Origin: Odiellus spinosus
Taxonomy: Eukaryota > Arthropoda > Arachnida > Opiliones > Phalangiidae
Assembly: GCA_963920705.1 (NCBI GenBank)
Contig: OY987225.1
Coordinates: 3,236,501 to 3,300,500 of the forward strand
Direction of reading: 5' to 3'
Length of the DNA: 64,000 nt
Below, piece by piece: positions 1 to 64,000 of this stretch (positions are counted from its first letter, which is position 1; each line of letters starts with the position of its first letter). Below the pieces are notes generated by a model that saw only the letters and a list, made by a program, of their open reading frames with translations, did not search any database and was not told where the DNA came from. The position numbers and the translations under genes were made by a program.

Positions 1-975
1 CTCCTCGCCCGTCCTTTTGTCTCGGTCCTCCTCGCCCGTCCTTTTGTCTCGGTCCTCCTCGCCCGTCCTTTTGTCTCGGTCCTCCTCGCCCGTCCTTTTG
101 TCTCGGTCCTCCTCGCCCGTCCTTTTGTCTCGGTCCTCCTCGCCCGTCCTTTTGTCTCGGTCCTCCTCGCCCGTCCTTTTGTCTCGGTCCTCCTCGCCCG
201 TCCTTTTGTCTCGGTCCTCCTCGCCCGTCCTTTTGTCTCGGTCCTCCTCGCCCGTCCTTTTGTCTCGGTCCTCCTCGCCCGTCCTTTTGTCTCGGTCCTC
301 CTCGCCCGTCCTTTTGTCTCGGTCCTCCTCGCCCGTCCTTTTGTCTCGGTCCTCCTCGCCCGTCCTTTTGTCTCGGTCCTCCTCGCCCGTCCTTTTGTCT
401 CGGTCCTCCTCGCCCGTCCTTTTGTCTCGGTCCTCCTCGCCCGTCCTTTTGTCTCGGTCCTCCTCGCCCGTCCTTTTGTCTCGGTCCTCCTCGCCCGTCC
501 TTTTGTCTCGGTCCTCCTCGCCCGTCCTTTTGTCTCGGTCCTCCTCGCCCGTCCTTTTGTCTCGGTCCTCCTCGCCCGTCCTTTTGTCTCGGTCCTCCTC
601 GCCCGTCCTTTTGTCTCGGTCCTCCTCGCCCGTCCTTTTGTCTCGGTCCTCCTCGCCCGTCCTTTTGTCTCGGTCCTCCTCGCCCGTCCTTTTGTCTCGG
701 TCCTCCTCGCCCGTCCTTTTGTCTCGGTCCTCCTCGCCCGTCCTTTTGTCTCGGTCCTCCTCGCCCGTCCTTTTGTCTCGGTCCTCCTCGCCCGTCCTTT
801 TGTCTCGGTCCTCCTCGCCCGTCCTTTTTTCTCGGTCCTCCTCGCCCGTCCTTTTGTCTCGGTCCTCCTCGCCCGTCCTTTTGTCTCGGTCCTCCTCGCC
901 CGTCCTTTTGTCTCTGTCCTCCTCGCCCGTCCTTTTGTCTCGGTCCTCCTCGCCCGTCCTCTGTCTCGGTCCTCG
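1..975. repeat. 27-bp minisatellite, about 36 copies
   Basis: The unit TCTCGGTCCTCCTCGCCCGT plus CCTTTTG repeats head to tail from the left edge, so the array is cut by the window. Copies are almost identical. I see single changes near 830 (G to T) and 914 (G to T), and decay after about 957. Because 27 is a multiple of three the array stays open in frame as SRSSSPVLL repeats through to 1165, but I see no start context, splice site or non-repeat domain to support a protein. Confidence 0.95.
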
Positions 976-1454
976 TCACCCTCCCTTTATCTCGGTCCTT
1001 TTTCACATCCCCTTCGCCTTTGCCCCTTTTCATGTTCCCTCCGTCTTGGCCCTTTTCACAAACACTTTGCCTATCATAATTAAGAGATATTCACCTTTTT
1101 CAAGTAACCATACGCGACGACTTTTTTCTCGTCCTTTTCCAATGGCAGCGAACCATCGAATGTAATAGCTACACTTTTGGTGTAGCTAATAAAAAGGGTG
1201 GAAATTCGCGTATTTTTCGACACAGTACTCGGGTTCAAGGGCAGTTTGCAAAAGTACTTTTAATCTCTACGATGCTTGAAAATGGGTAATAGTTGCAAAC
1301 TGCTTGAAAACTGATTTTTTTCAAGAACTTCCAGCTTTAACTAGGAACCGAAAAACTAGATTTTTGGGTATTCTTGTTTACGTACTGTTTTACTACATTT
1401 GTATCGGAGAAAAACCAGAATCTGGACAAAGGGAAAAAGGCCGAACTTGCCGAA

Positions 1455-1713
1455 GTAAAAAATCCAAAAATATCAAAAAGCAAGGAAGCAAAACTCAATC
1501 AATGTTTTGAGTAGCGACGATAATGTGAACAAGATGGGCGAGCCCATGGAAGTAGCTAGACCCATGACAAAGGATGGGGAATCTTCAAGCCAAAAAAAAG
1601 TTTCCAGATCTGTAGGGGATGGAAAAGGGGTAAAGATAAAACTTGAGAGGACAGACGGACGAAAGGAAATTTCGCAAGGGGGGACTGAAAAAGAGAAAAA
1701 GAAGAACATGTGA
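1455..1713 (+). CDS. Short charged ORF, unrecognised
   Basis: About 83 codons are open after a stop near 1455, with no ATG near the 5' end; the first internal ATG is near 1534. The product is rich in Lys, Ser and Glu (motifs KMGEPMEVARP, SSSQKKVSRS, KIKLERTDGRKE) and has no domain I recognise. Its 3' half falls in a dispersed repeat found again at 7732-7962, where the frame is broken. It is therefore more likely part of a transposon than a host exon. I give no function. Confidence 0.2.
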
Positions 1714-1823
1714 CTAAAGTTTGGGTTTCTTCCCGGGTTTTTAGTGGAGGCGCCACTATTCAGTACACAAAAATTCACGATTCTGAGACTAAGTTCTTTG
1801 CCCGAAAGTGGGTGATAATGTAC
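1574..1823. repeat. Dispersed repeat X, copy 1
   Basis: This stretch, from GGGGAATCTTCAAGCC to GGGTGATAATGTACC, recurs at 7732-7962 with small indels. Both copies are followed closely by the same fold-back MITE family (1877 and 8526), so they may be parts of one larger interspersed element. Confidence 0.75.
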
Positions 1824-1830
1824 CTTTCAA

Positions 1831-1877
1831 GGCCTTATCTGCTCTGAAGTTTGTCCCTTTAAAATGCTTTTTCCTTA
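1831..1877. repeat. 47-bp direct repeat, left copy
   Basis: The sequence from GGCCTTATCTGCTCTGAA to AAATGCTTTTTCCTTA occurs here and again at 2671-2717 in the same orientation with one visible difference. The pair brackets the fold-back MITE at 1877-2557. It is far too long to be a target-site duplication, so a small tandem duplication or unequal exchange is more likely. Confidence 0.8.
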
Positions 1878-2557
1878 AAATCACTTTTAGAGACGGAGGC
1901 AAATGGTTTCTTTAAAAACGTTTATTACTAACAAGGAGACTACCCGAGGTGTTTATCGCTGATTTTGTCCAAAGTCTGCTGTAATGTAGACCTATATAAG
2001 ATATGAAAATCCAAAAAAGGAGACGACGCACTACCCAGTTGTTTGGCCATGGCAACCGAAAACGTTTTTGGCCATTAAGAACCTTCGTCGAAAAAACGGA
2101 ATCAATTTTCCCTATTTTTCACAAAAAATGGTACCAATTTTACCCCAAAAAAGTTCAAATTTACCCAAACATTTTGAATTTTACCAAGATATGAACCATA
2201 TTACCCATTTGACAATTTCGAAACAATTTGAAAATTTGAAATGGTTTCACAGGTAGCCCTCTGTGAAACCGAGAAAATCCCATGCTTTTTTCAATGGAGA
2301 TTTTTTTCGATTGAAATAACCAAAAACGTTTTGGGTTGCCATGACCAAACTAATGGGTAGTGCGTCGTCTCCTTTCGGGGATTTTCATATCATATATAAG
2401 TCTACATTATACCAGACTTTGGACAAAATCGGCGATAAACACCTCAGGTAGTCTAATTGTCAGTTGTAAAGTTCCTGTATTACCAGGAACTTTACAACCG
2501 AGTAATAAACGTTTTTACGGAAACCATGTGCCTCCATCTCTAAAAGTGATTTTATAG
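1877..2557. mobile_element. Fold-back MITE family 1, copy 1
   Basis: The ends AAAATCACTTTTAGAGACGG and CCATCTCTAAAAGTGATTTT are inverted. The inverted arms continue inward for about 200 bp on each side (1877-2075 and 2315-2557) and include GGAGACGACGCACTACCCA facing its complement. The right arm carries a small extra hairpin around GTTCCTGTATTACCAGGAAC. There is no coding capacity. A second copy lies at 8526-9157. Confidence 0.85.
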
Positions 2558-2670
2558 TTCAAACAGAAGTTGGAACTCCCAAAACCGCAATACCGCATGC
2601 ATGTCTGCCTATTCTTTATGCATTGTAGCCACACACGTGGTTTGTTAATTCCTATTTTTGTCACTGTTTG

Positions 2671-2717
2671 GGCCTTATCTGCTCTGAAATTTGTCCCTTT
2701 AAAATGCTTTTTCCTTA
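2671..2717. repeat. 47-bp direct repeat, right copy
   Basis: Same-orientation partner of 1831-1877. The 2558-2670 interval before it is also shared with the sequence that follows the second MITE copy (9158-9275), including ATGCATGTCTGCCTATTC and CCACACACGTGGTTT. Confidence 0.8.
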
Positions 2718-3340
2718 CGAACACAGACTAGCTTTTTCCGTATAACTTGTTACGGTCAACGTCGTCCGCTAAGCTAGGGAAAAAAGCTTTGATTTAGAAA
2801 CCTTCGAGCTCACGTTCCAACACGTAACGGAACACGTACTATCTTTCTGTTATTTTCCTATTTTATTTATTTTTACGAATTGTCGTTTAATATTTTAACG
2901 GGTACGCGTAGGGAGTGGCCAAATCAATAACACGTCGCTGTATAAACTCGTTTTAGACAAAGTTATTTGAGAAATCTTCGCACTAGAGCGGTAGAATATG
3001 AACCGAGAAAGGTTTAAACAGCGTCCTAATAACGGATCGCTGTCGATCATTATGTAATATTGAGCGCATCATTTAAACGATGACAAATCTCAAGAAATGA
3101 GCTAAAAATATTAATAGCAGAGTTTTGGGCTTTTTGTAAAAACTGAACTTTTTCAACGGTCAATTACGCTATGATTGTACTCATAAATTAAATTGATGAC
3201 CATTTCTTATCATTTGAGGTAAGTTTTTGCATGTCAACGAAAGTTGCTGAGAAAGTTCAAAATGGGAATCTTATAGTTGTTTAATCTCGAACAGTTTTTA
3301 AGATATTTGACTATTTGCGTCCAAAAACGGCCATTCGCAG
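2718..3340. other. Unannotated AT-rich spacer
   Basis: I see no exon with supported splice borders, RNA gene or clear repeat here. It leads into the minisatellite arm at 3343. Confidence 0.5.
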
Positions 3341-3342
3341 TT

Positions 3343-3663
3343 CCTTTTAGCGCCATTCACATTTGCGCCGTTCCCATTAGCGCAGTTTCGCATTAGCGCA
3401 GTTTCGCATTAGCGCAGTTTCCCATTAGCGCCGTTCCCGTTAGCGCCGTTCCCATTTGCACAGTTTCCCATTAGCGCAATTTCCCATTAGCGCAATTCCC
3501 ATTAGCGCAATTCCCATTAGCGCCGTTTCCCATTAGCGCCGTTTCCCATTAGCGCCGTTTCCCATTAGCGCCGTTTCCCATTAGCGCTGTTTCCCACTAG
3601 CGCCGTTTCCAATTAGCGCCGTTTCCCATTAGCGCCGTTTCCCATTTGCACCGTTTCCCATAT
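3343..3663. repeat. Minisatellite arm (TTAGCGCCGTTTCCCA), left
   Basis: Imperfect 15-17-bp units of the type CCCATTAGCGCCGTTT run through this stretch. The same units run in inverted orientation at 5037-5672. The two arrays bracket a 1.4-kb centre that contains its own inverted repeat, as in Foldback-type transposons. Confidence 0.9.
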
Positions 3664-3692
3664 GGAGATAAATGTTTTTTTTAATTGAGTTA

Positions 3693-3766
3693 CCGTGGTT
3701 CGGTAGCGGAATGGTTAGCATAGACGGCTTCTAACCAGAAGATAGTGAGTTCGAGCCTACATACGG
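3693..3766 (+). tRNA. tRNA-like sequence (pseudo-tRNA or SINE head)
   Basis: TAGCGGAATGG fits a pol III A box and GAGTTCGAGCC fits a B box, 32 bp apart. CCGTG at the start can pair with TACGG at the end, giving a partial acceptor stem. The T stem pairs poorly and no regular 5-bp anticodon stem with a 7-nt loop forms, although CTTCT and AGAAG are complementary. I read it as a degraded tRNA or a tRNA-derived SINE head and assign no anticodon. Confidence 0.35.
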
Positions 3767-3811
3767 AAAATGGTATGTTACAGTTTTCGATTTATTTGGT
3801 TCATGTAAAGG

Positions 3812-3990
3812 CAAGGTTTCCGATAACCGACCCCCCACCATATAACGATGGTTTTGAACTAATTAGGACCTGGGGAGTTCAGAAAAAATACTTGAAAAAA
3901 TCTTCAACCATCGGAAGTTTGAGAAAAACGCATTTCAAAATTTGAAGTTTGCATGTTAAATCCCATAGATTCTAACCCAACCTAACCTAA
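3812..3990. repeat. Inverted arm, inner left
   Basis: This stretch, from GGTTTCCGATAACCGACC to AATCCCATAGATTCTAACCC, is complementary to about 4605-4785. The right partner includes a run of at least 12 G. The inner ends carry TTAGG-type repeats. Confidence 0.8.
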
Positions 3991-4027
3991 AATATACCCA
4001 TTCTAACCCAACCTAACCTAACCCAAC
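3971..4027 (-). repeat. Interstitial TTAGG-type repeats
   Basis: Several CCTAA units occur, interrupted by CCCAA variants. Three further TTAGG units on the plus strand lie at about 4911-4932. TTAGG is the usual arthropod telomere repeat. Confidence 0.7.
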
Positions 4028-4030
4028 TCG

Positions 4031-4591
4031 GGGCGCGTTCAGTGACTCTCAAGTTTCTCAACGGACGAGAATCCGTTTTCTGAAGAAAAAAAATCGTTGA
4101 GTCCGTTGACCAACGTGACGTAAGACTTGGCTGAACGTCTTTTTTACTCCGTTTTAATTTTTATAAAATGTCGTCTGCCGATATGTCTGGTCCTGAGAAT
4201 AGTAAAAAAAGGAAAGTTTTGTTTTTGCTACTTAATGAACTTTCTAACGATGATGAAGTCGAGTTAGATACAAATGGAAATAGACAGAGTCATATTAACA
4301 ATAAGATCGTTACAGTAGGGCTCATAGCTGAAGCTGATAAGCTAGAAAGGCAAAGGGTTAATCCTGAAAAATTAAGACTAGTCGTCATGTTCGGATCGAT
4401 GTTCGACAATGCCGTTTCAACGAAGAAAGTCTAAGAAACCTGCTCGTAGAGCAGGTTTCTTCGTTGACCAGCCGTTGAGCAACGTGACGTAGAAACCGGA
4501 AAAGCGAAAAATCGTTCAGCAAGAAACCGAACTCAACGTTTACTCAACGGACTCGCCGTTGAGCGAAATTTTGTCTCGCTGAACGCGACCC
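4031..4591. mobile_element. TIR element (GGGGCGCGTTCAG ends)
   Basis: The left end GGGGCGCGTTCAGTGA and right end CTGAACGCGACCC are inverted, and the subterminal CTCAACGG and GCAACGTGACGTA motifs recur near both ends. GTTCA-containing ends are seen in some PIF/Harbinger elements, but I could not confirm a 3-bp duplication. A perfect hairpin (AAGAAACCTGCTC facing GAGCAGGTTTCTT) sits at 4432-4460. The element looks like an internally deleted derivative. Confidence 0.6.
4168..4434 (+). CDS. 88-codon ORF in TIR element, transposase remnant?
   Basis: The ORF starts at ATGTCGTCTGCC and ends at the stem of the hairpin at 4432. It begins with a basic patch (SKKRKVLF) followed by an acidic stretch (NDDEVELD) and has no recognisable catalytic motif. 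Its position inside a TIR element suggests the N-terminal stub of a transposase left after internal deletion. That is an inference, and chance is possible at this length. Confidence 0.3.
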   Translation: MSSADMSGPENSKKRKVLFLLLNELSNDDEVELDTNGNRQSHINNKIVTVGLIAEADKLERQRVNPEKLRLVVMFGSMFDNAVSTKKV

Positions 4592-5036
4592 TAAACTAAC
4601 CCAACCCAACCTATGGCGCATTCTATGGGATTTTAGCATGGGAATTTCAAATTTCCAAATACGTTTTTCTCAAACTTCCGGTGGTCGGATATTTTTTTTG
4701 TTATATTTTCTGAACTCCCCAGGTCCTGAATAGTCTATAACCATCGTTATTTAGTGGGGGGGGGGGGGTCGGTTAACGGAAATCTCCCCCACGTGGCTTT
4801 TAATAATAATTGGGCTTAAGTGGTACTACTAAATTACAAATTTTTCAATTAGGTAATGCTAATTTGTTAATTCTCTTTTAGAAAACATCGTTTTTGAACG
4901 TGATCCAGTGGTTTAGGTTAGGTTAGGTTAGTTTTTCTGAGATAATAAAGGCTGAAACAGGAAACCCTTTAGAAGGTAGGGTTAAAAAAGTTTTAGGAAA
5001 GAGTGGATGTCTAGGACATAGCGGTTATTGGGAAAT

Positions 5037-5672
5037 TGTGCTAATGGGAAACGGCGCAAATGGGAAAAGGCGCTAACGGGAACGGCGCTAATGGGAAACT
5101 GTGCTAATGCGAAACGGCGCTAATGCGAAACTGCGCTAATGCGAAACTGCGCTAATGGGAACGGCGCTAACGGGAACGGCGCTAATGGGAAACTGCGCTA
5201 ATGCGAAACTGCGCTAATGGGAACGGCGCAAACGGGAACGGCGCGAATGGGAAACTGCGCTAATGGGAAACTGCGCTAATGCGAAACTGCGCTAATGCGA
5301 AACTGCGCTAATGGGAACGGCGCTAATGGGAAACTGCGCTAATGCGAAACTGCGCTAATGGGAACGGCGCAAATGGGAACGGCGCAAATGGGAACGGCGC
5401 TAACGGGAACGGCGCTAATGGGAAACTGCGCTAATGCGAAACTGCGCTAATGGGAACGGCGCTAATGGGAAACTGCGCTAATGGGAAACTGCGCTAATGC
5501 GAAACTGCGCTAATGCGAAACTGCGCTAATGGGAACGGCGCTAATGGGAAACTGCGCTAATGCGAAACTGCGCTAATGGGAACGGCGCAAATGGGAACGG
5601 CGCAAATGGGAACGGCGCTAACGGGAACGGCGCTAATGGGAAACTGCGCTAATGGGAACTGCGCTAATGGAC
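5037..5672. repeat. Minisatellite arm, right (inverted)
   Basis: Units of the type GGGAACGGCGCTAAT and GGGAAACTGCGCTAAT, plus GCGAAACTGCGCTAAT, alternate over 636 bp. They form higher-order blocks of about 120-150 bp that themselves repeat. The array is the inverse of 3343-3663 but twice as long. Confidence 0.9.
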
Positions 5673-6260
5673 ATAATTCGTATATACGACGATTTTGAGA
5701 TATTCTTAAAAAGCCAACCATTTTCTAATATTCTAAGAGTCTTTTTAAAATGTGTATTAGGAGGTTTTGATACACTTTTCAGGTGAGTATAGATAATCCT
5801 ATACTTTGACTCAACCTTTAAAAAGGCAACATCTTCAATAGAAACAAGTGCGTTTCAACGGCTCTGTTTACTGCCCCCAAAGTTATTTTATAATACCAAT
5901 TATTAGTATCAACATGAACTATGGGGAATCTTGCTATACTCCTTAGTTTAAATTGTCAGCAAATGAAAAGTGAGGCTCCCTATATTCTAAGCGAACAATT
6001 CATAGAGATAACAGTAAGAGTAGGATTATATGCGCTGCCAAATTAAGGTGAACTAGAGAGAGTCAACCAGCTGCATTTAAACATTCAAAGCAGGCTTAAA
6101 GGGAGGAGCCTCTCAACAAACAATTGACAGAATAAGGGATAGCATAAACTATGGTGGACTATAGTAAAAAGGGCTGGCTACATAGAATTGGAACTTTATT
6201 GTAAAGTGGCACTCCCACTGTGAAAAGTTCCAAAAATACGGAAATAGAAAATATTATATC
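5673..6260. other. Unannotated spacer
   Basis: AT-rich sequence with no supported exon, RNA or repeat that I can see. Confidence 0.5.
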
Positions 6261-6261
6261 A

Positions 6262-6704
6262 ACCTTGAAAACTACAAAAATTGCCGTTAAAGTGAACCGA
6301 TTTCTGGGGGAGATGTACCCTTTTTTCAAGGTTGGGACGACGTATAGTCCTGGTCGATTTGCCGGAAATGGGGCCTTGTCTCATAGCCGCGCCGCCATCT
6401 TTTTGTAGTAACAGGTTGCCAGACTATTTCTAATTTTATTTCCCACAAACCAAATTCAAGTTGTTAGTCCAACGCTTCCTATATGATAAAGTATAGGAGG
6501 CGTTGGTTAGTCTGTAGCTATTTTCACACTACAAAAAGATGGCGGACGATCACGTGACAAAAAGTTTTCCCCTCCAAAATTTTCGCGAGGTTCTCTAGAC
6601 TTCCGGTTTTGGAAATCGACCAGGAGTCGGACTTTCTCAACCTTGGAACCAAAAAAAATTGCCTAACCTGTTTTTGGGTGAAATGTACCCTTTTTTCAAG
6701 GTTG
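6262..6704. mobile_element. Fold-back element flanked by a 65-70 bp direct repeat
   Basis: 6323-6375 is inverted against about 6605-6645 (CCTGGTCGATTT facing AAATCGACCAGG). 6388-6410 is inverted against 6526-6550 (CCATCTTTTTGTAGT facing ACTACAAAAAGATGG). The centre is a strong hairpin at 6469-6506 (CCAACGC...GCGTTGG). The flanks 6262-6334 and 6642-6704 repeat directly, sharing ATGTACCCTTTTTTCAAGGT. No coding sequence is present. Confidence 0.7.
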
Positions 6705-6947
6705 CTACCAAGTTATTTTATATTATCATCTATTTCACTGGTATAACATTGACGGAAGGGAAAAAACTAAACAAAAGACCTTGTACAATTATTCTTCCTT
6801 ATGGTTTATTAAATTTGATATTTTGTAATGTAGAAAGCAAAGCAAATGAAAATTCTCTAAAATGGTTTCCTAATTGAATAATAGCAAGCCTATTGTTAAT
6901 AATTTTAAAAAATGAGTTGGAGCATCTTAGTATTATATGTAGCTAGC

Positions 6948-7480
6948 AAGAAAAATTCTAGGTAAAATACACTGGTGGTACTAGCATAATAATAATACAG
7001 AAAACAGAAACTGAAAAAGTAAGTAAATATAGCAATTTATCTATAGAAATTCAATGTATTTGGAAACAAAAATCAGTCTGTACAATCCCGATTGTGATTT
7101 CGGCAACAGGTGTTGTGTCTAGAAACCTAAAACCAAATCTAGAAAAACTAGGCTTAAGTACTTACCTTTTGAAGAATATGCAGAAAAGCGTGATCCTCCA
7201 ATCCTGCCACATATGCCGTCGATTCCTACAAGGAATGGCTTGAGGTGAATTCCTCCGCCTCAATTTCACCGGGTAAAGCCGAGTAACTCACAATGAAAAA
7301 TATATATACATGTATATATAATAATAATAATAATAACAATAAGTACAATAATTACATTATGGTACACAAATTAATTATTATACTAGCAAGGAAATTTGAG
7401 AATACACTGGTGGTAATAGCATGATAATAATAATAAGTACAATAATTACATTATGGTACACAAATTAATTATTGTATTAT
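6948..7480. repeat. Local direct duplications in TAA-rich DNA
   Basis: ACACTGGTGGTACTAGCAT at 6969 recurs as ACACTGGTGGTAATAGCAT at 7404. A block of about 55 bp containing ATTACATTATGGTACACAAA occurs at 7321-7384 and again at 7428-7480. The sequence around them is rich in ATA and AATA. Confidence 0.7.
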
Positions 7481-7731
7481 CAAGAGGTATTAGTTGTAAG
7501 AGAATTAACTTGAAAACGTAAATGAAAATATTGTAAGCTCAAAATATATTGACCAAACAGGCCAAAAGCCGCCAAACTAAGATTCCTTTTTAATGGATAT
7601 TGGAATGCTGTCAATCTACAAAGACGTTACAACGAAAATCGGATACCATATTGAAGTTTTAAATATATTCGACGTCAGCTTAACATTACAGTAAGCTTCT
7701 GTTGGAGGGGAAAGTTATCAACCAAAAGGGT

Positions 7732-7962
7732 GGGGAATCTTCAAGCCACAAAAAGTTTCCAGATCTGTAGGGGATGAAAAGGGGTAAAGATAAAACTTGA
7801 GAGGACAGACGGACGAAAGGAAATTTTGCAAGGGGGGGGGGGACATGTGACTAAAGTTTGGGTTTCTTCCTGTGTTTTTAGTGGTGGCGCCACTATGCAG
7901 TAGACAAAAATTCACGATTCTGAGACTAAGTTCTTTGCCCCAAAAGTGGGTGATAATGTACC
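7732..7962. repeat. Dispersed repeat X, copy 2
   Basis: Partner of 1574-1823. It has a longer G run (about 7831-7842) and a one-base gain before AGTGGGTGATAATG. The copies share GTAGGGGATG, GACAGACGGACGAAAGG and TTCACGATTCTGAGACTAAG. Confidence 0.75.
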
Positions 7963-8525
7963 AAACCTTTTTCCATCTATTGTTAGTTGGAGACTTGGAG
8001 TTGAACAGTTTCCATCAGCTTGAAGAGTTCATCAAAATCCTTGTTGTAAATTCAAGTTCTGGTAAGCATAAAGATAAAGCTGATGCATTCTGATATTCTT
8101 TGTCATCATAAATAATTTTATTTTAAACCTTGCTTTTAGCGTACAACTAATTTAAGCTCAATTATGGATCTAAAATGGTAGTAAAATTCAAACAGACGAG
8201 TTTGAACAAGCGATACTTTTTCTTTAACACAATTTTGTAGGTTTTTATTGTGGACAAAATAGTGAAATAAGCCTTTTTAAGGTCATATGTAAAATCTTTA
8301 TAGGGTACCCTATTTAAAATAGCCAATATTAACCTTTTTACTGTAATACTAGGGAGGCACAATATTTATTTTACATATTACAGCCAGGTGGCAATGATAT
8401 AATCCTCTCCTAGGACTATTAATATAAAAACAAAAAAACAGGTGTTCATAAGCGTACTCTAACGGCAAACAGTTCAGACAAATGGAAAATTTATTTTTAA
8501 TCTTGACCTTGGTGAGTATTATATA

Positions 8526-9157
8526 AAATCACTTTTAGAGACGGAGGCAAATTGTTTCTTTAAAAACGTTTATTACTAACAAGGAGACTACCCGAGGTGT
8601 TTATCGCCAAAAAAGGAGACGACGCACTACCCAGTTGTTTGGCCATGGCAACCGAAAACGTTTTTGGCCATTAAGAACCTTCGTCGAAAAAACGGAATCT
8701 ATTTTCCCTATTTTTCACAAAAAATGGTACCAATTTTACCCCAAAAAAGTTCAAATTTACCCAAACATTTTGAATTTTACCTAGATATGAACCATATTAC
8801 CCACTTGACAATTTCAAAACAATTTAAAAATTTGAAATGATTTCACAGGTAGCCCTCTGTGAAACCGAGAAAATCCCATGCTTTTTTCAATGGAGATTTT
8901 TTCGATTGAAATAACCAAAAACGTTTTCGGTTGCCATGGCCGAACTAATGGGTAGTGCGTCGTCTCCTTTCGGGGATTTTCATATCATATATAAGTCTAC
9001 ATTATACCAGACTTTGGACAAAATCGGCGATAAACACCTCGGGTAGTCTAATTGTCAGTTGTAAAGTTCCCTGTATTACCAGGAACTTAATTTACAACCG
9101 AGTAATAAACGTTTTTACAGAAACCATGTGCCTCGATCTCTAAAAGTGATTTTATAG
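8526..9157. mobile_element. Fold-back MITE family 1, copy 2
   Basis: The ends match those at 1877-2557. The left arm lacks about 50 bp that the right arm retains, the stretch between TTTATCG and CAAAAAAGGAGACG. The right flank 9158-9275 also matches 2558-2670, so the repeated unit is larger than the inverted part. Confidence 0.85.
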
Positions 9158-9275
9158 TGTAGACAAAAGTAGGAACTCCCAAAACCGCAATACCACATGC
9201 ATGTCTGCCTATTCTTTATGCATTGAAGCCACACACGTGGTTTATTAGTTACTATTTTTGTCACTGTTTGGGCCA

Positions 9276-10408
9276 TTAGACGACACTTATGAAAGCCAGG
9301 TTTTTATAGTAGTATCTATTGTTAATACCTTCCTCCTAGTAGGGCTGTGTGACTAGTACTTCTTTCATTATTCGTCGATTGCCAAATTCTTTTGTGATGT
9401 CTATTGGTGCTAATTTCAGAAGCGACCAAATAGTAAATATTACAACATTCTTTCAAATATCAAATATTAGGACCAAGTTGCACAATATTTATGTTAAAAT
9501 ACAGTTTATAATAATAGGTATGTTGCAAAAAAAGGTTTTCTACATTTCGTACCAATGAAAGGGTTATTAATCTCCTTTGTGTGAGTTTTGCATAGTCTTA
9601 TAATTCAACCTTGAATGCCGTTGATATTACAATTTACGTTCCGCAGTCTGTAATTTGCCTATGCAGCGGGGCAGATGATAGTTTACAATTATCCTCCTTA
9701 TAAATAATTTGACTTTTAATGCATTTCAGAGTACAAAATAGGTTACGACCCCTTTAGAGTTGTTATGACCAAAATAATTTTGATATCTGGTTTTTTTTCG
9801 TAATATCGATTGAGACGAGTGTTTTTCTCACTTTTTAAACTTTTACGGCTTTCAGTTGGTTTTACCTTCACCCTACATAAAATGCTTTAAAGACTTTTTC
9901 CTATGGTTCAAAAAGTATCTCCATTAAGGAGCACCATTATATACAGTTAAGTCAATTACCTCCCTTTCCCACCTCAAACGGCTTCACTCACATTTTGGCC
10001 CAAAAAAAAAGTCCATAGAGTGAATTTACCTTCTTTTCCTGCCTTAGAATTACATCTTACATTCCTCATACACTAAAGAGTTCATGAACTGACTTTATTG
10101 GCTTTAAGTTTTGACATTTTTGATTGGCAGCAAAGTTAATTGAGGAACATCAAGCAAAGGAGGAAGTCTCACGAAGACATTATTTGGTTGAATACCAAAT
10201 AATTTGGTTTAAATCCAGCTTTTCTAAACCCATTATGGAAAACCCAATAATATTTCTTAATAAACTGAAAACTGTTTTTTCAAAGTAACTATTCTGTATT
10301 CTAGAATATCTGATACATATATTTAAATTTGTCAATATGAATAGTAAACACAATATTTGGTTAAATCGAATACCTTGCAGAGCCCTACCAACTATTAACA
10401 CTATTATC
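9276..10408. other. Unannotated AT-rich spacer
   Basis: No supported gene. The small open frames at 9349-9558 and 10180-10401 have no domain or splice support. Confidence 0.5.
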
Positions 10409-10412
10409 TTAA

Positions 10413-10961
10413 AGGAAGAATGAAAGGCCGAAACAACCTATTTTAAATCGATTAATATTGCTAAAATAATGAGAAAAACAATAATATAACTCACCAAAAA
10501 TATTTCCTTATTTTATAATCAATTTCCAAAGTTTCGATGCTAAGCCTAGGCTGCCTAGCTCGGCGAACTAGGCGGGCACGACCTGTATTTTTTTTAATAT
10601 TCGCGGCTGTTCTTATCGCCAATCACGAGCGAGTACGCGTATTTTAAAACAAGGCGAGCACGAGCCGTATTTTTTTTTTAATATTCCAGTCTGATCTAGT
10701 CGCCAATCACGAGCGAGTACGCGTATTTTAAAAATACGCGTACTCGCTCGTGATTGGCGACTAGATCAGACGGGAATATTAAAAAAAATACGGCTCGTGC
10801 TCGCCTAGTTTGCCGAGCTTGGCAGCCAAGGCTTAGCATCTGCAAGTTTCGGAACTTTGGAAATTGATTATAAAATAACGAAATTTTTTTGGTGAGTTAT
10901 ATTATTGTTTTTCTCATTATTTTAGCATTCTTTATCGATTCTTTTGGCTTTTCATTCTCGC
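10413..10961. mobile_element. Palindromic TTAA-flanked MITE, copy A
   Basis: TTAA flanks both ends (10409-10412 and 10962-10965), and the ends AGGAAGAATGAAAGGCC and GCTTTTCATTCTCGC are inverted. The centre is a near-perfect long palindrome around 10731 (GTCTGATCTAGTCGCC facing GGCGACTAGATCAGAC). The left arm contains a partial internal duplication of CCAATCACGAGCGAGTACGC. TTAA duplications are typical of piggyBac and Kolobok; I cannot decide between them. Confidence 0.8.
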
Positions 10962-10965
10962 TTAA

Positions 10966-11395
10966 ATAGATAAAGAAGAATAACAAAAAATGATGTTCAT
11001 ACTCGTCTTCTAACTGCAAACAGATAAATGTAGGATCTAACATAACTTTGTAGGCCTATTATTTTTCCAGAACAGCCACACACGTGGTTTTGTTACTTCA
11101 CACTTTCTCGCACTGTTTCCCATTTGAGGATGCTAATGACTGCCAGGTTTTGTAAGTGATTTTTATCTATTAAGATAGATGTCCATTGTTAATAGGCCTA
11201 TGGCGACCCCGTACCTTCCTCCTAAGACTAACAAAACAATCTTAATTGTTATTAATGATGAATAAAAAAACTTGGCTTTCATAAGCGTTCTCTTACGCCA
11301 ACAGTACAGGCAAAATAGGAACTAACAAAACCATGTGCGTGTCTACTAATTCTTCATCCTTTATGAAATCCAGGTTTTGTTCGTTCCCTTACCGA
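10966..11395. other. Spacer sharing short blocks with 2.6 and 9.2 kb
   Basis: CCACACACGTGGTTTTGTTA and related pieces recur here in degraded form, so the stretch is probably old transposon sequence. No gene is visible. Confidence 0.4.
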
Positions 11396-11575
11396 AAAAA
11401 GTTAGTCTGATGTGAAGAGGTCCTCAAGAACATTAAAAAAGTCTTGGGGAAGTCTTAATGACTTCCCCAAGACTTCTTGACATAATGGAAGACTTCCCCA
11501 AGACATCTTAAGACTGCGTAAGACACCCGAAAGACTTCCCCAAGACATCTTAAGACTACCTTTTTTTAGTAAGGG
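11396..11575. mobile_element. AAGTCTT-family MITE, copy 1
   Basis: The ends CCCTTACCGAAAAAAGTTAG and a degraded GTAAGGG form a TIR. The interior is built from AAGACTTCCCCAAGAC in both orientations, so one strand folds into a long hairpin. TT flanks both ends. Seven further copies lie in the window. Confidence 0.85.
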
Positions 11576-12205
11576 TTACCTTTATCTATTAGGATAAATG
11601 CTTATTGTTAGTAGTCAATGATTTTTATGGAGAGATAAAATGAAACAATGATAAAACACAAGAAACAAATTACAATTACTTCATTCAGACACAAAAATCT
11701 AGTAGCGTATTTAAATTAAGTGTCATTTCAATTTAAGAATAAATATTAGTACATTAAGATAGGAGCTAGTGATTGGTGCCAGGTTCTTAAAATAAGTTGA
11801 TCATTTTAAATTATATAGTCTCCACCGTAAAAGAGTTTAAATTCAATTTTAAAATAATGAGACAGTTACTTTGGGAACACATTTTACTTTCCTTTAAGTA
11901 TCAGCCACGTTTTCCTTCGAATCGATTATTAAATAGATCCACGAACGTTAAAATCCTTAAGTACAAACTACATTTATGGTAACTATACAAACTAAGAATG
12001 ATTATTAAGACTTCTCCTATGGTAGACACGCACGAGTACTTAAACTGATACGTTATTTGTAATCAATTTTTACTATTAAAATATAATTAACATTAGTAAA
12101 ACTCTTAAATTTTTTCACAGTAAATTAAGAAAGACGCGAAACTTGGCTCGCTAAAGACTAGAAAAAAGCAACTCTAGTCAGGATCGAGCGCCTCTTTAGA
12201 AATCA
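11576..12205. other. Unannotated AT-rich spacer
   Basis: No gene, RNA or clear repeat seen. Confidence 0.5.
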
Positions 12206-12612
12206 GTAATATAACTCACTAAAAATATTTCGTTAATTTATAATCAATTTCCAAAGTTCCCATTCTAAGCCTAGGCTGCCTAGCTCGGCAAACTAGGCGA
12301 GCACGAGCCGTATTTTTTTTTAAATATTCCCGTCTGATCTAGTCGCCAATCACGAGCGAGTACGCGTATTTTAAAATACGCGTACTCGCTATTGATTGGC
12401 GACAAGAACAGCCGCGAATACTAAAAAATTCAGGTCGTGTTAGCCTAGTTCGCCGAGCTAGGTAGCCAAGGCTTAGCATCTGCAAGTTTCGGAAATTTGG
12501 AAATTGATTATAAAATAAGGAAATATTTTTGGTGAGTTATATTATTGTTTTTCTCATTATTTTAGCATTCTTAATCGATTAAAAATAGCTTGTTTTGGCC
12601 TTTCATTCTCCC
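12206..12612. mobile_element. Palindromic TTAA MITE, copy B (5' truncated)
   Basis: The element starts abruptly at AGTAATATAACTCAC and lacks the left TIR. The right end CTTTCATTCTCCC meets TTAA at 12613-12616. About 45 bp beyond that TTAA also match the right flank of copy A, so B arose by duplication of A with its flank rather than by a separate insertion. Confidence 0.75.
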
Positions 12613-12657
12613 TTAAATAGATAAAGAAGAATAACAAAAAATGATGTTCATACTCGT

Positions 12658-13177
12658 CTGTCATAGAAATTGCTATTTTTTAAGAAAGATATATAAAAGT
12701 TCTGTAAAGCTGATGCCAGCCAAGGAAATTGTCGTTTTCTTAATATAGAAGGCGAACCAATCAAAGACCCTCATTTTGCTTTTGAATAGCTTGAATCGAA
12801 TTCGTTGAAGTATCCGATTATTGGTCACAAAGCCAGTTAACTTTGGTTAAGATAAAAAATTTAATATAAGCGTCAATTTTGATTAAACGCAAAACCTTAA
12901 TTCTTTTATATAAAATCTTCATTGAACAAGCTTTACACTAAAGTGTTGGCTATTTCTGAAAAAATTACATTTTTGTTCTCACGTGCCATCTCGTATACCT
13001 GAACATTTTTCTCAATGATAATTTTTGATTATAACTAGCATGCTATATGTACTAGCATGCCACCAAAGAAAAAATAAAATAATTTAATTTTATTAAAAAT
13101 TTTGATCTTCTTAACCCGAAATTATGAAACATACCATCATTTTATAATTAAATAAGAATTTAGAATCTGTAGAAGGA
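12658..13177. other. Unannotated AT-rich spacer
   Basis: No gene, RNA or clear repeat seen. Confidence 0.5.
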
Positions 13178-13326
13178 CCCTTACCAAAAAAAGTTCAGTC
13201 TTAAGAGGTCTTTGGGAAGTCTTCCATATTGTCAATAAGTCTTGGCGAAGTCTTAAAGACTTACCCAAGACTCCTGTAGTGTTCTCTAAGACCTCTTCAG
13301 ATCAGACTAACATTTTTCCGTAAGGG
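13178..13326. mobile_element. AAGTCTT-family MITE, copy 2
   Basis: The element lies in inverse orientation to copy 1. Its ends are CCCTTACC and CCGTAAGGG, and it is shortened internally. Confidence 0.8.
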
Positions 13327-13663
13327 ATTCAGAAAACTAATGTTCGAAGTAGGATTAAACAATATAAGCTTACCTTGTAACTTGAGGAATTTTGGCCTAA
13401 CAATAAATTAAATTGAAATTTTAAAGATAAGATCTAATCTAGCCCTAGTTTGAAATATCCCCCGTTACAATAATTTACTGTGAAAACTTGGACGAGAATT
13501 AAAAATGCTTCTACAACAGTCAAAATTGACAAAAAGTAAGTTAGCGTCGTGAAGAAGTATAGTATCTCATCAATGCCTCGCGGAAGATGTCTACAAAGCT
13601 ACACCCACACAGACCTAAGGAAGACATATTATAATTCCTAGCTGATGAGTTAACTGTGTTTGA

Positions 13664-14388
13664 CTACGCAATAGATTCAAAAACTGTGAATGTTCCAATT
13701 GGAACATTCGCAATGGCATTAATCCTGTTCAGATGAAGGTCCGTCTTATTGTGTACCTTCTGATGCTTATTCAAATCACTTTTTTGCTTATAACAGCGTA
13801 GACACTGCTCACATTTGTACGGCCGTTCGCCGGTGTGATTGCGTCGGTGTACGACCAGATTACACTTGAAGGCGGAAGCGAAATCACAGAGATCACACTT
13901 GAAAGGCTTTTCTCCAGTGTGCGTTCGATGATGTTTAGTCAAATCAGTCCTGGCCTTACAAGCGTAGTGGCACAAACTACACTTGTACGGCCGTTTCGTA
14001 GTATTTCCGCATTTATGGGTAGTAAAATTATATTTTTTAGAGCAGGCGTAATCACAACGCTCGCACTTGTATACTTTTCTCAGGGTACATTTTACCTCGC
14101 TCTTCGGTGGAATAATTTGACTAGGACTATAACCATCATCCAACGGTTCCTTCTTAATGGAACATAAACTGTCTCCGTGAATTTTTTGGTGTTTGATGAA
14201 GTTGGTTTTTCTATGAGTAACGTAATTGCACAAACTACACTCGAAGCATGGTAGACTGCCAATTTTTATTTTTGGAATGTCAGTCCGACTACGCACACCA
14301 GTGTGCAGTCCAGCGTGAGACTCAAATTGGTCTTTTAGCATAGTGGAATAGCCACAAAGCTGGCAGTTGTACGACATCATCGTAATTT
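13664..14388 (-). CDS. C2H2 zinc-finger protein, terminal exon
   Basis: The ORF of 238 codons from ATGATGTCGTAC carries six fingers, probably for nuclear DNA binding. Residues 6-26, 48-68, 134-154, 162-182 and 190-210 are C-X2-C-X12-H-X3-H, and residues 106-124 are a variant ending H-X-C. Fingers 4-6 are joined by HTGEKPFKC and HTGERPYKC linkers typical of arrayed fingers. A linker between fingers 2 and 3 contains IKKEP, which fits the SUMO consensus. The frame stays open upstream of the ATG and a good acceptor (TTTCCCATATTAATAG) ends at 14389-14390. So this may be the last exon of a longer transcript, or the ATG may be the true start. The finger-specificity residues look intact. I do not assign an orthologue. 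Confidence 0.8.
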
Positions 14389-14399
14389 CTATTAATATG

Positions 14400-14841
14400 G
14401 GAAAAATAAATTGAAGACAGTTGTAGTTAGCATAGTAAAAATACGAACAGGAATTATTACCTTAAAGTATGACATTGGCGGTATTTTTAGGCCCATGGGT
14501 GAAGAACCGATCTACAGATTGAAACTAAGAAACTGTAGAACATCAAATTTCAGTACACTAAGCTTCCACGAAGCGCAGAACTTTCTCTGTTTAAATTTTA
14601 CTTTTAATAATACCTAGTAAAAACCCATACAGTGTCATACTTTAAGGAAGATATTTCACTGTTTTAAAATAAAATGTGTAAAAAAAACTATGCTTAACGT
14701 TAATAGACAATGCGTACTGTGGCTCTTTCAAGCATCCATTCCTTTTACTAATAGATTATATATATACTACAATTCTTTCAATCCATTCAAAAACATGCTT
14801 TTGCAGCCATCTTGAAGTATTTATTTTCTGAGTTGAATATG
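14400..14841. other. Spacer upstream of the zinc-finger exon
   Basis: It would hold the promoter or an intron of the zinc-finger gene. I see no convincing upstream exon. Confidence 0.4.
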
Positions 14842-14996
14842 CCCTTACGGAAAAAAGTTAGTCTGATCTGAGGAGGTCTTCAAAGTCCAAGTACACTACA
14901 AAAGTCTTGGGGAAGTCTTTAAGACTTCCCAAAGATTTCTTGACATAATGGAAGACTTCCCCAAGACCTCTTAAGACTTTTTTTTTTCGGTAAGGG
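14842..14996. mobile_element. AAGTCTT-family MITE, copy 3
   Basis: The ends are CCCTTACGGAAAAAAGTTAG and TTTTCGGTAAGGG, with TG on both flanks. One internal segment of the consensus is missing near the right end. Confidence 0.85.
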
Positions 14997-14999
14997 TGG

Positions 15000-15843
15000 C
15001 AGCTTCCTACTGAGGAAATAGTATAATATCTATTTATTATAAATGAGCTGAGAATACTTCGCAAATTATATTGAGAGAATTCATTTTTTCAAAATGGCGC
15101 ACGAGTTTGAAGAATGTGAGTTAAGCAGGCGCCTTAGGGTAGCTTTGTTACTGACAACTAAAATGGGGGCCTAGAGTACAAGGCAAACAATTTGGGGGGC
15201 GTGGTAGTGGGTGATTGTACAAAATTCCCATAAATATCTGAGAGTTAATTGTACTGCCATGGCAGTAAATTGAGATGAGCGAGAGACACTGCCACACTGA
15301 AAAGAAACCATCTAGACAAACTGCCAATTTTCAACGGTACCTCAAACGATATACTTATAATCGGTACGTGAATAAATAGAGTAAAATAGGGTATTACAGG
15401 AACTTAACAGCCTTGCTTTTACAGCTCTCAACAACAGCAGTACAAAATTTGATCTATAATACATTTTTAATTGATATTTATAGAGAAAATATTAACTGAA
15501 CATTATTCTAATTTAATGGGGGCTTTAAGGTGAAAATAACCGTTCATGATCAGCCCCAGAACAAGGGTCAGCTCCATAATCAAATTATCTTCCAAAGTTG
15601 TCTGATATTGTTGTCAAAACAGACATATGATGAGCCCAGGAACAAGTTTATTGTAGGGTTGTTTGCTATAAGGTAGGTATTCATTTTTAAATAATTAGTA
15701 TTTCCCACATTGGAATCATAAAGAATAATTATTAAAAATAGTTTAATTAAACTATGTAAATTGGAGTAATACAAATAAACGTAATGGAAAAGTACTTTAG
15801 ACTAATTATTTATCTACCTAAGCCTTGATCATTATACAACGAC
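15000..15843. other. Unannotated spacer
   Basis: No supported gene or repeat. Confidence 0.5.
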
Positions 15844-15845
15844 TA

Positions 15846-16848
15846 TGTGGTGGCGGGTAATTTCGTCCGCTTTTTATAAAATCACCAAGAAAACTCTCCC
15901 AATGTTAACCGTGTCCAATTTAGGAATATCTTTTTATAAATTGAACTCTTACGTGTATTTCAAGCTACTTTGATTTCCATAAATTTGATCGGTCTAAAAG
16001 ATACGAGACGTTTTTCAAAGTCAGTTCACAGGGCAAATTCCATCCATAAGAGTGTAATTCCATCCGGCCTTAGTCTAATTCCGATCAGTGGCGGGGTAAT
16101 ACCCGTCCACCCGTAGATAAGTAGCGTCTAATTTCCAGACAATGTCCATTTATTAAATTCATAATATTTTACCCAGTTTCAATTTTCAAAGGTGACTAAA
16201 ACACCCACATAGACAAAACCGCGCCAATTATGTTCTAAGTCTTTTTTGAAAATATTGTTACGAAACACTACCGTCCTCTATACTGAATTCGCGTTTAAAA
16301 TATTTCCAGCCCTGAAAGACTGGAAAAAGCGGGAAAATTATTAAAATTATTGAATTGTCAATTCTGAATGATTTTAGAGCTCGTAAATTCTAGTTTTAAT
16401 TAGGTATTTTGGAAGTTAACTTTAAACTCGATGTTGTTTCGAGTGGAAGGAATTAGCCTCTGCGGGTAGTTTTTCCTAATCTTCGATAAATAATTAAATA
16501 CGGTGTCAATATGAAACCGGAGACGCGTATTTTGCAGCTAAAATTCTGGGTTTTCGAGTGGTATCGGGTTCGTATCTGTACAATTTCCTCGACTGTTTTT
16601 AATCCTTGTTTCAGGGGCTATCAAAAGCTTCATTCCCTTAAATTGGCATTAATTTAATGGGAGTAAATTGCTACTTGGTTAATTATAGTCGTATCTTAAC
16701 CGAACCTTGTCCTATGGCCTTGAAAAATTTTTTTCTGACGGGGCGTTTATCAATGTCTAAAATAAGTCCTTTTACGTTTAATTCGAGCAACCCAAATTAA
16801 TGATTCACATTTTTAAAGCAAAGTGGACAGAATTACCCGCCACCACCC
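15846..16848. mobile_element. 1-kb TA-flanked DNA element, copy 1
   Basis: GTGGTGGCGGGTAATTTCGT at the left faces GAATTACCCGCCACCACC at the right, with TA on both outer flanks (15844-15845 and 16849-16850). TA duplication suggests the Tc1/mariner group. There is no long ORF, so the element is non-autonomous. Copies at 32311-33322 and 34374-34601 lie in the opposite orientation. Confidence 0.75.
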
Positions 16849-16850
16849 TA

Positions 16851-17527
16851 TGGCTAGTTCTCACTCTTCCCTTCCCGCGATCATTCAATGATTAATTTAT
16901 TTGAGACTCGATCAGTTTTGCCGCGACTGAATTATAAAGAGCTCCTCAAACAAAGAAAAGTGCAAGAGCGAAACCCTCTTCTATTTACTGTTGAATATAA
17001 AAATAGGTGGCAGTATCGTGTAAAACCTTGGAACAGTAAAGGCTTACCAGAAACCAGAACATGCATCAAGTCTGTTCTAAAATTACTAATCGCGTCGTCT
17101 GCTTTAAAAACTTTCAGTCAAAAATTATTTATCGAACTGTCACGCCTTTCGCGAAAACATAACGCTCTTTTTTTTTTTTAACTGGATTGTCAAGAACAAG
17201 CCAGACTGGTTTTAACCACCAAGTAAATTCCACAATGTCACTTTCTAGCGTATTTATTATGATTTGAGCCTGGGTTTGTAGTAAGATTCCAACTTGCATA
17301 CCCCAGTTTTATTTTATTTCGAGGAGTCGGACACATGCCAAAATTCTATATTGTTGGGCTGAAATTCCATAAACCTTCCGAATGGGAATTTAAGATTTGA
17401 AATCTCAAAATCACTCCTTTAAAATTTATTTAGAAAAATTGACAAGAGAGCATGCATGGCCCTTCGTATTATTTACTGAGTATAAACAAGAGCTTAACCC
17501 CACACTTTAAAATGGTTGTTCTTTTTG
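16851..17527. other. Spacer with one ORF of unknown value
   Basis: A 97-codon plus-strand frame at 16888-17181 (starts MINLFETRSV) ends in a run of Phe encoded by poly-T and has no domain. It overlaps the context CGCGTCGTCTGCTTTAAAAA, which is shared with 24.89 kb, so it is probably repeat sequence. Confidence 0.35.
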
Positions 17528-17849
17528 TAAAGGCCCATTCAGACTATAAGATTTTTGCTGAAAACCCTCGCCCAACTTTTGCTGTACGATTTTAGCTGTG
17601 CAACTTCGTTTTCACACAGAGGCGCAAAAATTGCACAGCTCCTAATGCAATTTTCCCGACTTCACGCCATCTATGACGTCATAATTCGATTTCTAGTTAT
17701 AAATATTCAGACTAGAGGGCGCAATTTCCGAAAAAAAAAAAATAGATCCACGAAGTGGTAAAAAAGTCTGAACTGAACTGCACTTTACATTTGGTTATTT
17801 TTCTTCCTGTATGCTATAAAAATCATGAACTTGTGGCGAGGCTTAATAG

Positions 17850-18311
17850 TTGGCTGAAATTAATTCATTAAATTTTAAAAATATTAGTGAACAAACAAAA
17901 CGACAGTTAAAGAAACTTAACGTAAATTTAATAAATAAAATAAATAATACACTAAAACAAAATCTAATTAAAAATAGACCAAAAGAAGATTTAAATGATA
18001 AAACAGGTATTATCTATAATATACCATGTGAATGCGGAAAAAATTACGTAAGGCAAACTAAACGTGCGTTTAAAATTAGAAAAAAAGAACACGAAAAATG
18101 TATTAAAGAGGCGACTATGCATAATGGTATTGCGAAACACGTATGGGAAACAAAGGGTCACGTGATAAAATGGGATAAGGCCGAAGTTTTGGGCAGGGAA
18201 AAAAACTGGCACAAAAGAATGTTTAAAGAAAGCGTGTTTATAAAAAAACAAGGTAATTTGAATTTAGATGAAGGTCAAATAGACGTAAAAAAGTGGGGTA
18301 AGATTGTATAA
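17850..18311 (+). pseudogene. Penelope-like element, C-terminal GIY-YIG domain
   Basis: About 153 codons are open with no ATG (the first codon is TTG), so the 5' part, including reverse transcriptase, is missing. The order IIYNIPCECGKNYVRQT, KIRKKEH, then HVWETKGHVIKWDKAEVL, REKNWHKRMFKESVFI, NLNLDEG and a final W is the pattern of the Penelope endonuclease that nicks target DNA for priming. The YIG position reads YVR, so the core Gly is lost, while the Arg of the KIRKKEH helix and the Glu of FKES are kept. It is probably a 5'-truncated copy, which is common for these elements, and is unlikely to be functional alone. Confidence 0.8.
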
Positions 18312-18390
18312 ATTATAAAAAACTTGTATGTGCATAGGAAATTGTTCATTGGGAAACCCCGGCGAATATTTTTATTATCGAGACGCGAAG

Positions 18391-18415
18391 TTGATAAAGA
18401 GCCACGAGCTCGAAA
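18391..18415 (+). ncRNA. Hammerhead-like core in the Penelope 3' region
   Basis: TTGATAA, then a stem GAGC/GCTC with loop CACGA, then GAAA, follows the hammerhead order C3-U-G-A-N-G-A / stem II / GAAA. Positions 3 and 8 read U and A instead of C and G, a change that keeps the C3-G8 pair as U-A. Hammerheads are known in Penelope-like elements. I cannot trace stems I and III clearly, so this may be a decayed or chance motif. Confidence 0.3.
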
Positions 18416-19129
18416 GCTCCTCTGATAACTTTTAATTAAAGTTTATTTTAGAATTGCCTCCGTGTGTATTTTCTTCTATGAAAACATTTTTACTCGTATT
18501 TAAACCATGGACAAGAATAGGTTTTATATTTAAGTTTTCTTTAAACCAAAAATATGTCAAACAGTAAAAAGAGGAGTATTTGCGCGAAGCGTTAAGCCTA
18601 GGCTTGCGATAATGGCGGGGTCATTCCATGACAAAACGTACAAGCGTGTCCACCCTCCCATCTCATAATTGGACCAAATTTTGTACCTGGGGTTCTTTTA
18701 CGTGTAGAAACCGAATTCCGGAATATTTTTACAATCGGTCAAGCCGTTTTCGAGATACAGAGGGTCGGTGTTTCAGAAACTGGCCTTAACACCCATTTTT
18801 AAAATAGCTGTATCTCGATAAATAATTGCTCGATCACCGCGTTTCAAGAACCGAATTAAAGGTCCTGAAGTGAAGAAGAATGCTATTGAAAATTCGAAGC
18901 TTCTACTAGTTGGTAAAAGGGTCAAAAGTAATATTTAAATGATTGACCTTTGACCTTTTAATGAAGCCACACTTTTATTCGACCCCTAACATTTTTTTTC
19001 GAATTCCCTGCATGTGAATTAGTCGAAAAGTATGAAATCCCAAAGTATTATTTTTAGATCTTGAGATATTCTGATTTTAGTCAGAACCCACAAACATTAT
19101 ATTTATTTAAAAATATTTACATTTTAATT

Positions 19130-19590
19130 TTCGAAAAAGCAGTTTCAATTTTCAATTCTATCGTTTGGCAATATGCAATATTTCGATGTTTGTGACTTGA
19201 TCGTAATTGGTGGATCGATTTTACCAAGTATATTTTCAGATAAGACCCACCATTGATCTTTAGTTTTTGGCCAAAACTGTTTTTCGCATGTTTCAGGTGG
19301 ATGCATGAAAGATATAAAATAATATTCGAATTCCACTGAATATTCTTCAAATTTTCCTACTTCTTTTCATAAACACATTCCACAAAATTACCGCAAGTTA
19401 GATAACCTCTCTTATCCTCAGCGTAACTTTCTTTAAGATGGCGAGAAATATTAAATATATGCATATCATCTAAAACTGAAAGGGTGGTTGCTTTTATTTG
19501 AGTTGTACTTTCAGGGATAGATTTATGAAATCTTTGGGTTCCATTTATAGAAATTGCTTTTAAAAAGCGGTTGTGCAAAAATTTTGGCAA
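19130..19590 (-). pseudogene. Captured coding fragment in left palindrome arm
   Basis: Minus-strand frames read TCGNFVECVYEK, then after a frameshift FISFMHPPETCEKQFWPK, DQWWVLSENILGKIDPP and KYCILPNDRIEN. From memory, this pattern (a short barrel-like VACVYxxxWW segment, then MHPxGPxxxFxWP and ILxxIxxP) occurs in uncharacterised, probably transposon-linked animal proteins. I cannot name the family. The mirror copy lies at 20190-20610 on the plus strand, so both arms carry it. Confidence 0.5.
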
Positions 19591-19865
19591 ATATAAAATA
19601 AATACAATTTTATTAATTTATGTCATCACCAGAATGATTTTAACATTGATTGTGAATGTCACTTTTTTGCTACTTCACATGGTTAAGGTCCTTGTGATGG
19701 CATCGGCGGTACAGTGATACGAAAAACAGCCAAAACAAGTTTTGCAGCGTCGAACTGCTGAACAGATTCTCACTCCGAGAGCCATGTATAATTTTTGCAA
19801 GGATGCATTCAAGAAAATAGATTTTCTTTATTTTTCTCATACCTAAGAAAGGCAATTACTATTAA

Positions 19866-20182
19866 CAGAAGCCGATGAAACCCTCCTTTGAAGTCTATTA
19901 GTCCCGGGTCTTGCCTACCCCTCTCTGTATGGGTTAGTTTCAAAAACGGTAGATATTTTCGGAGCGGGAGTTCGTCGAGCGAATATCTCTATCAGCCTTG
20001 GAGTTCGTCAAAAAAACGTCATCGTTTGTGGAGAGAGAGAATTTCCAATTTTCCGTAGACAGGGGGGGTATGAAGTAGGACCCCTCCGATCTCGTAAAAT
20101 TGGGAATTTCAACCATACAGAGAGGCGCGCTGTATCGAACATTAGAGTAGTAGACTTCAAAGGAGGGTTTCATCGGCTTCTG
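19866..20182. mobile_element. 317-bp TIR MITE (CAGAAGCCGATG ends), copy 1
   Basis: CAGAAGCCGATGAAACCCTC at the left faces GGGTTTCATCGGCTTCTG at the right. A 7-bp duplication CTATTAA lies at 19859-19865 and 20183-20189. The opposite palindrome arm shows the uninterrupted site (CTATAAATGGAACCC on its complement), which confirms the insertion. A second copy lies at 30537-30866. Confidence 0.9.
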
Positions 20183-20189
20183 CTATTAA

Positions 20190-20610
20190 TGGAACCCAAA
20201 GATTTCATAAATCTATCCCTGAAAGTACAACTGAAATAAAAGCAACCACCCTTTCAGTTTTAGATGATATGCAAATATTTAATATTTCTCGCCATCTTAA
20301 AGAAAGTTACGCTGAGGATAAGAGAGGGGATCTAACTTGCGGTAATTTTGTGGAATGTGTTTATGAAAAGAAGTAGGAAAATTTGAAGAATATTCAGTGG
20401 AATTCGAAGATTATTTTATATCTTTCATGCATCCACCTGAAACATGCGAAAAACAGTCTTGGCCAAAAACTAAAGATCAATGGTGGGTCTTATCTGAAAA
20501 TATACTTGGTAAAAATCGATCCACCAATTACGATCAAGTCACAAACATCGAAATATTGCATATTGCCAAACGATAGAATTGAAAATTGTAACTGCTTTTT
20601 CGAAAATTAA
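20190..20610 (+). pseudogene. Mirror copy of captured coding fragment
   Basis: Inverted counterpart of 19130-19590, with the same frames (FISFMHPPETCEK, DQWWVLSEN, ILPNDRIENC) split by indels. The two copies differ at scattered sites, so the palindrome is not brand new. Confidence 0.5.
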
Positions 20611-21221
20611 AATGTAAATATTTTTAAATAAATATAATGTTTGTGGGGTCTGACTAAAATCAGAATATCTCAAGATCTAAAAATATTACTTTTGACCCTT
20701 TTACCAACTAGTAGTAGTTTCGAATTTTCAATAGCGTTCTTCTTCACTTCAGGACCTTTATTTCGGTTCTTGAAACGCGGTGATCGAGCAATTATTTATC
20801 GAGATACAGCTATTTTAAAAATGGGTGTTAAGACCAGTTTCTGAAACACCGACCCTCTGTATCTCGAAAACGGTTGGACCGATTGTAAAAATATTCCGGA
20901 ATTCGGTTTCTACACGTAAAAGAACCCCAGGTACAAAATTTGGTCCAATTCTGAGATGGGAGGGTGGACACGATTGTACGTTTTGTCATGGAATGACCCG
21001 GCTCTAACAATAAATCAGCTAAATACGTCGCTTTCCTATTGGTCACTTTGAAAGTAGACAAAAATTGTACAGCAGACATCGGTCGATGGTGCGATAAAAA
21101 TCGCAATGTTCAATCAGCAAAAGTTGTACAACTTTGGCTTTCACATTTCGAGATTAGTTGTACTACAAAAGTTGTAACCCAAGTTTTTCAGCAAAAATCC
21201 TATAGTCTGAATGGGCCTTTA

Positions 21222-21483
21222 GACTGTAAGTTTGGATGAATAAAACGCGCCTTTCTCAATATAAATTATCCCTAAATGTTTTGAACGTTCTGTCAAATAT
21301 TTACGAAAGCCTCTCTGAATAATACTATATTATTCCATTTTTCTTTTTGAAGAATATCAAAATTGCCTGACTTTTCCTTCACCTTTAGATAATTTCAAAA
21401 TTCCCTGACTTTTACTGAAAGTTCAGATATCCGCTACTGGGAAAGCAGTTTTATATTATGGGACTAAAAAACGTTAAAAAATA
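21222..21483. other. 3' flank of the coiled-coil gene
   Basis: Should contain the 3' UTR of the minus-strand gene ending at 21484. I see no clear AATAAA on the minus strand immediately after the stop. Confidence 0.4.
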
Positions 21484-21993
21484 CTAACTTTTTTTAGAAA
21501 CAGATTTTTCCACAAAACCTTTTCCCTTATAAACTGCTGGCTTATCCGTGGACAAAACTTGATTTTTCGTAGATAGAACTGTTTCTTCCAGAGATGTTAC
21601 TTGATTAGAAGAAGACCCTGTGGCTAGTCCGTCTTCCGTTTCTTTGGCTAAAACACTTTGCACTATTCCTTGCGACATTTCCAAATTTTCCATAGTAACA
21701 AAATCGGGCTTAGGAACGAATAATGGCACGTGGGACAAGTCTTCATAGTCAATGTTTGGGAAAATAATATCTTCAGGGCTGTAAATATCGTCTAAAGCTT
21801 CTGAAAACTTGAGTTCATCGAGAGACTCTTGTATTTCCATTTTCAGGGGTATGATTTGATCGTCTAGCTGAACAATGTCTTCCGTGACCGCTACCAAATT
21901 TTGCTCTGGCGACTGTGGCTCTATTTCAGTGTAGAGGGGTTCTTCTAGATTCAAGGTGGAACTAGTCTTTGGACTTACGACCCAATTTTTTTC
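21484..21993 (-). CDS. Coiled-coil host gene, terminal exon (exon 5 seen)
   Basis: The exon is 510 bp, exactly 169 codons plus TAG. The acceptor is TATTTATTTTATAG (21994-21995), and the frame starts in phase 0 with EKNWVVSPKTSS. The protein is acidic (IYSPEDIIFPNIDYEDLSH) and ends KGFVEKSVSKKS. No ATG lies near the 5' end, so it cannot be a single-exon gene. The phase matches the exon at 30986-31117. I recognise no domain. The acidic region would fit a regulatory or activation tail, but that is a guess. Confidence 0.65.
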   Translation of the reverse strand, partial: EKNWVVSPKTSSTLNLEEPLYTEIEPQSPEQNLVAVTEDIVQLDDQIIPLKMEIQESLDELKFSEALDDIYSPEDIIFPNIDYEDLSHVPLFVPKPDFVTMENLEMSQGIVQSVLAKETEDGLATGSSSNQVTSLEETVLSTKNQVLSTDKPAVYKGKGFVEKSVSKKS

Positions 21994-22544
21994 CTATAAA
22001 ATAAATATTCAAATGTTAAATATATTATATCTTATAGCTAAGTCCGTCAGCCCAAACTGTGAGCTATTTTGGTTTTACTATTTCTATTAAAATTCACACA
22101 CTAAAACTAATCCATTGCCAAAATAATGAATCTTAAGCCTAAGAGGTCTATTTTTGCCAAATAATTGTAACGCTAAGCCTTTTAGATCAGGCTACACTAC
22201 GTTATGCGAGAAGCATTTCACAATTTGGCAAAAGAAAGTTTCTTATGTTTTCAACCCCTCTAATTACGAAAATGCCTGTTGCCAGGTCAAGAACTGGCCG
22301 GAAAACCAGAAAGCAAGATGGCAGCCAATTTTTAAATTTTACATAAATTGAGCGATATTTGGCTTAGAGATGCGGTTTAAATTGTAAACCTTTAAATATC
22401 AGTGACAAAAAAGTGTTCACATTTCCAGATCCAGGGGCGTAACTTAAGTTCTATCAGCAGGAAGTCCCCTCAAAGGGCAGCGTAGGTGCTTGGTGTAATT
22501 AATTATTTCCTAAGCTCAGGCTGTACAGTTTTTTTTCAATGTAT
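21994..22544. other. Intron sequence
   Basis: Lies in the intron upstream of exon 5. No repeat or RNA identified. Confidence 0.4.
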
Positions 22545-23097
22545 TGTACTAAAAAATCACCACTGGTAAAAAGCTTGTATCTCAATAATCCAACTGTCGA
22601 AGTATGTGTTTGGAGGCCTAGCAAGGTATCGCGAGAAACTCACACAGCCAATTATGGTTAATTTGTTCTTGCATGACCAACAAGCAAAATTAAACACTTA
22701 AAATAATGAAACATATGAAAGTTCTTCATCAAATTTAGAAACCTAAAAACAATTAGGTAACACTGTACGGAGTTGGTGATTGCTTACATGAGCAAGTCTT
22801 GAGGCAAAGTTAATATTTTTGAAGCAACCACAGGAACGATTTGCACATTCAGTTTTCGGCTGCAAGTAATGAGATCAGCACATATCTGTGAATTGGCCTC
22901 CAGAATCATCCTTTCTTACATGGATCATTAAGAGGTGGATCCAGAATGCGTGCATTTTTCTAGACATGTCAGCAAAAAAATCTCAAGTTTCTAGAGTCAA
23001 ACTAACAGCCACTATCTCAGAAACACATATTTATGAATACATGTACTTACTTGATAATGGGATCTTTAGGAGTGAAGTTTTAGGGCATAAATCAAAG

Positions 23098-23626
23098 CAG
23101 GGCTCCCAGCGTAGAGCCAAGAAAAAATTATAGCTATTATAGGTTTTAAAAGCCTAAAATATAGGTAATTTATATAGGTCCAAAAATATCAATTTATAGG
23201 ACTTTTTATAGGTTTTTAAGTTTTGAAAATTAGGGGTTTTATAGGTAGGTTTCTCTGACATGTAATGCGATATAGGTTCTATATCCTCTAGACCTGTCCC
23301 TCTGCCTTTCTTTGCCAATCTTTGGCACTACTAGCTACTTGCACTCCTCTCGACAGTCTACCTAACTTCTAAAAAAATAGAGTAATAATTACCAGTGACC
23401 TAGGAGAGGAAACCTTTCTGCCACAGCTTGGTTTTTTGCAATCATTTGCACTTTTTCAAGCAAAAGTATAATTTTTATAGTTCATTCCTTTCGAATTTTA
23501 TCACCGAAGTTGAACAAATTCCCCAAAAAATAGGTATTATAGGTTAAAAAGTGAAATTATAGGTTTTTATAGGATCACTTCAGAATTATAGGTAATTATA
23601 GGTATTATAGGTGGTCTGGGAGCCCT
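23098..23626. mobile_element. hAT-like element with TATAGGT subterminal repeats
   Basis: The ends CAGGGCTCCCAG and CTGGGAGCCCTG are perfectly inverted and fit the CAGGG start of hAT elements. More than ten TATAGG(T) motifs cluster near both ends, as expected for transposase binding sites. It has no ORF. I could not find an 8-bp duplication, so the flanks may have changed since insertion. Confidence 0.7.
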
Positions 23627-23759
23627 GTCATAGGGGAAGTCCCTCATGCTTTATCATCCTGAACCTGCGAATATCTAACCTCATCGCTAGTTGAGACATA
23701 TGATGGCACCTGTAACAAGAGAAGAATAATCCTGTTTAGTCGTAATGACGCTTTAAAAT

Positions 23760-23970
23760 TTAGGTCAATGAAAAAAATAGAGTAAGCACATTGAAAAGTT
23801 GAATGATGAATTTCTCAACTGTGGCAATTCTCTCTTTCTGCAATAGGAGGTATCCAAGTCCAGTGAAAAACTCAGATGTCTGCACATCATGATTCCAAGC
23901 AGCTGGTTTTGTTGCCAGCTTTGATGTGGTGTCCGAACCAGTAACAGCATGAAAAGCCAAGATTCTTTTT
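23760..23970 (-). pseudogene. Decayed transposon-linked ORF, left copy
   Basis: The frame reads MAFHAVTGSDTTSKLATKPA, then KFIIQLFNVL. The HAxTGxDTTS motif recurs, from memory, in uncharacterised proteins linked to transposons in invertebrates. A mirrored, frameshifted copy lies at 24080-24290 on the plus strand (KFIIQHFKVRTLFDWPDF). Confidence 0.45.
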
Positions 23971-24825
23971 GGCTTTTATTCTTTTGCTGAAGGTCTGTCA
24001 AAGACAGAGAAAAGAGCGAAGGAAAGGACATACCCTTTCATCTCATATCTCGATTTTCGACAGATCTTCAGAGAAAGAATATCTTTGCTTTTCATGATGT
24101 CACTGGTTCAGACACCGCAGTGGCAACGATCACAAAACCAACTGCTTGGAATCGCTATGTGGACTACTTGCAGAATTCCCATTGCAGAAAGAAACAATTC
24201 CCAGGGTTGTGAAATTTATCATTCAACATTTCAAAGTACGTACTCTATTTGATTGGCCTGATTTTAAAGCTGTCGTTACGACTAAGCAGGATTAATGTTC
24301 CCTCGTAAAAGAGGTCTCTGCTAGCAACTAGGCTGTTCGGAATAGTGAAGCCTGATAGATTTTCCCCTGCAAGTGACGCCTTAAAACTTAACTTTTGAAT
24401 TACTCCCATTATCGAGTAATTACATGTATTCAGAAATATCTTTGTGATATAGAGGCTGTTAGTGTTGCTCTAGAAACTTGATATTCTTCGCTTAAGTGTG
24501 TCTGGGAAAAAAAATCACACACTAAAGATCAAATTCTTCCCGGTCCAAAAAATCGTAGTGCAAAACAGGATGTGCAAATTTTTCCTGAAATTGCCACAAA
24601 AAAAATGAGCCTTGCCTCAAGATTTGATCATGTAAGCAATCACCTACTCCTTGTTTCAACGTTGCTTTAAGTATTCAATTTTGCTGCATACAAGAATAAA
24701 TATAACATCATAAACATTTACACAAGGTTTGTCCTGGTTTCTTCCAATGCTTCCAAACACATACTTCAACAGTTGAATTATTGAAATACAAGCTTTTTAC
24801 TAGTGGTAATATTTTAGTATTTTAA

Positions 24826-25872
24826 TGGTAAAGGCTTACCTCAATCCAAACGCCTGTCCAGTCCCTTATTTCCTATCTACTAATCACGTCGTCTGCATCA
24901 AAAAACTTCCCTGATAAAAACGTTCAAACGAACGTTGTTCTTTATATTCCTCACCTTCCCCTTCTCCCAGCGGCGAAAGCCGTACTACCTTTTTTTAACT
25001 GCCCTTAAAAAGGAGGACGCAAGGGTGGCTAGAGGAGAGAACTAAACGTGATACCTGCGCGACCACGACGTCTGAAGGAGGAGATAGCAAGGGAGGATTT
25101 TGGTGACTTCCCTAGCGCCAGTTGTACGCTATGTTAGAGGAGAACGGTCACTTCTTTCAACTCAATTAATTATACAATATCGTCTCGCGCTTAAAATTAT
25201 ACTGTTACATTTCACTTTGAACTAAACAATGGATAATTTGGTATTATAATTCTATATCTTTGTCGTTATTTATCTCCCGGGTGATTTTTAAATCTTAATA
25301 CTGGAAAAAAGATCTGGGATTATCTGGTTAGATTATAGTTAAGTTAATTAATCTTTATTTTTCTTTGTGTTAACGGTGAAAGTGTAAATTGTTAGATTAG
25401 CTCAGGTTGATTTAGGAATTTCACGGAAACTGTTACAGTGTATTGAAAAAACTGATAAACTGTACACCCTGTGCTTAGAAAATAATTCATTCCACATCAA
25501 GCCGCCACACTGTAGTATTTAGCGCCTTTCAGAGGACTTCCTTTATAAACTCTCAGTTACGCACCTAGATATAGATTTTTTTGGTGCCAAGATTAGGAGT
25601 AGGGCAAGGCAGTACGTGTTAAAACTTTTTCTCACAGACATACCTACAGATGTTCAATTTTAAACCGCATCGCTCCATTTATGAAAAAGTTAAAAATCGG
25701 CCTCCATATTGATTTCTGGGCTATAGATAAATTTTTTATCCTGTGGAGAGATGGCAACTAGCTAGGACGCTGATGGACGAGAAGGATTGAGTTCCAACTT
25801 CCCAAAGCGGCTAAAGACATACTCTTATTCCTATCTTAGCACAAAGCATTATTTACTTTAAAAATTAGAGTG
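24826..25872. other. Intron/spacer, GC-richer around 24.95-25.15 kb
   Basis: CACGTCGTCTGCATCAAAAA at 24886 shares context with 17.09 kb. No gene seen. Confidence 0.4.
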
Positions 25873-26062
25873 GCTACCAAAAAAACAACTAGTCTTTAGA
25901 TGTCTTGGGAAAGTCTTTCGGGTGTCTTATTTAGTCTTAAGAGGTCTTGGGAAAGTCTTCCATTATGTCAAGAATTCTTGGGGAAGTCTTAAAGACTTCC
26001 TCAAGACTTTTGTAGTGTTCTTGAGGAACTCTTCAGATCAAACTAACGTTTTTGGGTAAGGG
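25873..26062. mobile_element. AAGTCTT-family MITE, copy 4
   Basis: The left end is decayed (CTACCAAAAAAAC). The right end is AACGTTTTTGGGTAAGGG. It has the same internal order as copy 2 but is full length. Confidence 0.8.
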
Positions 26063-26273
26063 ACATTTAGGCCAAAAATTTACAGAACATATAAATAGGA
26101 TATTGTGTGAAATAATTAGTATATATGTGGGTGTTGAACATTGCAGGTGGGATGATAATTTATCCCTTACACAATTAGCTATTAATAGTACGGTCCATAC
26201 CTCCACAGGGTACTCTCCATTTTATTTACGCAATGCTTATATAAACCAATGTGACCCTGGGATGAAGGTGTAA
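26063..26273 (+). pseudogene. Gypsy-type integrase fragment
   Basis: The frame reads EHINRILCEIISIY, HCRWDDNLSLTQLAINST and VHTSTGYSPFYL. This is the C-terminal half of the retroviral-type integrase core, where the Gypsy pattern is roughly NR-L, WD--L, AIN, H-STG-SPF. The start is cut by the MITE at 26062 and no full element surrounds it. It is debris of a retrotransposon in the intron. Confidence 0.7.
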
Positions 26274-26989
26274 CTAGCAGTAGCCCTGAAAATATTGAAG
26301 TAACTAATTCAGATTATGAAAGGTGTCCATTACATGAGTGGCAACTATCCATGGAAATGATTTGACTTGTGCTAAACAAAAATATTTTTAAGACTGTAAT
26401 TATTCAGGTAGTGACCTTGCTTCAGGGAGGCAATTGATACGAAAAAAGGGTCATCGATTGTCTAATTCAGCAGTTGCTCTTTTTTTTGAGATGGCACAGA
26501 GAAATAGAGATCGTAATCATGGATCTCGTATTGTGGATCTTTACTATTACACCCCAGGTTCCATAGTAGGGAAACTACTCTCATTTAGAGATATTGAAAA
26601 ATGCCTGTCCCTACACCCTGTTCAAGCTAAATCACTGACAAGAAAAACTTTTCTTTAACTCCTAAACCAATTGCATATCTTCCATCATTGGTGACTACTT
26701 ATTTACTACCCTTGTATAATTGCTAGGCTAAATGCAATGTGTTAGTTTCGATACAAAAATACGGCACAGTAAAATTTCAATTACATTGGTAACTACAGTT
26801 ATGTCTCTGACGATTAATCCTAAATTACTTGAGGGCATTAAACCATTATCTCCAAAAAAACTTGAAACTACTTTCAGAAAATAGTCCCTTATTGTATTCT
26901 TGTATATTTGAAGCACTTGTTACTCACTTCGGTGTCTGCCCGTATGATATCTTTAAACTTAATCTCATTAAATATGGTGAAATGGACAG

Positions 26990-27264
26990 TATCTATCTGA
27001 TGGTTGGCATTCCAACGCAAGAGCGTTAGAGGCGCATCACCTAGAGAACACACTTAATCGTGCTCATGCTTATAGCAATGTTCGCAGGTTGACCGGTGTT
27101 TTCGGGCTAGATTATATCAAGATCATTGAATCTTGTCCTAAAGATATCCAGCATTCAGCATTTCACAAACAGTTAGTACTTGCCCAGGAATTGCTGGCTA
27201 AATTTAGTAATTTCCCCTTACTCGCTGAATCAAACTCCCCAATACTCATTACCCCCATGGATTA
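26990..27264 (+). pseudogene. Open fragment, unrecognised, likely retroelement
   Basis: A frame without ATG reads ALEAHHLENTLNRAHAYSNV, VFGLDYIKIIESC and QELLAKFSNFPL and ends at TAA near 27264, just inside the left TIR of the element at 27255. No domain is recognised. Its position among integrase fragments suggests Gypsy debris. Confidence 0.3.
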
Positions 27265-27547
27265 ATCAACCTCACATGGATAATTCACTCTGGTACGATT
27301 TTCTATACTAGTAGTTGAAGATGTGTGTTTAAACATGGCTGCCAGACATTTTATCCGGCCCCTCAATTTTACCCCCTTACCGATATAAATCCGGAAGTAA
27401 TCCACGAGAGCATCGTCTGCTTTAGAGTTTTTTTCCCCTTCAATATTTCACCCCGTGTATCGGTAGAGACAATTTTTGTCACCAGGGTGCGATTCGAACA
27501 GTCATTTTACCAGAGTGAATTATCCCTGTGAGGTTGATTAATCCATG
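27255..27547. mobile_element. TIR MITE (CATGGATTAATCAACC ends)
   Basis: CATGGATTAATCAACCTCAC at 27256 faces GTGAGGTTGATTAATCCATG ending 27547, and the TIRs continue to CACTCTGG. The flanks TTACCCC and TTACACC could be a worn duplication. Confidence 0.75.
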
Positions 27548-27652
27548 TTACACCTATATCTGGGGTACGATCTTACTCAAGATGCATCAACCTATCTGTT
27601 ATTTATTAGGTCTTGCGTAACTTGTCAAAGATTTATGGAATTCCCATGTCTG
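27548..27652 (+). pseudogene. Integrase zinc-binding fragment
   Basis: The frame reads DLTQDASTYLLFIRSCVTCQ then RFMEFPCL. The C-X2-C and spacing fit the end of the H2C2 zinc-binding domain of Gypsy integrases. It is short and broken, interrupted by the element beginning near 27650. Confidence 0.4.
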
Positions 27653-28267
27653 ATATCATGAATTTATACATCCCTCATGAATATCCATCGGGCTTACACC
27701 GCGTCGCCTCCCTTTCGGGGATGGGCGGAGCCTATAGCGGAAATTTTTTTTTTTTTTACTGTTAGATAGTAGCAGACGACGTGTTGTTGTTAAATTCCTA
27801 TCGGCCTCATGTCATGTTCCTATTTTCCTAAATGCGCTTTATTTTTACGATTTTAATTGATACTTAAAATTGAAGTTTATAATGAATAAGAAAATAAAAA
27901 TGATGGGACCCAAACGAAATCCACGAACAAGAGTGTAAAAAAATTTAAGAAAAATAAAGAAACTTGCTTTTAGGAGGTCGGGATTGCATTCCGTCATTTT
28001 ATAAAAATTAATTTCAAACTTTTTAGCCTTTTAATATCTTTATTTTAAGTAAAATCGGTGAACAAATTCAACAAACCGAAACGTACGAAAATATAGCCAC
28101 TCTTCTCTAAGTTCTATTTTTCTCCCTCATTAGCCAGCCCCCTAATATTCCATCTCCGGTTTCGTTTTTATTGGCTCGAGAAATTACGTCACATGACGTC
28201 ACTTGTTTGGCGGGAAAATTAGGCTGCTCCTATTACCTTTTGGGAATGGACTATGGGGTAAGGCTAC

Positions 28268-28989
28268 CATGGACGAATTATAGTATACACAGGGACGAGT
28301 GGCAGAAGTAATTTTCTGGCTAACGATTGTTAAATGCGCGCTCCAGCGGCATTTCTGGGAACTAACGACAAACCGAGTCAAAAGGGGGTAGGAACGCGGG
28401 GAAAAATACTAGCACAAGATTTATAAAGTTAGGCCTTTACGCACGTGTTTAGATTTATCGCGAATTGGCGATGAATTTTAGTGCTCAAACGTTTGAGACA
28501 TTGTTTGGAGATTTTACACATTCTCCAGAGAAGAAAAAAAGTAAAAGTGTATTAAGAGATTCAGATGATGGTAAGTTTTGGCTTTTATATAAAAAAAAAA
28601 AAAAAATAACTTTTAACAAACTTAAAATCGACCTTACCTTGAAGCAGTATTTAAGGGCTTGATCCTCATAATTAAGCTCTAAAACGTAAGACTAACCAAC
28701 TAATAATTCGTTAAATTTTAACTAAAGAGACTAAAATAACCGTTTAGAAATATATCCTAGCTGATAAGCAGACGAAAATTTCAAACTACATTGAATAAAA
28801 TAGTTCAGTTCACGGCGGAAAGATGGCATTAGCCGCATAATTCTGTTTCCTTTTTTTTTCGTTTAGACTCGGCTAGATTTGGTCGGGGGGGTAAAAACAG
28901 GGCACGACATTTAACAAGACTCGGACGCGGCGCTATAAGGGAAATCTGTGTCTGCCACTCGTCCCTGTGTATACTATAATTCGTCCATG
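28268..28989. mobile_element. 722-bp TIR element carrying a promoter-proximal exon
   Basis: CATGGACGAATTATAGTATA faces its complement ending at 28989, and the TIRs run about 40 bp to GAGTGGCAGA. A 7-bp duplication AGGCTAC lies at 28261-28267 and 28990-28996. It contains the small exon described at 28471. It is probably an internally deleted copy of an autonomous element. Confidence 0.85.
28471..28573 (+). CDS. Possible transposase first exon
   Basis: ATGAATTTTAGTGCTCAAAC starts a frame encoding MNFSAQTFETLFGDFTHSPE and KKKSKSVLRDSDDG, ending at a strong donor (GATGATG/GTAAGTTTT) near 28572. A basic patch could be a nuclear localisation signal. It lies inside a TIR element, so I read it as the retained first exon of a transposase gene whose remaining exons were deleted. 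There is no family match. Confidence 0.4.
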
Positions 28990-29358
28990 AGGCTACAATG
29001 GATATTCATGTGGGATGTATAAATTCATGCTGATATGACCCAGACAATTCGTGCACAAATCTATGGAATCCTTTGTAACTATCTAATAGCAATAATATAT
29101 ATTTTTTTCTAGGAAATGGAAAGGACAAACAATTTAGTTCTGATCTCCATTTCATTTTTGGCATTGAAGTATGTAAAGTTAGCGGACAAGTGTTTTTGAA
29201 ATATCAAAGACGTCCTTCTTTGTGACTCCTGGTACACTCATTCTCTTTCAGTTAAATGCAAAATAGACATATTGCACTTTGCAGAAATCACAAAAGTTGC
29301 AACCCTATTTTTGTTTTACTCACTGATTTTTTTCTCTGGCAGTGGTTATTATACTTAA

Positions 29359-30145
29359 AGGGAGAATGAAAGGCCAAAACAAGCTATTTTTAATCGATTT
29401 AGAATGCTAAAATAATGAGAAAAACAATAATATAACTCACCAAAAAAATTTCGTTATTTTATAATCAATTTCCAAAGTCCCGAAACTTGCAGATGCTAAG
29501 CCTGGGCTGCCTAGCTCGGCGAACTAGGCGAGCACGAGCAGTATTTTTTTTAGTATTTCTGTCTGATCTAGTCACCAATCACGAGCGAGTACGCGTGATT
29601 GGCGACCAGATCTTACGGAAATTTAAAAAAAATACAGGTCGTGCTAGCATGGGCGTATAAAGAACTAGCGTTCATGGGTATTGCACTAGTACCTTCTGTA
29701 AGGCATTTTCAGTAGATCGCTAGTTTGGATAATTTCGTCCGCTATCGACGGCGGAAGTGTGGCGCTTTTTGGGAAATTTTGGCGAAACGAATTTCCTTTT
29801 TTACAAATTGTCGTCTGCACGTTCTGGAGTTTTCCAATTTCAAATGTGACGTAATGCCACACTTCCTGTCTAACGACAAACATCGTTACTAGATGGCGCA
29901 AGCCAACATCGCGCATTCTGTTTACACGTTTTTCTCGGAGTTCAATATCCATGAACGTTAGTTCTTTATACATCCATGGTGCTAGCCTAGTTCACCGAGC
30001 TAGGCAGCCTAGGCTTAGCATCGGAACTTTGGAAATTGATTATAAAATAACGAAATATTTTTGGTGAGTTATATTATTGTTTTTCTCATTATTTTAGCAT
30101 TCTTAATCGATTAAAAATAGGTCGTTTCGGCCTTTCAATCTCCCT
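29359..30145. mobile_element. Palindromic TTAA MITE, copy C
   Basis: TTAA flanks at 29355-29358 and 30146-30149. The ends AGGGAGAATGAAAGGCC and GGCCTTTCAATCTCCCT are inverted. It is the best-preserved TIR of the family but is split by the hAT MITE at 29649-29978. Confidence 0.85.
29649..29978. mobile_element. 330-bp hAT-type MITE nested in copy C
   Basis: The ends ATGGGCGTATAAAGAACTAG and CTTTATACATCCATG are inverted. The perfect 8-bp duplication GTGCTAGC lies at 29641-29648 and 29979-29986. The related MITE at 12437 shows the unoccupied site (GTGTTAGCCTAGTTCG). The 8-bp duplication supports hAT. Confidence 0.9.
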
Positions 30146-30149
30146 TTAA

Positions 30150-30529
30150 GCTTAACATTGTAATTCTATTGTTGTTCCGTGCTTAATATTTGCTGCAGGT
30201 CTCGATTTTACCTTGATTCCTTCTGGATTATCAAATTATTTCAATAAATATTGTTTTTGTTTTTGTCCCCGTCAATGTTTTTCTCTCTCATTCCCTTTCT
30301 TTTTAGTGAAGTGGGGTATTGTAACAGGGACACTCTTACAAATACAGTGAAATATCCTAGCTACTCTTCTATCTAGATGCCATCATTTTCAGGAGCTAAA
30401 CAGCATCCTTAAACTCCACCCACGAAGAGACTTTGGGTTAGAGTGCGCTGCAGGCTACCCATGAGGTCACATCATCAAATGTAAATCAAATACTAGCATA
30501 CAAGTTCTATTATTTCTAGGTAGAATCAG
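30150..30529. other. Intron spacer
   Basis: No gene or clear repeat seen. Confidence 0.45.
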
Positions 30530-30536
30530 AAGCCGA

Positions 30537-30866
30537 TGAAACCCTTCTTTGAAGTCTATTACTCCCCGGTCTTGTCTACCCCTCTCTGTATGGGTTAGGC
30601 TAAAAAAAAAATCGCGATTCGTACGCCTCTTAACGGTAGATATTTTCGAAGCGGAAGTTCGTCGAGCTAATATCTCTAGCAGCCTTGGAGTTTGTCAAAA
30701 AAAGTCTGTCGTTTGTGGAGAGAGAGAGTTTCCAATTTTCCGTACACAGGGGTATGAAGTAGGACCCCTCCGATCTCGTAAAATTGGGAATTTTACCCAT
30801 ACAGAGAGGCGCGCTATATGGAACATTAGAGTAGTAGACTTCAAAGGAGGGTTTCATCGGCTTCTG
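30537..30866. mobile_element. 330-bp TIR MITE (CAGAAGCCGATG ends), copy 2
   Basis: Same ends as 19866-20182, with the 7-bp duplication GTAGAAT at 30530-30536 and 30867-30873. It carries about 30 bp near TCGCGATTCGTACGCC that copy 1 lacks. Confidence 0.9.
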
Positions 30867-30985
30867 GTAGAATTGATAAAACAATGACTAACCCTCATTT
30901 CATTATGTCTTAAATGATTTCTCTTTTAATTAAGTTTAAAGCGTTCACCTCATTTGTAAGCATAGTAGAAAAGTTAATTATTTAC

Positions 30986-31117
30986 CCTGAGATCCTTTAT
31001 GAGGTTTTTTAGCTCATCGTTGGCCTTGGTAAGTTGTTGAATATTTTCTCTTTGTTTAGCTATCATTTGTAAGTTTTCGAGCTGTTGTTGTCTCGAATTT
31101 GCAACCAAAGCGTCATA
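30986..31117 (-). CDS. Coiled-coil host gene, exon 4 seen
   Basis: The exon is 132 bp, exactly 44 codons, phase 0 at both ends. The acceptor is TTTTTTGTTGTATTTTTAG (intron side, 31118 up) and the donor is CAGG/GTAAAT. It encodes YDALVANSRQQQ, LENLQMIAKQREN and IQQLTKANDELKNLIKDLR, an amphipathic heptad pattern that predicts a parallel coiled coil continuous with the exon at 35558. Confidence 0.7.
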
Positions 31118-31444
31118 CTAAAAATACAACAAAAAATTATCAACAAAAGCTACAGGAACATTGTAATGGTTATAGTTTTTAATTGATCTGGACTGTTAAA
31201 ATATGTCATATAAAATTTCACCAAAAGTTTTGAGGTAATTTTCAGTTATTAAAGTTGCTGTAACGATGACCACCCTATTCGCCCTTCAATAGAATATAAG
31301 ACTGTCACTCACCACTAAGTAGCCATATTCAATTAAAACTTCTAGCTAATTTCAATAACTAAGGAAACCTCCCATAGATGGCACCACTGGTCACGTCATC
31401 TGGTTATCTGACGCAAGTCCCAAAAAGAGGATATATAAAACCAG
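31118..31444. other. Intron spacer
   Basis: No feature seen. Confidence 0.4.
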
Positions 31445-31611
31445 CCCTTACCAAAAAAAATTAGTCTTAAGATGTCTTGGGGAAGTCTTTCGGGTGTCTT
31501 ATGTGGTCTTTAGAGGTCTTGGGAAGTCTTCCATTATGTCAAGAAGTCTTAAAGACTTCCCCAAGACTTTTGTAGTGTAAAAAGATCAGACCAACTTTTT
31601 TTCCGTAAGGG
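31445..31611. mobile_element. AAGTCTT-family MITE, copy 5
   Basis: CCCTTACCAAAAAAAATTAG to TTTTTCCGTAAGGG, shortened internally. Confidence 0.85.
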
Positions 31612-32308
31612 ACAGCAAACAATCGTCAGCAGATCACATCCAACCCTTGATCACTTTATTTTTAAACTCTTTTTAAAGTATTGTACACGCCTAACTGGTT
31701 TAAAGTCAATAAATATTAAATGAAATATGTTAAAACAGCATTTTAATTCTACTACCAAAAGCGACGATTATATCGCGAACTAAACTCGCTAAGCCTAAAT
31801 CCATAAAGAATAAATTTTAAACTGAAAATATTCTAGAAAAATTTCGTCGCTGATGCCAAAGAAATATAGCATAAAAATGGGGCGTGAATCAAATTAACTA
31901 TCGCGCGCACTTTTTCTAAGAAACATTTATTTCGATTCACACAATGCCATTTCAAAGACTAGCTCTCGGATTGGCTGATCAGCAATTGAGTCTTTTAGAA
32001 ATTTAAATTTCTTCTAGCCAAATTATCTAACCACAAATTATAACAAAACCAGCTTCGAGTTTGGATCAAATGTTTTTTTTTGGCATATTCGAAATCAATT
32101 AAAAATAACTTGTTCCACTTTAAAGGTATTCTTGAATTACTTAAAAAACTTGAGACACCAGATTTTATAATTTTCTCAGGCTTATTTTTTATGCCTAAAA
32201 TAAATATGTAACAATTAAAATATTACAATCTAACAAATATGGTAAACTTTGACTATGTACAATGAAGAATAGTCTAGCCTATGGACTATATTTTTAGTTT
32301 TATCATAC
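31612..32308. other. Intron spacer
   Basis: AT-rich; no supported feature. Confidence 0.45.
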
Positions 32309-32310
32309 TA

Positions 32311-33322
32311 GGGTGGTGACGGGTAATTCCGTCCAATTCTAATTCCGTCCACTTTGGTTCAAAAATGTGAATCTTTAATTTTAGTTGCTCAAATTAAACG
32401 AAAAAGGACTTATTTTAGACACTGATAAACGCCCCGTCAGAAAAATAATATTTCAAGGCCATATGACAAGGGTCGGATAAGATACGACTATAATTAACAA
32501 AGTAGGAATTTACTCCGATTAAATTAATGCCAATTTAAGGGAATGATGCTTTTTATGGCTCCGGAAATAAGGATTTAAAACAATCACGGGAATTGTACAG
32601 ATACGAACCCGATACCATTCGAAAATCCAGATCTTTAGCTATAAAATACGCGTCTCCGATCTCATCTTGCCACTGTATTTAATTATTAATCGAAGATTAT
32701 AAAAACTACCGGCAGAGGCCAATTCCGTCCATTCGAAACAAAATCAAGTTTAAAGTTAATTAACTTCAAAATAACTAATTAAAACTCGAATTTGCGAACT
32801 GTAAAATCATTCACGATTGACAATTCAATAATTTCAAAGCAGAAAGCGTGTTTTTCCCGCGTTTTTCACCTGTCTTTCAGGGCTGGAAATATTTTTAATG
32901 CGAATTCAGTATAGAGGGCGGTAGTGCTTTGTAACAATATTTTTAAAAAAGGCTTGGAACATAACATGGCGCGATTTTTATTGTGTGGGTGTTTTAGTTG
33001 CCTTTGAAACTAAGTAAAATATTATGAATTTAATAAACGGACGTTAAGTCCAGAAATTAGACACTTCTTATTTACGGGTGGACGGGTATTACCCCCACTG
33101 TCCGGCGATTAGACTCAGGCCGGACGGAATTGGCCGCCTCGACTGACTTTGAAAAACGTCTCGTATCTTTTAAACCAATCAAAATTATGGAAAGCAAATT
33201 AGCTTAAAATACGCGAAAAAGCTTAATTTATAATAAGATATTCCTAAATTGGACACGGTTAAGATTGGGAGAGTTTTCTTGGTGATTATATAAAAAGCGG
33301 ACGGAATTACCCGCCACCACCA
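32311..33322. mobile_element. 1-kb TA-flanked DNA element, copy 2 (inverted)
   Basis: GGGTGGTGACGGGTAATTCC faces GGAATTACCCGCCACCACCA, with TA on both flanks. It matches 15846-16848 in reverse along its whole length, with extra TAATTCCGTCC units near the left end. Confidence 0.75.
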
Positions 33323-33398
33323 TAATGATACTTGTAACCCTTCCTGTCCAAATCCCCCTCAATTTTTCGATTTTAATCACTTTTAAACTTAATTCCCC

Positions 33399-34086
33399 CA
33401 GGGTTGGCAATTAGGAACATGTGGCAAAAAGTGGTTTTAACCGGCAAAAACGGAAAAAACCCGCTAAAAGTGGCAAAAACTACCAATCAAGGGTAGAATA
33501 CTATTAAAGGAAGTTAAATTGTATTTAGGACGTGTTGACTTTCATGTAAAGTACTAGCTGTTACTATCTGAAATTATTAGACAGGTTTTTTAGAGGTGGG
33601 AAGCCTTTCATAAAGCAGTTGAGAAATATTGGAAAAAAAAAAAAAAGTTTCCCAAAACACTTGAAAACGAGCTAAAGAATGGAAACATGATAAAGATATA
33701 TATGTGCTCGCTATTAGTTTTCTAACTGAAAAGTCCATCACCATGTGTCAAGCGACAAAAACGCGCGAGTATAGGTTTGGCTTGACATTAAAAGGTTGGT
33801 CAAGGTTTTGAACAACATTCCACTTTTGAGTTTGAGATATTTTTCACGCTTATTCCCAATATTGGCCTTTTTTCAGCTTTATTTCTATACATTTTTTTTT
33901 GATTTTTAAATCAAAAAAGCCACTTGTAGTGGAAAAAACCGCGGCAAAAATTTGTTTTTGCCATAGGTTTTAACCTGGTTAAAACTAGGCGGAAAAAATC
34001 GTGGCAAAAACTAGTTTTTGCCACCCCGGTTTTAACCTGGAAAAAACCGCGGTTTTTCCACCCCTGGCAAAAACTTGCCAACCCTG
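33399..34086. mobile_element. 688-bp hAT MITE
   Basis: CAGGGTTGGCAA and TTGCCAACCCTG are inverted ends with the CAGGG hAT signature. The 8-bp duplication AATTCCCC is perfect (33391-33398 and 34087-34094). The interior repeats GGTTTTAACC and GTGGCAAAAA near both ends. It has no ORF of note. Confidence 0.93.
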
Positions 34087-34373
34087 AATTCCCCTCAATT
34101 AAAGGCAAATAGGCCAAAATGGGCCAATAATTTAAAGGTTTTTCCTTTTTTTTTCTGCCCCTCAACCTATAAAAAACTGTGGGAAAATATAATATAAGTA
34201 TTAAACGCCATCCCATATCGACCGATCTTATAGAACATTAACTAAGAAAAACCTTATCCTTCAGTGGCATTATTTAAGAGTCGGACTGACGTCAACTTCA
34301 AAAGTCTGAGAAATTTTTTTTGGTCACCACGAACCTATTTCCACTTAAACTAGCTAAGATACATTTCCCCTTA

Positions 34374-34601
34374 GGCCGGACGGAATTACACGTCTCTTCT
34401 GGACGGAATTGGCCGCCTCGACTGACTTTGAAAAACGTCTCGTAGCTTTTAGACCAATCAAAGTTATGGAAAGCAAATTAGCTTAAAATACGCGCTAAAG
34501 TTCAATTTATAAAAAGATATTCCTAAATTGGACACGGTTAAAATTGGGAGAGTTTTCTTGGTGATTATATAAAAAGCGGACGGAATTGCCCGTCACCACC
34601 A
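34374..34601. mobile_element. 1-kb TA-flanked element, copy 3 (truncated)
   Basis: Only the last 230 bp remain, ending GGACGGAATTGCCCGTCACC at a TA (34602-34603). The left side breaks within CCGGACGGAATTACACGTC. Confidence 0.7.
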
Positions 34602-34609
34602 TATCTCAT

Positions 34610-35557
34610 TATTGTCAGCTATAGCTTAAGTTTTGACAAGTGTTTTTATACCAGATTAGCCAGTTTCAGTAAGGCCTATGTAAGGCCTTACTTTAAAGAA
34701 AAATGTGGGGTTGATTCAGCCTTGACGCATAAAATGGCCCATAGAACCCACTGTAGCTCGGTCCTACCACAAAAATTGATATCTCGGAAAAAAAAAATAC
34801 TGGATTGGGATTTTAAGTGATTCATACGCATTAGACGATGAGGATTTCGAAGATGACCAAATTTTTGAGCTTAAATTTTAGTGAAAGGTCAAAATCAAAG
34901 GTCAAAGATTTTGAAAACTGATAATGTTTTAAATATTATCCGGATGATGTAATATTCTTTTTTGGCTCTAAAAAGTCTTTAAAACAAGCTTTTACACGAT
35001 AGTTTACGACAAATAGCAGCTGAGATAAAATTAAAAGTGTTTTAAGGGTGGTGGCCCTTTTCTCTAAAATGACCAAAACTGTATCTCAAAAAACGGCTTG
35101 ACCGATCGCTATAAAACTTTCGGAATCGTCTTCTGTGGCCTAAAAAATCCTAAAAACAAAATATGATGGGACAGGGGTGGGGTTCAAAGCGTTGCTTGAA
35201 CTGTCCAAGAAAGACCCAATGAGCTAGTTCAAACGGGGCAGTCATGGTATTAAACGGGTAGCAAGCTGCTTCTAAGTTTTATTAAGTGTATATTTATGTA
35301 AATAATTGTAATTTCAGCGCTGATATTTTCTGTTAATTTTAATTTTCTCATATATTTTCGTATATTTGTTCAAACCAGAAAATAAAACATAGCAAGGGGT
35401 AAATTGTGGCGACACACGTTTTTAGAGAAATTCAAGAACATCCAAATACCAAAAAAAAACTCCCTTTGGCAGTATTTTAACTGTACACCAGGTTACGTTA
35501 AACACCCTTAACCATATGACTGTATCATTGGCCAAAAAGACGCTATTCGTGCTTTAC
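34610..35557. other. Intron spacer with shared repeat module
   Basis: CCATAGAACCCACTGTAGCT at about 34738 recurs in both arms of the palindrome at 48.8 and 49.25 kb. ATCTCAAAAAACGGCTTGAC near 35082 resembles arms of the 18.6-21.0 kb palindrome. It is probably a worn relative of those elements. Confidence 0.45.
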
Positions 35558-35653
35558 CTTTGATCTTTCTTTATCCAACTGATGTTGCAAAGCTTTAATT
35601 TGAGTGTCTTTTCTTATTATCTCCTCCTTCAAATCCTCCACAATAACAATTTC
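35558..35653 (-). CDS. Coiled-coil host gene, exon 3 seen
   Basis: The exon is 96 bp, exactly 32 codons, phase 0 at both ends. The acceptor reads TTTATATAAAG and the donor reads CAAAG/GTAAAG. It encodes EIVIVEDLKEEIIRKD then TQIKALQHQLDKERSK, a heptad coiled-coil segment. The acceptor tract is weak in pyrimidines, but phase and coding quality support it. Confidence 0.65.
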
Positions 35654-36204
35654 CTTTATATAAAGTTAAAATTTAATTTCAAGCTCTAAAACTTTAGGAC
35701 CTGTTTTCACTGGCGCAATCGATTCTTTTTGCAGCTCACGTTGGATACGACATCAGTTCTACTTTTAAATTGAATATGCTCCCTTGTAAAAACTAATGAA
35801 AAGGCACACCCAATGTAGAAAAAAACGCTTAATTTAATCAAAAATGATCCAAATTTGTAAACTAGCAACAGAATTCAACTAAATATACCAAATGAAACCT
35901 TAATTTAACCTGAAAGAGACCAAAATGTAGAAAAACATTGGTACAATTTCGTTAAATTGAGGTTACTTCAATTGGTTACGCCAGCGAAATTCTGATGTAA
36001 TTTTCCAATTTGGACCAAATAAGTTTCTTTGCTTATTTTATAGAAGCATATATTCAAATGAAAAGTAAAACTGACATCACACCTACATAAAAGCTGCGGG
36101 AATGTTTTCAATTTCTTGTGATTAAATTGGCGAGCTTACTGCGACATCAAATTGACAAGGCCACAATTGAGCCAGGTTTGCTTATCTACTTTGAAAAGTG
36201 ACAA
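35654..36204. other. Intron spacer
   Basis: No feature seen. Confidence 0.4.
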
Positions 36205-36394
36205 CCCTTACGGAAAAAAATTAGTCTGATCTGAAGAGGTCTTCAAGAACGCTACAAAACTCTTGGGGAAGTCTTAAAGACCTCCCCAAGACTTCTTGGC
36301 GTAATGGAAGACTTCCCCAAGACCTCTTAAGAGTACATAAGACACCTGAAAGACTTCCCCAAGAGCTCTTAAGACTAACTTCTTTTGGTTAGGG
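36205..36394. mobile_element. AAGTCTT-family MITE, copy 6
   Basis: CCCTTACGGAAAAAAATTAG to TTTTGGTTAGGG, flanked by AA on both sides, nearly full length. Confidence 0.85.
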
Positions 36395-36426
36395 AAACAT
36401 CACACTATGATCTTTATTATAGTGTT

Positions 36427-36737
36427 ACCAAGAAGGATCAGACAAGGAGAGGAAAAGTGGGAACGGCGCGGTTCCTACTGCGTCGGCCTAAACTCCCACT
36501 CTGGGAGAACGGGGGACAGTCGGGGGTAGAGATGCTTCGTGGTAAATTGTTGTCACGTGGGTAAAACGGATCCTTTATGAGACGCGTAGTAGCCGATGAC
36601 GTTAGCGACCACGTGACAGCAGTTTACCTCGAGAATTTCCTATCCCCCTTTTCACCCGAGTGGGAGGTTGGCTCTTCTCTCTCTAACTCAACGCAGCCCC
36701 ACTTTTCCTCTCCTTGTCTGATCCTTCTTGGTGTTAC
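36427..36737. mobile_element. TIR element (CCAAGAAGGATCAGACAAGG ends)
   Basis: CCAAGAAGGATCAGACAAGG faces its complement near 36733, and the TIRs run about 35 bp to AAAAGTGGG. The flanks share TGTTA, which would be a 5-bp duplication. The interior is GC-richer, with CACGTG twice. It has no credible ORF. Confidence 0.7.
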
Positions 36738-36739
36738 TC

Positions 36740-37147
36740 TTGGGGACATCAACGCGATATGATTTTGTAATAAACTTCTATTCTCAAATTTATCGTTACA
36801 TACATACACATATTAATACATTAATATATTCCTACATTGAAAAACCACGAGTGTTCAAATTAATCTAAATATTTAAAAAGAGTCTACAATCATTTTGAAA
36901 ATTAAATTAGGTCCTGTTAAGCCTAATTGATGACGTTTGAAATTAAGCGCTTGGATTTTCGCAATACACTGAACTATACTTTAAATCACATGAAAAATAG
37001 AAACAGATCGAATTAAAGGTTCCTTCAACGATTTACTGCTTCCAGTTTGCAAAAAAGTTTCGCAAAAACATGCTTATGTTGGCTATCCGCGCCAGTGAAA
37101 AACGGGCCGTACTCTTTATGACATTTAACAAAATTCTCAATACTCAC
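36740..37147. other. Intron spacer
   Basis: No feature seen. Confidence 0.4.
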
Positions 37148-37226
37148 ATTTTTAATGAATTTTCTGTTCAAGTCCACTATCCCATTTTGGTCACTTGATG
37201 GTACTTCATACTGCTTAACTTCATTC
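37148..37226 (-). CDS. Coiled-coil host gene, exon 2 seen
   Basis: The exon is 79 bp: one leading G plus 26 codons, ending phase 0. The acceptor is AATTTTCTACAG and the donor is AAAAAT/GTGAGT. It encodes NEVKQYEVPSSDQNGIVDLN then RKFIKN. Only this frame is open. The leading G completes the codon begun by CA at the end of the exon at 54411-54464. Confidence 0.65.
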
Positions 37227-37229
37227 CTG

Positions 37230-38138
37230 TAGAAAATTTGATTGTAACACAATGATCTTAAAATAGGACTAAGATAAGAAACAAGTGTGTAGAAGATTAT
37301 GTTCTATACGCTACAGAATAGCCACTTTTACCAAGTTTAAATCCACAGAACTTCCTCGGAGTAAGATTACGTTTGTAGATGATATAAAAGCTGACTCCAT
37401 TTGCACCTTGTCGAATTAATCTTGCGCCAAGCAAGAGAATTTAATCACCAGAAAAACATTCCCTAGGCTGTTTTTACATTTGAGTGATGGCTCTTTTACT
37501 TCTCATTTCAATAAGTAAATAGGAAGCCAGGGTTTGACGTTACCTCTGGGAGAGGGCGTTGAAGTCTGCGACCAGGAAAGGAAGCCCGTAATAGTAGAAG
37601 AGATTGTTCAGGAACCGAGGAAGCTGAGATCGTCTAGTTAGACTTTGTTAATGTATACTCGGTGGACGTAATAAAAGTGGTGTTTTAATTAGCTAACTTG
37701 TTATTCTATACCATTTAATAGCTAAGACAGTTAATTGCGTTACCGCAGCATACGAGGGTAGCGGCATTTATACGTATCCAGTTTCGTCTGCTAAATAAAT
37801 GAGAGTAAGTGTTCACTTTAGTTGAGTTTTTGGCTCATTTCCTGGTCTGGCAACTTAGTTTTTAATAACATATGGAGGGATTGTTGAGGCCTGTAGTTTT
37901 GTGACCTTATGAGGCGTTAAAGGAGGTAGGGTTATTTCTGGTGCCCAGGTCTAGAGTTAGTTAAAATCAGTTGTTTATGAGTTTTGAACCTGTTAAGACA
38001 GGTTGACATTGTAAGAGTCCCGCCTTTTTCTTTCACCGTTTAATTTTTCCTTCGGATTTTGTAACCAAAATGACTTTGGTGTGTTTTTCACTTTTAGTTT
38101 TGGGCTATCTGTTTTTGAAGTATACTTTTGGTTTTAGT
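37230..38138. other. Intron spacer
   Basis: 37.54-37.87 kb has an LTR-like feel (alternating GC- and AT-rich blocks, AATAAA-like signals), but I could not find a partner copy, primer site or TG/CA ends. Confidence 0.35.
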
Positions 38139-38142
38139 TTAA

Positions 38143-38560
38143 AGGGAGAATGCAACCTAACAACAAGTGATTTTTTTATTGATTCCTTATTGTTTAAATA
38201 GGCCTAATCCACTACTGAAAATATTTACAAACAAATATTAAACTTGAAATAAATTTAAAATTTACCCTGAAAATAGGCTTATTGGGATTTATGGAGCTCC
38301 TGTTTTCCTCGCGTGTAAGGTCTAGCGACCAATCGCGCGCGACGTAAGTCTCGTGGAGATCTCGCGTGAACGACGGGCCTTTGCTCATTGGTCGCTAGAC
38401 CTTACACGGACGCAATTCAGCTGATCTCCACGAATCTCGCTAAGCCTATTTTCAGGGTAAGTTTTAAATTTATTTCTAGTTTAATATTTGTATTGTAATG
38501 CCTATTTAGACGATAAGGAATCGATAAAAAAATCACTTGTAATTAGGTTGCATTCTCCCT
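38143..38560. mobile_element. Palindromic TTAA MITE, subfamily D
   Basis: TTAA flanks at 38139-38142 and 38561-38564. The terminal AGGGAGAATGCAACCTAA faces its complement. The outermost 10 bp match the 10.4/29.4-kb family, but the interior differs (GTCTAGCGACCAATCGCGCG in the arms), so it is a sister subfamily mobilised by the same enzyme. Confidence 0.85.
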
Positions 38561-38894
38561 TTAAGCGATTAAAGCGAGGCCTGGGAATGTCAATGTATTC
38601 AGTTTTGACAACTTTGAAAGCTAAACTTAAGTAATTTTTCTTAGGTGCTAGCCGATAAGTAACCACCTCTTTATAGTACCGTGGTTTGTTATAGCAGTAA
38701 AAATTTCTATATGAACATAATGAACTAAGTCTATTAATTACTAAGAAAATACATTTTTAGACCTACAAGACTTTAATAAAGAATATTTCACCCAATATAA
38801 AGGATAATTATGAGTATTTTTTAATAATTATTGCGTATTTAGCTAGGGAAATGTTTTACTTCCACAATAGAGGGGACAATCGAAATTTTTTTGG

Positions 38895-39310
38895 TGGGGG
38901 CAATTTAAATGTTTTGAAGGGGGCAATATAAATGTTTTGGAGGGGGCAATATAAATGTTTTGGAGGGGGCAATTTAAATGTTTTGGAGGGGGCAATATAA
39001 ATGTTTTGGAGGGGGCAATTTAAATGTTTTGGAGGGGGCAATTTAAATGTTTTGGAGGGGGCAATTTAAATGTGTTGGAGGGGGCAATTTAAATGTTTTG
39101 GAGGGGGCAATTTAAATGTTTTGGAGGGGGCAATTTAAATGTTTTGGAGGGGGCAATTTAAATGTTTTGGAGGGGGCAATTTAAATGTTTTGGAGGGGGC
39201 AATTTAAATGTTTTGGAGGGGGCAATTTAAATGTTTTGGAGGGGGCAATTTAAATGTTTTGGAGGGGGCAATCAAATTTATTGCCGGGGGCAAGATCAAT
39301 ATTGGAGGGG
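38895..39310. repeat. 23-bp minisatellite, about 18 copies
   Basis: The unit is GGAGGGGGCAATTTAAATGTTTT (23 bp) with early variants CAATATAAAT. One strand is rich in GGGGG runs. The unit is not a multiple of three, so the minus-strand open frame across it only cycles through three frames. Confidence 0.9.
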
Positions 39311-41506
39311 GCAATGCCCCCTGTGCTCCCCCTAGTTGTTACGCCCCTGCGTTTTAGAAATAATTAGGTGATTTTTCCTCATTGGGTAAGCCCGTTTCTT
39401 TGTCTATTTTATGCAAGCATAATGAAATGCAATTACGACGTCTCGCGCAAGGGGGAAGTTTTTGTGATTAATTGTCAAGCTTGGCGCAAGATCAGTTTGA
39501 CAAGGTCCAAATCAGTCAAGAGTACTTCAAGAATCGCGCAATTTTGGAGGTTAGCCAGAGACAGATTTGACAAGAATACAAACTGTCAGTGAATCTGTGT
39601 TAAGCCACAGTTAAAAATTTCATCACTTTTTGTACAATGAACTGCAAGTCCAAGCAAGAATCCATTCAGGTTCCATAAGAATATGGGAGCATAGCTTTAG
39701 CCTCTGGTACCATCCTCCCAAACTTTGTAACAAAAGTTCGTCCGCAATTTTCGCAACATTTGTACGCTTAGATCTTTTTTCGGTCGGCTTGTGACCCCGT
39801 CACATAGTTCCACCCCTAGCCCCTCCAAAATTTTTCGATTTTTGTAATTAATATGTATAATAAGCCTATTTTTTGTTGTATTATGTGTCACTTGCCCTTT
39901 AAAAGAAACTATTTTTACTTAAAAACGGGAAAAATATAAAAACCCCACTCCTTCTTAACAAAGGACCGGATAGCAAAAATTTAGCGAACTTTAAGAAAGC
40001 CCAATGCTAAAGATCCCCTCTAAACAAAGTAAAACTTCGTGTAACCCTATCTCTACAAAACGATACCAATAAACCCCCACTGCCATAACCCCCTCAAGGA
40101 ACTAACGAGATGACATCGACCCTCACGTTCATGGTCACCTCAAATTCCCCAAAACTTTTCCATAAACCCTGGGAAAAAACTCTTGGACAGCGTTTCACTC
40201 ACCATCCCAGCCCGAAGATTCACCACTAACCAAGGCGTAGGCCCATTGGCGCCGAATATGAAGAGAAAACGATGCCCTAAAGATCCCCCCCTCTATCTTC
40301 CATAGAAAATCCAGACCGACCCTGCAGAATACCAAGAAACGAAAGGGATACGTCACGAGGCACGCGGTAGCGGGCTTCGAGAGAGGTGCCCGGATGGCCC
40401 GAACAAGAACCAGAGCGTCCTTTTTTCCATCCCCCCAAAAAACTAACGTACGCAAAGCCACGCCGGGAAAAAGCGAAACTGCAACTGGCGAAGATCCACG
40501 CGCTACGCTTTCCCCCCAACCGAGGCATAAAGGAGAGAAGATGGCGAAAGTAAAATCAGTTCGAAACTTCGACTTGGAGATCTCGAAAGGAACCACTGAT
40601 CACCCCCTAGAAGCCCAGCGCGCTGCGCTGAGGCCGATGATGGAGCCCGCTTAAACTAAGGGTCCGGACTCTGCCATTTTTTTTTATCCGCGATCCTTCG
40701 GGACATAGTCGCTGTCGAAAACTCGCGAAGTAACTTAGAAGAAATCAGTCCCCGCTATAACTTAGAAGATAAAATGAGTCGAAACTCATCTCAATAGTAA
40801 TGAAAAAGAGCCACCGAGGCCACAAAGAACTCCGATTCGCCCTCCAGAATCCGATGATCCCCGCTGACGATATTCAATCCACGAAGGAAAGGAGCCTCCC
40901 CCGCTATATGGCGTCGAAACGGAGAAATCCAGCAAACTAAAAACACAACGACGAAGGACGATAATTACTGAAGTCAAACAAGATCCCCCCTCGAGACCCC
41001 AAGAAACCGGACGACCACTCGTCGGAGCATGTGTGAATACCTACCCGAGAGACCGTGCCGTAACTAATTTCAACGAAGTTGCCACCCCGCAAGCTGTCCG
41101 AGAAATCCCGTCTAACCCCTCAAGGAGAGAGCCAGTGAAACCGATTGGTACAGGAATGGATACGGCTCTACTGTTACGCAACAAAATCCAGCTAATCCGA
41201 GAGAAACGACGGCCCCCGAACCCAACTTTTACGTAAAAACACAGGCAGTGTTGAGTATTTTTTTATTGTTATATTTTGTTTTATCGTTTGACCACTCAGG
41301 GAATTATTCGTGCCCCAAATCTAAATGTCGGCTTGTTGTTGAGATCGAAGTCTAGAAGACCGTAGTATAATTCAACTCCCGTACTTTTTAAGAAAAAGAT
41401 AGAAATCAGAAAAACGTTATCGAGATATAAAGAGAGAGATTAGGATAATCTTTGCTCCCCATTTTAAAGACCCCTTTTTATAGGAGGTGAAATTTAATAT
41501 TAAAAG

Positions 41507-41824
41507 TGTTACCGTGAATTTTGCAAGTTAAATAGATAAACCGACTTTATAATAAACAACATATTTATTAAGTTAAATTATTAAAGTTAAATTACTACAT
41601 AACAATTATGAGAGAGAGAGTGCTTGAGAAAGACTGACTAGTTGAAGAGCTGACAGCTGACTGATTTTAGTGTGTAGAAGTATAGCAGACGACGCCTACC
41701 TTTGACCCCATGACCTTAAGAGAGTACCGCCACCTATCATATCTATTTTTGTGATGGTGTCAAAGGTCAACCTATTATACTTTTATTTTGTGATAGTGTC
41801 AAAGTTCAACCTATTATACTTTCA
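41507..41824 (-). repeat. Copia LTR, 3' copy (318 bp)
   Basis: In element sense it begins TGAAAGTATAATAGG and ends CACGGTAACA. The polypurine tract AAAGAGGGGGAG lies immediately before it (41825-41836). It differs from the other LTR at one site that I noticed (41512 C against 46248 T). Confidence 0.95.
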
Positions 41825-41863
41825 CTCCCCCTCTTTGACAATATCTTTAGAATTTGATAATCT

Positions 41864-44800
41864 TTATAATACGTTTAAATTTAATCTTTTCACACAATTA
41901 TCAAAATTGGTTTTAGATAATAACTTTGTAAAAATATCCGCGACATTCTTATTAGATTGAATATATTTTAAACTAAACATTTCTTCAGTTAATTTATCGC
42001 GAATGAAATGATATTTAATGTCAATGTGTTTTGATCTTTGATTTTCAACGTTATTGTGTGAATAAAAGATTGCGGATTGATTATCACATAAGATCACTGG
42101 TTTCTTAATATTACCCATTTTTAGTTCGTTGATTATCGGCAGGATCCATAACAGTTCTTTTAAGGCTTCAGATATTGCGACGTATTCCGCTTCCATGGTT
42201 GAAAGCGATACAGACTTCTGTTTAACAGATCTCCAAATTATAGGGCAATCTCCAAGAAATAATACGTATCCAGATGTTGACTTTCGAGTATCGCGATCAG
42301 CACCCCAGTCGCTGTCACAATACATTGTAAATTGTAACTCTTCATTTTTGTGGTACGTTACTCCAAGATCTGACGTAGTAAGGACATAACGTAGTAATTG
42401 ACATAGCCTAGTCCAATGTGTATAGCCCGGATTGTTGTTAAATTGAGATAATGCTATTACTGCGAAGAGAATGTCAGGTCTAGTCTTTTGAGCTACAAAT
42501 AATAAGCAGCCGATGAGTTCTCTGTACGGTACGTTTTTCATACGATCTTTATCTTCATCTTTATCCGGACAGTCCATTCTTGATAGGATTGTAGATGATG
42601 GAATCGGTAAGCTTACTGGCTCTTCGGCATTTACATTAAATCGTTCAGCAACTTGTTTGATATAGTTAGTTTGACTCATTTTTAAAGTGCCGTCTGATAA
42701 GAATTTAAATTCCACGCCTAACAATTTCTTTATAGGTCCGAGTCGTTTAACGTCATATTTTGTTGATAGTAGTTGATATATATTTTCCGTGATTTCGTCG
42801 TTCTTAGCTAGTACTATTAGATCATCGACGTAGACGAGGACTATCGCTTTATACGGCATTATATAAATACAATTAGTACCCAATAACTTGTTAAAACCTA
42901 ATTCTTGAAAAGTTTGATCTAGAGCCAAATACCACTGTCGTCCGCTCTGCGGCAAGCCATAAAGTGCTTTGTATAGCTTGATACAAAAGTTCTTCGGGTT
43001 TTTCGTTTCGTAACCAGGTATTTGTTTCATGAAAACAGTCTTTTCTAGATCGCCGTATAGATAGGCATTCTTGATATCCAAATGTTCGTGAACCCAGCCG
43101 AAGGTAAGTATAAATATGGCGAGGAACAGTCTTATTAAAGAAAAATTCACGACTGGAGAGAAACTCTGATCATAATCTTCTCCTTCCACTTGGTTGAAAC
43201 CCTGCGCCACTAGTCGTGCTCTGTAACGTACAATTTCGTCGTTGATGTTCTTCTTTACTTGATATACCCAGCGGCATCCTACTATTTTCTTATCTTCAGG
43301 TTTTGGAACTATTTTAGCGACTCCTCGATGTTTTAACGTTTTAACCTCATCATCCATGGCGCGTTGCCATTCTTCTTTCTGCGGCGATTGGATAGCCTCA
43401 TTATAATTATTCGGGATAATAACTTCGGTATGATACGCTTCGAAAACGTTTAGTATGTCTTCTTGAGTTATACTGCTGATTAACGATGAGGCCAGATTCT
43501 TTTTCGAGAAATCGAAGACTTTCGGGTCTATTGCTAAGTTGTTATCTTGAATATGTTTCGCTAGTGATTTGTAAGATCTCCATAATTTTCCATCTGGATC
43601 CCGATAATATATATCAACTTCTCCAGCTGACGCTCCCTTTTTTCGAATTGGTACTTCACGATGCCAACCTGTAGGTATATCTTGAATACCCTTTTTAGCT
43701 TTCGTTTGAGTTATATCGTTCTTGGACTCTTCTAGGATGACTGAATGTGGTTGGTCCTCTTGTTCATCATCGTCGCTTAACTGTAATCGTTCTTCAGCAG
43801 GAGATTCATTCGCGTTTCGAATAGATATTTTTCTTTGCGGAGTCTTTGGTATTTCCTTTTTCTTAGGAATTATTTCGTCATCTTCTTCTTCGTTCTCTCT
43901 AGGCCAATTCATTAATACTACTTCGTTTTGTGGAAGTTTATACTGTTCTATGCCAAGTTCATTTTCGTTAAACGTTACGTGCTTAGTTTCCTCGACAGTT
44001 CTTTCCTTTGGGAACCATATTCGATAGCCTCTTGTGGTACTTGCGTATCCTACTAGTACACCCAACTTCGCTCTATTCTGGAATTTGTTTCTACGATGTT
44101 GCGGTGGAATATGAGCAAAGGCTAAGCACCCAATTCGTTTCAAATAGTTAGCGCTTGGGGTTCTTTCCATCCAGTATTGAAGTGGAACTCTATCCAAAAG
44201 CGAATGTCTTGATCGATTCTTTAAATGAGCGGCTGTCAATACGAGTTCTGCCCATAACATCTCCGGTAACTTGGTTTCTTCCATGATGGTGCGGACAGTA
44301 TTTAATAAAGTGCGATTTATGCGCTCTGCGACCCCATTCATGGGTGGTGAGTATACATTGGTCCTTTCTAATTTGATACCTTCCGTTTGACAGTAATTAA
44401 TAAACTTGTTGGAGCAATACTCCAAACCGTTATCAGTACGCAGCGCCTTGATTTTCTTTCCTGTTTGTCTCTCTACCTGGGCTTTATAAACTTTGAAACA
44501 ATCAAATGCTTCACTTTTGTGGGCCATAGTTAAGACTCGAATCATCCTGCTCCTATCGTCGATAAACGTGATAAAGTATTTAGCTCCCCCTAGCGAAGCC
44601 ACATTGGACGGTCCCCATACGTCGGAATGTATTAGATCCAATATTTCGGTGCTTCTGATTTGATTATTCTTCTTATACGGATGCCTTGTACTTTTAGATA
44701 ATTTGCACGGGATACATGTTGCTAACGTGTCTCTAAATGGTTCTAGTCCCTGCAACATTTCTTCCTTCGCCATATATTTAAGATCTTCTTGATTGATATG

Positions 44801-46150
44801 CCCCAAACGTGCGTGCCATAATTCTATCCCTTTTAAATTTCTTGTAATATTTGAACTTGACGTTTTATATGATTCCATTCCCGTCGTTTTTTCTTCGTCA
44901 TCTTCCGGTAATTCTTTCATTACTTGAGCATTTACGGTATAAAAATTCTCTCGCGTTAAATGAGCCAGGAAAGCTTTTTCACCATCCGGAAAATAAACTT
45001 GAAAGGTTGAATCATTAAACTTGCCAGTATATTTAGCTTGGTCCATCAAACGTACAGACATCAGATTTCTTCTCATGCCTGGAGCATATATCGTATTTCG
45101 TAAACATATTTGAATCTTCGGTTCGTCTAACATTTGAAGCCAAATATCACCCTGGCCTTCGACTCTCGATTTACCTTCACCCACTGTCGCTTCGGTACTT
45201 AATGGTGTGAAAGTACAAAACCAGTCTCTCTTATTGCAGAAGTGGTGTGTTGCCGCACTGTCCATAATCCAAGTATCGGACGAGGTTTCCGATAACATAG
45301 CTGATGCATAGAAAGCTCCTTTTCTTTGGCCTTTGTCGTTATTCTGTGGTTTTCTTTTGCTATAGCAATTGCTGGCTCGATGTCCCTTGCGTCCACATTT
45401 AAAACACGTTATCGGTTCACCTCTCTCTGAATTCCTTTCCTGAACTTGAGGCTTTTTATCTGTATATTTTGGTGTTCGATTCTCGGATTTCTTTACGTTA
45501 ACTACGAAGGCGTTCGCTGCCTTTTCGTCAGCTTGTCCCATTTGCTTTTGTCGAACTTCCTCAGATAATAAAAGTTTCTTAATCTTTTCAGGAGTAAAAT
45601 CAGCATCCTCTGATTGATACATTTGATAAACGAGAGCATCGTACGATTTAGGTAACGAACCAATTAGTATGTAACAAACATCGTCTTTAATCACAGGACG
45701 TCCGGCATTTTCTAGTTGGCGCTTCACATTATATAATCGTCCAATAAACGCTGCCATTTGTTCACCAGGCTGATAAGTCAACCCATAAAACTCTTTCTGT
45801 AACATCGCTATTCTAGCACGGGATTTCGGTTCGTATGTATTTCGTAAAGTAGCCCAAGCTTCAACTGCTGTTGACGTTTCTTCAATTACGCTACGTAAAT
45901 CTTCCCCAATTGAAGCAGCAATCGTTGCGTATGCTCTTGACTTTCTTAATCTAAACTTTTGTTGTAACTCTTCAGACTCTGTTGATGCTGGTGCGGTTTC
46001 GGTACCCTCAACGATTTCCCAAAGTCCTTTATCTCGTAATATCATTTCTACATCGAATTTCCATTGCTTATAGTTGTCTGACGTTAACTGGATACATTGT
46101 CCATGTAGTTTATATTCACGTTCCGCCATATTAAAAGTCGTTATGTTCAA
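41864..46150 (-). CDS. Copia Gag-Pol polyprotein with methyl-CpG-binding domain
   Basis: This 1,428-aa polyprotein encodes all enzymes for Copia replication. In order: Gag (residues 20-200, NYKQWKFDVEMILRDKGLWE), zinc knuckle C249-X2-C252-X4-H257-X4-C262, protease D297-S-A, integrase zinc-binding H446/H451/C479/C482, integrase core D510-D573-E609 with 35 residues between the last two, then an MBD-like domain at 825-881, reverse transcriptase (D1025, YVDD 1107-1110) and RNase H (D1279, E1320, D1356, final HIDIKYHF region). All catalytic residues are present. The MBD lies in the usually variable linker between integrase and RT. The start may be M1 or M8 (AATATGGCGGAAC). Protease processing presumably releases the parts. 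It is transcribed from its own LTR, antisense to the surrounding Gypsy-type element. Confidence 0.95.
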   Translation of the reverse strand: MNITTFNMAEREYKLHGQCIQLTSDNYKQWKFDVEMILRDKGLWEIVEGTETAPASTESEELQQKFRLRKSRAYATIAASIGEDLRSVIEETSTAVEAWATLRNTYEPKSRARIAMLQKEFYGLTYQPGEQMAAFIGRLYNVKRQLENAGRPVIKDDVCYILIGSLPKSYDALVYQMYQSEDADFTPEKIKKLLLSEEVRQKQMGQADEKAANAFVVNVKKSENRTPKYTDKKPQVQERNSERGEPITCFKCGRKGHRASNCYSKRKPQNNDKGQRKGAFYASAMLSETSSDTWIMDSAATHHFCNKRDWFCTFTPLSTEATVGEGKSRVEGQGDIWLQMLDEPKIQICLRNTIYAPGMRRNLMSVRLMDQAKYTGKFNDSTFQVYFPDGEKAFLAHLTRENFYTVNAQVMKELPEDDEEKTTGMESYKTSSSNITRNLKGIELWHARLGHINQEDLKYMAKEEMLQGLEPFRDTLATCIPCKLSKSTRHPYKKNNQIRSTEILDLIHSDVWGPSNVASLGGAKYFITFIDDRSRMIRVLTMAHKSEAFDCFKVYKAQVERQTGKKIKALRTDNGLEYCSNKFINYCQTEGIKLERTNVYSPPMNGVAERINRTLLNTVRTIMEETKLPEMLWAELVLTAAHLKNRSRHSLLDRVPLQYWMERTPSANYLKRIGCLAFAHIPPQHRRNKFQNRAKLGVLVGYASTTRGYRIWFPKERTVEETKHVTFNENELGIEQYKLPQNEVVLMNWPRENEEEDDEIIPKKKEIPKTPQRKISIRNANESPAEERLQLSDDDEQEDQPHSVILEESKNDITQTKAKKGIQDIPTGWHREVPIRKKGASAGEVDIYYRDPDGKLWRSYKSLAKHIQDNNLAIDPKVFDFSKKNLASSLISSITQEDILNVFEAYHTEVIIPNNYNEAIQSPQKEEWQRAMDDEVKTLKHRGVAKIVPKPEDKKIVGCRWVYQVKKNINDEIVRYRARLVAQGFNQVEGEDYDQSFSPVVNFSLIRLFLAIFILTFGWVHEHLDIKNAYLYGDLEKTVFMKQIPGYETKNPKNFCIKLYKALYGLPQSGRQWYLALDQTFQELGFNKLLGTNCIYIMPYKAIVLVYVDDLIVLAKNDEITENIYQLLSTKYDVKRLGPIKKLLGVEFKFLSDGTLKMSQTNYIKQVAERFNVNAEEPVSLPIPSSTILSRMDCPDKDEDKDRMKNVPYRELIGCLLFVAQKTRPDILFAVIALSQFNNNPGYTHWTRLCQLLRYVLTTSDLGVTYHKNEELQFTMYCDSDWGADRDTRKSTSGYVLFLGDCPIIWRSVKQKSVSLSTMEAEYVAISEALKELLWILPIINELKMGNIKKPVILCDNQSAIFYSHNNVENQRSKHIDIKYHFIRDKLTEEMFSLKYIQSNKNVADIFTKLLSKTNFDNCVKRLNLNVL

Positions 46151-46224
46151 ACTTCGCTAAGCCTTGTATTCCAGCCTTGCATTAAGTTTCTATTTCGTTT
46201 TCGTTTGGCTTTAAATAAATGCAA

Positions 46225-46241
46225 CCACGCTCTGCTACCAA
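46225..46241 (-). other. Copia primer binding site
   Basis: In element sense TGGTAGCAGAGCGTGGT follows the 5' LTR after two or three bases. Its first 11 bases match the complement of the 3' end of initiator tRNA-Met, the usual Copia primer. The same sequence occurs at the relic at 58.14 kb. Confidence 0.8.
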
Positions 46242-46242
46242 A

Positions 46243-46560
46243 TGTTATCGTGAATTTTGCAAGTTAAATAGATAAACCGACTTTATAATAAACAACATAT
46301 TTATTAAGTTAAATTATTAAAGTTAAATTACTACATAACAATTATGAGAGAGAGAGTGCTTGAGAAAGACTGACTAGTTGAAGAGCTGACAGCTGACTGA
46401 TTTTAGTGTGTAGAAGTATAGCAGACGACGCCTACCTTTGACCCCATGACCTTAAGAGAGTACCGCCACCTATCATATCTATTTTTGTGATGGTGTCAAA
46501 GGTCAACCTATTATACTTTTATTTTGTGATAGTGTCAAAGTTCAACCTATTATACTTTCA
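46243..46560 (-). repeat. Copia LTR, 5' copy (318 bp)
   Basis: Partner of 41507-41824. It contains the promoter for the polyprotein. The motif GCAGACGAC (46421-46429) occurs here and elsewhere in unrelated elements. Confidence 0.95.
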
Positions 46561-47151
46561 AAAAGTAAATAGATATGGATATATCGTAATTTTGGAAACC
46601 CCTCTAGAAATCGAAAGTAAAAATCTTAGGCACTGTCCGTGCCAAATTCCTCGTATATATATATTTAAAAACTTAACGTTGGACTCCCTCTTACGAATAA
46701 TCAAAGGGCAAGTCTCCTATATATTTTTTATAAGCACCTTCCGTGCGACCAACTCCGTGAGATAACGGGTTGTAGCGTCCCTCGAGTATATTAAGTATTA
46801 TCGTTTTTCCCCCCCTAGTATTTTAAAGTGTTATATTTTTGAAAGTGTTATTACCAATGTGCCTTACCATGAATAAAAGAGTGTTATTTTGATTGACCAA
46901 TTATGAGAAACCATACGTGAAACGAATCTTTTTCCCTCTTCTTCCCACGTGATTAAACTCCTCACACAATTTATCCCAACCCCCAAAACACTTTTTTTGT
47001 GTAAGCTTTTCTCGTTTTTCCCCGTGTTGGTGGCTCTTCGAACATTTTTCCCAAAACCAGCGTCTTTTAACCAAATTCGCGGGAAAAAGTTCGAACGCCG
47101 CTCGCCAGGCGGAAACGCTCCGGCGAGGGAAGAGAAAACCCTTATATAAAA

Positions 47152-47169
47152 TGGCGCAGTCGGCAGGAT
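47152..47169 (+). other. Primer binding site of the Gypsy-type element
   Basis: TGGCGCAGTCGGCAGGAT begins five bases after the LTR. It closely matches the tRNA-Ser-type site known from Drosophila 17.6 and 297. Confidence 0.8.
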
Positions 47170-47635
47170 TCGTGTAGAAAGGACTGTAATTGGTTGCTCA
47201 ATCACTCTCGTATTCGCGGTTGATCCCCAACAGATTTCCAGTGTGTTAGACTACCCCTTTGAAGAAAAAAAAAAGACGGAGAAGAATTTTTTTTTTTCCC
47301 TCTCCCTCTTTTTTCTTCCGAACGGCACATTGTTAGAGATCGGTAAAGCAAAACTTTTTTTTGCCGATCTATTTTTATTTTTGTATTTATTGTTATTGAT
47401 TGTTGAACTTGGGTTCTGAATGATTAGTTTCAAATTGATAGCGTTATTTTTCACGTTTTATACCGTTTTTCTATATAACCGCCTCCATTACGTCGTTAGG
47501 ATAGAGAACCCGAAGGTAGACATTTTACCACCCCCCCTAGTTTCTCATTTAACATTTTTAGAAAAACCAACCCCTGATACTAACCCCCTAGTGATACATT
47601 GAACCACCCCCACGTTTGTACCTAGACCCAAAACT
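47170..47635 (+). other. Leader of the Gypsy-type element
   Basis: An untranslated leader with A/T and pyrimidine tracts precedes the ATG at 47636. No gag is seen. Confidence 0.5.
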
Positions 47636-48013
47636 ATGGAGAATTTAGTCAGGTTTTTGGAGACGTCAGAGGGCAGGGTCGCCATAATGAGTGTAGGAGC
47701 AACAATGTGGTTAGCCCTTGCTTTATGGATATGTTGGAATACCAGATTATTTTGGTTTTGGATCCCCCTCAGAATCAGTACAGGAATCATACGATATTTG
47801 ATTACATTAATTCAGGAAAAGGGAGGAAATGAGCAGAATCGCCTGTCGAAGACTGACTTGATGTTTTTAACCGTTCTCTTAAGGGAAAACCAGATAACGC
47901 TAGTCCAACAATTAGAAGCTTTGAGACGACCCCTCCAGAAAGAAAGCACGAGAGAAACCCCACAGTTAGAAATAGAAACAGGGACCGTATATAGAATAGA
48001 AGAGAAATTAGAA
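47636..48013 (+). CDS. Membrane-protein ORF of the retroelement, 5' part
   Basis: From ATG GAG AAT, 126 codons reach the palindrome boundary; a stop falls just inside it at 48017. Two hydrophobic segments (about residues 15-35, MWLALALWICW, and 38-60, LFWFWIPLRI) predict membrane insertion. A hydrophilic tail with QLEALRRPLQKES follows. It has no similarity that I recognise to Gag, Pol or Env. The ORF continues at 50232 once the 2.2-kb palindrome is set aside, and the two parts are phase-compatible. Function unknown. Confidence 0.6.
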
Positions 48014-50230
48014 GGGTAAATCTTTCCCAAATCGCCCAGTGGCTCCCACGGCACCGATTTAGATTTTAATTAAACTTTAACCACTTGAAATATAGACCTT
48101 TTGATTGGGAAAGCCAAGTTTTTAGCTCAAAAAATTTAGTATTTTGAAAGATACAATTTTTTGAAAAAACCTTGTAGAGAGTCGACTAGTTTTAACTCCA
48201 AAATTGTGGCGACTTTGAGCGAAGATATCTAAAGATGAGTTAAAGTGACACACTTCCAATTTTTTCTCTATTTTATATTAGTGGTAGAGACCACTATGCG
48301 CCTGCGCAAACGTTCGAAAATTGTTCCCTTTATTTTATAAAATTCGTTAAAGGTGTCGTAAAATCTCGCAAAACCGGTAAATAGAATATCTTCAGCAGTC
48401 TCTCAACCATCGAAAAAACATTCTGGCTTGGGAAAAAAACTACCCTTATAGGGTAAAATGAATCGTAGGAGAACGAAAAAAATGCAAAAAGAATCCTGGG
48501 AACTGTACTTTCGAAGCTAAGGGGCCTCGAATTTGGCGTTTTTTGAAAAATCTCATAAACATGGTTCCTAATTGTAGCTTTTTTGGCAAGGTAGGACTCT
48601 AAAATTCAAATTAATTTTAATACGATCGGAAAGCAGAGGGTTCAGTCTATATCATATCAAAATTTCATTTTGTGTTTCCAACTCCTTCGTGTTCAAACGT
48701 TAAGAAGAAATCGACAGAATCTGAAGTTTAAATTAATAGTTCTTATGCATTAAACATACAGGGTGTTTCGCAAATGGTGGTAAGACCGAGCAACAGTGGG
48801 TTCTATGGGTCATTTTAAGACGAAAAGGTTCTATGACGTTTTGTCGTACGGGGCTCCGATTAAAAGTTACGAAATTAATCATGTGCGGATGACCCCTTAA
48901 CGTTCATTAATAAACGTATATACACAATGATAAAATACGCTTAACTATTTAGCTGGGTTTTTACATGCCTCATTTTCATGGTCGCTTATTAGCTAGATTT
49001 TTACACGCTGAACGCGCGTATCTAAACGAAACATATTTCACGTGCACTTCAGGGCTTCAAGCGCCGGTGAATTAAGAGCGAAAAAATTACGCTATTATAA
49101 GCACGCGCTTGATAAAAAATTGATTTTAGCATAGAGCATACGTTTATTAATGTACATTAAGGGGTCATCCGCACATGATTCATTTCATAACTCTTAAACG
49201 GCGCCCCGTACGACAAAACGTCATAGAACATTTTCGTCTTGAAATGACCCATAGAACCCACAGTAGCTCGGTCTTACCACCATTTTCGAAACACCCTGTA
49301 TGTTAAATGCATAAGAACTATTAATTTAAATAGAGATCGGGGTTTGGACAAAATAATCCACAACTATCAGTTAATCAGTTAATCATAAAAAAATAATCGG
49401 AAAATTATTCGCGATTACATTGGATTTATCATAGACTTTCCTCGAAAATTTTTAAGTTATGAATAAAGATAAAATAATCAGAAATTTTCTTGTCCAAACC
49501 CCGATCTCTAAATTTAAACTTCAGATTCTGTCAATTTCTTCTTAACGTTTGAACACAAATGAGTTGGAAACACAAAATGAAATTTTGATATGTTATAGAC
49601 TGAAACCACTGCTTTCAGATGATATTAAGATTATTTTGTATTTTAGTGTCCTACCTTGCCAAAAAAGCTACAATTAGGAACCATGTTTTTGAGATTTTTC
49701 AAAAAACGCAAACTTCGAGGCCCCTTAGCTTCGAAAGTACAATTCCCTTGGCATTTTTTCATTTTTTTCGTTCTTCTACGGTTCATTTTACCCTATAAGG
49801 GTAGTTTTTTTCCCAAGCCAGAATGTTTTTTCGATGGTTGAGAGACTGCTGAAGATATTCTATTTACCGGTTTTGCGAGATTTTACGACACCTTTAACGA
49901 ATTTTATAAAATAAAGGGAACAATTTTCGAACGTTTGCGAAGGCGCATAGTGGTCTCTACCAATAATATAAACTAGAGAAAAAATTGGGAGTGTGTCACT
50001 TTAACCCATCTTTAGATATCTTCGCTCAAAGTCGCCACAATTTTGGAGTTAAAACTAGTCGACTCTCTACAAGGTTTTTTCAAAAAATTGTATCTTTCAA
50101 AATACTAAATTTTTTGAGCTAAAAACTTGGCTTTCCCAATCAAAAGGTCTATATTTCAAGTGGTTAAAGTTTAATTAAAATCTAAATCGGTGCCGTGGGA
50201 GCCACTGGGCGATTTGGGAAAGATTTACCC
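48014..50230. mobile_element. 2.2-kb palindromic element in the retroelement ORF
   Basis: GGGTAAATCTTTCCCAAATC at 48014 faces its complement ending 50230. Arms of about 0.9 kb (48014-48918 and about 49139-50230, excluding the MITE at 49331-49510) flank a 220-bp spacer. There is no ORF of its own. The arms contain the module with CCCACAGTAGCTCGGTC that is also at 34.74 kb. I could not define a target-site duplication. Confidence 0.85.
49331..49510. mobile_element. 180-bp hAT MITE in the palindrome's right arm
   Basis: TAGAGATCGGGGTTTGGACA faces TGTCCAAACCCCGATCTCTA. The perfect 8-bp duplication AATTTAAA lies at 49323-49330 and 49511-49518. The left arm of the host palindrome shows the empty site (TTTAAATTAATAGTTC). 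This is the youngest layer of the nest by position. Confidence 0.95.
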
Positions 50231-50231
50231 C

Positions 50232-51581
50232 CAAGCGAGTGCTAGAAATAATCAAAAGGAGCTAGAAACCCACTTACGCATTGCCGAAACAGTTCGGGAT
50301 GCCCCTTCCCCCCTAGCAATCCAGTTAAGCCAAGCGGTACAGAAAATAGATCCCCTCACTTCAATCCCCCACGTAGAATCGACCAGCGAGGTTAAATTAT
50401 TCGAGAAGGTAGAATATTTAGCACCAGAAAGAAAAGAACATTCATTGAAATTATTTAACTATTCCCCCCAGGTATTAAGTAGTAAACCAGAGCGTACCCA
50501 CGTGGATAGCCATGTGATAGATATAGAAGATATTCCACCTATTGCATGCCCCCCGTATATAATCTACCCCGCTAAAGAAGCAACCATTGAGAGCCACGTG
50601 TCCGTTAGAAAGGATAAAGACAGGTTTGAGATCCCCCGAGGTAAACAGGTAGAGAAGCCAGAGGAAAAGGAATCCCCGCTTCATAGAAACCCCTATGTTA
50701 AGAAAGATTTTGGCCCGGGAGACGTTTACGAATATGTTTTCCCACATCAGATTTCGAATCCCGAGGAGAAACCAGATTCCACCCCGGCAATAGAACAATT
50801 TACAGACCCCCTAGAAACTTCCGCTAGCATACGGGAAGAAATTGAAATAGTTCAGGAAGACATTGAAATAGTTCAGGAAGAAATAGTTCGGGAAGAAATT
50901 AAAATAGATCAGGAAGAAATTAAACTAGAGCCGTTAGAACCCGAAGAAAAACCACCCCGCGAAGTTAAACAAGATAAGTTAGGCCCCCAAATCGAGGCAA
51001 TCGTTTTTCTAGTATACATGTACCTATTATTAGTCCCTTTAATATTTAGATCTGCTCTCAGTATAATATTAAATATATACTATGGTATTACTTATGGTAA
51101 TAAATCTATCAGTAATTTTTTGACAAAATACCCCAGGTTTTACCCCCCATCTTGGATGAAATATCTCCCCCACGTTAAATTAAAGCATATTAGTCCAAAC
51201 AATGTTAAAATTCACCCCGAGATTTGCAATTCCCAGCCGAAAATCAGAATAGAGGAAAGATCGATAAATCTATTAGAGAGATTACCCTCGATTAAGGATC
51301 CCCCCGAATATATGAAACCCGAAATACACCTTGTTTGTTCAATGTATTGGGCCGAGACCCTAGTTCAGATAAAAATAAGAATCCCGAAACCACGTTATCA
51401 AATCCCCAAATTCAGAGAACTTTATCGAATAACGAAACGTCTCAACAACCGGGGTAACGAATTTAGAAATCCTCATAGAGGTAAGGGAGACAATAAGTCC
51501 CCCATGCAAAAACAATGCGCAACGTTCGAACGCGAACGCGGTACAGGTGAAACGAAAAAACCCCCCGATTATAAATTATAA
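50232..51581 (+). CDS. Membrane-protein ORF of the retroelement, 3' part
   Basis: The frame is open from inside the palindrome (an ATG at 50190 belongs to the palindrome end) to TAA at 51581; about 449 codons belong to the retroelement. It is rich in Pro, Glu and Lys. A Glu-rich repeat (EEIEIVQEDIEIVQEEI) precedes one strong hydrophobic stretch (IVFLVYMYLLLVPLIF then SALSIIL), so with the 5' part I count about three membrane segments. The C-terminus is basic (RGKGDNKSP). There are no Cys-His boxes, catalytic motifs or furin-type site that I can see. The ORF is clean apart from the insertion, suggesting selection until recently. Function unknown. Confidence 0.6.
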   Translation, partial: QASARNNQKELETHLRIAETVRDAPSPLAIQLSQAVQKIDPLTSIPHVESTSEVKLFEKVEYLAPERKEHSLKLFNYSPQVLSSKPERTHVDSHVIDIEDIPPIACPPYIIYPAKEATIESHVSVRKDKDRFEIPRGKQVEKPEEKESPLHRNPYVKKDFGPGDVYEYVFPHQISNPEEKPDSTPAIEQFTDPLETSASIREEIEIVQEDIEIVQEEIVREEIKIDQEEIKLEPLEPEEKPPREVKQDKLGPQIEAIVFLVYMYLLLVPLIFRSALSIILNIYYGITYGNKSISNFLTKYPRFYPPSWMKYLPHVKLKHISPNNVKIHPEICNSQPKIRIEERSINLLERLPSIKDPPEYMKPEIHLVCSMYWAETLVQIKIRIPKPRYQIPKFRELYRITKRLNNRGNEFRNPHRGKGDNKSPMQKQCATFERERGTGETKKPPDYKL

Positions 51582-51754
51582 TCAAAAATGACAATGTCCA
51601 GAGAGACGAAAAAAAAAAACTTTTTAAGTGAAAAACATTTTTTTTTTTGTGTGTAAATATATATTTGTGTGCGTGAGTGTTAACCAAGTCGTCAAAAACA
51701 ATTGAAAAACGAACTTATTAAACTCAATCTTTATGGTTCGGGACGAACGCACAA

Positions 51755-51768
51755 GAAAGGGAGGGGAT
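51755..51768 (+). other. Polypurine tract
   Basis: AGAAAGGGAGGGGA directly precedes the 3' LTR, the expected plus-strand primer. Confidence 0.85.
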
Positions 51769-51769
51769 A

Positions 51770-54067
51770 TGTGACCCCGTCACATAGTTCCACCCCTAGC
51801 CCCTCCAAAATTTTTCGATTTTTGTAATTAATATGTATAATAAGCCTATTTTTTGTTGTATTATGTGTCACTTGCCCTTTAAAAGAAACTATTTTTACTT
51901 AAAAACGGGAAAAATATAAAAACCCCACTCCTTCTTAACAAAGGACCGGATAGCAAAAATTTAGCGAACTTTAAGAAAGCCCAATGCTAAAGATCCCCTC
52001 TAAACAAAGTAAAACTTCGTGTAACCCTATCTCTACAAAACGATACCAATAAACCCCCACTGCCATAACCCCCTCAAGGAACTAACGAGATGACATCGAC
52101 CCTCACGTTCATGGTCACCTCAAATTCCCCAAAACTTTTCCATAAACCCTGGGAAAAAACTCTTGGACAGCGTTTCACTCACCATCCCAGCCCGAAGATT
52201 CACCACTAACCAAGGCGTAGGCCCATTGGCGCCGAATATGAAGAGAAAACGATGCCCTAAAGATCCCCCCCTCTATCTTCCATAGAAAATCCAGACCGAC
52301 CCTGCAGAATACCAAGAAACGAAAGGGATACGTCACGAGGCACGCGGTAGCGGGCTTCGAGAGAGGTGCCCGGATGGCCCGAACAAGAACCAGAGCGTCC
52401 TTTTTTCCATCCCCCCAAAAAACTAACGTACGCAAAGCCACGCCGGGAAAAAGCGAAACTGCAACTGGCGAAGATCCACGCGCTACGCTTTCCCCCCAAC
52501 CGAGGCATAAAGGAGAGAAGATGGCGAAAGTAAAATCAGTTCGAAACTTCGACTTGGAGATCTCGAAAGGAACCACTGATCACCCCCTAGAAGCCCAGCG
52601 CGCTGCGCTGAGGCCGATGATGGAGCCCGCTTAAACTAAGGGTCCGGACTCTGCCATTTTTTTTTATCCGCGATCCTTCGGGACATAGTCGCTGTCGAAA
52701 ACTCGCGAAGTAACTTAGAAGAAATCAGTCCCCGCTATAACTTAGAAGATAAAATGAGTCGAAACTCATCTCAATAGTAATGAAAAAGAGCCACCGAGGC
52801 CACAAAGAACTCCGATTCGCCCTCCAGAATCCGATGATCCCCGCTGACGATATTCAATCCACGAAGGAAAGGAGCCTCCCCCGCTATATGGCGTCGAAAC
52901 GGAGAAATCCAGCAAACTAAAAACACAACGACGAAGGACGATAATTACTGAAGTCAAACAAGATCCCCCCTCGAGACCCCAAGAAACCGGACGACCACTC
53001 GTCGGAGCATGTGTGAATACCTACCCGAGAGACCGTGCCGTAACTAATTTCAACGAAGTTGCCACCCCGCAAGCTGTCCGAGAAATCCCGTCTAACCCCT
53101 CAAGGAGAGAGCCAGTGAAACCGATTGGTACAGGAATGGATACGGCTCTACTGTTACGCAACAAAATCCAGCTAATCCGAGAGAAACGACGGCCCCCGAA
53201 CCCAACTTTTACGTAAAAACACAGGCAGTGTTGAGTATTTTTTTATTGTTATATTTTGTTTTATCGTTTGACCACTCAGGGAATTATTCGTGCCCCAAAT
53301 CTAAATGTCGGCTTGTTGTTGAGATCGAAGTCTAGAAGACCGTAGTATAATTCAACTCCCGTACTTTTTAAGAAAAAGATAGAAATCAGAAAAACGTTAT
53401 CGAGATATAAAGAGAGAGATTAGGATAATCTTTGCTCCCCATTTTAAAGACCCCTTTTTATAGGAGGTGAAATTTAATATTAAAAGTAAATAGATATGGA
53501 TATATCGTAATTTTGGAAACCCCTCTAGAAATCGAAAGTAAAAATCTTAGGCACTGTCCGTGCCAAATTCCTCGTATATATATATTTAAAAACTTAACGT
53601 TGGACTCCCTCTTACGAATAATCAAAGGGCAAGTCTCCTATATATTTTTTATAAGCACCTTCCGTGCGACCAACTCCGTGAGATAACGGGTTGTAGCGTC
53701 CCTCGAGTATATTAAGTATTATCGTTTTTCCCCCCCTAGTATTTTAAAGTGTTATATTTTTGAAAGTGTTATTACCAATGTGCCTTACCATGAATAAAAG
53801 AGTGTTATTTTGATTGACCAATTATGAGAAACCATACGTGAAACGAATCTTTTTCCCTCTTCTTCCCACGTGATTAAACTCCTCACACAATTTATCCCAA
53901 CCCCCAAAACACTTTTTTTGTGTAAGCTTTTCTCGTTTTTCCCCGTGTTGGTGGCTCTTCGAACATTTTTCCCAAAACCAGCGTCTTTTAACCAAATTCG
54001 CGGGAAAAAGTTCGAACGCCGCTCGCCAGGCGGAAACGCTCCGGCGAGGGGAGAGAAAACCCTTATA
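51770..54067 (+). repeat. 3' LTR (2,298 bp) of the Gypsy-type element
   Basis: Uninterrupted copy of the LTR and reference for the Copia empty site (53481-53491). Duplication GGCT follows at 54068-54071. Confidence 0.95.
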
Positions 54068-54410
54068 GGCTCCATTTTTATTACCCAAAATATTATGTCA
54101 AGGTCGTTAGTGGCGCGGGTTAATAATAGATGTCAGGAGCGATTTACTTGGAAAATCGATTCGAAGCGGACGAACTTTTGCTACAAAGTTTGGGAGGATG
54201 GTTATTGAATCGCGGCCCTCCCATATTCTTATAGAACCTGAATGAATTCTTGGTCCAAGTAGATGGTTTTTTGACACCTCTCTTAAATAAAATTTCTTAA
54301 ACAAAAAATATTTTAAATAGTGAATTGATTGCACAATTAAAATTCAATTGAAATTCTATGAAAAAACGATTCCAAAATACACCAAGATACCCAATTAAAA
54401 AATTACTCAC

Positions 54411-54464
54411 TGGCTAAGAGGTTTTACTCTGACGACGCAGGCTTTCATCCTGATCTGTCCATTT
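54411..54464 (-). CDS. Coiled-coil host gene, exon 1 seen
   Basis: The exon is 54 bp with acceptor TTTTCTTTTCTTAG and donor AGCCA/GTGAGT. Only one frame is open, reading NGQIRMKACVVRVKPLS and ending in CA. The first base completes a codon from an upstream exon that I have not found. CA plus G of the exon at 37148-37226 makes a full codon, so the phases agree. Short exons can arise by chance, so confidence is moderate. Confidence 0.55.
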
Positions 54465-54469
54465 CTAAG

Positions 54470-54759
54470 AAAAGAAAAAAAGATTAAGTGATGCTAAGCT
54501 GTAAGGGTATCAGATTTTTCGCGTAAAATTAATGTTTAGCAATAATAACCTTCGCTACCTAGCTCATTAAATAAACAGTGTACGTAAAAATTTACTAAAA
54601 CTGACTTCCCTGATATTTCCAGGCGCAATGTTTTGAAGAAGTATGATTTACGCCATTATATTCTTTGAGTAATTAATCAAATTATGTACTTCAGTAATAA
54701 AATTAAACCCATAATTAAAAAATATATATTACAGGTATTGCAAATATTTTATAAAACGG
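54470..54759. other. Spacer
   Basis: No feature seen. Confidence 0.4.
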
Positions 54760-54950
54760 CCCTTACGGAAAAAAGTTAGCCTGAGCTGAAGAGGTCTTCA
54801 AGAACACTACGAAAGTCTTGGGGAAGTCTTTAAGACTTCCCCAAGACTAATTGACATAATGGAAGACTTCCCCAAGACCTCTTAAGACTACATAAGACAC
54901 CCGAAAGACATCCCCAACACCTTTTAAGACTTAACTTTTTTTGTTAAGGG
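54760..54950. mobile_element. AAGTCTT-family MITE, copy 7
   Basis: CCCTTACGGAAAAAAGTTAG to TTTTTTTGTTAAGGG, flanked by GG on both sides, close to full length. Confidence 0.85.
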
Positions 54951-55630
54951 GGGAACTTAAATTTATAGTCCGTAAATCACAACTGAAATTTTTAATTATT
55001 TCACATTTAATCACAATTTTTTAAAACTTCAATATTTTAAGGAAATCAGGGCTGAAGCTTCTTATCATCTGCACCAATTCAAACTTTATTTTAACGACCT
55101 ATCAAGTGCATTAATTTTATAACCTAGTTTCTCGATTACTGTTATGAATTTTATCTATTTTCTTTTTTTATTACAGCCTCCCTTTTTTCATTCGTCTTAT
55201 CTTCTAACACTCTTCAAAGATTTCAAACAGCTCCGTATATCTTTCATTTCTGTTTAAATGCTTCAAGTAAAAGTTGTCCAGCCAATGTGATTCAGAGAAA
55301 TTACCTAAGTAACTCTTCAATTTAGCTTTTGATTACTTTTAATTGAGAAAACTACCATTTTGCCTTTCCACAGGTTTTTCCTGATTATTATTATTATTAC
55401 CAACAGTAAATAGAAGAGAGCCTGTTTTTTCCCTTGAATTTAAGCGTTGCTAATGCATCGCGCCTTGTTTGATGCTTCCCCCCCCCCTTAAAATGGAGTA
55501 ACCAATCATAGCTGAAAGAAATGAGTAATCTTTTCTTGAGATTGTACGTTTCGTACTTCCGCTGCAAAGGATCATGGGTAGAGACTAGAGAGCGAGAGAG
55601 AAAAAAAAATCCTCCGCTGATGGCTTGCTT

Positions 55631-55765
55631 ATATAAAAGCGACGGTAATATCGAGAGTCGGAAACTTTGAACCGACAAAAACCAACTATCGTGCTAAATA
55701 ATTATGGCTGAAAAACGCTGCATGATGCTTGATTCTAAACTTAAGTGGACAAATCAGGGCACCCA
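55631..55765 (+). promoter_or_regulatory. TATA box with short downstream exon candidate
   Basis: TATATAAAAG at 55631 is followed 70 bp later by ATGGCTGAAAAACGCTG, a frame reading MAEKRCMMLDSKLKWTNQGT and ending at a possible donor (CCCAA/GTAAAT). This could be the first exon of a plus-strand gene or of a transposon. I find no second exon. Confidence 0.3.
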
Positions 55766-56119
55766 AGTAAATTTTTATATTAAATATTTAACTTTAAACC
55801 TGTACAAACTGATGATATCACAGGCGTATCAACTCTAAGCCTTGGTCAGTTAACACGCTCTGGAAGCTAAATTGAGATATTTGGTCAGTAATCCCTGAGG
55901 AATCCCCGTCAATATTAGCATGTTGCGCCCCCTCCATAATAAAACGAGAAATAAGCAGACGACGCTGGGATAGATAAAAACTCTCATTCGAACTACATTT
56001 CGTTCCGAAAAGTGGTGATTTGGTTATTCTAGGAGGGGGGCTTGAAGCAAGTCTAGCGCTTTTCCATATCCCCTCTAACAAGGCATCTCCGCCTTTTACG
56101 GAAGAAACAGACTCTCTTC

Positions 56120-56970
56120 TATTTACTGTTGTTATTACCATAAGAAAAATAATTACCATAAGTTAGACTCGCCCATAGATACAATGCTAAGGGCAATTAC
56201 CATCCACTCAAAATGATAAATTTGTATATACCGTCCTCTATCGCGTAAATTATGGCTATAAACCAAAACATTATTTATTTTACAAAAGTACGATTGAATT
56301 GTTTTATTAAAATTGTTATCTCAGAGTAATTAACGTGATATTTAAAAGTAATTTTAATATGTATCAAATGATGTGATAGTATAGATGTCACTACCGTATA
56401 AAAGGTTCATTTACAGTCTTATGGTGGCGGTTGATTCTTATAATTTTATTATATATTTCAGAACACTGTTTATGTCCTTCTCACTCAAACACTCTTCTTT
56501 AACACGTTCCTTTTTCAGATATTCCGCAAACTGACCATAACTCTTGACTATACTAATTAAGTTAAATTAACACGCGCTTTAGATCATTCTTACGTGATTT
56601 ATCTCCCCAACTATCGACTGCTTGGTCTAGCGTAGACTCTGACGCCGCAGATTACGCAACGGTAGTCACGGCATGCTGAAACTCATAAAACAAAATCATG
56701 CTGCTGCCGGGTTTTCTTTTTCGCGGCATCGTTGTCTAGTCACTAGTCTATTTACTTAATGGGCCTCTGCCGCCGCATCGGGGCGCTCGAGTTCCTCAGC
56801 CCCATTAGAGCGGTTTTTCTCCCTTTTCCGGTGGTATCTAAATTTCTCACACTGGGAGGGGCATATGCGTAGGCGCGCCAAGTTTAGATGGTAAATGCCG
56901 TTATGGGCGAGTCTAACTTATAGTAATTATTTTTCTTATGTTATTACTTAAATCTAATAGGCTGATTTTA
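56120..56970. repeat. Inverted repeat pair enclosing about 700 bp
   Basis: CCATAAGTTAGACTCGCCCA at 56153 is inverted against TGGGCGAGTCTAACTTATAG at 56907, and the match includes AGAAAAATAATTACCATAAG. The interior has no gene. It is probably a non-autonomous element with unclear ends. Confidence 0.6.
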
Positions 56971-57847
56971 AATATAGCCTACCGAACTTTTTTCCCTATA
57001 CAATGGTCAAGAGAACGATATTTGATATTTTAACGCACTTCTTTCAATTAACTTTTCAATCAATTTGTAACAGGGATGGTAAAGGGATCCCTAGGCAGGG
57101 GGATAAAGGCTTATTTCCAGCATTGGTTCCTGCGTCTTCCCCAGGAGATTTACCACAAAGGCCTCCATCTACCCTGGGTGCTCGACCCTGTGAGACCACG
57201 TGACAGCCTAGGATAAAAGGAAGGCTTCAACCCAGCCCTGGGGAGATTCCCTGGTCGACGCCCAGGATACCAGTTCCACACTAATGCTTAGTTCTGTACC
57301 CAAAGTTCCTGATTACAATTAAACTTAACTTTTTAAACTAGTTAACTGAATAGTTAAGCGTACAGTTATAAATTTAATGAAGAACTTTTGACTCTCAACA
57401 TAACTCAATTTCGAGCCATCTCACTTGACAAAACCTTAAATGAAATTCAGAAACATAAGTGGCAGTTTTAAAATCAATCCTATCTTTGAAAAGATAAATT
57501 CCTCGAAGAAAACCACTAATTTTATCAAAATTCTGTTGCATCATTTTTCCAATGACCATCGAATTAAAATGGTTACGATGCCCATCCATGGAAATCCAAT
57601 TACAATCATGCGTTCAAAACCGAAAATGCTATCTGATGCGTTACTAATTTTTCCTGGTTGATGGCCATTTTTTGGATCAGTTTGTAACGGTTTTAGGCAT
57701 ACCCAGAAACGCGGCATCTGTTCCAAGTGCCGACATTCCTGGAATGTATTACTATAATGCGTCGTCTGCTCGATCTATTTTCCACCAAAATCCTAGAATC
57801 ACGTGATAACATGACTCTAGACTTTTTTAAGTTCCCTTAAAAGAACA
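56971..57847. other. Spacer with GC-rich block at 57.07-57.26 kb
   Basis: The block has CACGTGAC, CCTAGG and CCCAGG motifs but no supported exon. Open frames on both strands at 57.4-57.73 kb have no domain that I recognise. Confidence 0.35.
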
Positions 57848-58545
57848 GTTGGATATTCGATGAATAAATAATGAAGGCGAATATTGTGAGTCAAATTAAA
57901 TTATTTTAATTCTGTACCTTGCACAATATCCCACATGTCTCGATCGCGAAGAACAAATTCCATCTCATACTTCCAACTTCTATAATTCTCTGAATTCAAT
58001 TTTCTAATATAAGATTTACGATTGACAATGAACATCCGCCTTCCGCCATTTTTATTCACGTTATGTGAGTTCGTTTTCGATGAAGTTCGTTAATTAAGCC
58101 TTATCTTCATAGTTGATAAACTTCCACAAATAAACCACGCTCTGCTACCATTTGTTGGATATTCGTTGAATAAATAATGAAGGCGAATATTGTGAATCAA
58201 ATTAAATTATTTTAATTACTGCATAAACATAAACTGGGTTAGTTTATGTTTAACAAAGAAGGAACGAAAAGCTATAGACGAATTCGGAATTGAAGAGGAA
58301 CTTGCTGGGGCAGCGTCCATCGGAGTACACTCTTTACGCGCCGATCTCTTAAGAGATGTCAGTATTGTAGTTCCCATTCTGATCCTATTCTGATTGGCTA
58401 CGCTATTACGAGAGAGACAAACCAGGCAATCGATAATTCCTCCCCTCTACACGTTTCCCATAGCAGCGGGTGTAATGCGTGGATAGGTACGAGAGCGAGA
58501 GATAGAGTGAGGGGCAGGCGCGCCATCTATTGCGATAATTCATCA
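57848..58545 (-). mobile_element. Deleted Copia relic
   Basis: A 65-bp LTR end (TTGGATATTCGATGAATAAA) at 57849-57915 repeats at 58153-58220. Between them lie a primer site (TGGTAGCAGAGCGTGG in element sense) and the start of Gag on the minus strand, reading RKLNSENYRSWKYEMEFV then LRDRDMWDIVQGT. The rest of the polyprotein is deleted. The 5' LTR probably extends to about 58545. It is a different Copia family from the one at 41.5-46.6 kb, though the Gag start is similar. Confidence 0.75.
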
Positions 58546-58790
58546 TTATATTTGTACCTAGCCCCTAGAAGTTGGTTTATGAGTATGGACTGTCCGAATT
58601 CGTCAATTAACTGTCAGCTCTGAAGAAAGGTGAGTGGATTTACCCCAACTGTTACTAGCAAAATGTCTCGCCAAATCGTCTTAAATAATCACGAATTATG
58701 CATTATTAAAGAAACCAATTGTAAGTGACGAAATAAAATTACTATTGTTCCTTTTAATTGCGATGTCAGTTTCATTTATTTGATAATTCT

Positions 58791-58944
58791 CCTTATCAAG
58801 AAAATATAGTCTGATCTAAAGAGGTCCTCAAGAACACTACAAAAGACTTCTTGACACAATGAAAGACTTCCCCAAGACCTCTTAAGACTACATAAGCCAC
58901 CCGAAAGACTTCCCTAAGACCTCTTAATACTAACTTTAGGTGGG
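58791..58944. mobile_element. AAGTCTT-family MITE, copy 8 (decayed)
   Basis: Both ends are worn and about 40 bp of the interior is deleted. It retains CACTACAAAAGACTTC and ACTTCCCCAAGACCTCTTAA. Confidence 0.7.
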
Positions 58945-59311
58945 TCCTTGGTTGATTCTTAAATCTTAATCAATCGGGTATTGATTGATAACTTTTTACT
59001 TTGTGTTTGGTTGCCAAATTGAATTACTTCGATTTGGGGCCACCCCTTTCAAAAATTCTAAAGAAACCGTTACAATTTGAACGCACCCTTTATTTATTAA
59101 TAATTCTGCCTCAAAAATTAAACTGTTGAAACAAACAGCTTGAGCCATGGAATAAGCGAACCGCTTCAAGAAATGTATGTAATTGACGTAGTATTGACAT
59201 CGTTTTCTCTCTCTCTCGGTCGAACCAAAGGTGTTTAACGTGCATTTCGGTGCATAGTCACGTGGCACCTCGACATCCCACATACGCTAAATTCTAGCCA
59301 CCTTAGCTGCA

Positions 59312-59489
59312 GCTATATAATTTCGGATTTTCTTGGACAAGAGAGACGAAGAGAGAGGAAACGAATTCGTCAAAAAAGAATCGCAATTAGTGTAGGGTCA
59401 AATGGGGGATAATAAAAACGAGGAATTGAAGCAGAAAGCAGTTTTAGATGCTATGAACGACACGAATTATAACGTGGTCACTCTTTGAT
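59312..59489 (+). CDS. TATA-linked short ORF, uncertain
   Basis: CTATATAA at 59312 lies about 90 bp before ATGGGGGATAATAAAAACG. The frame reads MGDNKNEELKQKAVLDAMND then TNYNVVTL and stops. It could be a first exon or a transposon remnant. No domain. Confidence 0.25.
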
Positions 59490-60127
59490 CTCTGGTTCTT
59501 TCATGCTTGAGCTCAGTCAATTTCTGTCTTTTAAGGCTTGAAGCCAAAAATTGCAAAACTTTACACTTTTGATATTTTTATTAAAAAAACGGTAGTTCCC
59601 TAAACTTTACCATGGTCTATAAATAACGCGTAAAGGCTTACATTTCAGTGCGCTTCTTCCTAGGTGATAATATTTCTTCGACATCGGAAGAAACCTTTCT
59701 ACCTCTTCTAACAACACTCATTATTTGGATAATTTGGATTTAAAGTTCTCAATTCCTTTGTTTACAAAACAACAAACATGAACGACAATACTTCAATTCT
59801 ATGGTACTACATGACAAAAGCCCTTTGTACGTTAAGAGCAGACGATACACTCATATTCAGAGTGGGAAATAAAGATAAGAGTTAATAATATAAAAAATAA
59901 TAGCTATAAACCCTGACTCGCCTAACCTCAATTATTTTCCTACATTATAATATTATTTATTACAATGTTTTGTACCGGAGCTGTCAAGGATGTGCCCACA
60001 TCCATAGCTCCTTTCAAAATCAGAAAAAGAAAAAAATCCAAGAGCCGGCTTTTTTTTTATATATATCTCGTACGTGGGCTAACTACATAGCCACTAGCGA
60101 TTCTTCTTCTTCTTCTCAAAATTGCAC

Positions 60128-60410
60128 CTAAGTGGTCAGGGACCACTTTATGGAGCCTGAGGGCGCGACAGTGCGCTGGCGAAGGATGAGCAGGTCAGTT
60201 GTGTTATGTAACTGCGCAGGAATGAGGACTGGGAATTGCCCACGCAACGGATGGAGAAGGGAATGGGGAAGATGAGGACCATACCGTCGCGGACCACTCG
60301 CAAGTTCGCAACACTCCCTATGAGCAAGGGACTTCAAATTCGATCAGGACAACACCCAGACTCTGCCTTTGAGACGCCAGTTTACCGGATTACGCCACTA
60401 CTCCCGGCAT
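60128..60410 (-). repeat. Possible tRNA-derived SINE
   Basis: On the minus strand TGGCGTAATCCGGTAAACTG resembles a tRNA D arm and A box, and CTGATCGAATTTGAAG about 40 bp later a B box. The block is GC-richer than its surroundings. I see no second copy in the window, so this rests on the boxes alone. Confidence 0.3.
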
Positions 60411-60699
60411 CCAAGAAGAGCCCCTTTAATAAAACGCGGCGGTGTTTTGCTAAGGAATGGAGAAATGTCAATCGAATGGTACCGGAAGACTTTGAGTCAC
60501 TGAACCTCGAGGTTTTTTTCAGCTCCTCAGAAAAAAAAAGTTAATTATAAACTGTTTTGAAAACGAGCTGTAGTGAAATTGCGATTAATTTTAATTTAAA
60601 TAGTTCTTATGGAAAAGAAAAAATGAAATTTATGCATTTTTGATTTATGATATTGCAATAATAAGCTTTGAGCATCATTCTTGAAACTTAAGCCCTCAC

Positions 60700-60823
60700 C
60701 ACCAATATAATTTCTATTATTTATGTCTATGGCATTTGTTGTAAAAAAATTGGGTTGCGTGGGACTGGCAGCCTGCTGATGATATGGCGTCTTTTTGGCG
60801 AAATAGCGTGTTAGCGCCGCCAT
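60700..60823 (-). CDS. Possible first exon (starts MAALTRYFAKK)
   Basis: ATGGCGGCGCTAACACGC begins 41 codons plus one base, ending at a fair donor (TTGGTG/GTGAGG). The N-terminus is basic and amphipathic, which would fit a mitochondrial presequence or chance. It lies upstream of the coiled-coil gene on the same strand, but its phase does not join directly to the exon at 54411, so a missing exon or a different gene is needed. Confidence 0.35.
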
Positions 60824-61140
60824 ATTGTGTTTGTTTTCGAACAAGGGAGGTGAGTCAGGTGACTGTTAGAAAGACTGAGCAAATAGGCTGGTTTTAAACG
60901 AAAATGGAAAGCTCGAATAACATCTGGATATTTATGAGACATTTTACTAACCACAACTGAAATAAGATCATGGAAGTTACTGAAGTATGTACAAAATGAT
61001 TGTTTTGGAACCAATTGCTTGCTGTGCCAAATCTCAAACTGGTAAAATGGAACAAGCCTGTAAAATACCCAAATGAATAGATAACTAGCCAAAAAATCTT
61101 CGTATTCTACGTTTCTACTACTATTCTCAATTTATCGGAA

Positions 61141-61765
61141 ATAAGTAGAGTTCTTTTAAGAACTGCTTATGAAGTTATTTGATGGAAACCTGGTCCTCCG
61201 TTCATCGAGTCTCGGGTGTTCCAGAAGCGCAAGTAAACTATCCTAGCCGTGTTCAATGAAGGGCAACTCCTATATAAGTATAGTTCTTTTTAGAACTGCT
61301 TATTGAGTTAAATTCAACAAAAATACAATTACATACGTAGTGAGAAACCAGCCGAAGTTCTGCAGCGTGAGTTAACTATCTTATCACGAACTACTGTATC
61401 GAGAAGCCTGTGATTATTGCAGCAGCACAAATTAACTATCTCCGTACCTGTTCGAGGTTAAAGCGTAACATTTAGCCAACTCGAAAATAAGTGGAGTTCT
61501 TTTAAGAACTGCTTATGAAGTTATTTGATGGAAACCTTGTCCTCCGTTCATCGAGTCTCAGGTGTTCCAGAAGCGCAAGTAAACTATCCTAGCCCTGTTC
61601 AATGAAGGGCAACTCCTAAATAAGTATAGTTCTCTTTAGAACTGCTTATTGAGTTAAATTCAACAAAAATACAATTATATACGTAGCGAGAAACCAGCCG
61701 AAGTTCCGCAGCGTAACATTTGGCCAACTCGGAAATAAGTATAGTTCTTTTAAGAACTGCTTATG
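61141..61765. repeat. 348-bp direct repeats with AGTTCTT hairpins
   Basis: 61141-61400 recurs at 61489-61740 with few changes. Each unit contains two hairpins of the form AGTTCTTTTAAGAACT followed by GCTTA (61141, 61276, 61489, 61622), and two more lie at 61737 and 62443. Between them CTATCCTAGCC and CGAAGTTC recur. Confidence 0.8.
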
Positions 61766-61857
61766 GAAATGTTTTGAATAAATCTAGCCAGATTACGTCC
61801 CTTTTATAATCTGGATATAATGGATAATGAGCGATGCTTATAATTATATGTGTACCA

Positions 61858-61932
61858 CTTGCGAGTACAAACTGTAGTGGGGGAAAGGCTTGCAGTTAAG
61901 TTTTATAACTGATCGCTCAACTCTCTCGCAAG
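61858..61932 (+). ncRNA. Stem-loop candidate, copy 1
   Basis: CTTGCGAG (61858-61865) pairs with CTCGCAAG (61925-61932). A related stem-loop at 62038-62106 has a compensating base change in the stem. The strand is not known. Confidence 0.4.
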
Positions 61933-62037
61933 TTCCTGGTGACCTTGCAAACAAGAGTAGAAAGTTTAATCTATCATAACTGTATACATAGATTTCACTA
62001 AAGGGGGTAAGTGCCGTTCCCCCCATGTTGCCAACCA

Positions 62038-62106
62038 CTTGTGAGTGCAGAGGGAAAGGCTAGAGTTCAGTTTTGAAACTGATCTGTTCTGAACTGCACT
62101 CACAAG
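62038..62106 (+). ncRNA. Stem-loop candidate, copy 2
   Basis: CTTGTGAGTGCAG pairs perfectly with CTGCACTCACAAG (13 bp). Inside, GTTCAG pairs with CTGAAC and CAGTTT with AACTG. Both copies keep GGGAAAGGCT in the loop side and TCCTGG after the stem. Confidence 0.45.
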
Positions 62107-62139
62107 CTCCTGGCAACCTGGGAATGAAAGCAAAGCTGG

Positions 62140-62690
62140 GTAAGAGGGGTGGAATTATCTTTTGCCCCTTTACTGAAAACTATGTATAGGAGTTTTTCTC
62201 ATAAGCTCCGTATCATGGGGTTAGGGAGGGTGATATCCTAGCTTTGCGATAAAATTATTGCAAGAAATGCTTTTGAATTATAAAAGTATATCAAACTGGC
62301 TGTAGCGAGTGTTTCCTCGATGGTTGAACGATAATTGTATTGACAGTAAGCCACACTTCATTGTAGGGGCTCTTTCCTTATTAGTTTTAGAAACTATCTA
62401 ACTGTACAAACTATTGATACTTCTTTTAGTTTGTGTTATCGTAATAAGTAAAGTTCTTTTAAGAACTGCTTACGAGTGATGATATCACGATGCAGCTCAA
62501 GCAATCCTAACTGCTATTAGACTTCGTACCGAATCTCGGCTAACACAGTAGTAGCCAGTAGGTGAGCCAGGCTGGTTTGATCCTGTTACTATTGACATCA
62601 TCAATAGAATAAGAGTTTTGCGTAATTTTTATTCTAGTATCGGCTTTGCATCTCAGGGGGGCTGAGTGGAATTCACCATTTACAGCCTAG
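62140..62690. other. Spacer before satellite
   Basis: Contains one AGTTCTTTTAAGAACTGCTTA hairpin at 62443-62472; otherwise nothing identified. Confidence 0.4.
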
Positions 62691-62699
62691 TTTTAGTAA

Positions 62700-64000
62700 A
62701 ATGAACAAATGAACACCTCATGGCAGTATCAAACCTGATAGAATGAACATCATGTCAATCGGATGATTGGCATGGAATGATGCGAATAATCAGCTTTGTA
62801 CCTTGGGGGAGGGGAAATCAAATGCCCGATATATTACAGAATAGTATGATTTTCAAGAACTGATCAATGTGTCATAGATGGAATGAATATTCTGTCAATG
62901 GACTGATTGGCATGGAATGATGCGAATAATCAGCTTCGTACCTTGGGGGAGGGGAAATCAAATGCCGGATATATTACAGAATAGTATGACTTTAGAGAAC
63001 TGATCAATGCGTCATAGATGGAATGAGTATTCTGTCAATGGGCTGATTGGGATGGAATGACGCGAATAATCAGCTTCGTACCTTGGGGGGAGGGGAAATC
63101 AAATGCCGGATATATTACAGAATAGTATGACTTTCTAGAACTGATCAATGCGTCATAGATGGAATGAGTATTCTGCCAGTGGGCAGATTGGCATGGAATG
63201 ACGCGAATAATCAGCTTCGTACCTTGGGGGGAGGGGAAATCATATGCCGGATATATTACGGAATAGTATGACTTTAGAGAACTGATCAATGCGTCATAGA
63301 TGGAATGAATATTCTGTCAATGGGCTGATTGGCATGGAATGATGCGAATAATCAGCTTCGTACCTTGGGGGGAGGGGAAATCAAATGCCGGATATATTAC
63401 AGAATAGTATGATTTTCAAGAACTGATCAATGTGTCTTAAATGGAATGAATATTCTGTCAATGGACTGATTGGCATGGAATGATACGAATAATCAGCTTC
63501 GTACCTTGGGGGGAGGGGAAATCAAATGCCGGATATATTACAGAATAGTATGATTTTCAAGAACTGATCTATGTGTCATAGATGGAATGAATATTCTGTC
63601 AATGGACTGATTGGCATGGAATGATGCGAATAATCTGCTTCGTACCTTGGGGGGAAGGGAAATCAAATGCCGGATATATTACAGAATAGTATGATTTTCA
63701 AGAACTGATCAATGTGTCATAGATGGAATGGATATTCTGTCAATGGGCTGATCGGCATGGAATGATGCGAATAATCAGCTTTGTACCTTGGGGGAGGGGG
63801 AAATCAAATGCTGGATATATTACAGAATAGTATGATTTTGAAGAACTGATCAATGTGTCATAGATGGAATGGATATTCTGTCAATGGGCTGATTGGCATG
63901 GAATGATGCGAATAATCAGCTTTGTACCTTGGGGGGAGGGGAAATCAAATGCCGGATATATTACAGAATAGTATGATTTTCAAGAACTTATCAATGTGTC
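62700..64000. repeat. 140/141-bp satellite, about nine copies, open at right edge
   Basis: GGAATGATGCGAATAATCAG recurs at 62774, 62914, 63054, 63195, 63336, 63477, 63618, 63759 and 63900. The first two intervals are 140 bp and the later ones 141 bp, the difference coming from one G in the GGGGGAGGGG run. The array continues beyond the window. Minus-strand frames within it are artefacts of the repeat. Confidence 0.95.

Follow-up and report, generated by a model that had tools for sequence, protein, structure and literature searches.

What is a methyl-CpG-binding domain (MBD) doing inside the polyprotein of a Copia retrotransposon? The question is raised by a stretch of 64,000 nucleotides from Odiellus spinosus (contig OY987225.1, positions 3,236,501 to 3,300,500; hereafter the window), in which a preliminary description had placed such a domain. 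The element concerned is a complete Copia LTR retrotransposon of 5054 bp, lying on the minus strand at 41507-46560. In element orientation its 5' LTR occupies 46243-46560 and its 3' LTR 41507-41824, each 318 bp long, and the two are identical at 317 of 318 positions. Copies of the target-site duplication AAAAG flank the element at 41502-41506 and 46561-46565; the sister LTR of the larger LTR element into which the Copia has inserted holds a single AAAAG. Adjoining the 5' LTR is the primer-binding site TGGTAGCAGAGC (46229-46240, minus strand), which we take to be of the initiator-Met tRNA type, and adjoining the 3' LTR is the polypurine tract GTCAAAGAGGGGGAG (41825-41839, minus strand). With one mismatch between its LTRs and an empty site preserved in the sister LTR, this Copia element is complete and young.

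The interior is a single gag-pol open reading frame of 1428 aa (41864-46150, minus strand), whose residue 1 is TTG and whose first ATG is residue 8, at 46129. On this frame hmmscan places Gag (Retrotran_gag_2; 45542-46051, 115.8 bits), a zinc knuckle (45365-45409, 20.9 bits against a cut-off of 20.8), a gag-pre-integrase domain, the integrase core (rve; 44345-44635, 47.6 bits), the SH3-like domain of the integrase (SH3_retrovirus; 43958-44164, 85.4 bits) and the reverse transcriptase (RVT_2; 42602-43315, 209 bits), all on the minus strand. The order gag, integrase, RVT_2, together with TG...CA LTR ends, a 5-bp target-site duplication, a primer-binding site and a polypurine tract, marks the Copia superfamily.

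The MBD itself lies at 43499-43678 on the minus strand. In a scan of the whole polyprotein, Pfam profile PF01429 matches residues 825-884 with an E-value of 8.9e-11 and 41.7 bits, about twice the cut-off of 21, in a frame with no internal stop; a 117-aa piece scanned alone gives 2.6e-12. Residues 825-881 read IPTGWHREVPIRKKGASAGEVDIYYRDPDGKLWRSYKSLAK...DPKVFDF (43508-43678). Among solved structures MBD2 (2ky8, E 2.1e-10) is the closest in sequence, followed by MBD4 and MeCP2, and the alignment to 2ky8 bears out the gap-free core that had been proposed, with a single 3-residue gap ahead of the C-terminal FDF. As the preliminary description had stated, R836, D846, Y848, R858 and S859 stand opposite R, D, Y, R and S of MBD2, and the position of K174 is occupied by E844; a lysine there is not taken as defining the MBD family. 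The numbering of MBD2 and the methyl-CpG contact roles of the five positions are those we assume for that protein. The flanking domains, SH3_retrovirus at residues 663-731 and RVT_2 at 946-1183, agree with the proposed location between integrase and reverse transcriptase. Single-sequence AlphaFold2 models were poor (pLDDT 44.8 and 57.8), leaving a weak structure model of the MBD, and two pieces of the window scanned against viral contigs returned no relative. Judged by profile and alignment, the window Copia carries a true MBD in an intact polyprotein, after the integrase.

The domain family and the contact residues are common to this MBD and to the animal methyl-CpG readers MBD2/MBD3, MBD4 and MeCP2, but the Copia domain, unlike theirs, belongs to the polyprotein of a mobile element. 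It had been suggested that no MBD-bearing Copia was described. This does not stand, as the title of a 2019 paper reports an arthropod retrotransposon family that captured a functional MBD (de Mendoza, Pflueger & Lister 2019, Genome Res 29:1277-1286, PMC6673714), so the window element appears to be of a kind already reported. That family and the window element are both retrotransposon polyproteins with an in-frame MBD, a likeness drawn from the title. The uptake of a DNA-methylation gene has also been described for DNMT-bearing retrotransposons (de Mendoza et al. 2018, PMC5890265), which carry a writer of methylation where the window Copia carries a reader; in the accessible main text of that paper 'MBD' and 'methyl-CpG' have 0 occurrences.

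Is the domain a peculiarity of one copy? In the 443-Mb genome from which the window comes, PF01429 gave at least 150 scored matches, of 415 candidates, and all scored ones exceeded the cut-off, and 30 of these sit within an open frame no shorter than 1300 aa. When 20 loci around top-ranked matches were inspected (at most two per score value), 19 proved to be Copia polyproteins, the aligned pieces of which are 30-62% identical to that of the window, mostly 40-60%. In a set of 19 MBD-Copia loci of 7 kb, 9 contain a pair of LTRs, one of them with a 5-nt flank match (L036). In a wider set of 59 MBD loci, 39 have an adjoining Copia polyprotein, 10 more carry a Copia-type MBD and 8 a Gypsy-type MBD, as classed with a Gypsy profile built partly from rows that it classed; the remaining two (L021 and L066) grouped with the Gypsy type and appear to be host genes. 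Seen from the side of the reverse transcriptase, at least 45 of 140 RVT_2 matches (the 150 listed minus ten partial rows) have an MBD upstream among the matches listed, and in all 45 listed pairs 130-235 nt (median 175) separate the end of the MBD from the start of the RT. Inspection by eye of 20 RVT_2 loci that lack a listed MBD revealed an MBD-like stretch in 8, and Pfam, applied to 7 of the 8, placed five above the cut-off and one below it and gave no match for one. Because the MBD and RVT_2 figures rest on the matches listed, the counts of MBD-Copias are a lower bound. The segment recurs in other Copias of this genome and is no one-off.

The same division runs through a tree of the reverse transcriptases. 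Drawn from this single genome, with 6 near-identical rows of an initial 48 removed beforehand, the tree has 42 rows, and one branch (support 100/99) parts 31 rows with an MBD from 11 without, the labels being assigned by hand with L094 (no Pfam match) and L098 (below the cut-off) counted as MBD. The split corresponds to one change and appeared in every one of 200 bootstrap trees. Twelve loci were labelled as having no MBD; among them L081, L088 and L090 were checked with Pfam and the others judged by translation. The window row lies 0.85-0.9 changes per column from its third- to fifth-nearest RT rows. The simplest reading of this tree would be that the MBD was captured once by Copia and long retained thereafter. 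The MBD-free Copia relatives of the same genome (L081-L092) are ready controls for studying the domain.

That the match is a chance similarity, or that a host gene was fused to the element through an assembly or pseudogene accident, is vanishingly improbable, since PF01429 scores at twice its cut-off inside one intact frame and a Copia polyprotein adjoins the MBD at 39 of the 59 loci. Chance similarity, host-gene fusion and a one-off insertion were accordingly rejected on the Pfam score, the genome matches, the Copia loci and the RT tree.

In two Copia families of the MBD clade, L094 and L098, the MBD is shortened and degenerate although the stretch that holds it is open; the former has no Pfam match and the latter scores 14.2 bits. 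This could be loss in progress or an altered role, and the presence of decayed MBDs in open stretches indicates that the function of the domain is not indispensable.

We aligned 34 distinct Copia MBDs (10 of 44 rows, near-identical, were removed, and the short loci L061-L080 were left out), which have a median core identity of 42% and a minimum of 23%. R836 is present in 34/34, D846 in 33/34, Y848 in 29/34, R858 in 28/34 and S859 in 33/34. All five occur together in 24 of the 34, and the other 10 lack at least one, in one case solely through a stop at Y848. The five contact columns rank within the 13 best-kept of 60 core columns, with a mean conservation of 93% vs 56% over all 60, and equally conserved random sets of five columns arose 12 times in 100,000.

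Codon comparisons give a more mixed picture. The dN/dS of the MBD is 0.08 for L029/L051, 0.10 for L044/L046 and 0.12 for L041/L049, at dS of 1.5-2.4 and so near saturation; the RT of L029/L051 gives about 0.05. The pairs formed by the window element with L042, by L033 with L038 and by L029 with L048 are saturated, and the other MBD pairs have a dN/dS of 0.24-0.84 or a dS of zero. Judged by these ratios, the MBD is constrained between certain families but not in each of the copies. The values of 0.24-0.84 in several pairs, like the decayed MBDs of L094 and L098, would suit a domain captured by chance and drifting as a passenger. Such a passenger would hardly be retained across a deeply split clade, hold its contact residues within the best-kept columns and show a dN/dS of about 0.1 in three pairs, and we regard this explanation as very unlikely.

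A further alternative concerns what the domain would bind. It may be a general tether to CpG, DNA or protein that lacks methyl selectivity and serves nuclear retention or the recruitment of a host chromatin complex. The column of E844, at the K174 position, varies freely (lysine in 4 of 34 Copia MBDs), and that of R858 holds N, S, K or A in 6 of 34, both of which favour such a tether, as do copies without clear sign of methylation. Mammalian MBD3 is an example of an MBD without methyl selectivity, in which a phenylalanine at the position of Y848 removes the methyl preference; the Copia domains keep a tyrosine there in 29 of 34 rows, which speaks against the tether. So does the 2019 title, where the domain captured in arthropods is termed 'functionally active'. 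On balance we hold the tether without methyl selectivity to be rather unlikely, if the most serious of the alternatives.

Does the host offer methylation to be read? Methylase exons matching PF00145 were found at two places in the genome of the window, which from their translations we presume to be DNMT1 and TRDMT1, and no match to DNMT3 was found among the PF00145 matches listed. In diverged copies of the elements, transitions at CpG amount to 95/4823 (1.97%) vs 323/18317 (1.76%) at other C/G positions, pooled over 13 pair comparisons in which the ratio ranges from 0 to 2.9 by pair, rows are common to several pairs and some alignments extend into flanking DNA. As CpG decay is not clearly raised, the Copia copies do not appear to be heavily methylated in the germ line, and the methylated targets of the MBD, if any, would lie elsewhere in the genome. 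This weakens, as far as such counts allow, the idea of MBD-Copias sensing methylated copies of themselves. The MBD family reported in 2019 reportedly consists of Copia elements, in a centipede with methylated repeats and in a spider with methylated gene bodies, and its captured MBD is said to have been proposed to act in target choice; in the present genome the Copia copies show no clear CpG decay. Local CpG o/e gave no clear sign of host-methylated regions. The lowest value among the 2-kb blocks of the window, 0.42, falls at 22001-24000, where a host gene is possibly methylated in the germ line.

The MBD is not confined to Copia. A second group of elements, of the Ty3/Gypsy type, carries a different, TAM-like one at the C-terminus of the integrase. 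In L104:2-2149 (contig C10) a single frame holds the integrase domains H2C2, at 73 bits, and rve, at 49 bits, and ends in an MBD of 43 bits; L103 with the adjoining L053 (contig C13) has H2C2 at 77 bits, rve at 50 bits and the MBD at 50 bits in a frame of 1655 aa; and L105 with L074 (contig C2) is a decayed third case, in which the integrase was recognised by eye. The integrase stretches of L104 and L103 are 55% identical. The five residues R, D, Y, R and S are kept, by eye, in L053, L104 and L067, and one differs in each of L074 and L069; L067 and L069 were classed as Gypsy by their MBD, the former having a listed upstream integrase match as well.

To what extent the two domains go together was gauged with L104 as query against the genome of the window, scoring the best 150 of 1989 candidates for its integrase and the best 150 of 313 for its MBD. 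Of the 150 integrase matches listed, 84 are followed on their own strand, 265-2480 nt downstream, by an MBD match. Among the matches listed, the pairing is found in 43 of the 50 nearest relatives of the L104 integrase, 34 of the middle 50 and 7 of the 50 farthest. In 31 of the 84 pairs the open frames of the two matches are of equal length and at least 600 aa, a proxy for a shared frame. The 150 listed L104-type MBD matches include none in the 600 nt that precede any of the 140 Copia RTs listed. Among the open-licence literature matches listed, no title or abstract start dealt with an MBD-bearing Gypsy element. The window element extends a kind known from the title of the 2019 report, and the Gypsy group is the newer part.

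The Gypsy MBDs seem to have a different source. The best structure match by sequence is BAZ2 for L053, and MBD2, then BAZ2, for L104. In a tree of the domain with MBD2, BAZ2A and BAZ2B, a branch supported at 99/96 joins seven Gypsy MBDs with three TAM rows (BAZ2A, BAZ2B and the host-like L021), and Copia stands with MBD2 on the opposite side; within this tree, from which L022 and L031 (stops), L060, L093, L094 and L098 (long-branch or degenerate Copias) and the host-like L066 were left out, support is weak both for the Copia group (55/49) and for the Gypsy group (64/72). In another MBD tree, from which the stop-bearing Copia rows L022 and L031 were left out, the Gypsy MBDs do not form one group (2 changes) and two host-like rows fall among them, with the bootstrap unsettled. 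As the Gypsy rows are split there, the Gypsies may have captured the MBD more than once. From these trees a separate origin of the Gypsy and Copia MBDs is likely, though not proven. We find it somewhat probable that within one genome a Copia clade, with an MBD2-type domain between integrase and RT, and diverse Ty3/Gypsy elements, with a TAM (BAZ2)-like domain at the integrase C-terminus, independently took different host readers and so arrived at convergent methylation-reading integrases. If the Gypsy MBD was separately derived, as it appears to have been, the case would be not an isolated curiosity but a strategy used repeatedly.

The seat of the domain has a precedent. The chromodomain reads histone marks. 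In chromoviruses, which are Ty3/Gypsy elements, it sits at the C-terminal end of the integrase (Gao et al. 2008). They have in common with the elements described here an integrase tail that bears a reader of chromatin, but where theirs is a chromodomain, ours is an MBD, placed upstream of RT in Copia. In the MBD-Gypsies the domain comes after the integrase and closes the frame, in the very seat of the chromovirus chromodomain; Pfam found no chromodomain in L103 or L104 (E up to 0.1), and the MBD of L053 and L104 is there instead. The same position in Copia and Gypsy, the different likely source and the kept contact residues favour a use of the MBD by the integrase for target choice.

With this in mind, one may propose a course of events. 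Cleavage of the polyprotein would leave the MBD at the C-terminal end of the integrase, where a charged linker joins it to the SH3-like domain. The integrase-borne MBD would then bind (methyl-)CpG DNA of the host chromatin, and might bias the insertion site of the integration complex as the chromodomain does in chromovirus integrase. We infer retention on the mature integrase, methyl-CpG binding and biased insertion alike, and by analogy steering of integration is a plausible use of the Copia MBD. That the domain stays on the integrase, binds (methyl-)CpG host chromatin and biases insertion in the chromovirus manner is the account that we consider rather likely. In its favour are the sequence matches, the fixed spacing to RT, the RT tree, the kept contact columns, the low dN/dS of three pairs, the host methylase exons and the second case in Gypsy; against it are the Glu at the K174 position, the 10 Copia MBDs lacking a contact residue, the decayed domains of L094 and L098, the saturated or higher dN/dS pairs, CpG decay that is not clearly raised, the weak structure model and the want of a DNMT3 match among those listed. 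Since the MBD lies between integrase and RT, cleavage could also go the other way, as far as domain order tells, and the RT part or a free fragment could then bind methylated copies or host DNA in competition with host MBD repressors, acting on expression. With CpG decay not clearly raised in diverged copies, and with the Gypsy MBD located at the C-terminus of the frame after the integrase, away from RT, we think such a role in expression quite improbable. With a reader of methyl-DNA next to the integrase of a mobile element, the idea that DNA methylation guides target choice can be put directly to the test.

A larger LTR element spans 39790-54067 and hosts the Copia; its left LTR (39790-47146), split by the insertion, matches its right LTR (51770-54067) with one mismatch, so that the two, of about 2.3 kb, differ at 1/2303 aligned positions. 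As the Copia sits in the left LTR and the right LTR keeps the uninterrupted site, with its single AAAAG at 53482-53486, the Copia insertion would be younger than its host element, which appears to be young as well. A PBS-like TGGCGCAGTCGG lies near 47152. The interior of the outer element holds one ORF of at least 130 aa (50190-51581), for which Pfam gave nothing at 0.01, as well as an inverted repeat of 722 bp whose arms (48014-48734 and 49511-50230) match at 96%; the element is possibly non-autonomous. A tandem array with a 23-nt period (38815-39366) adjoins it. Elsewhere in the window, an open frame at 17-1165 consists mostly of a repeated SRSSSPVLL unit, and a C2H2 zinc-finger ORF lies on the minus strand at 13664-14380.
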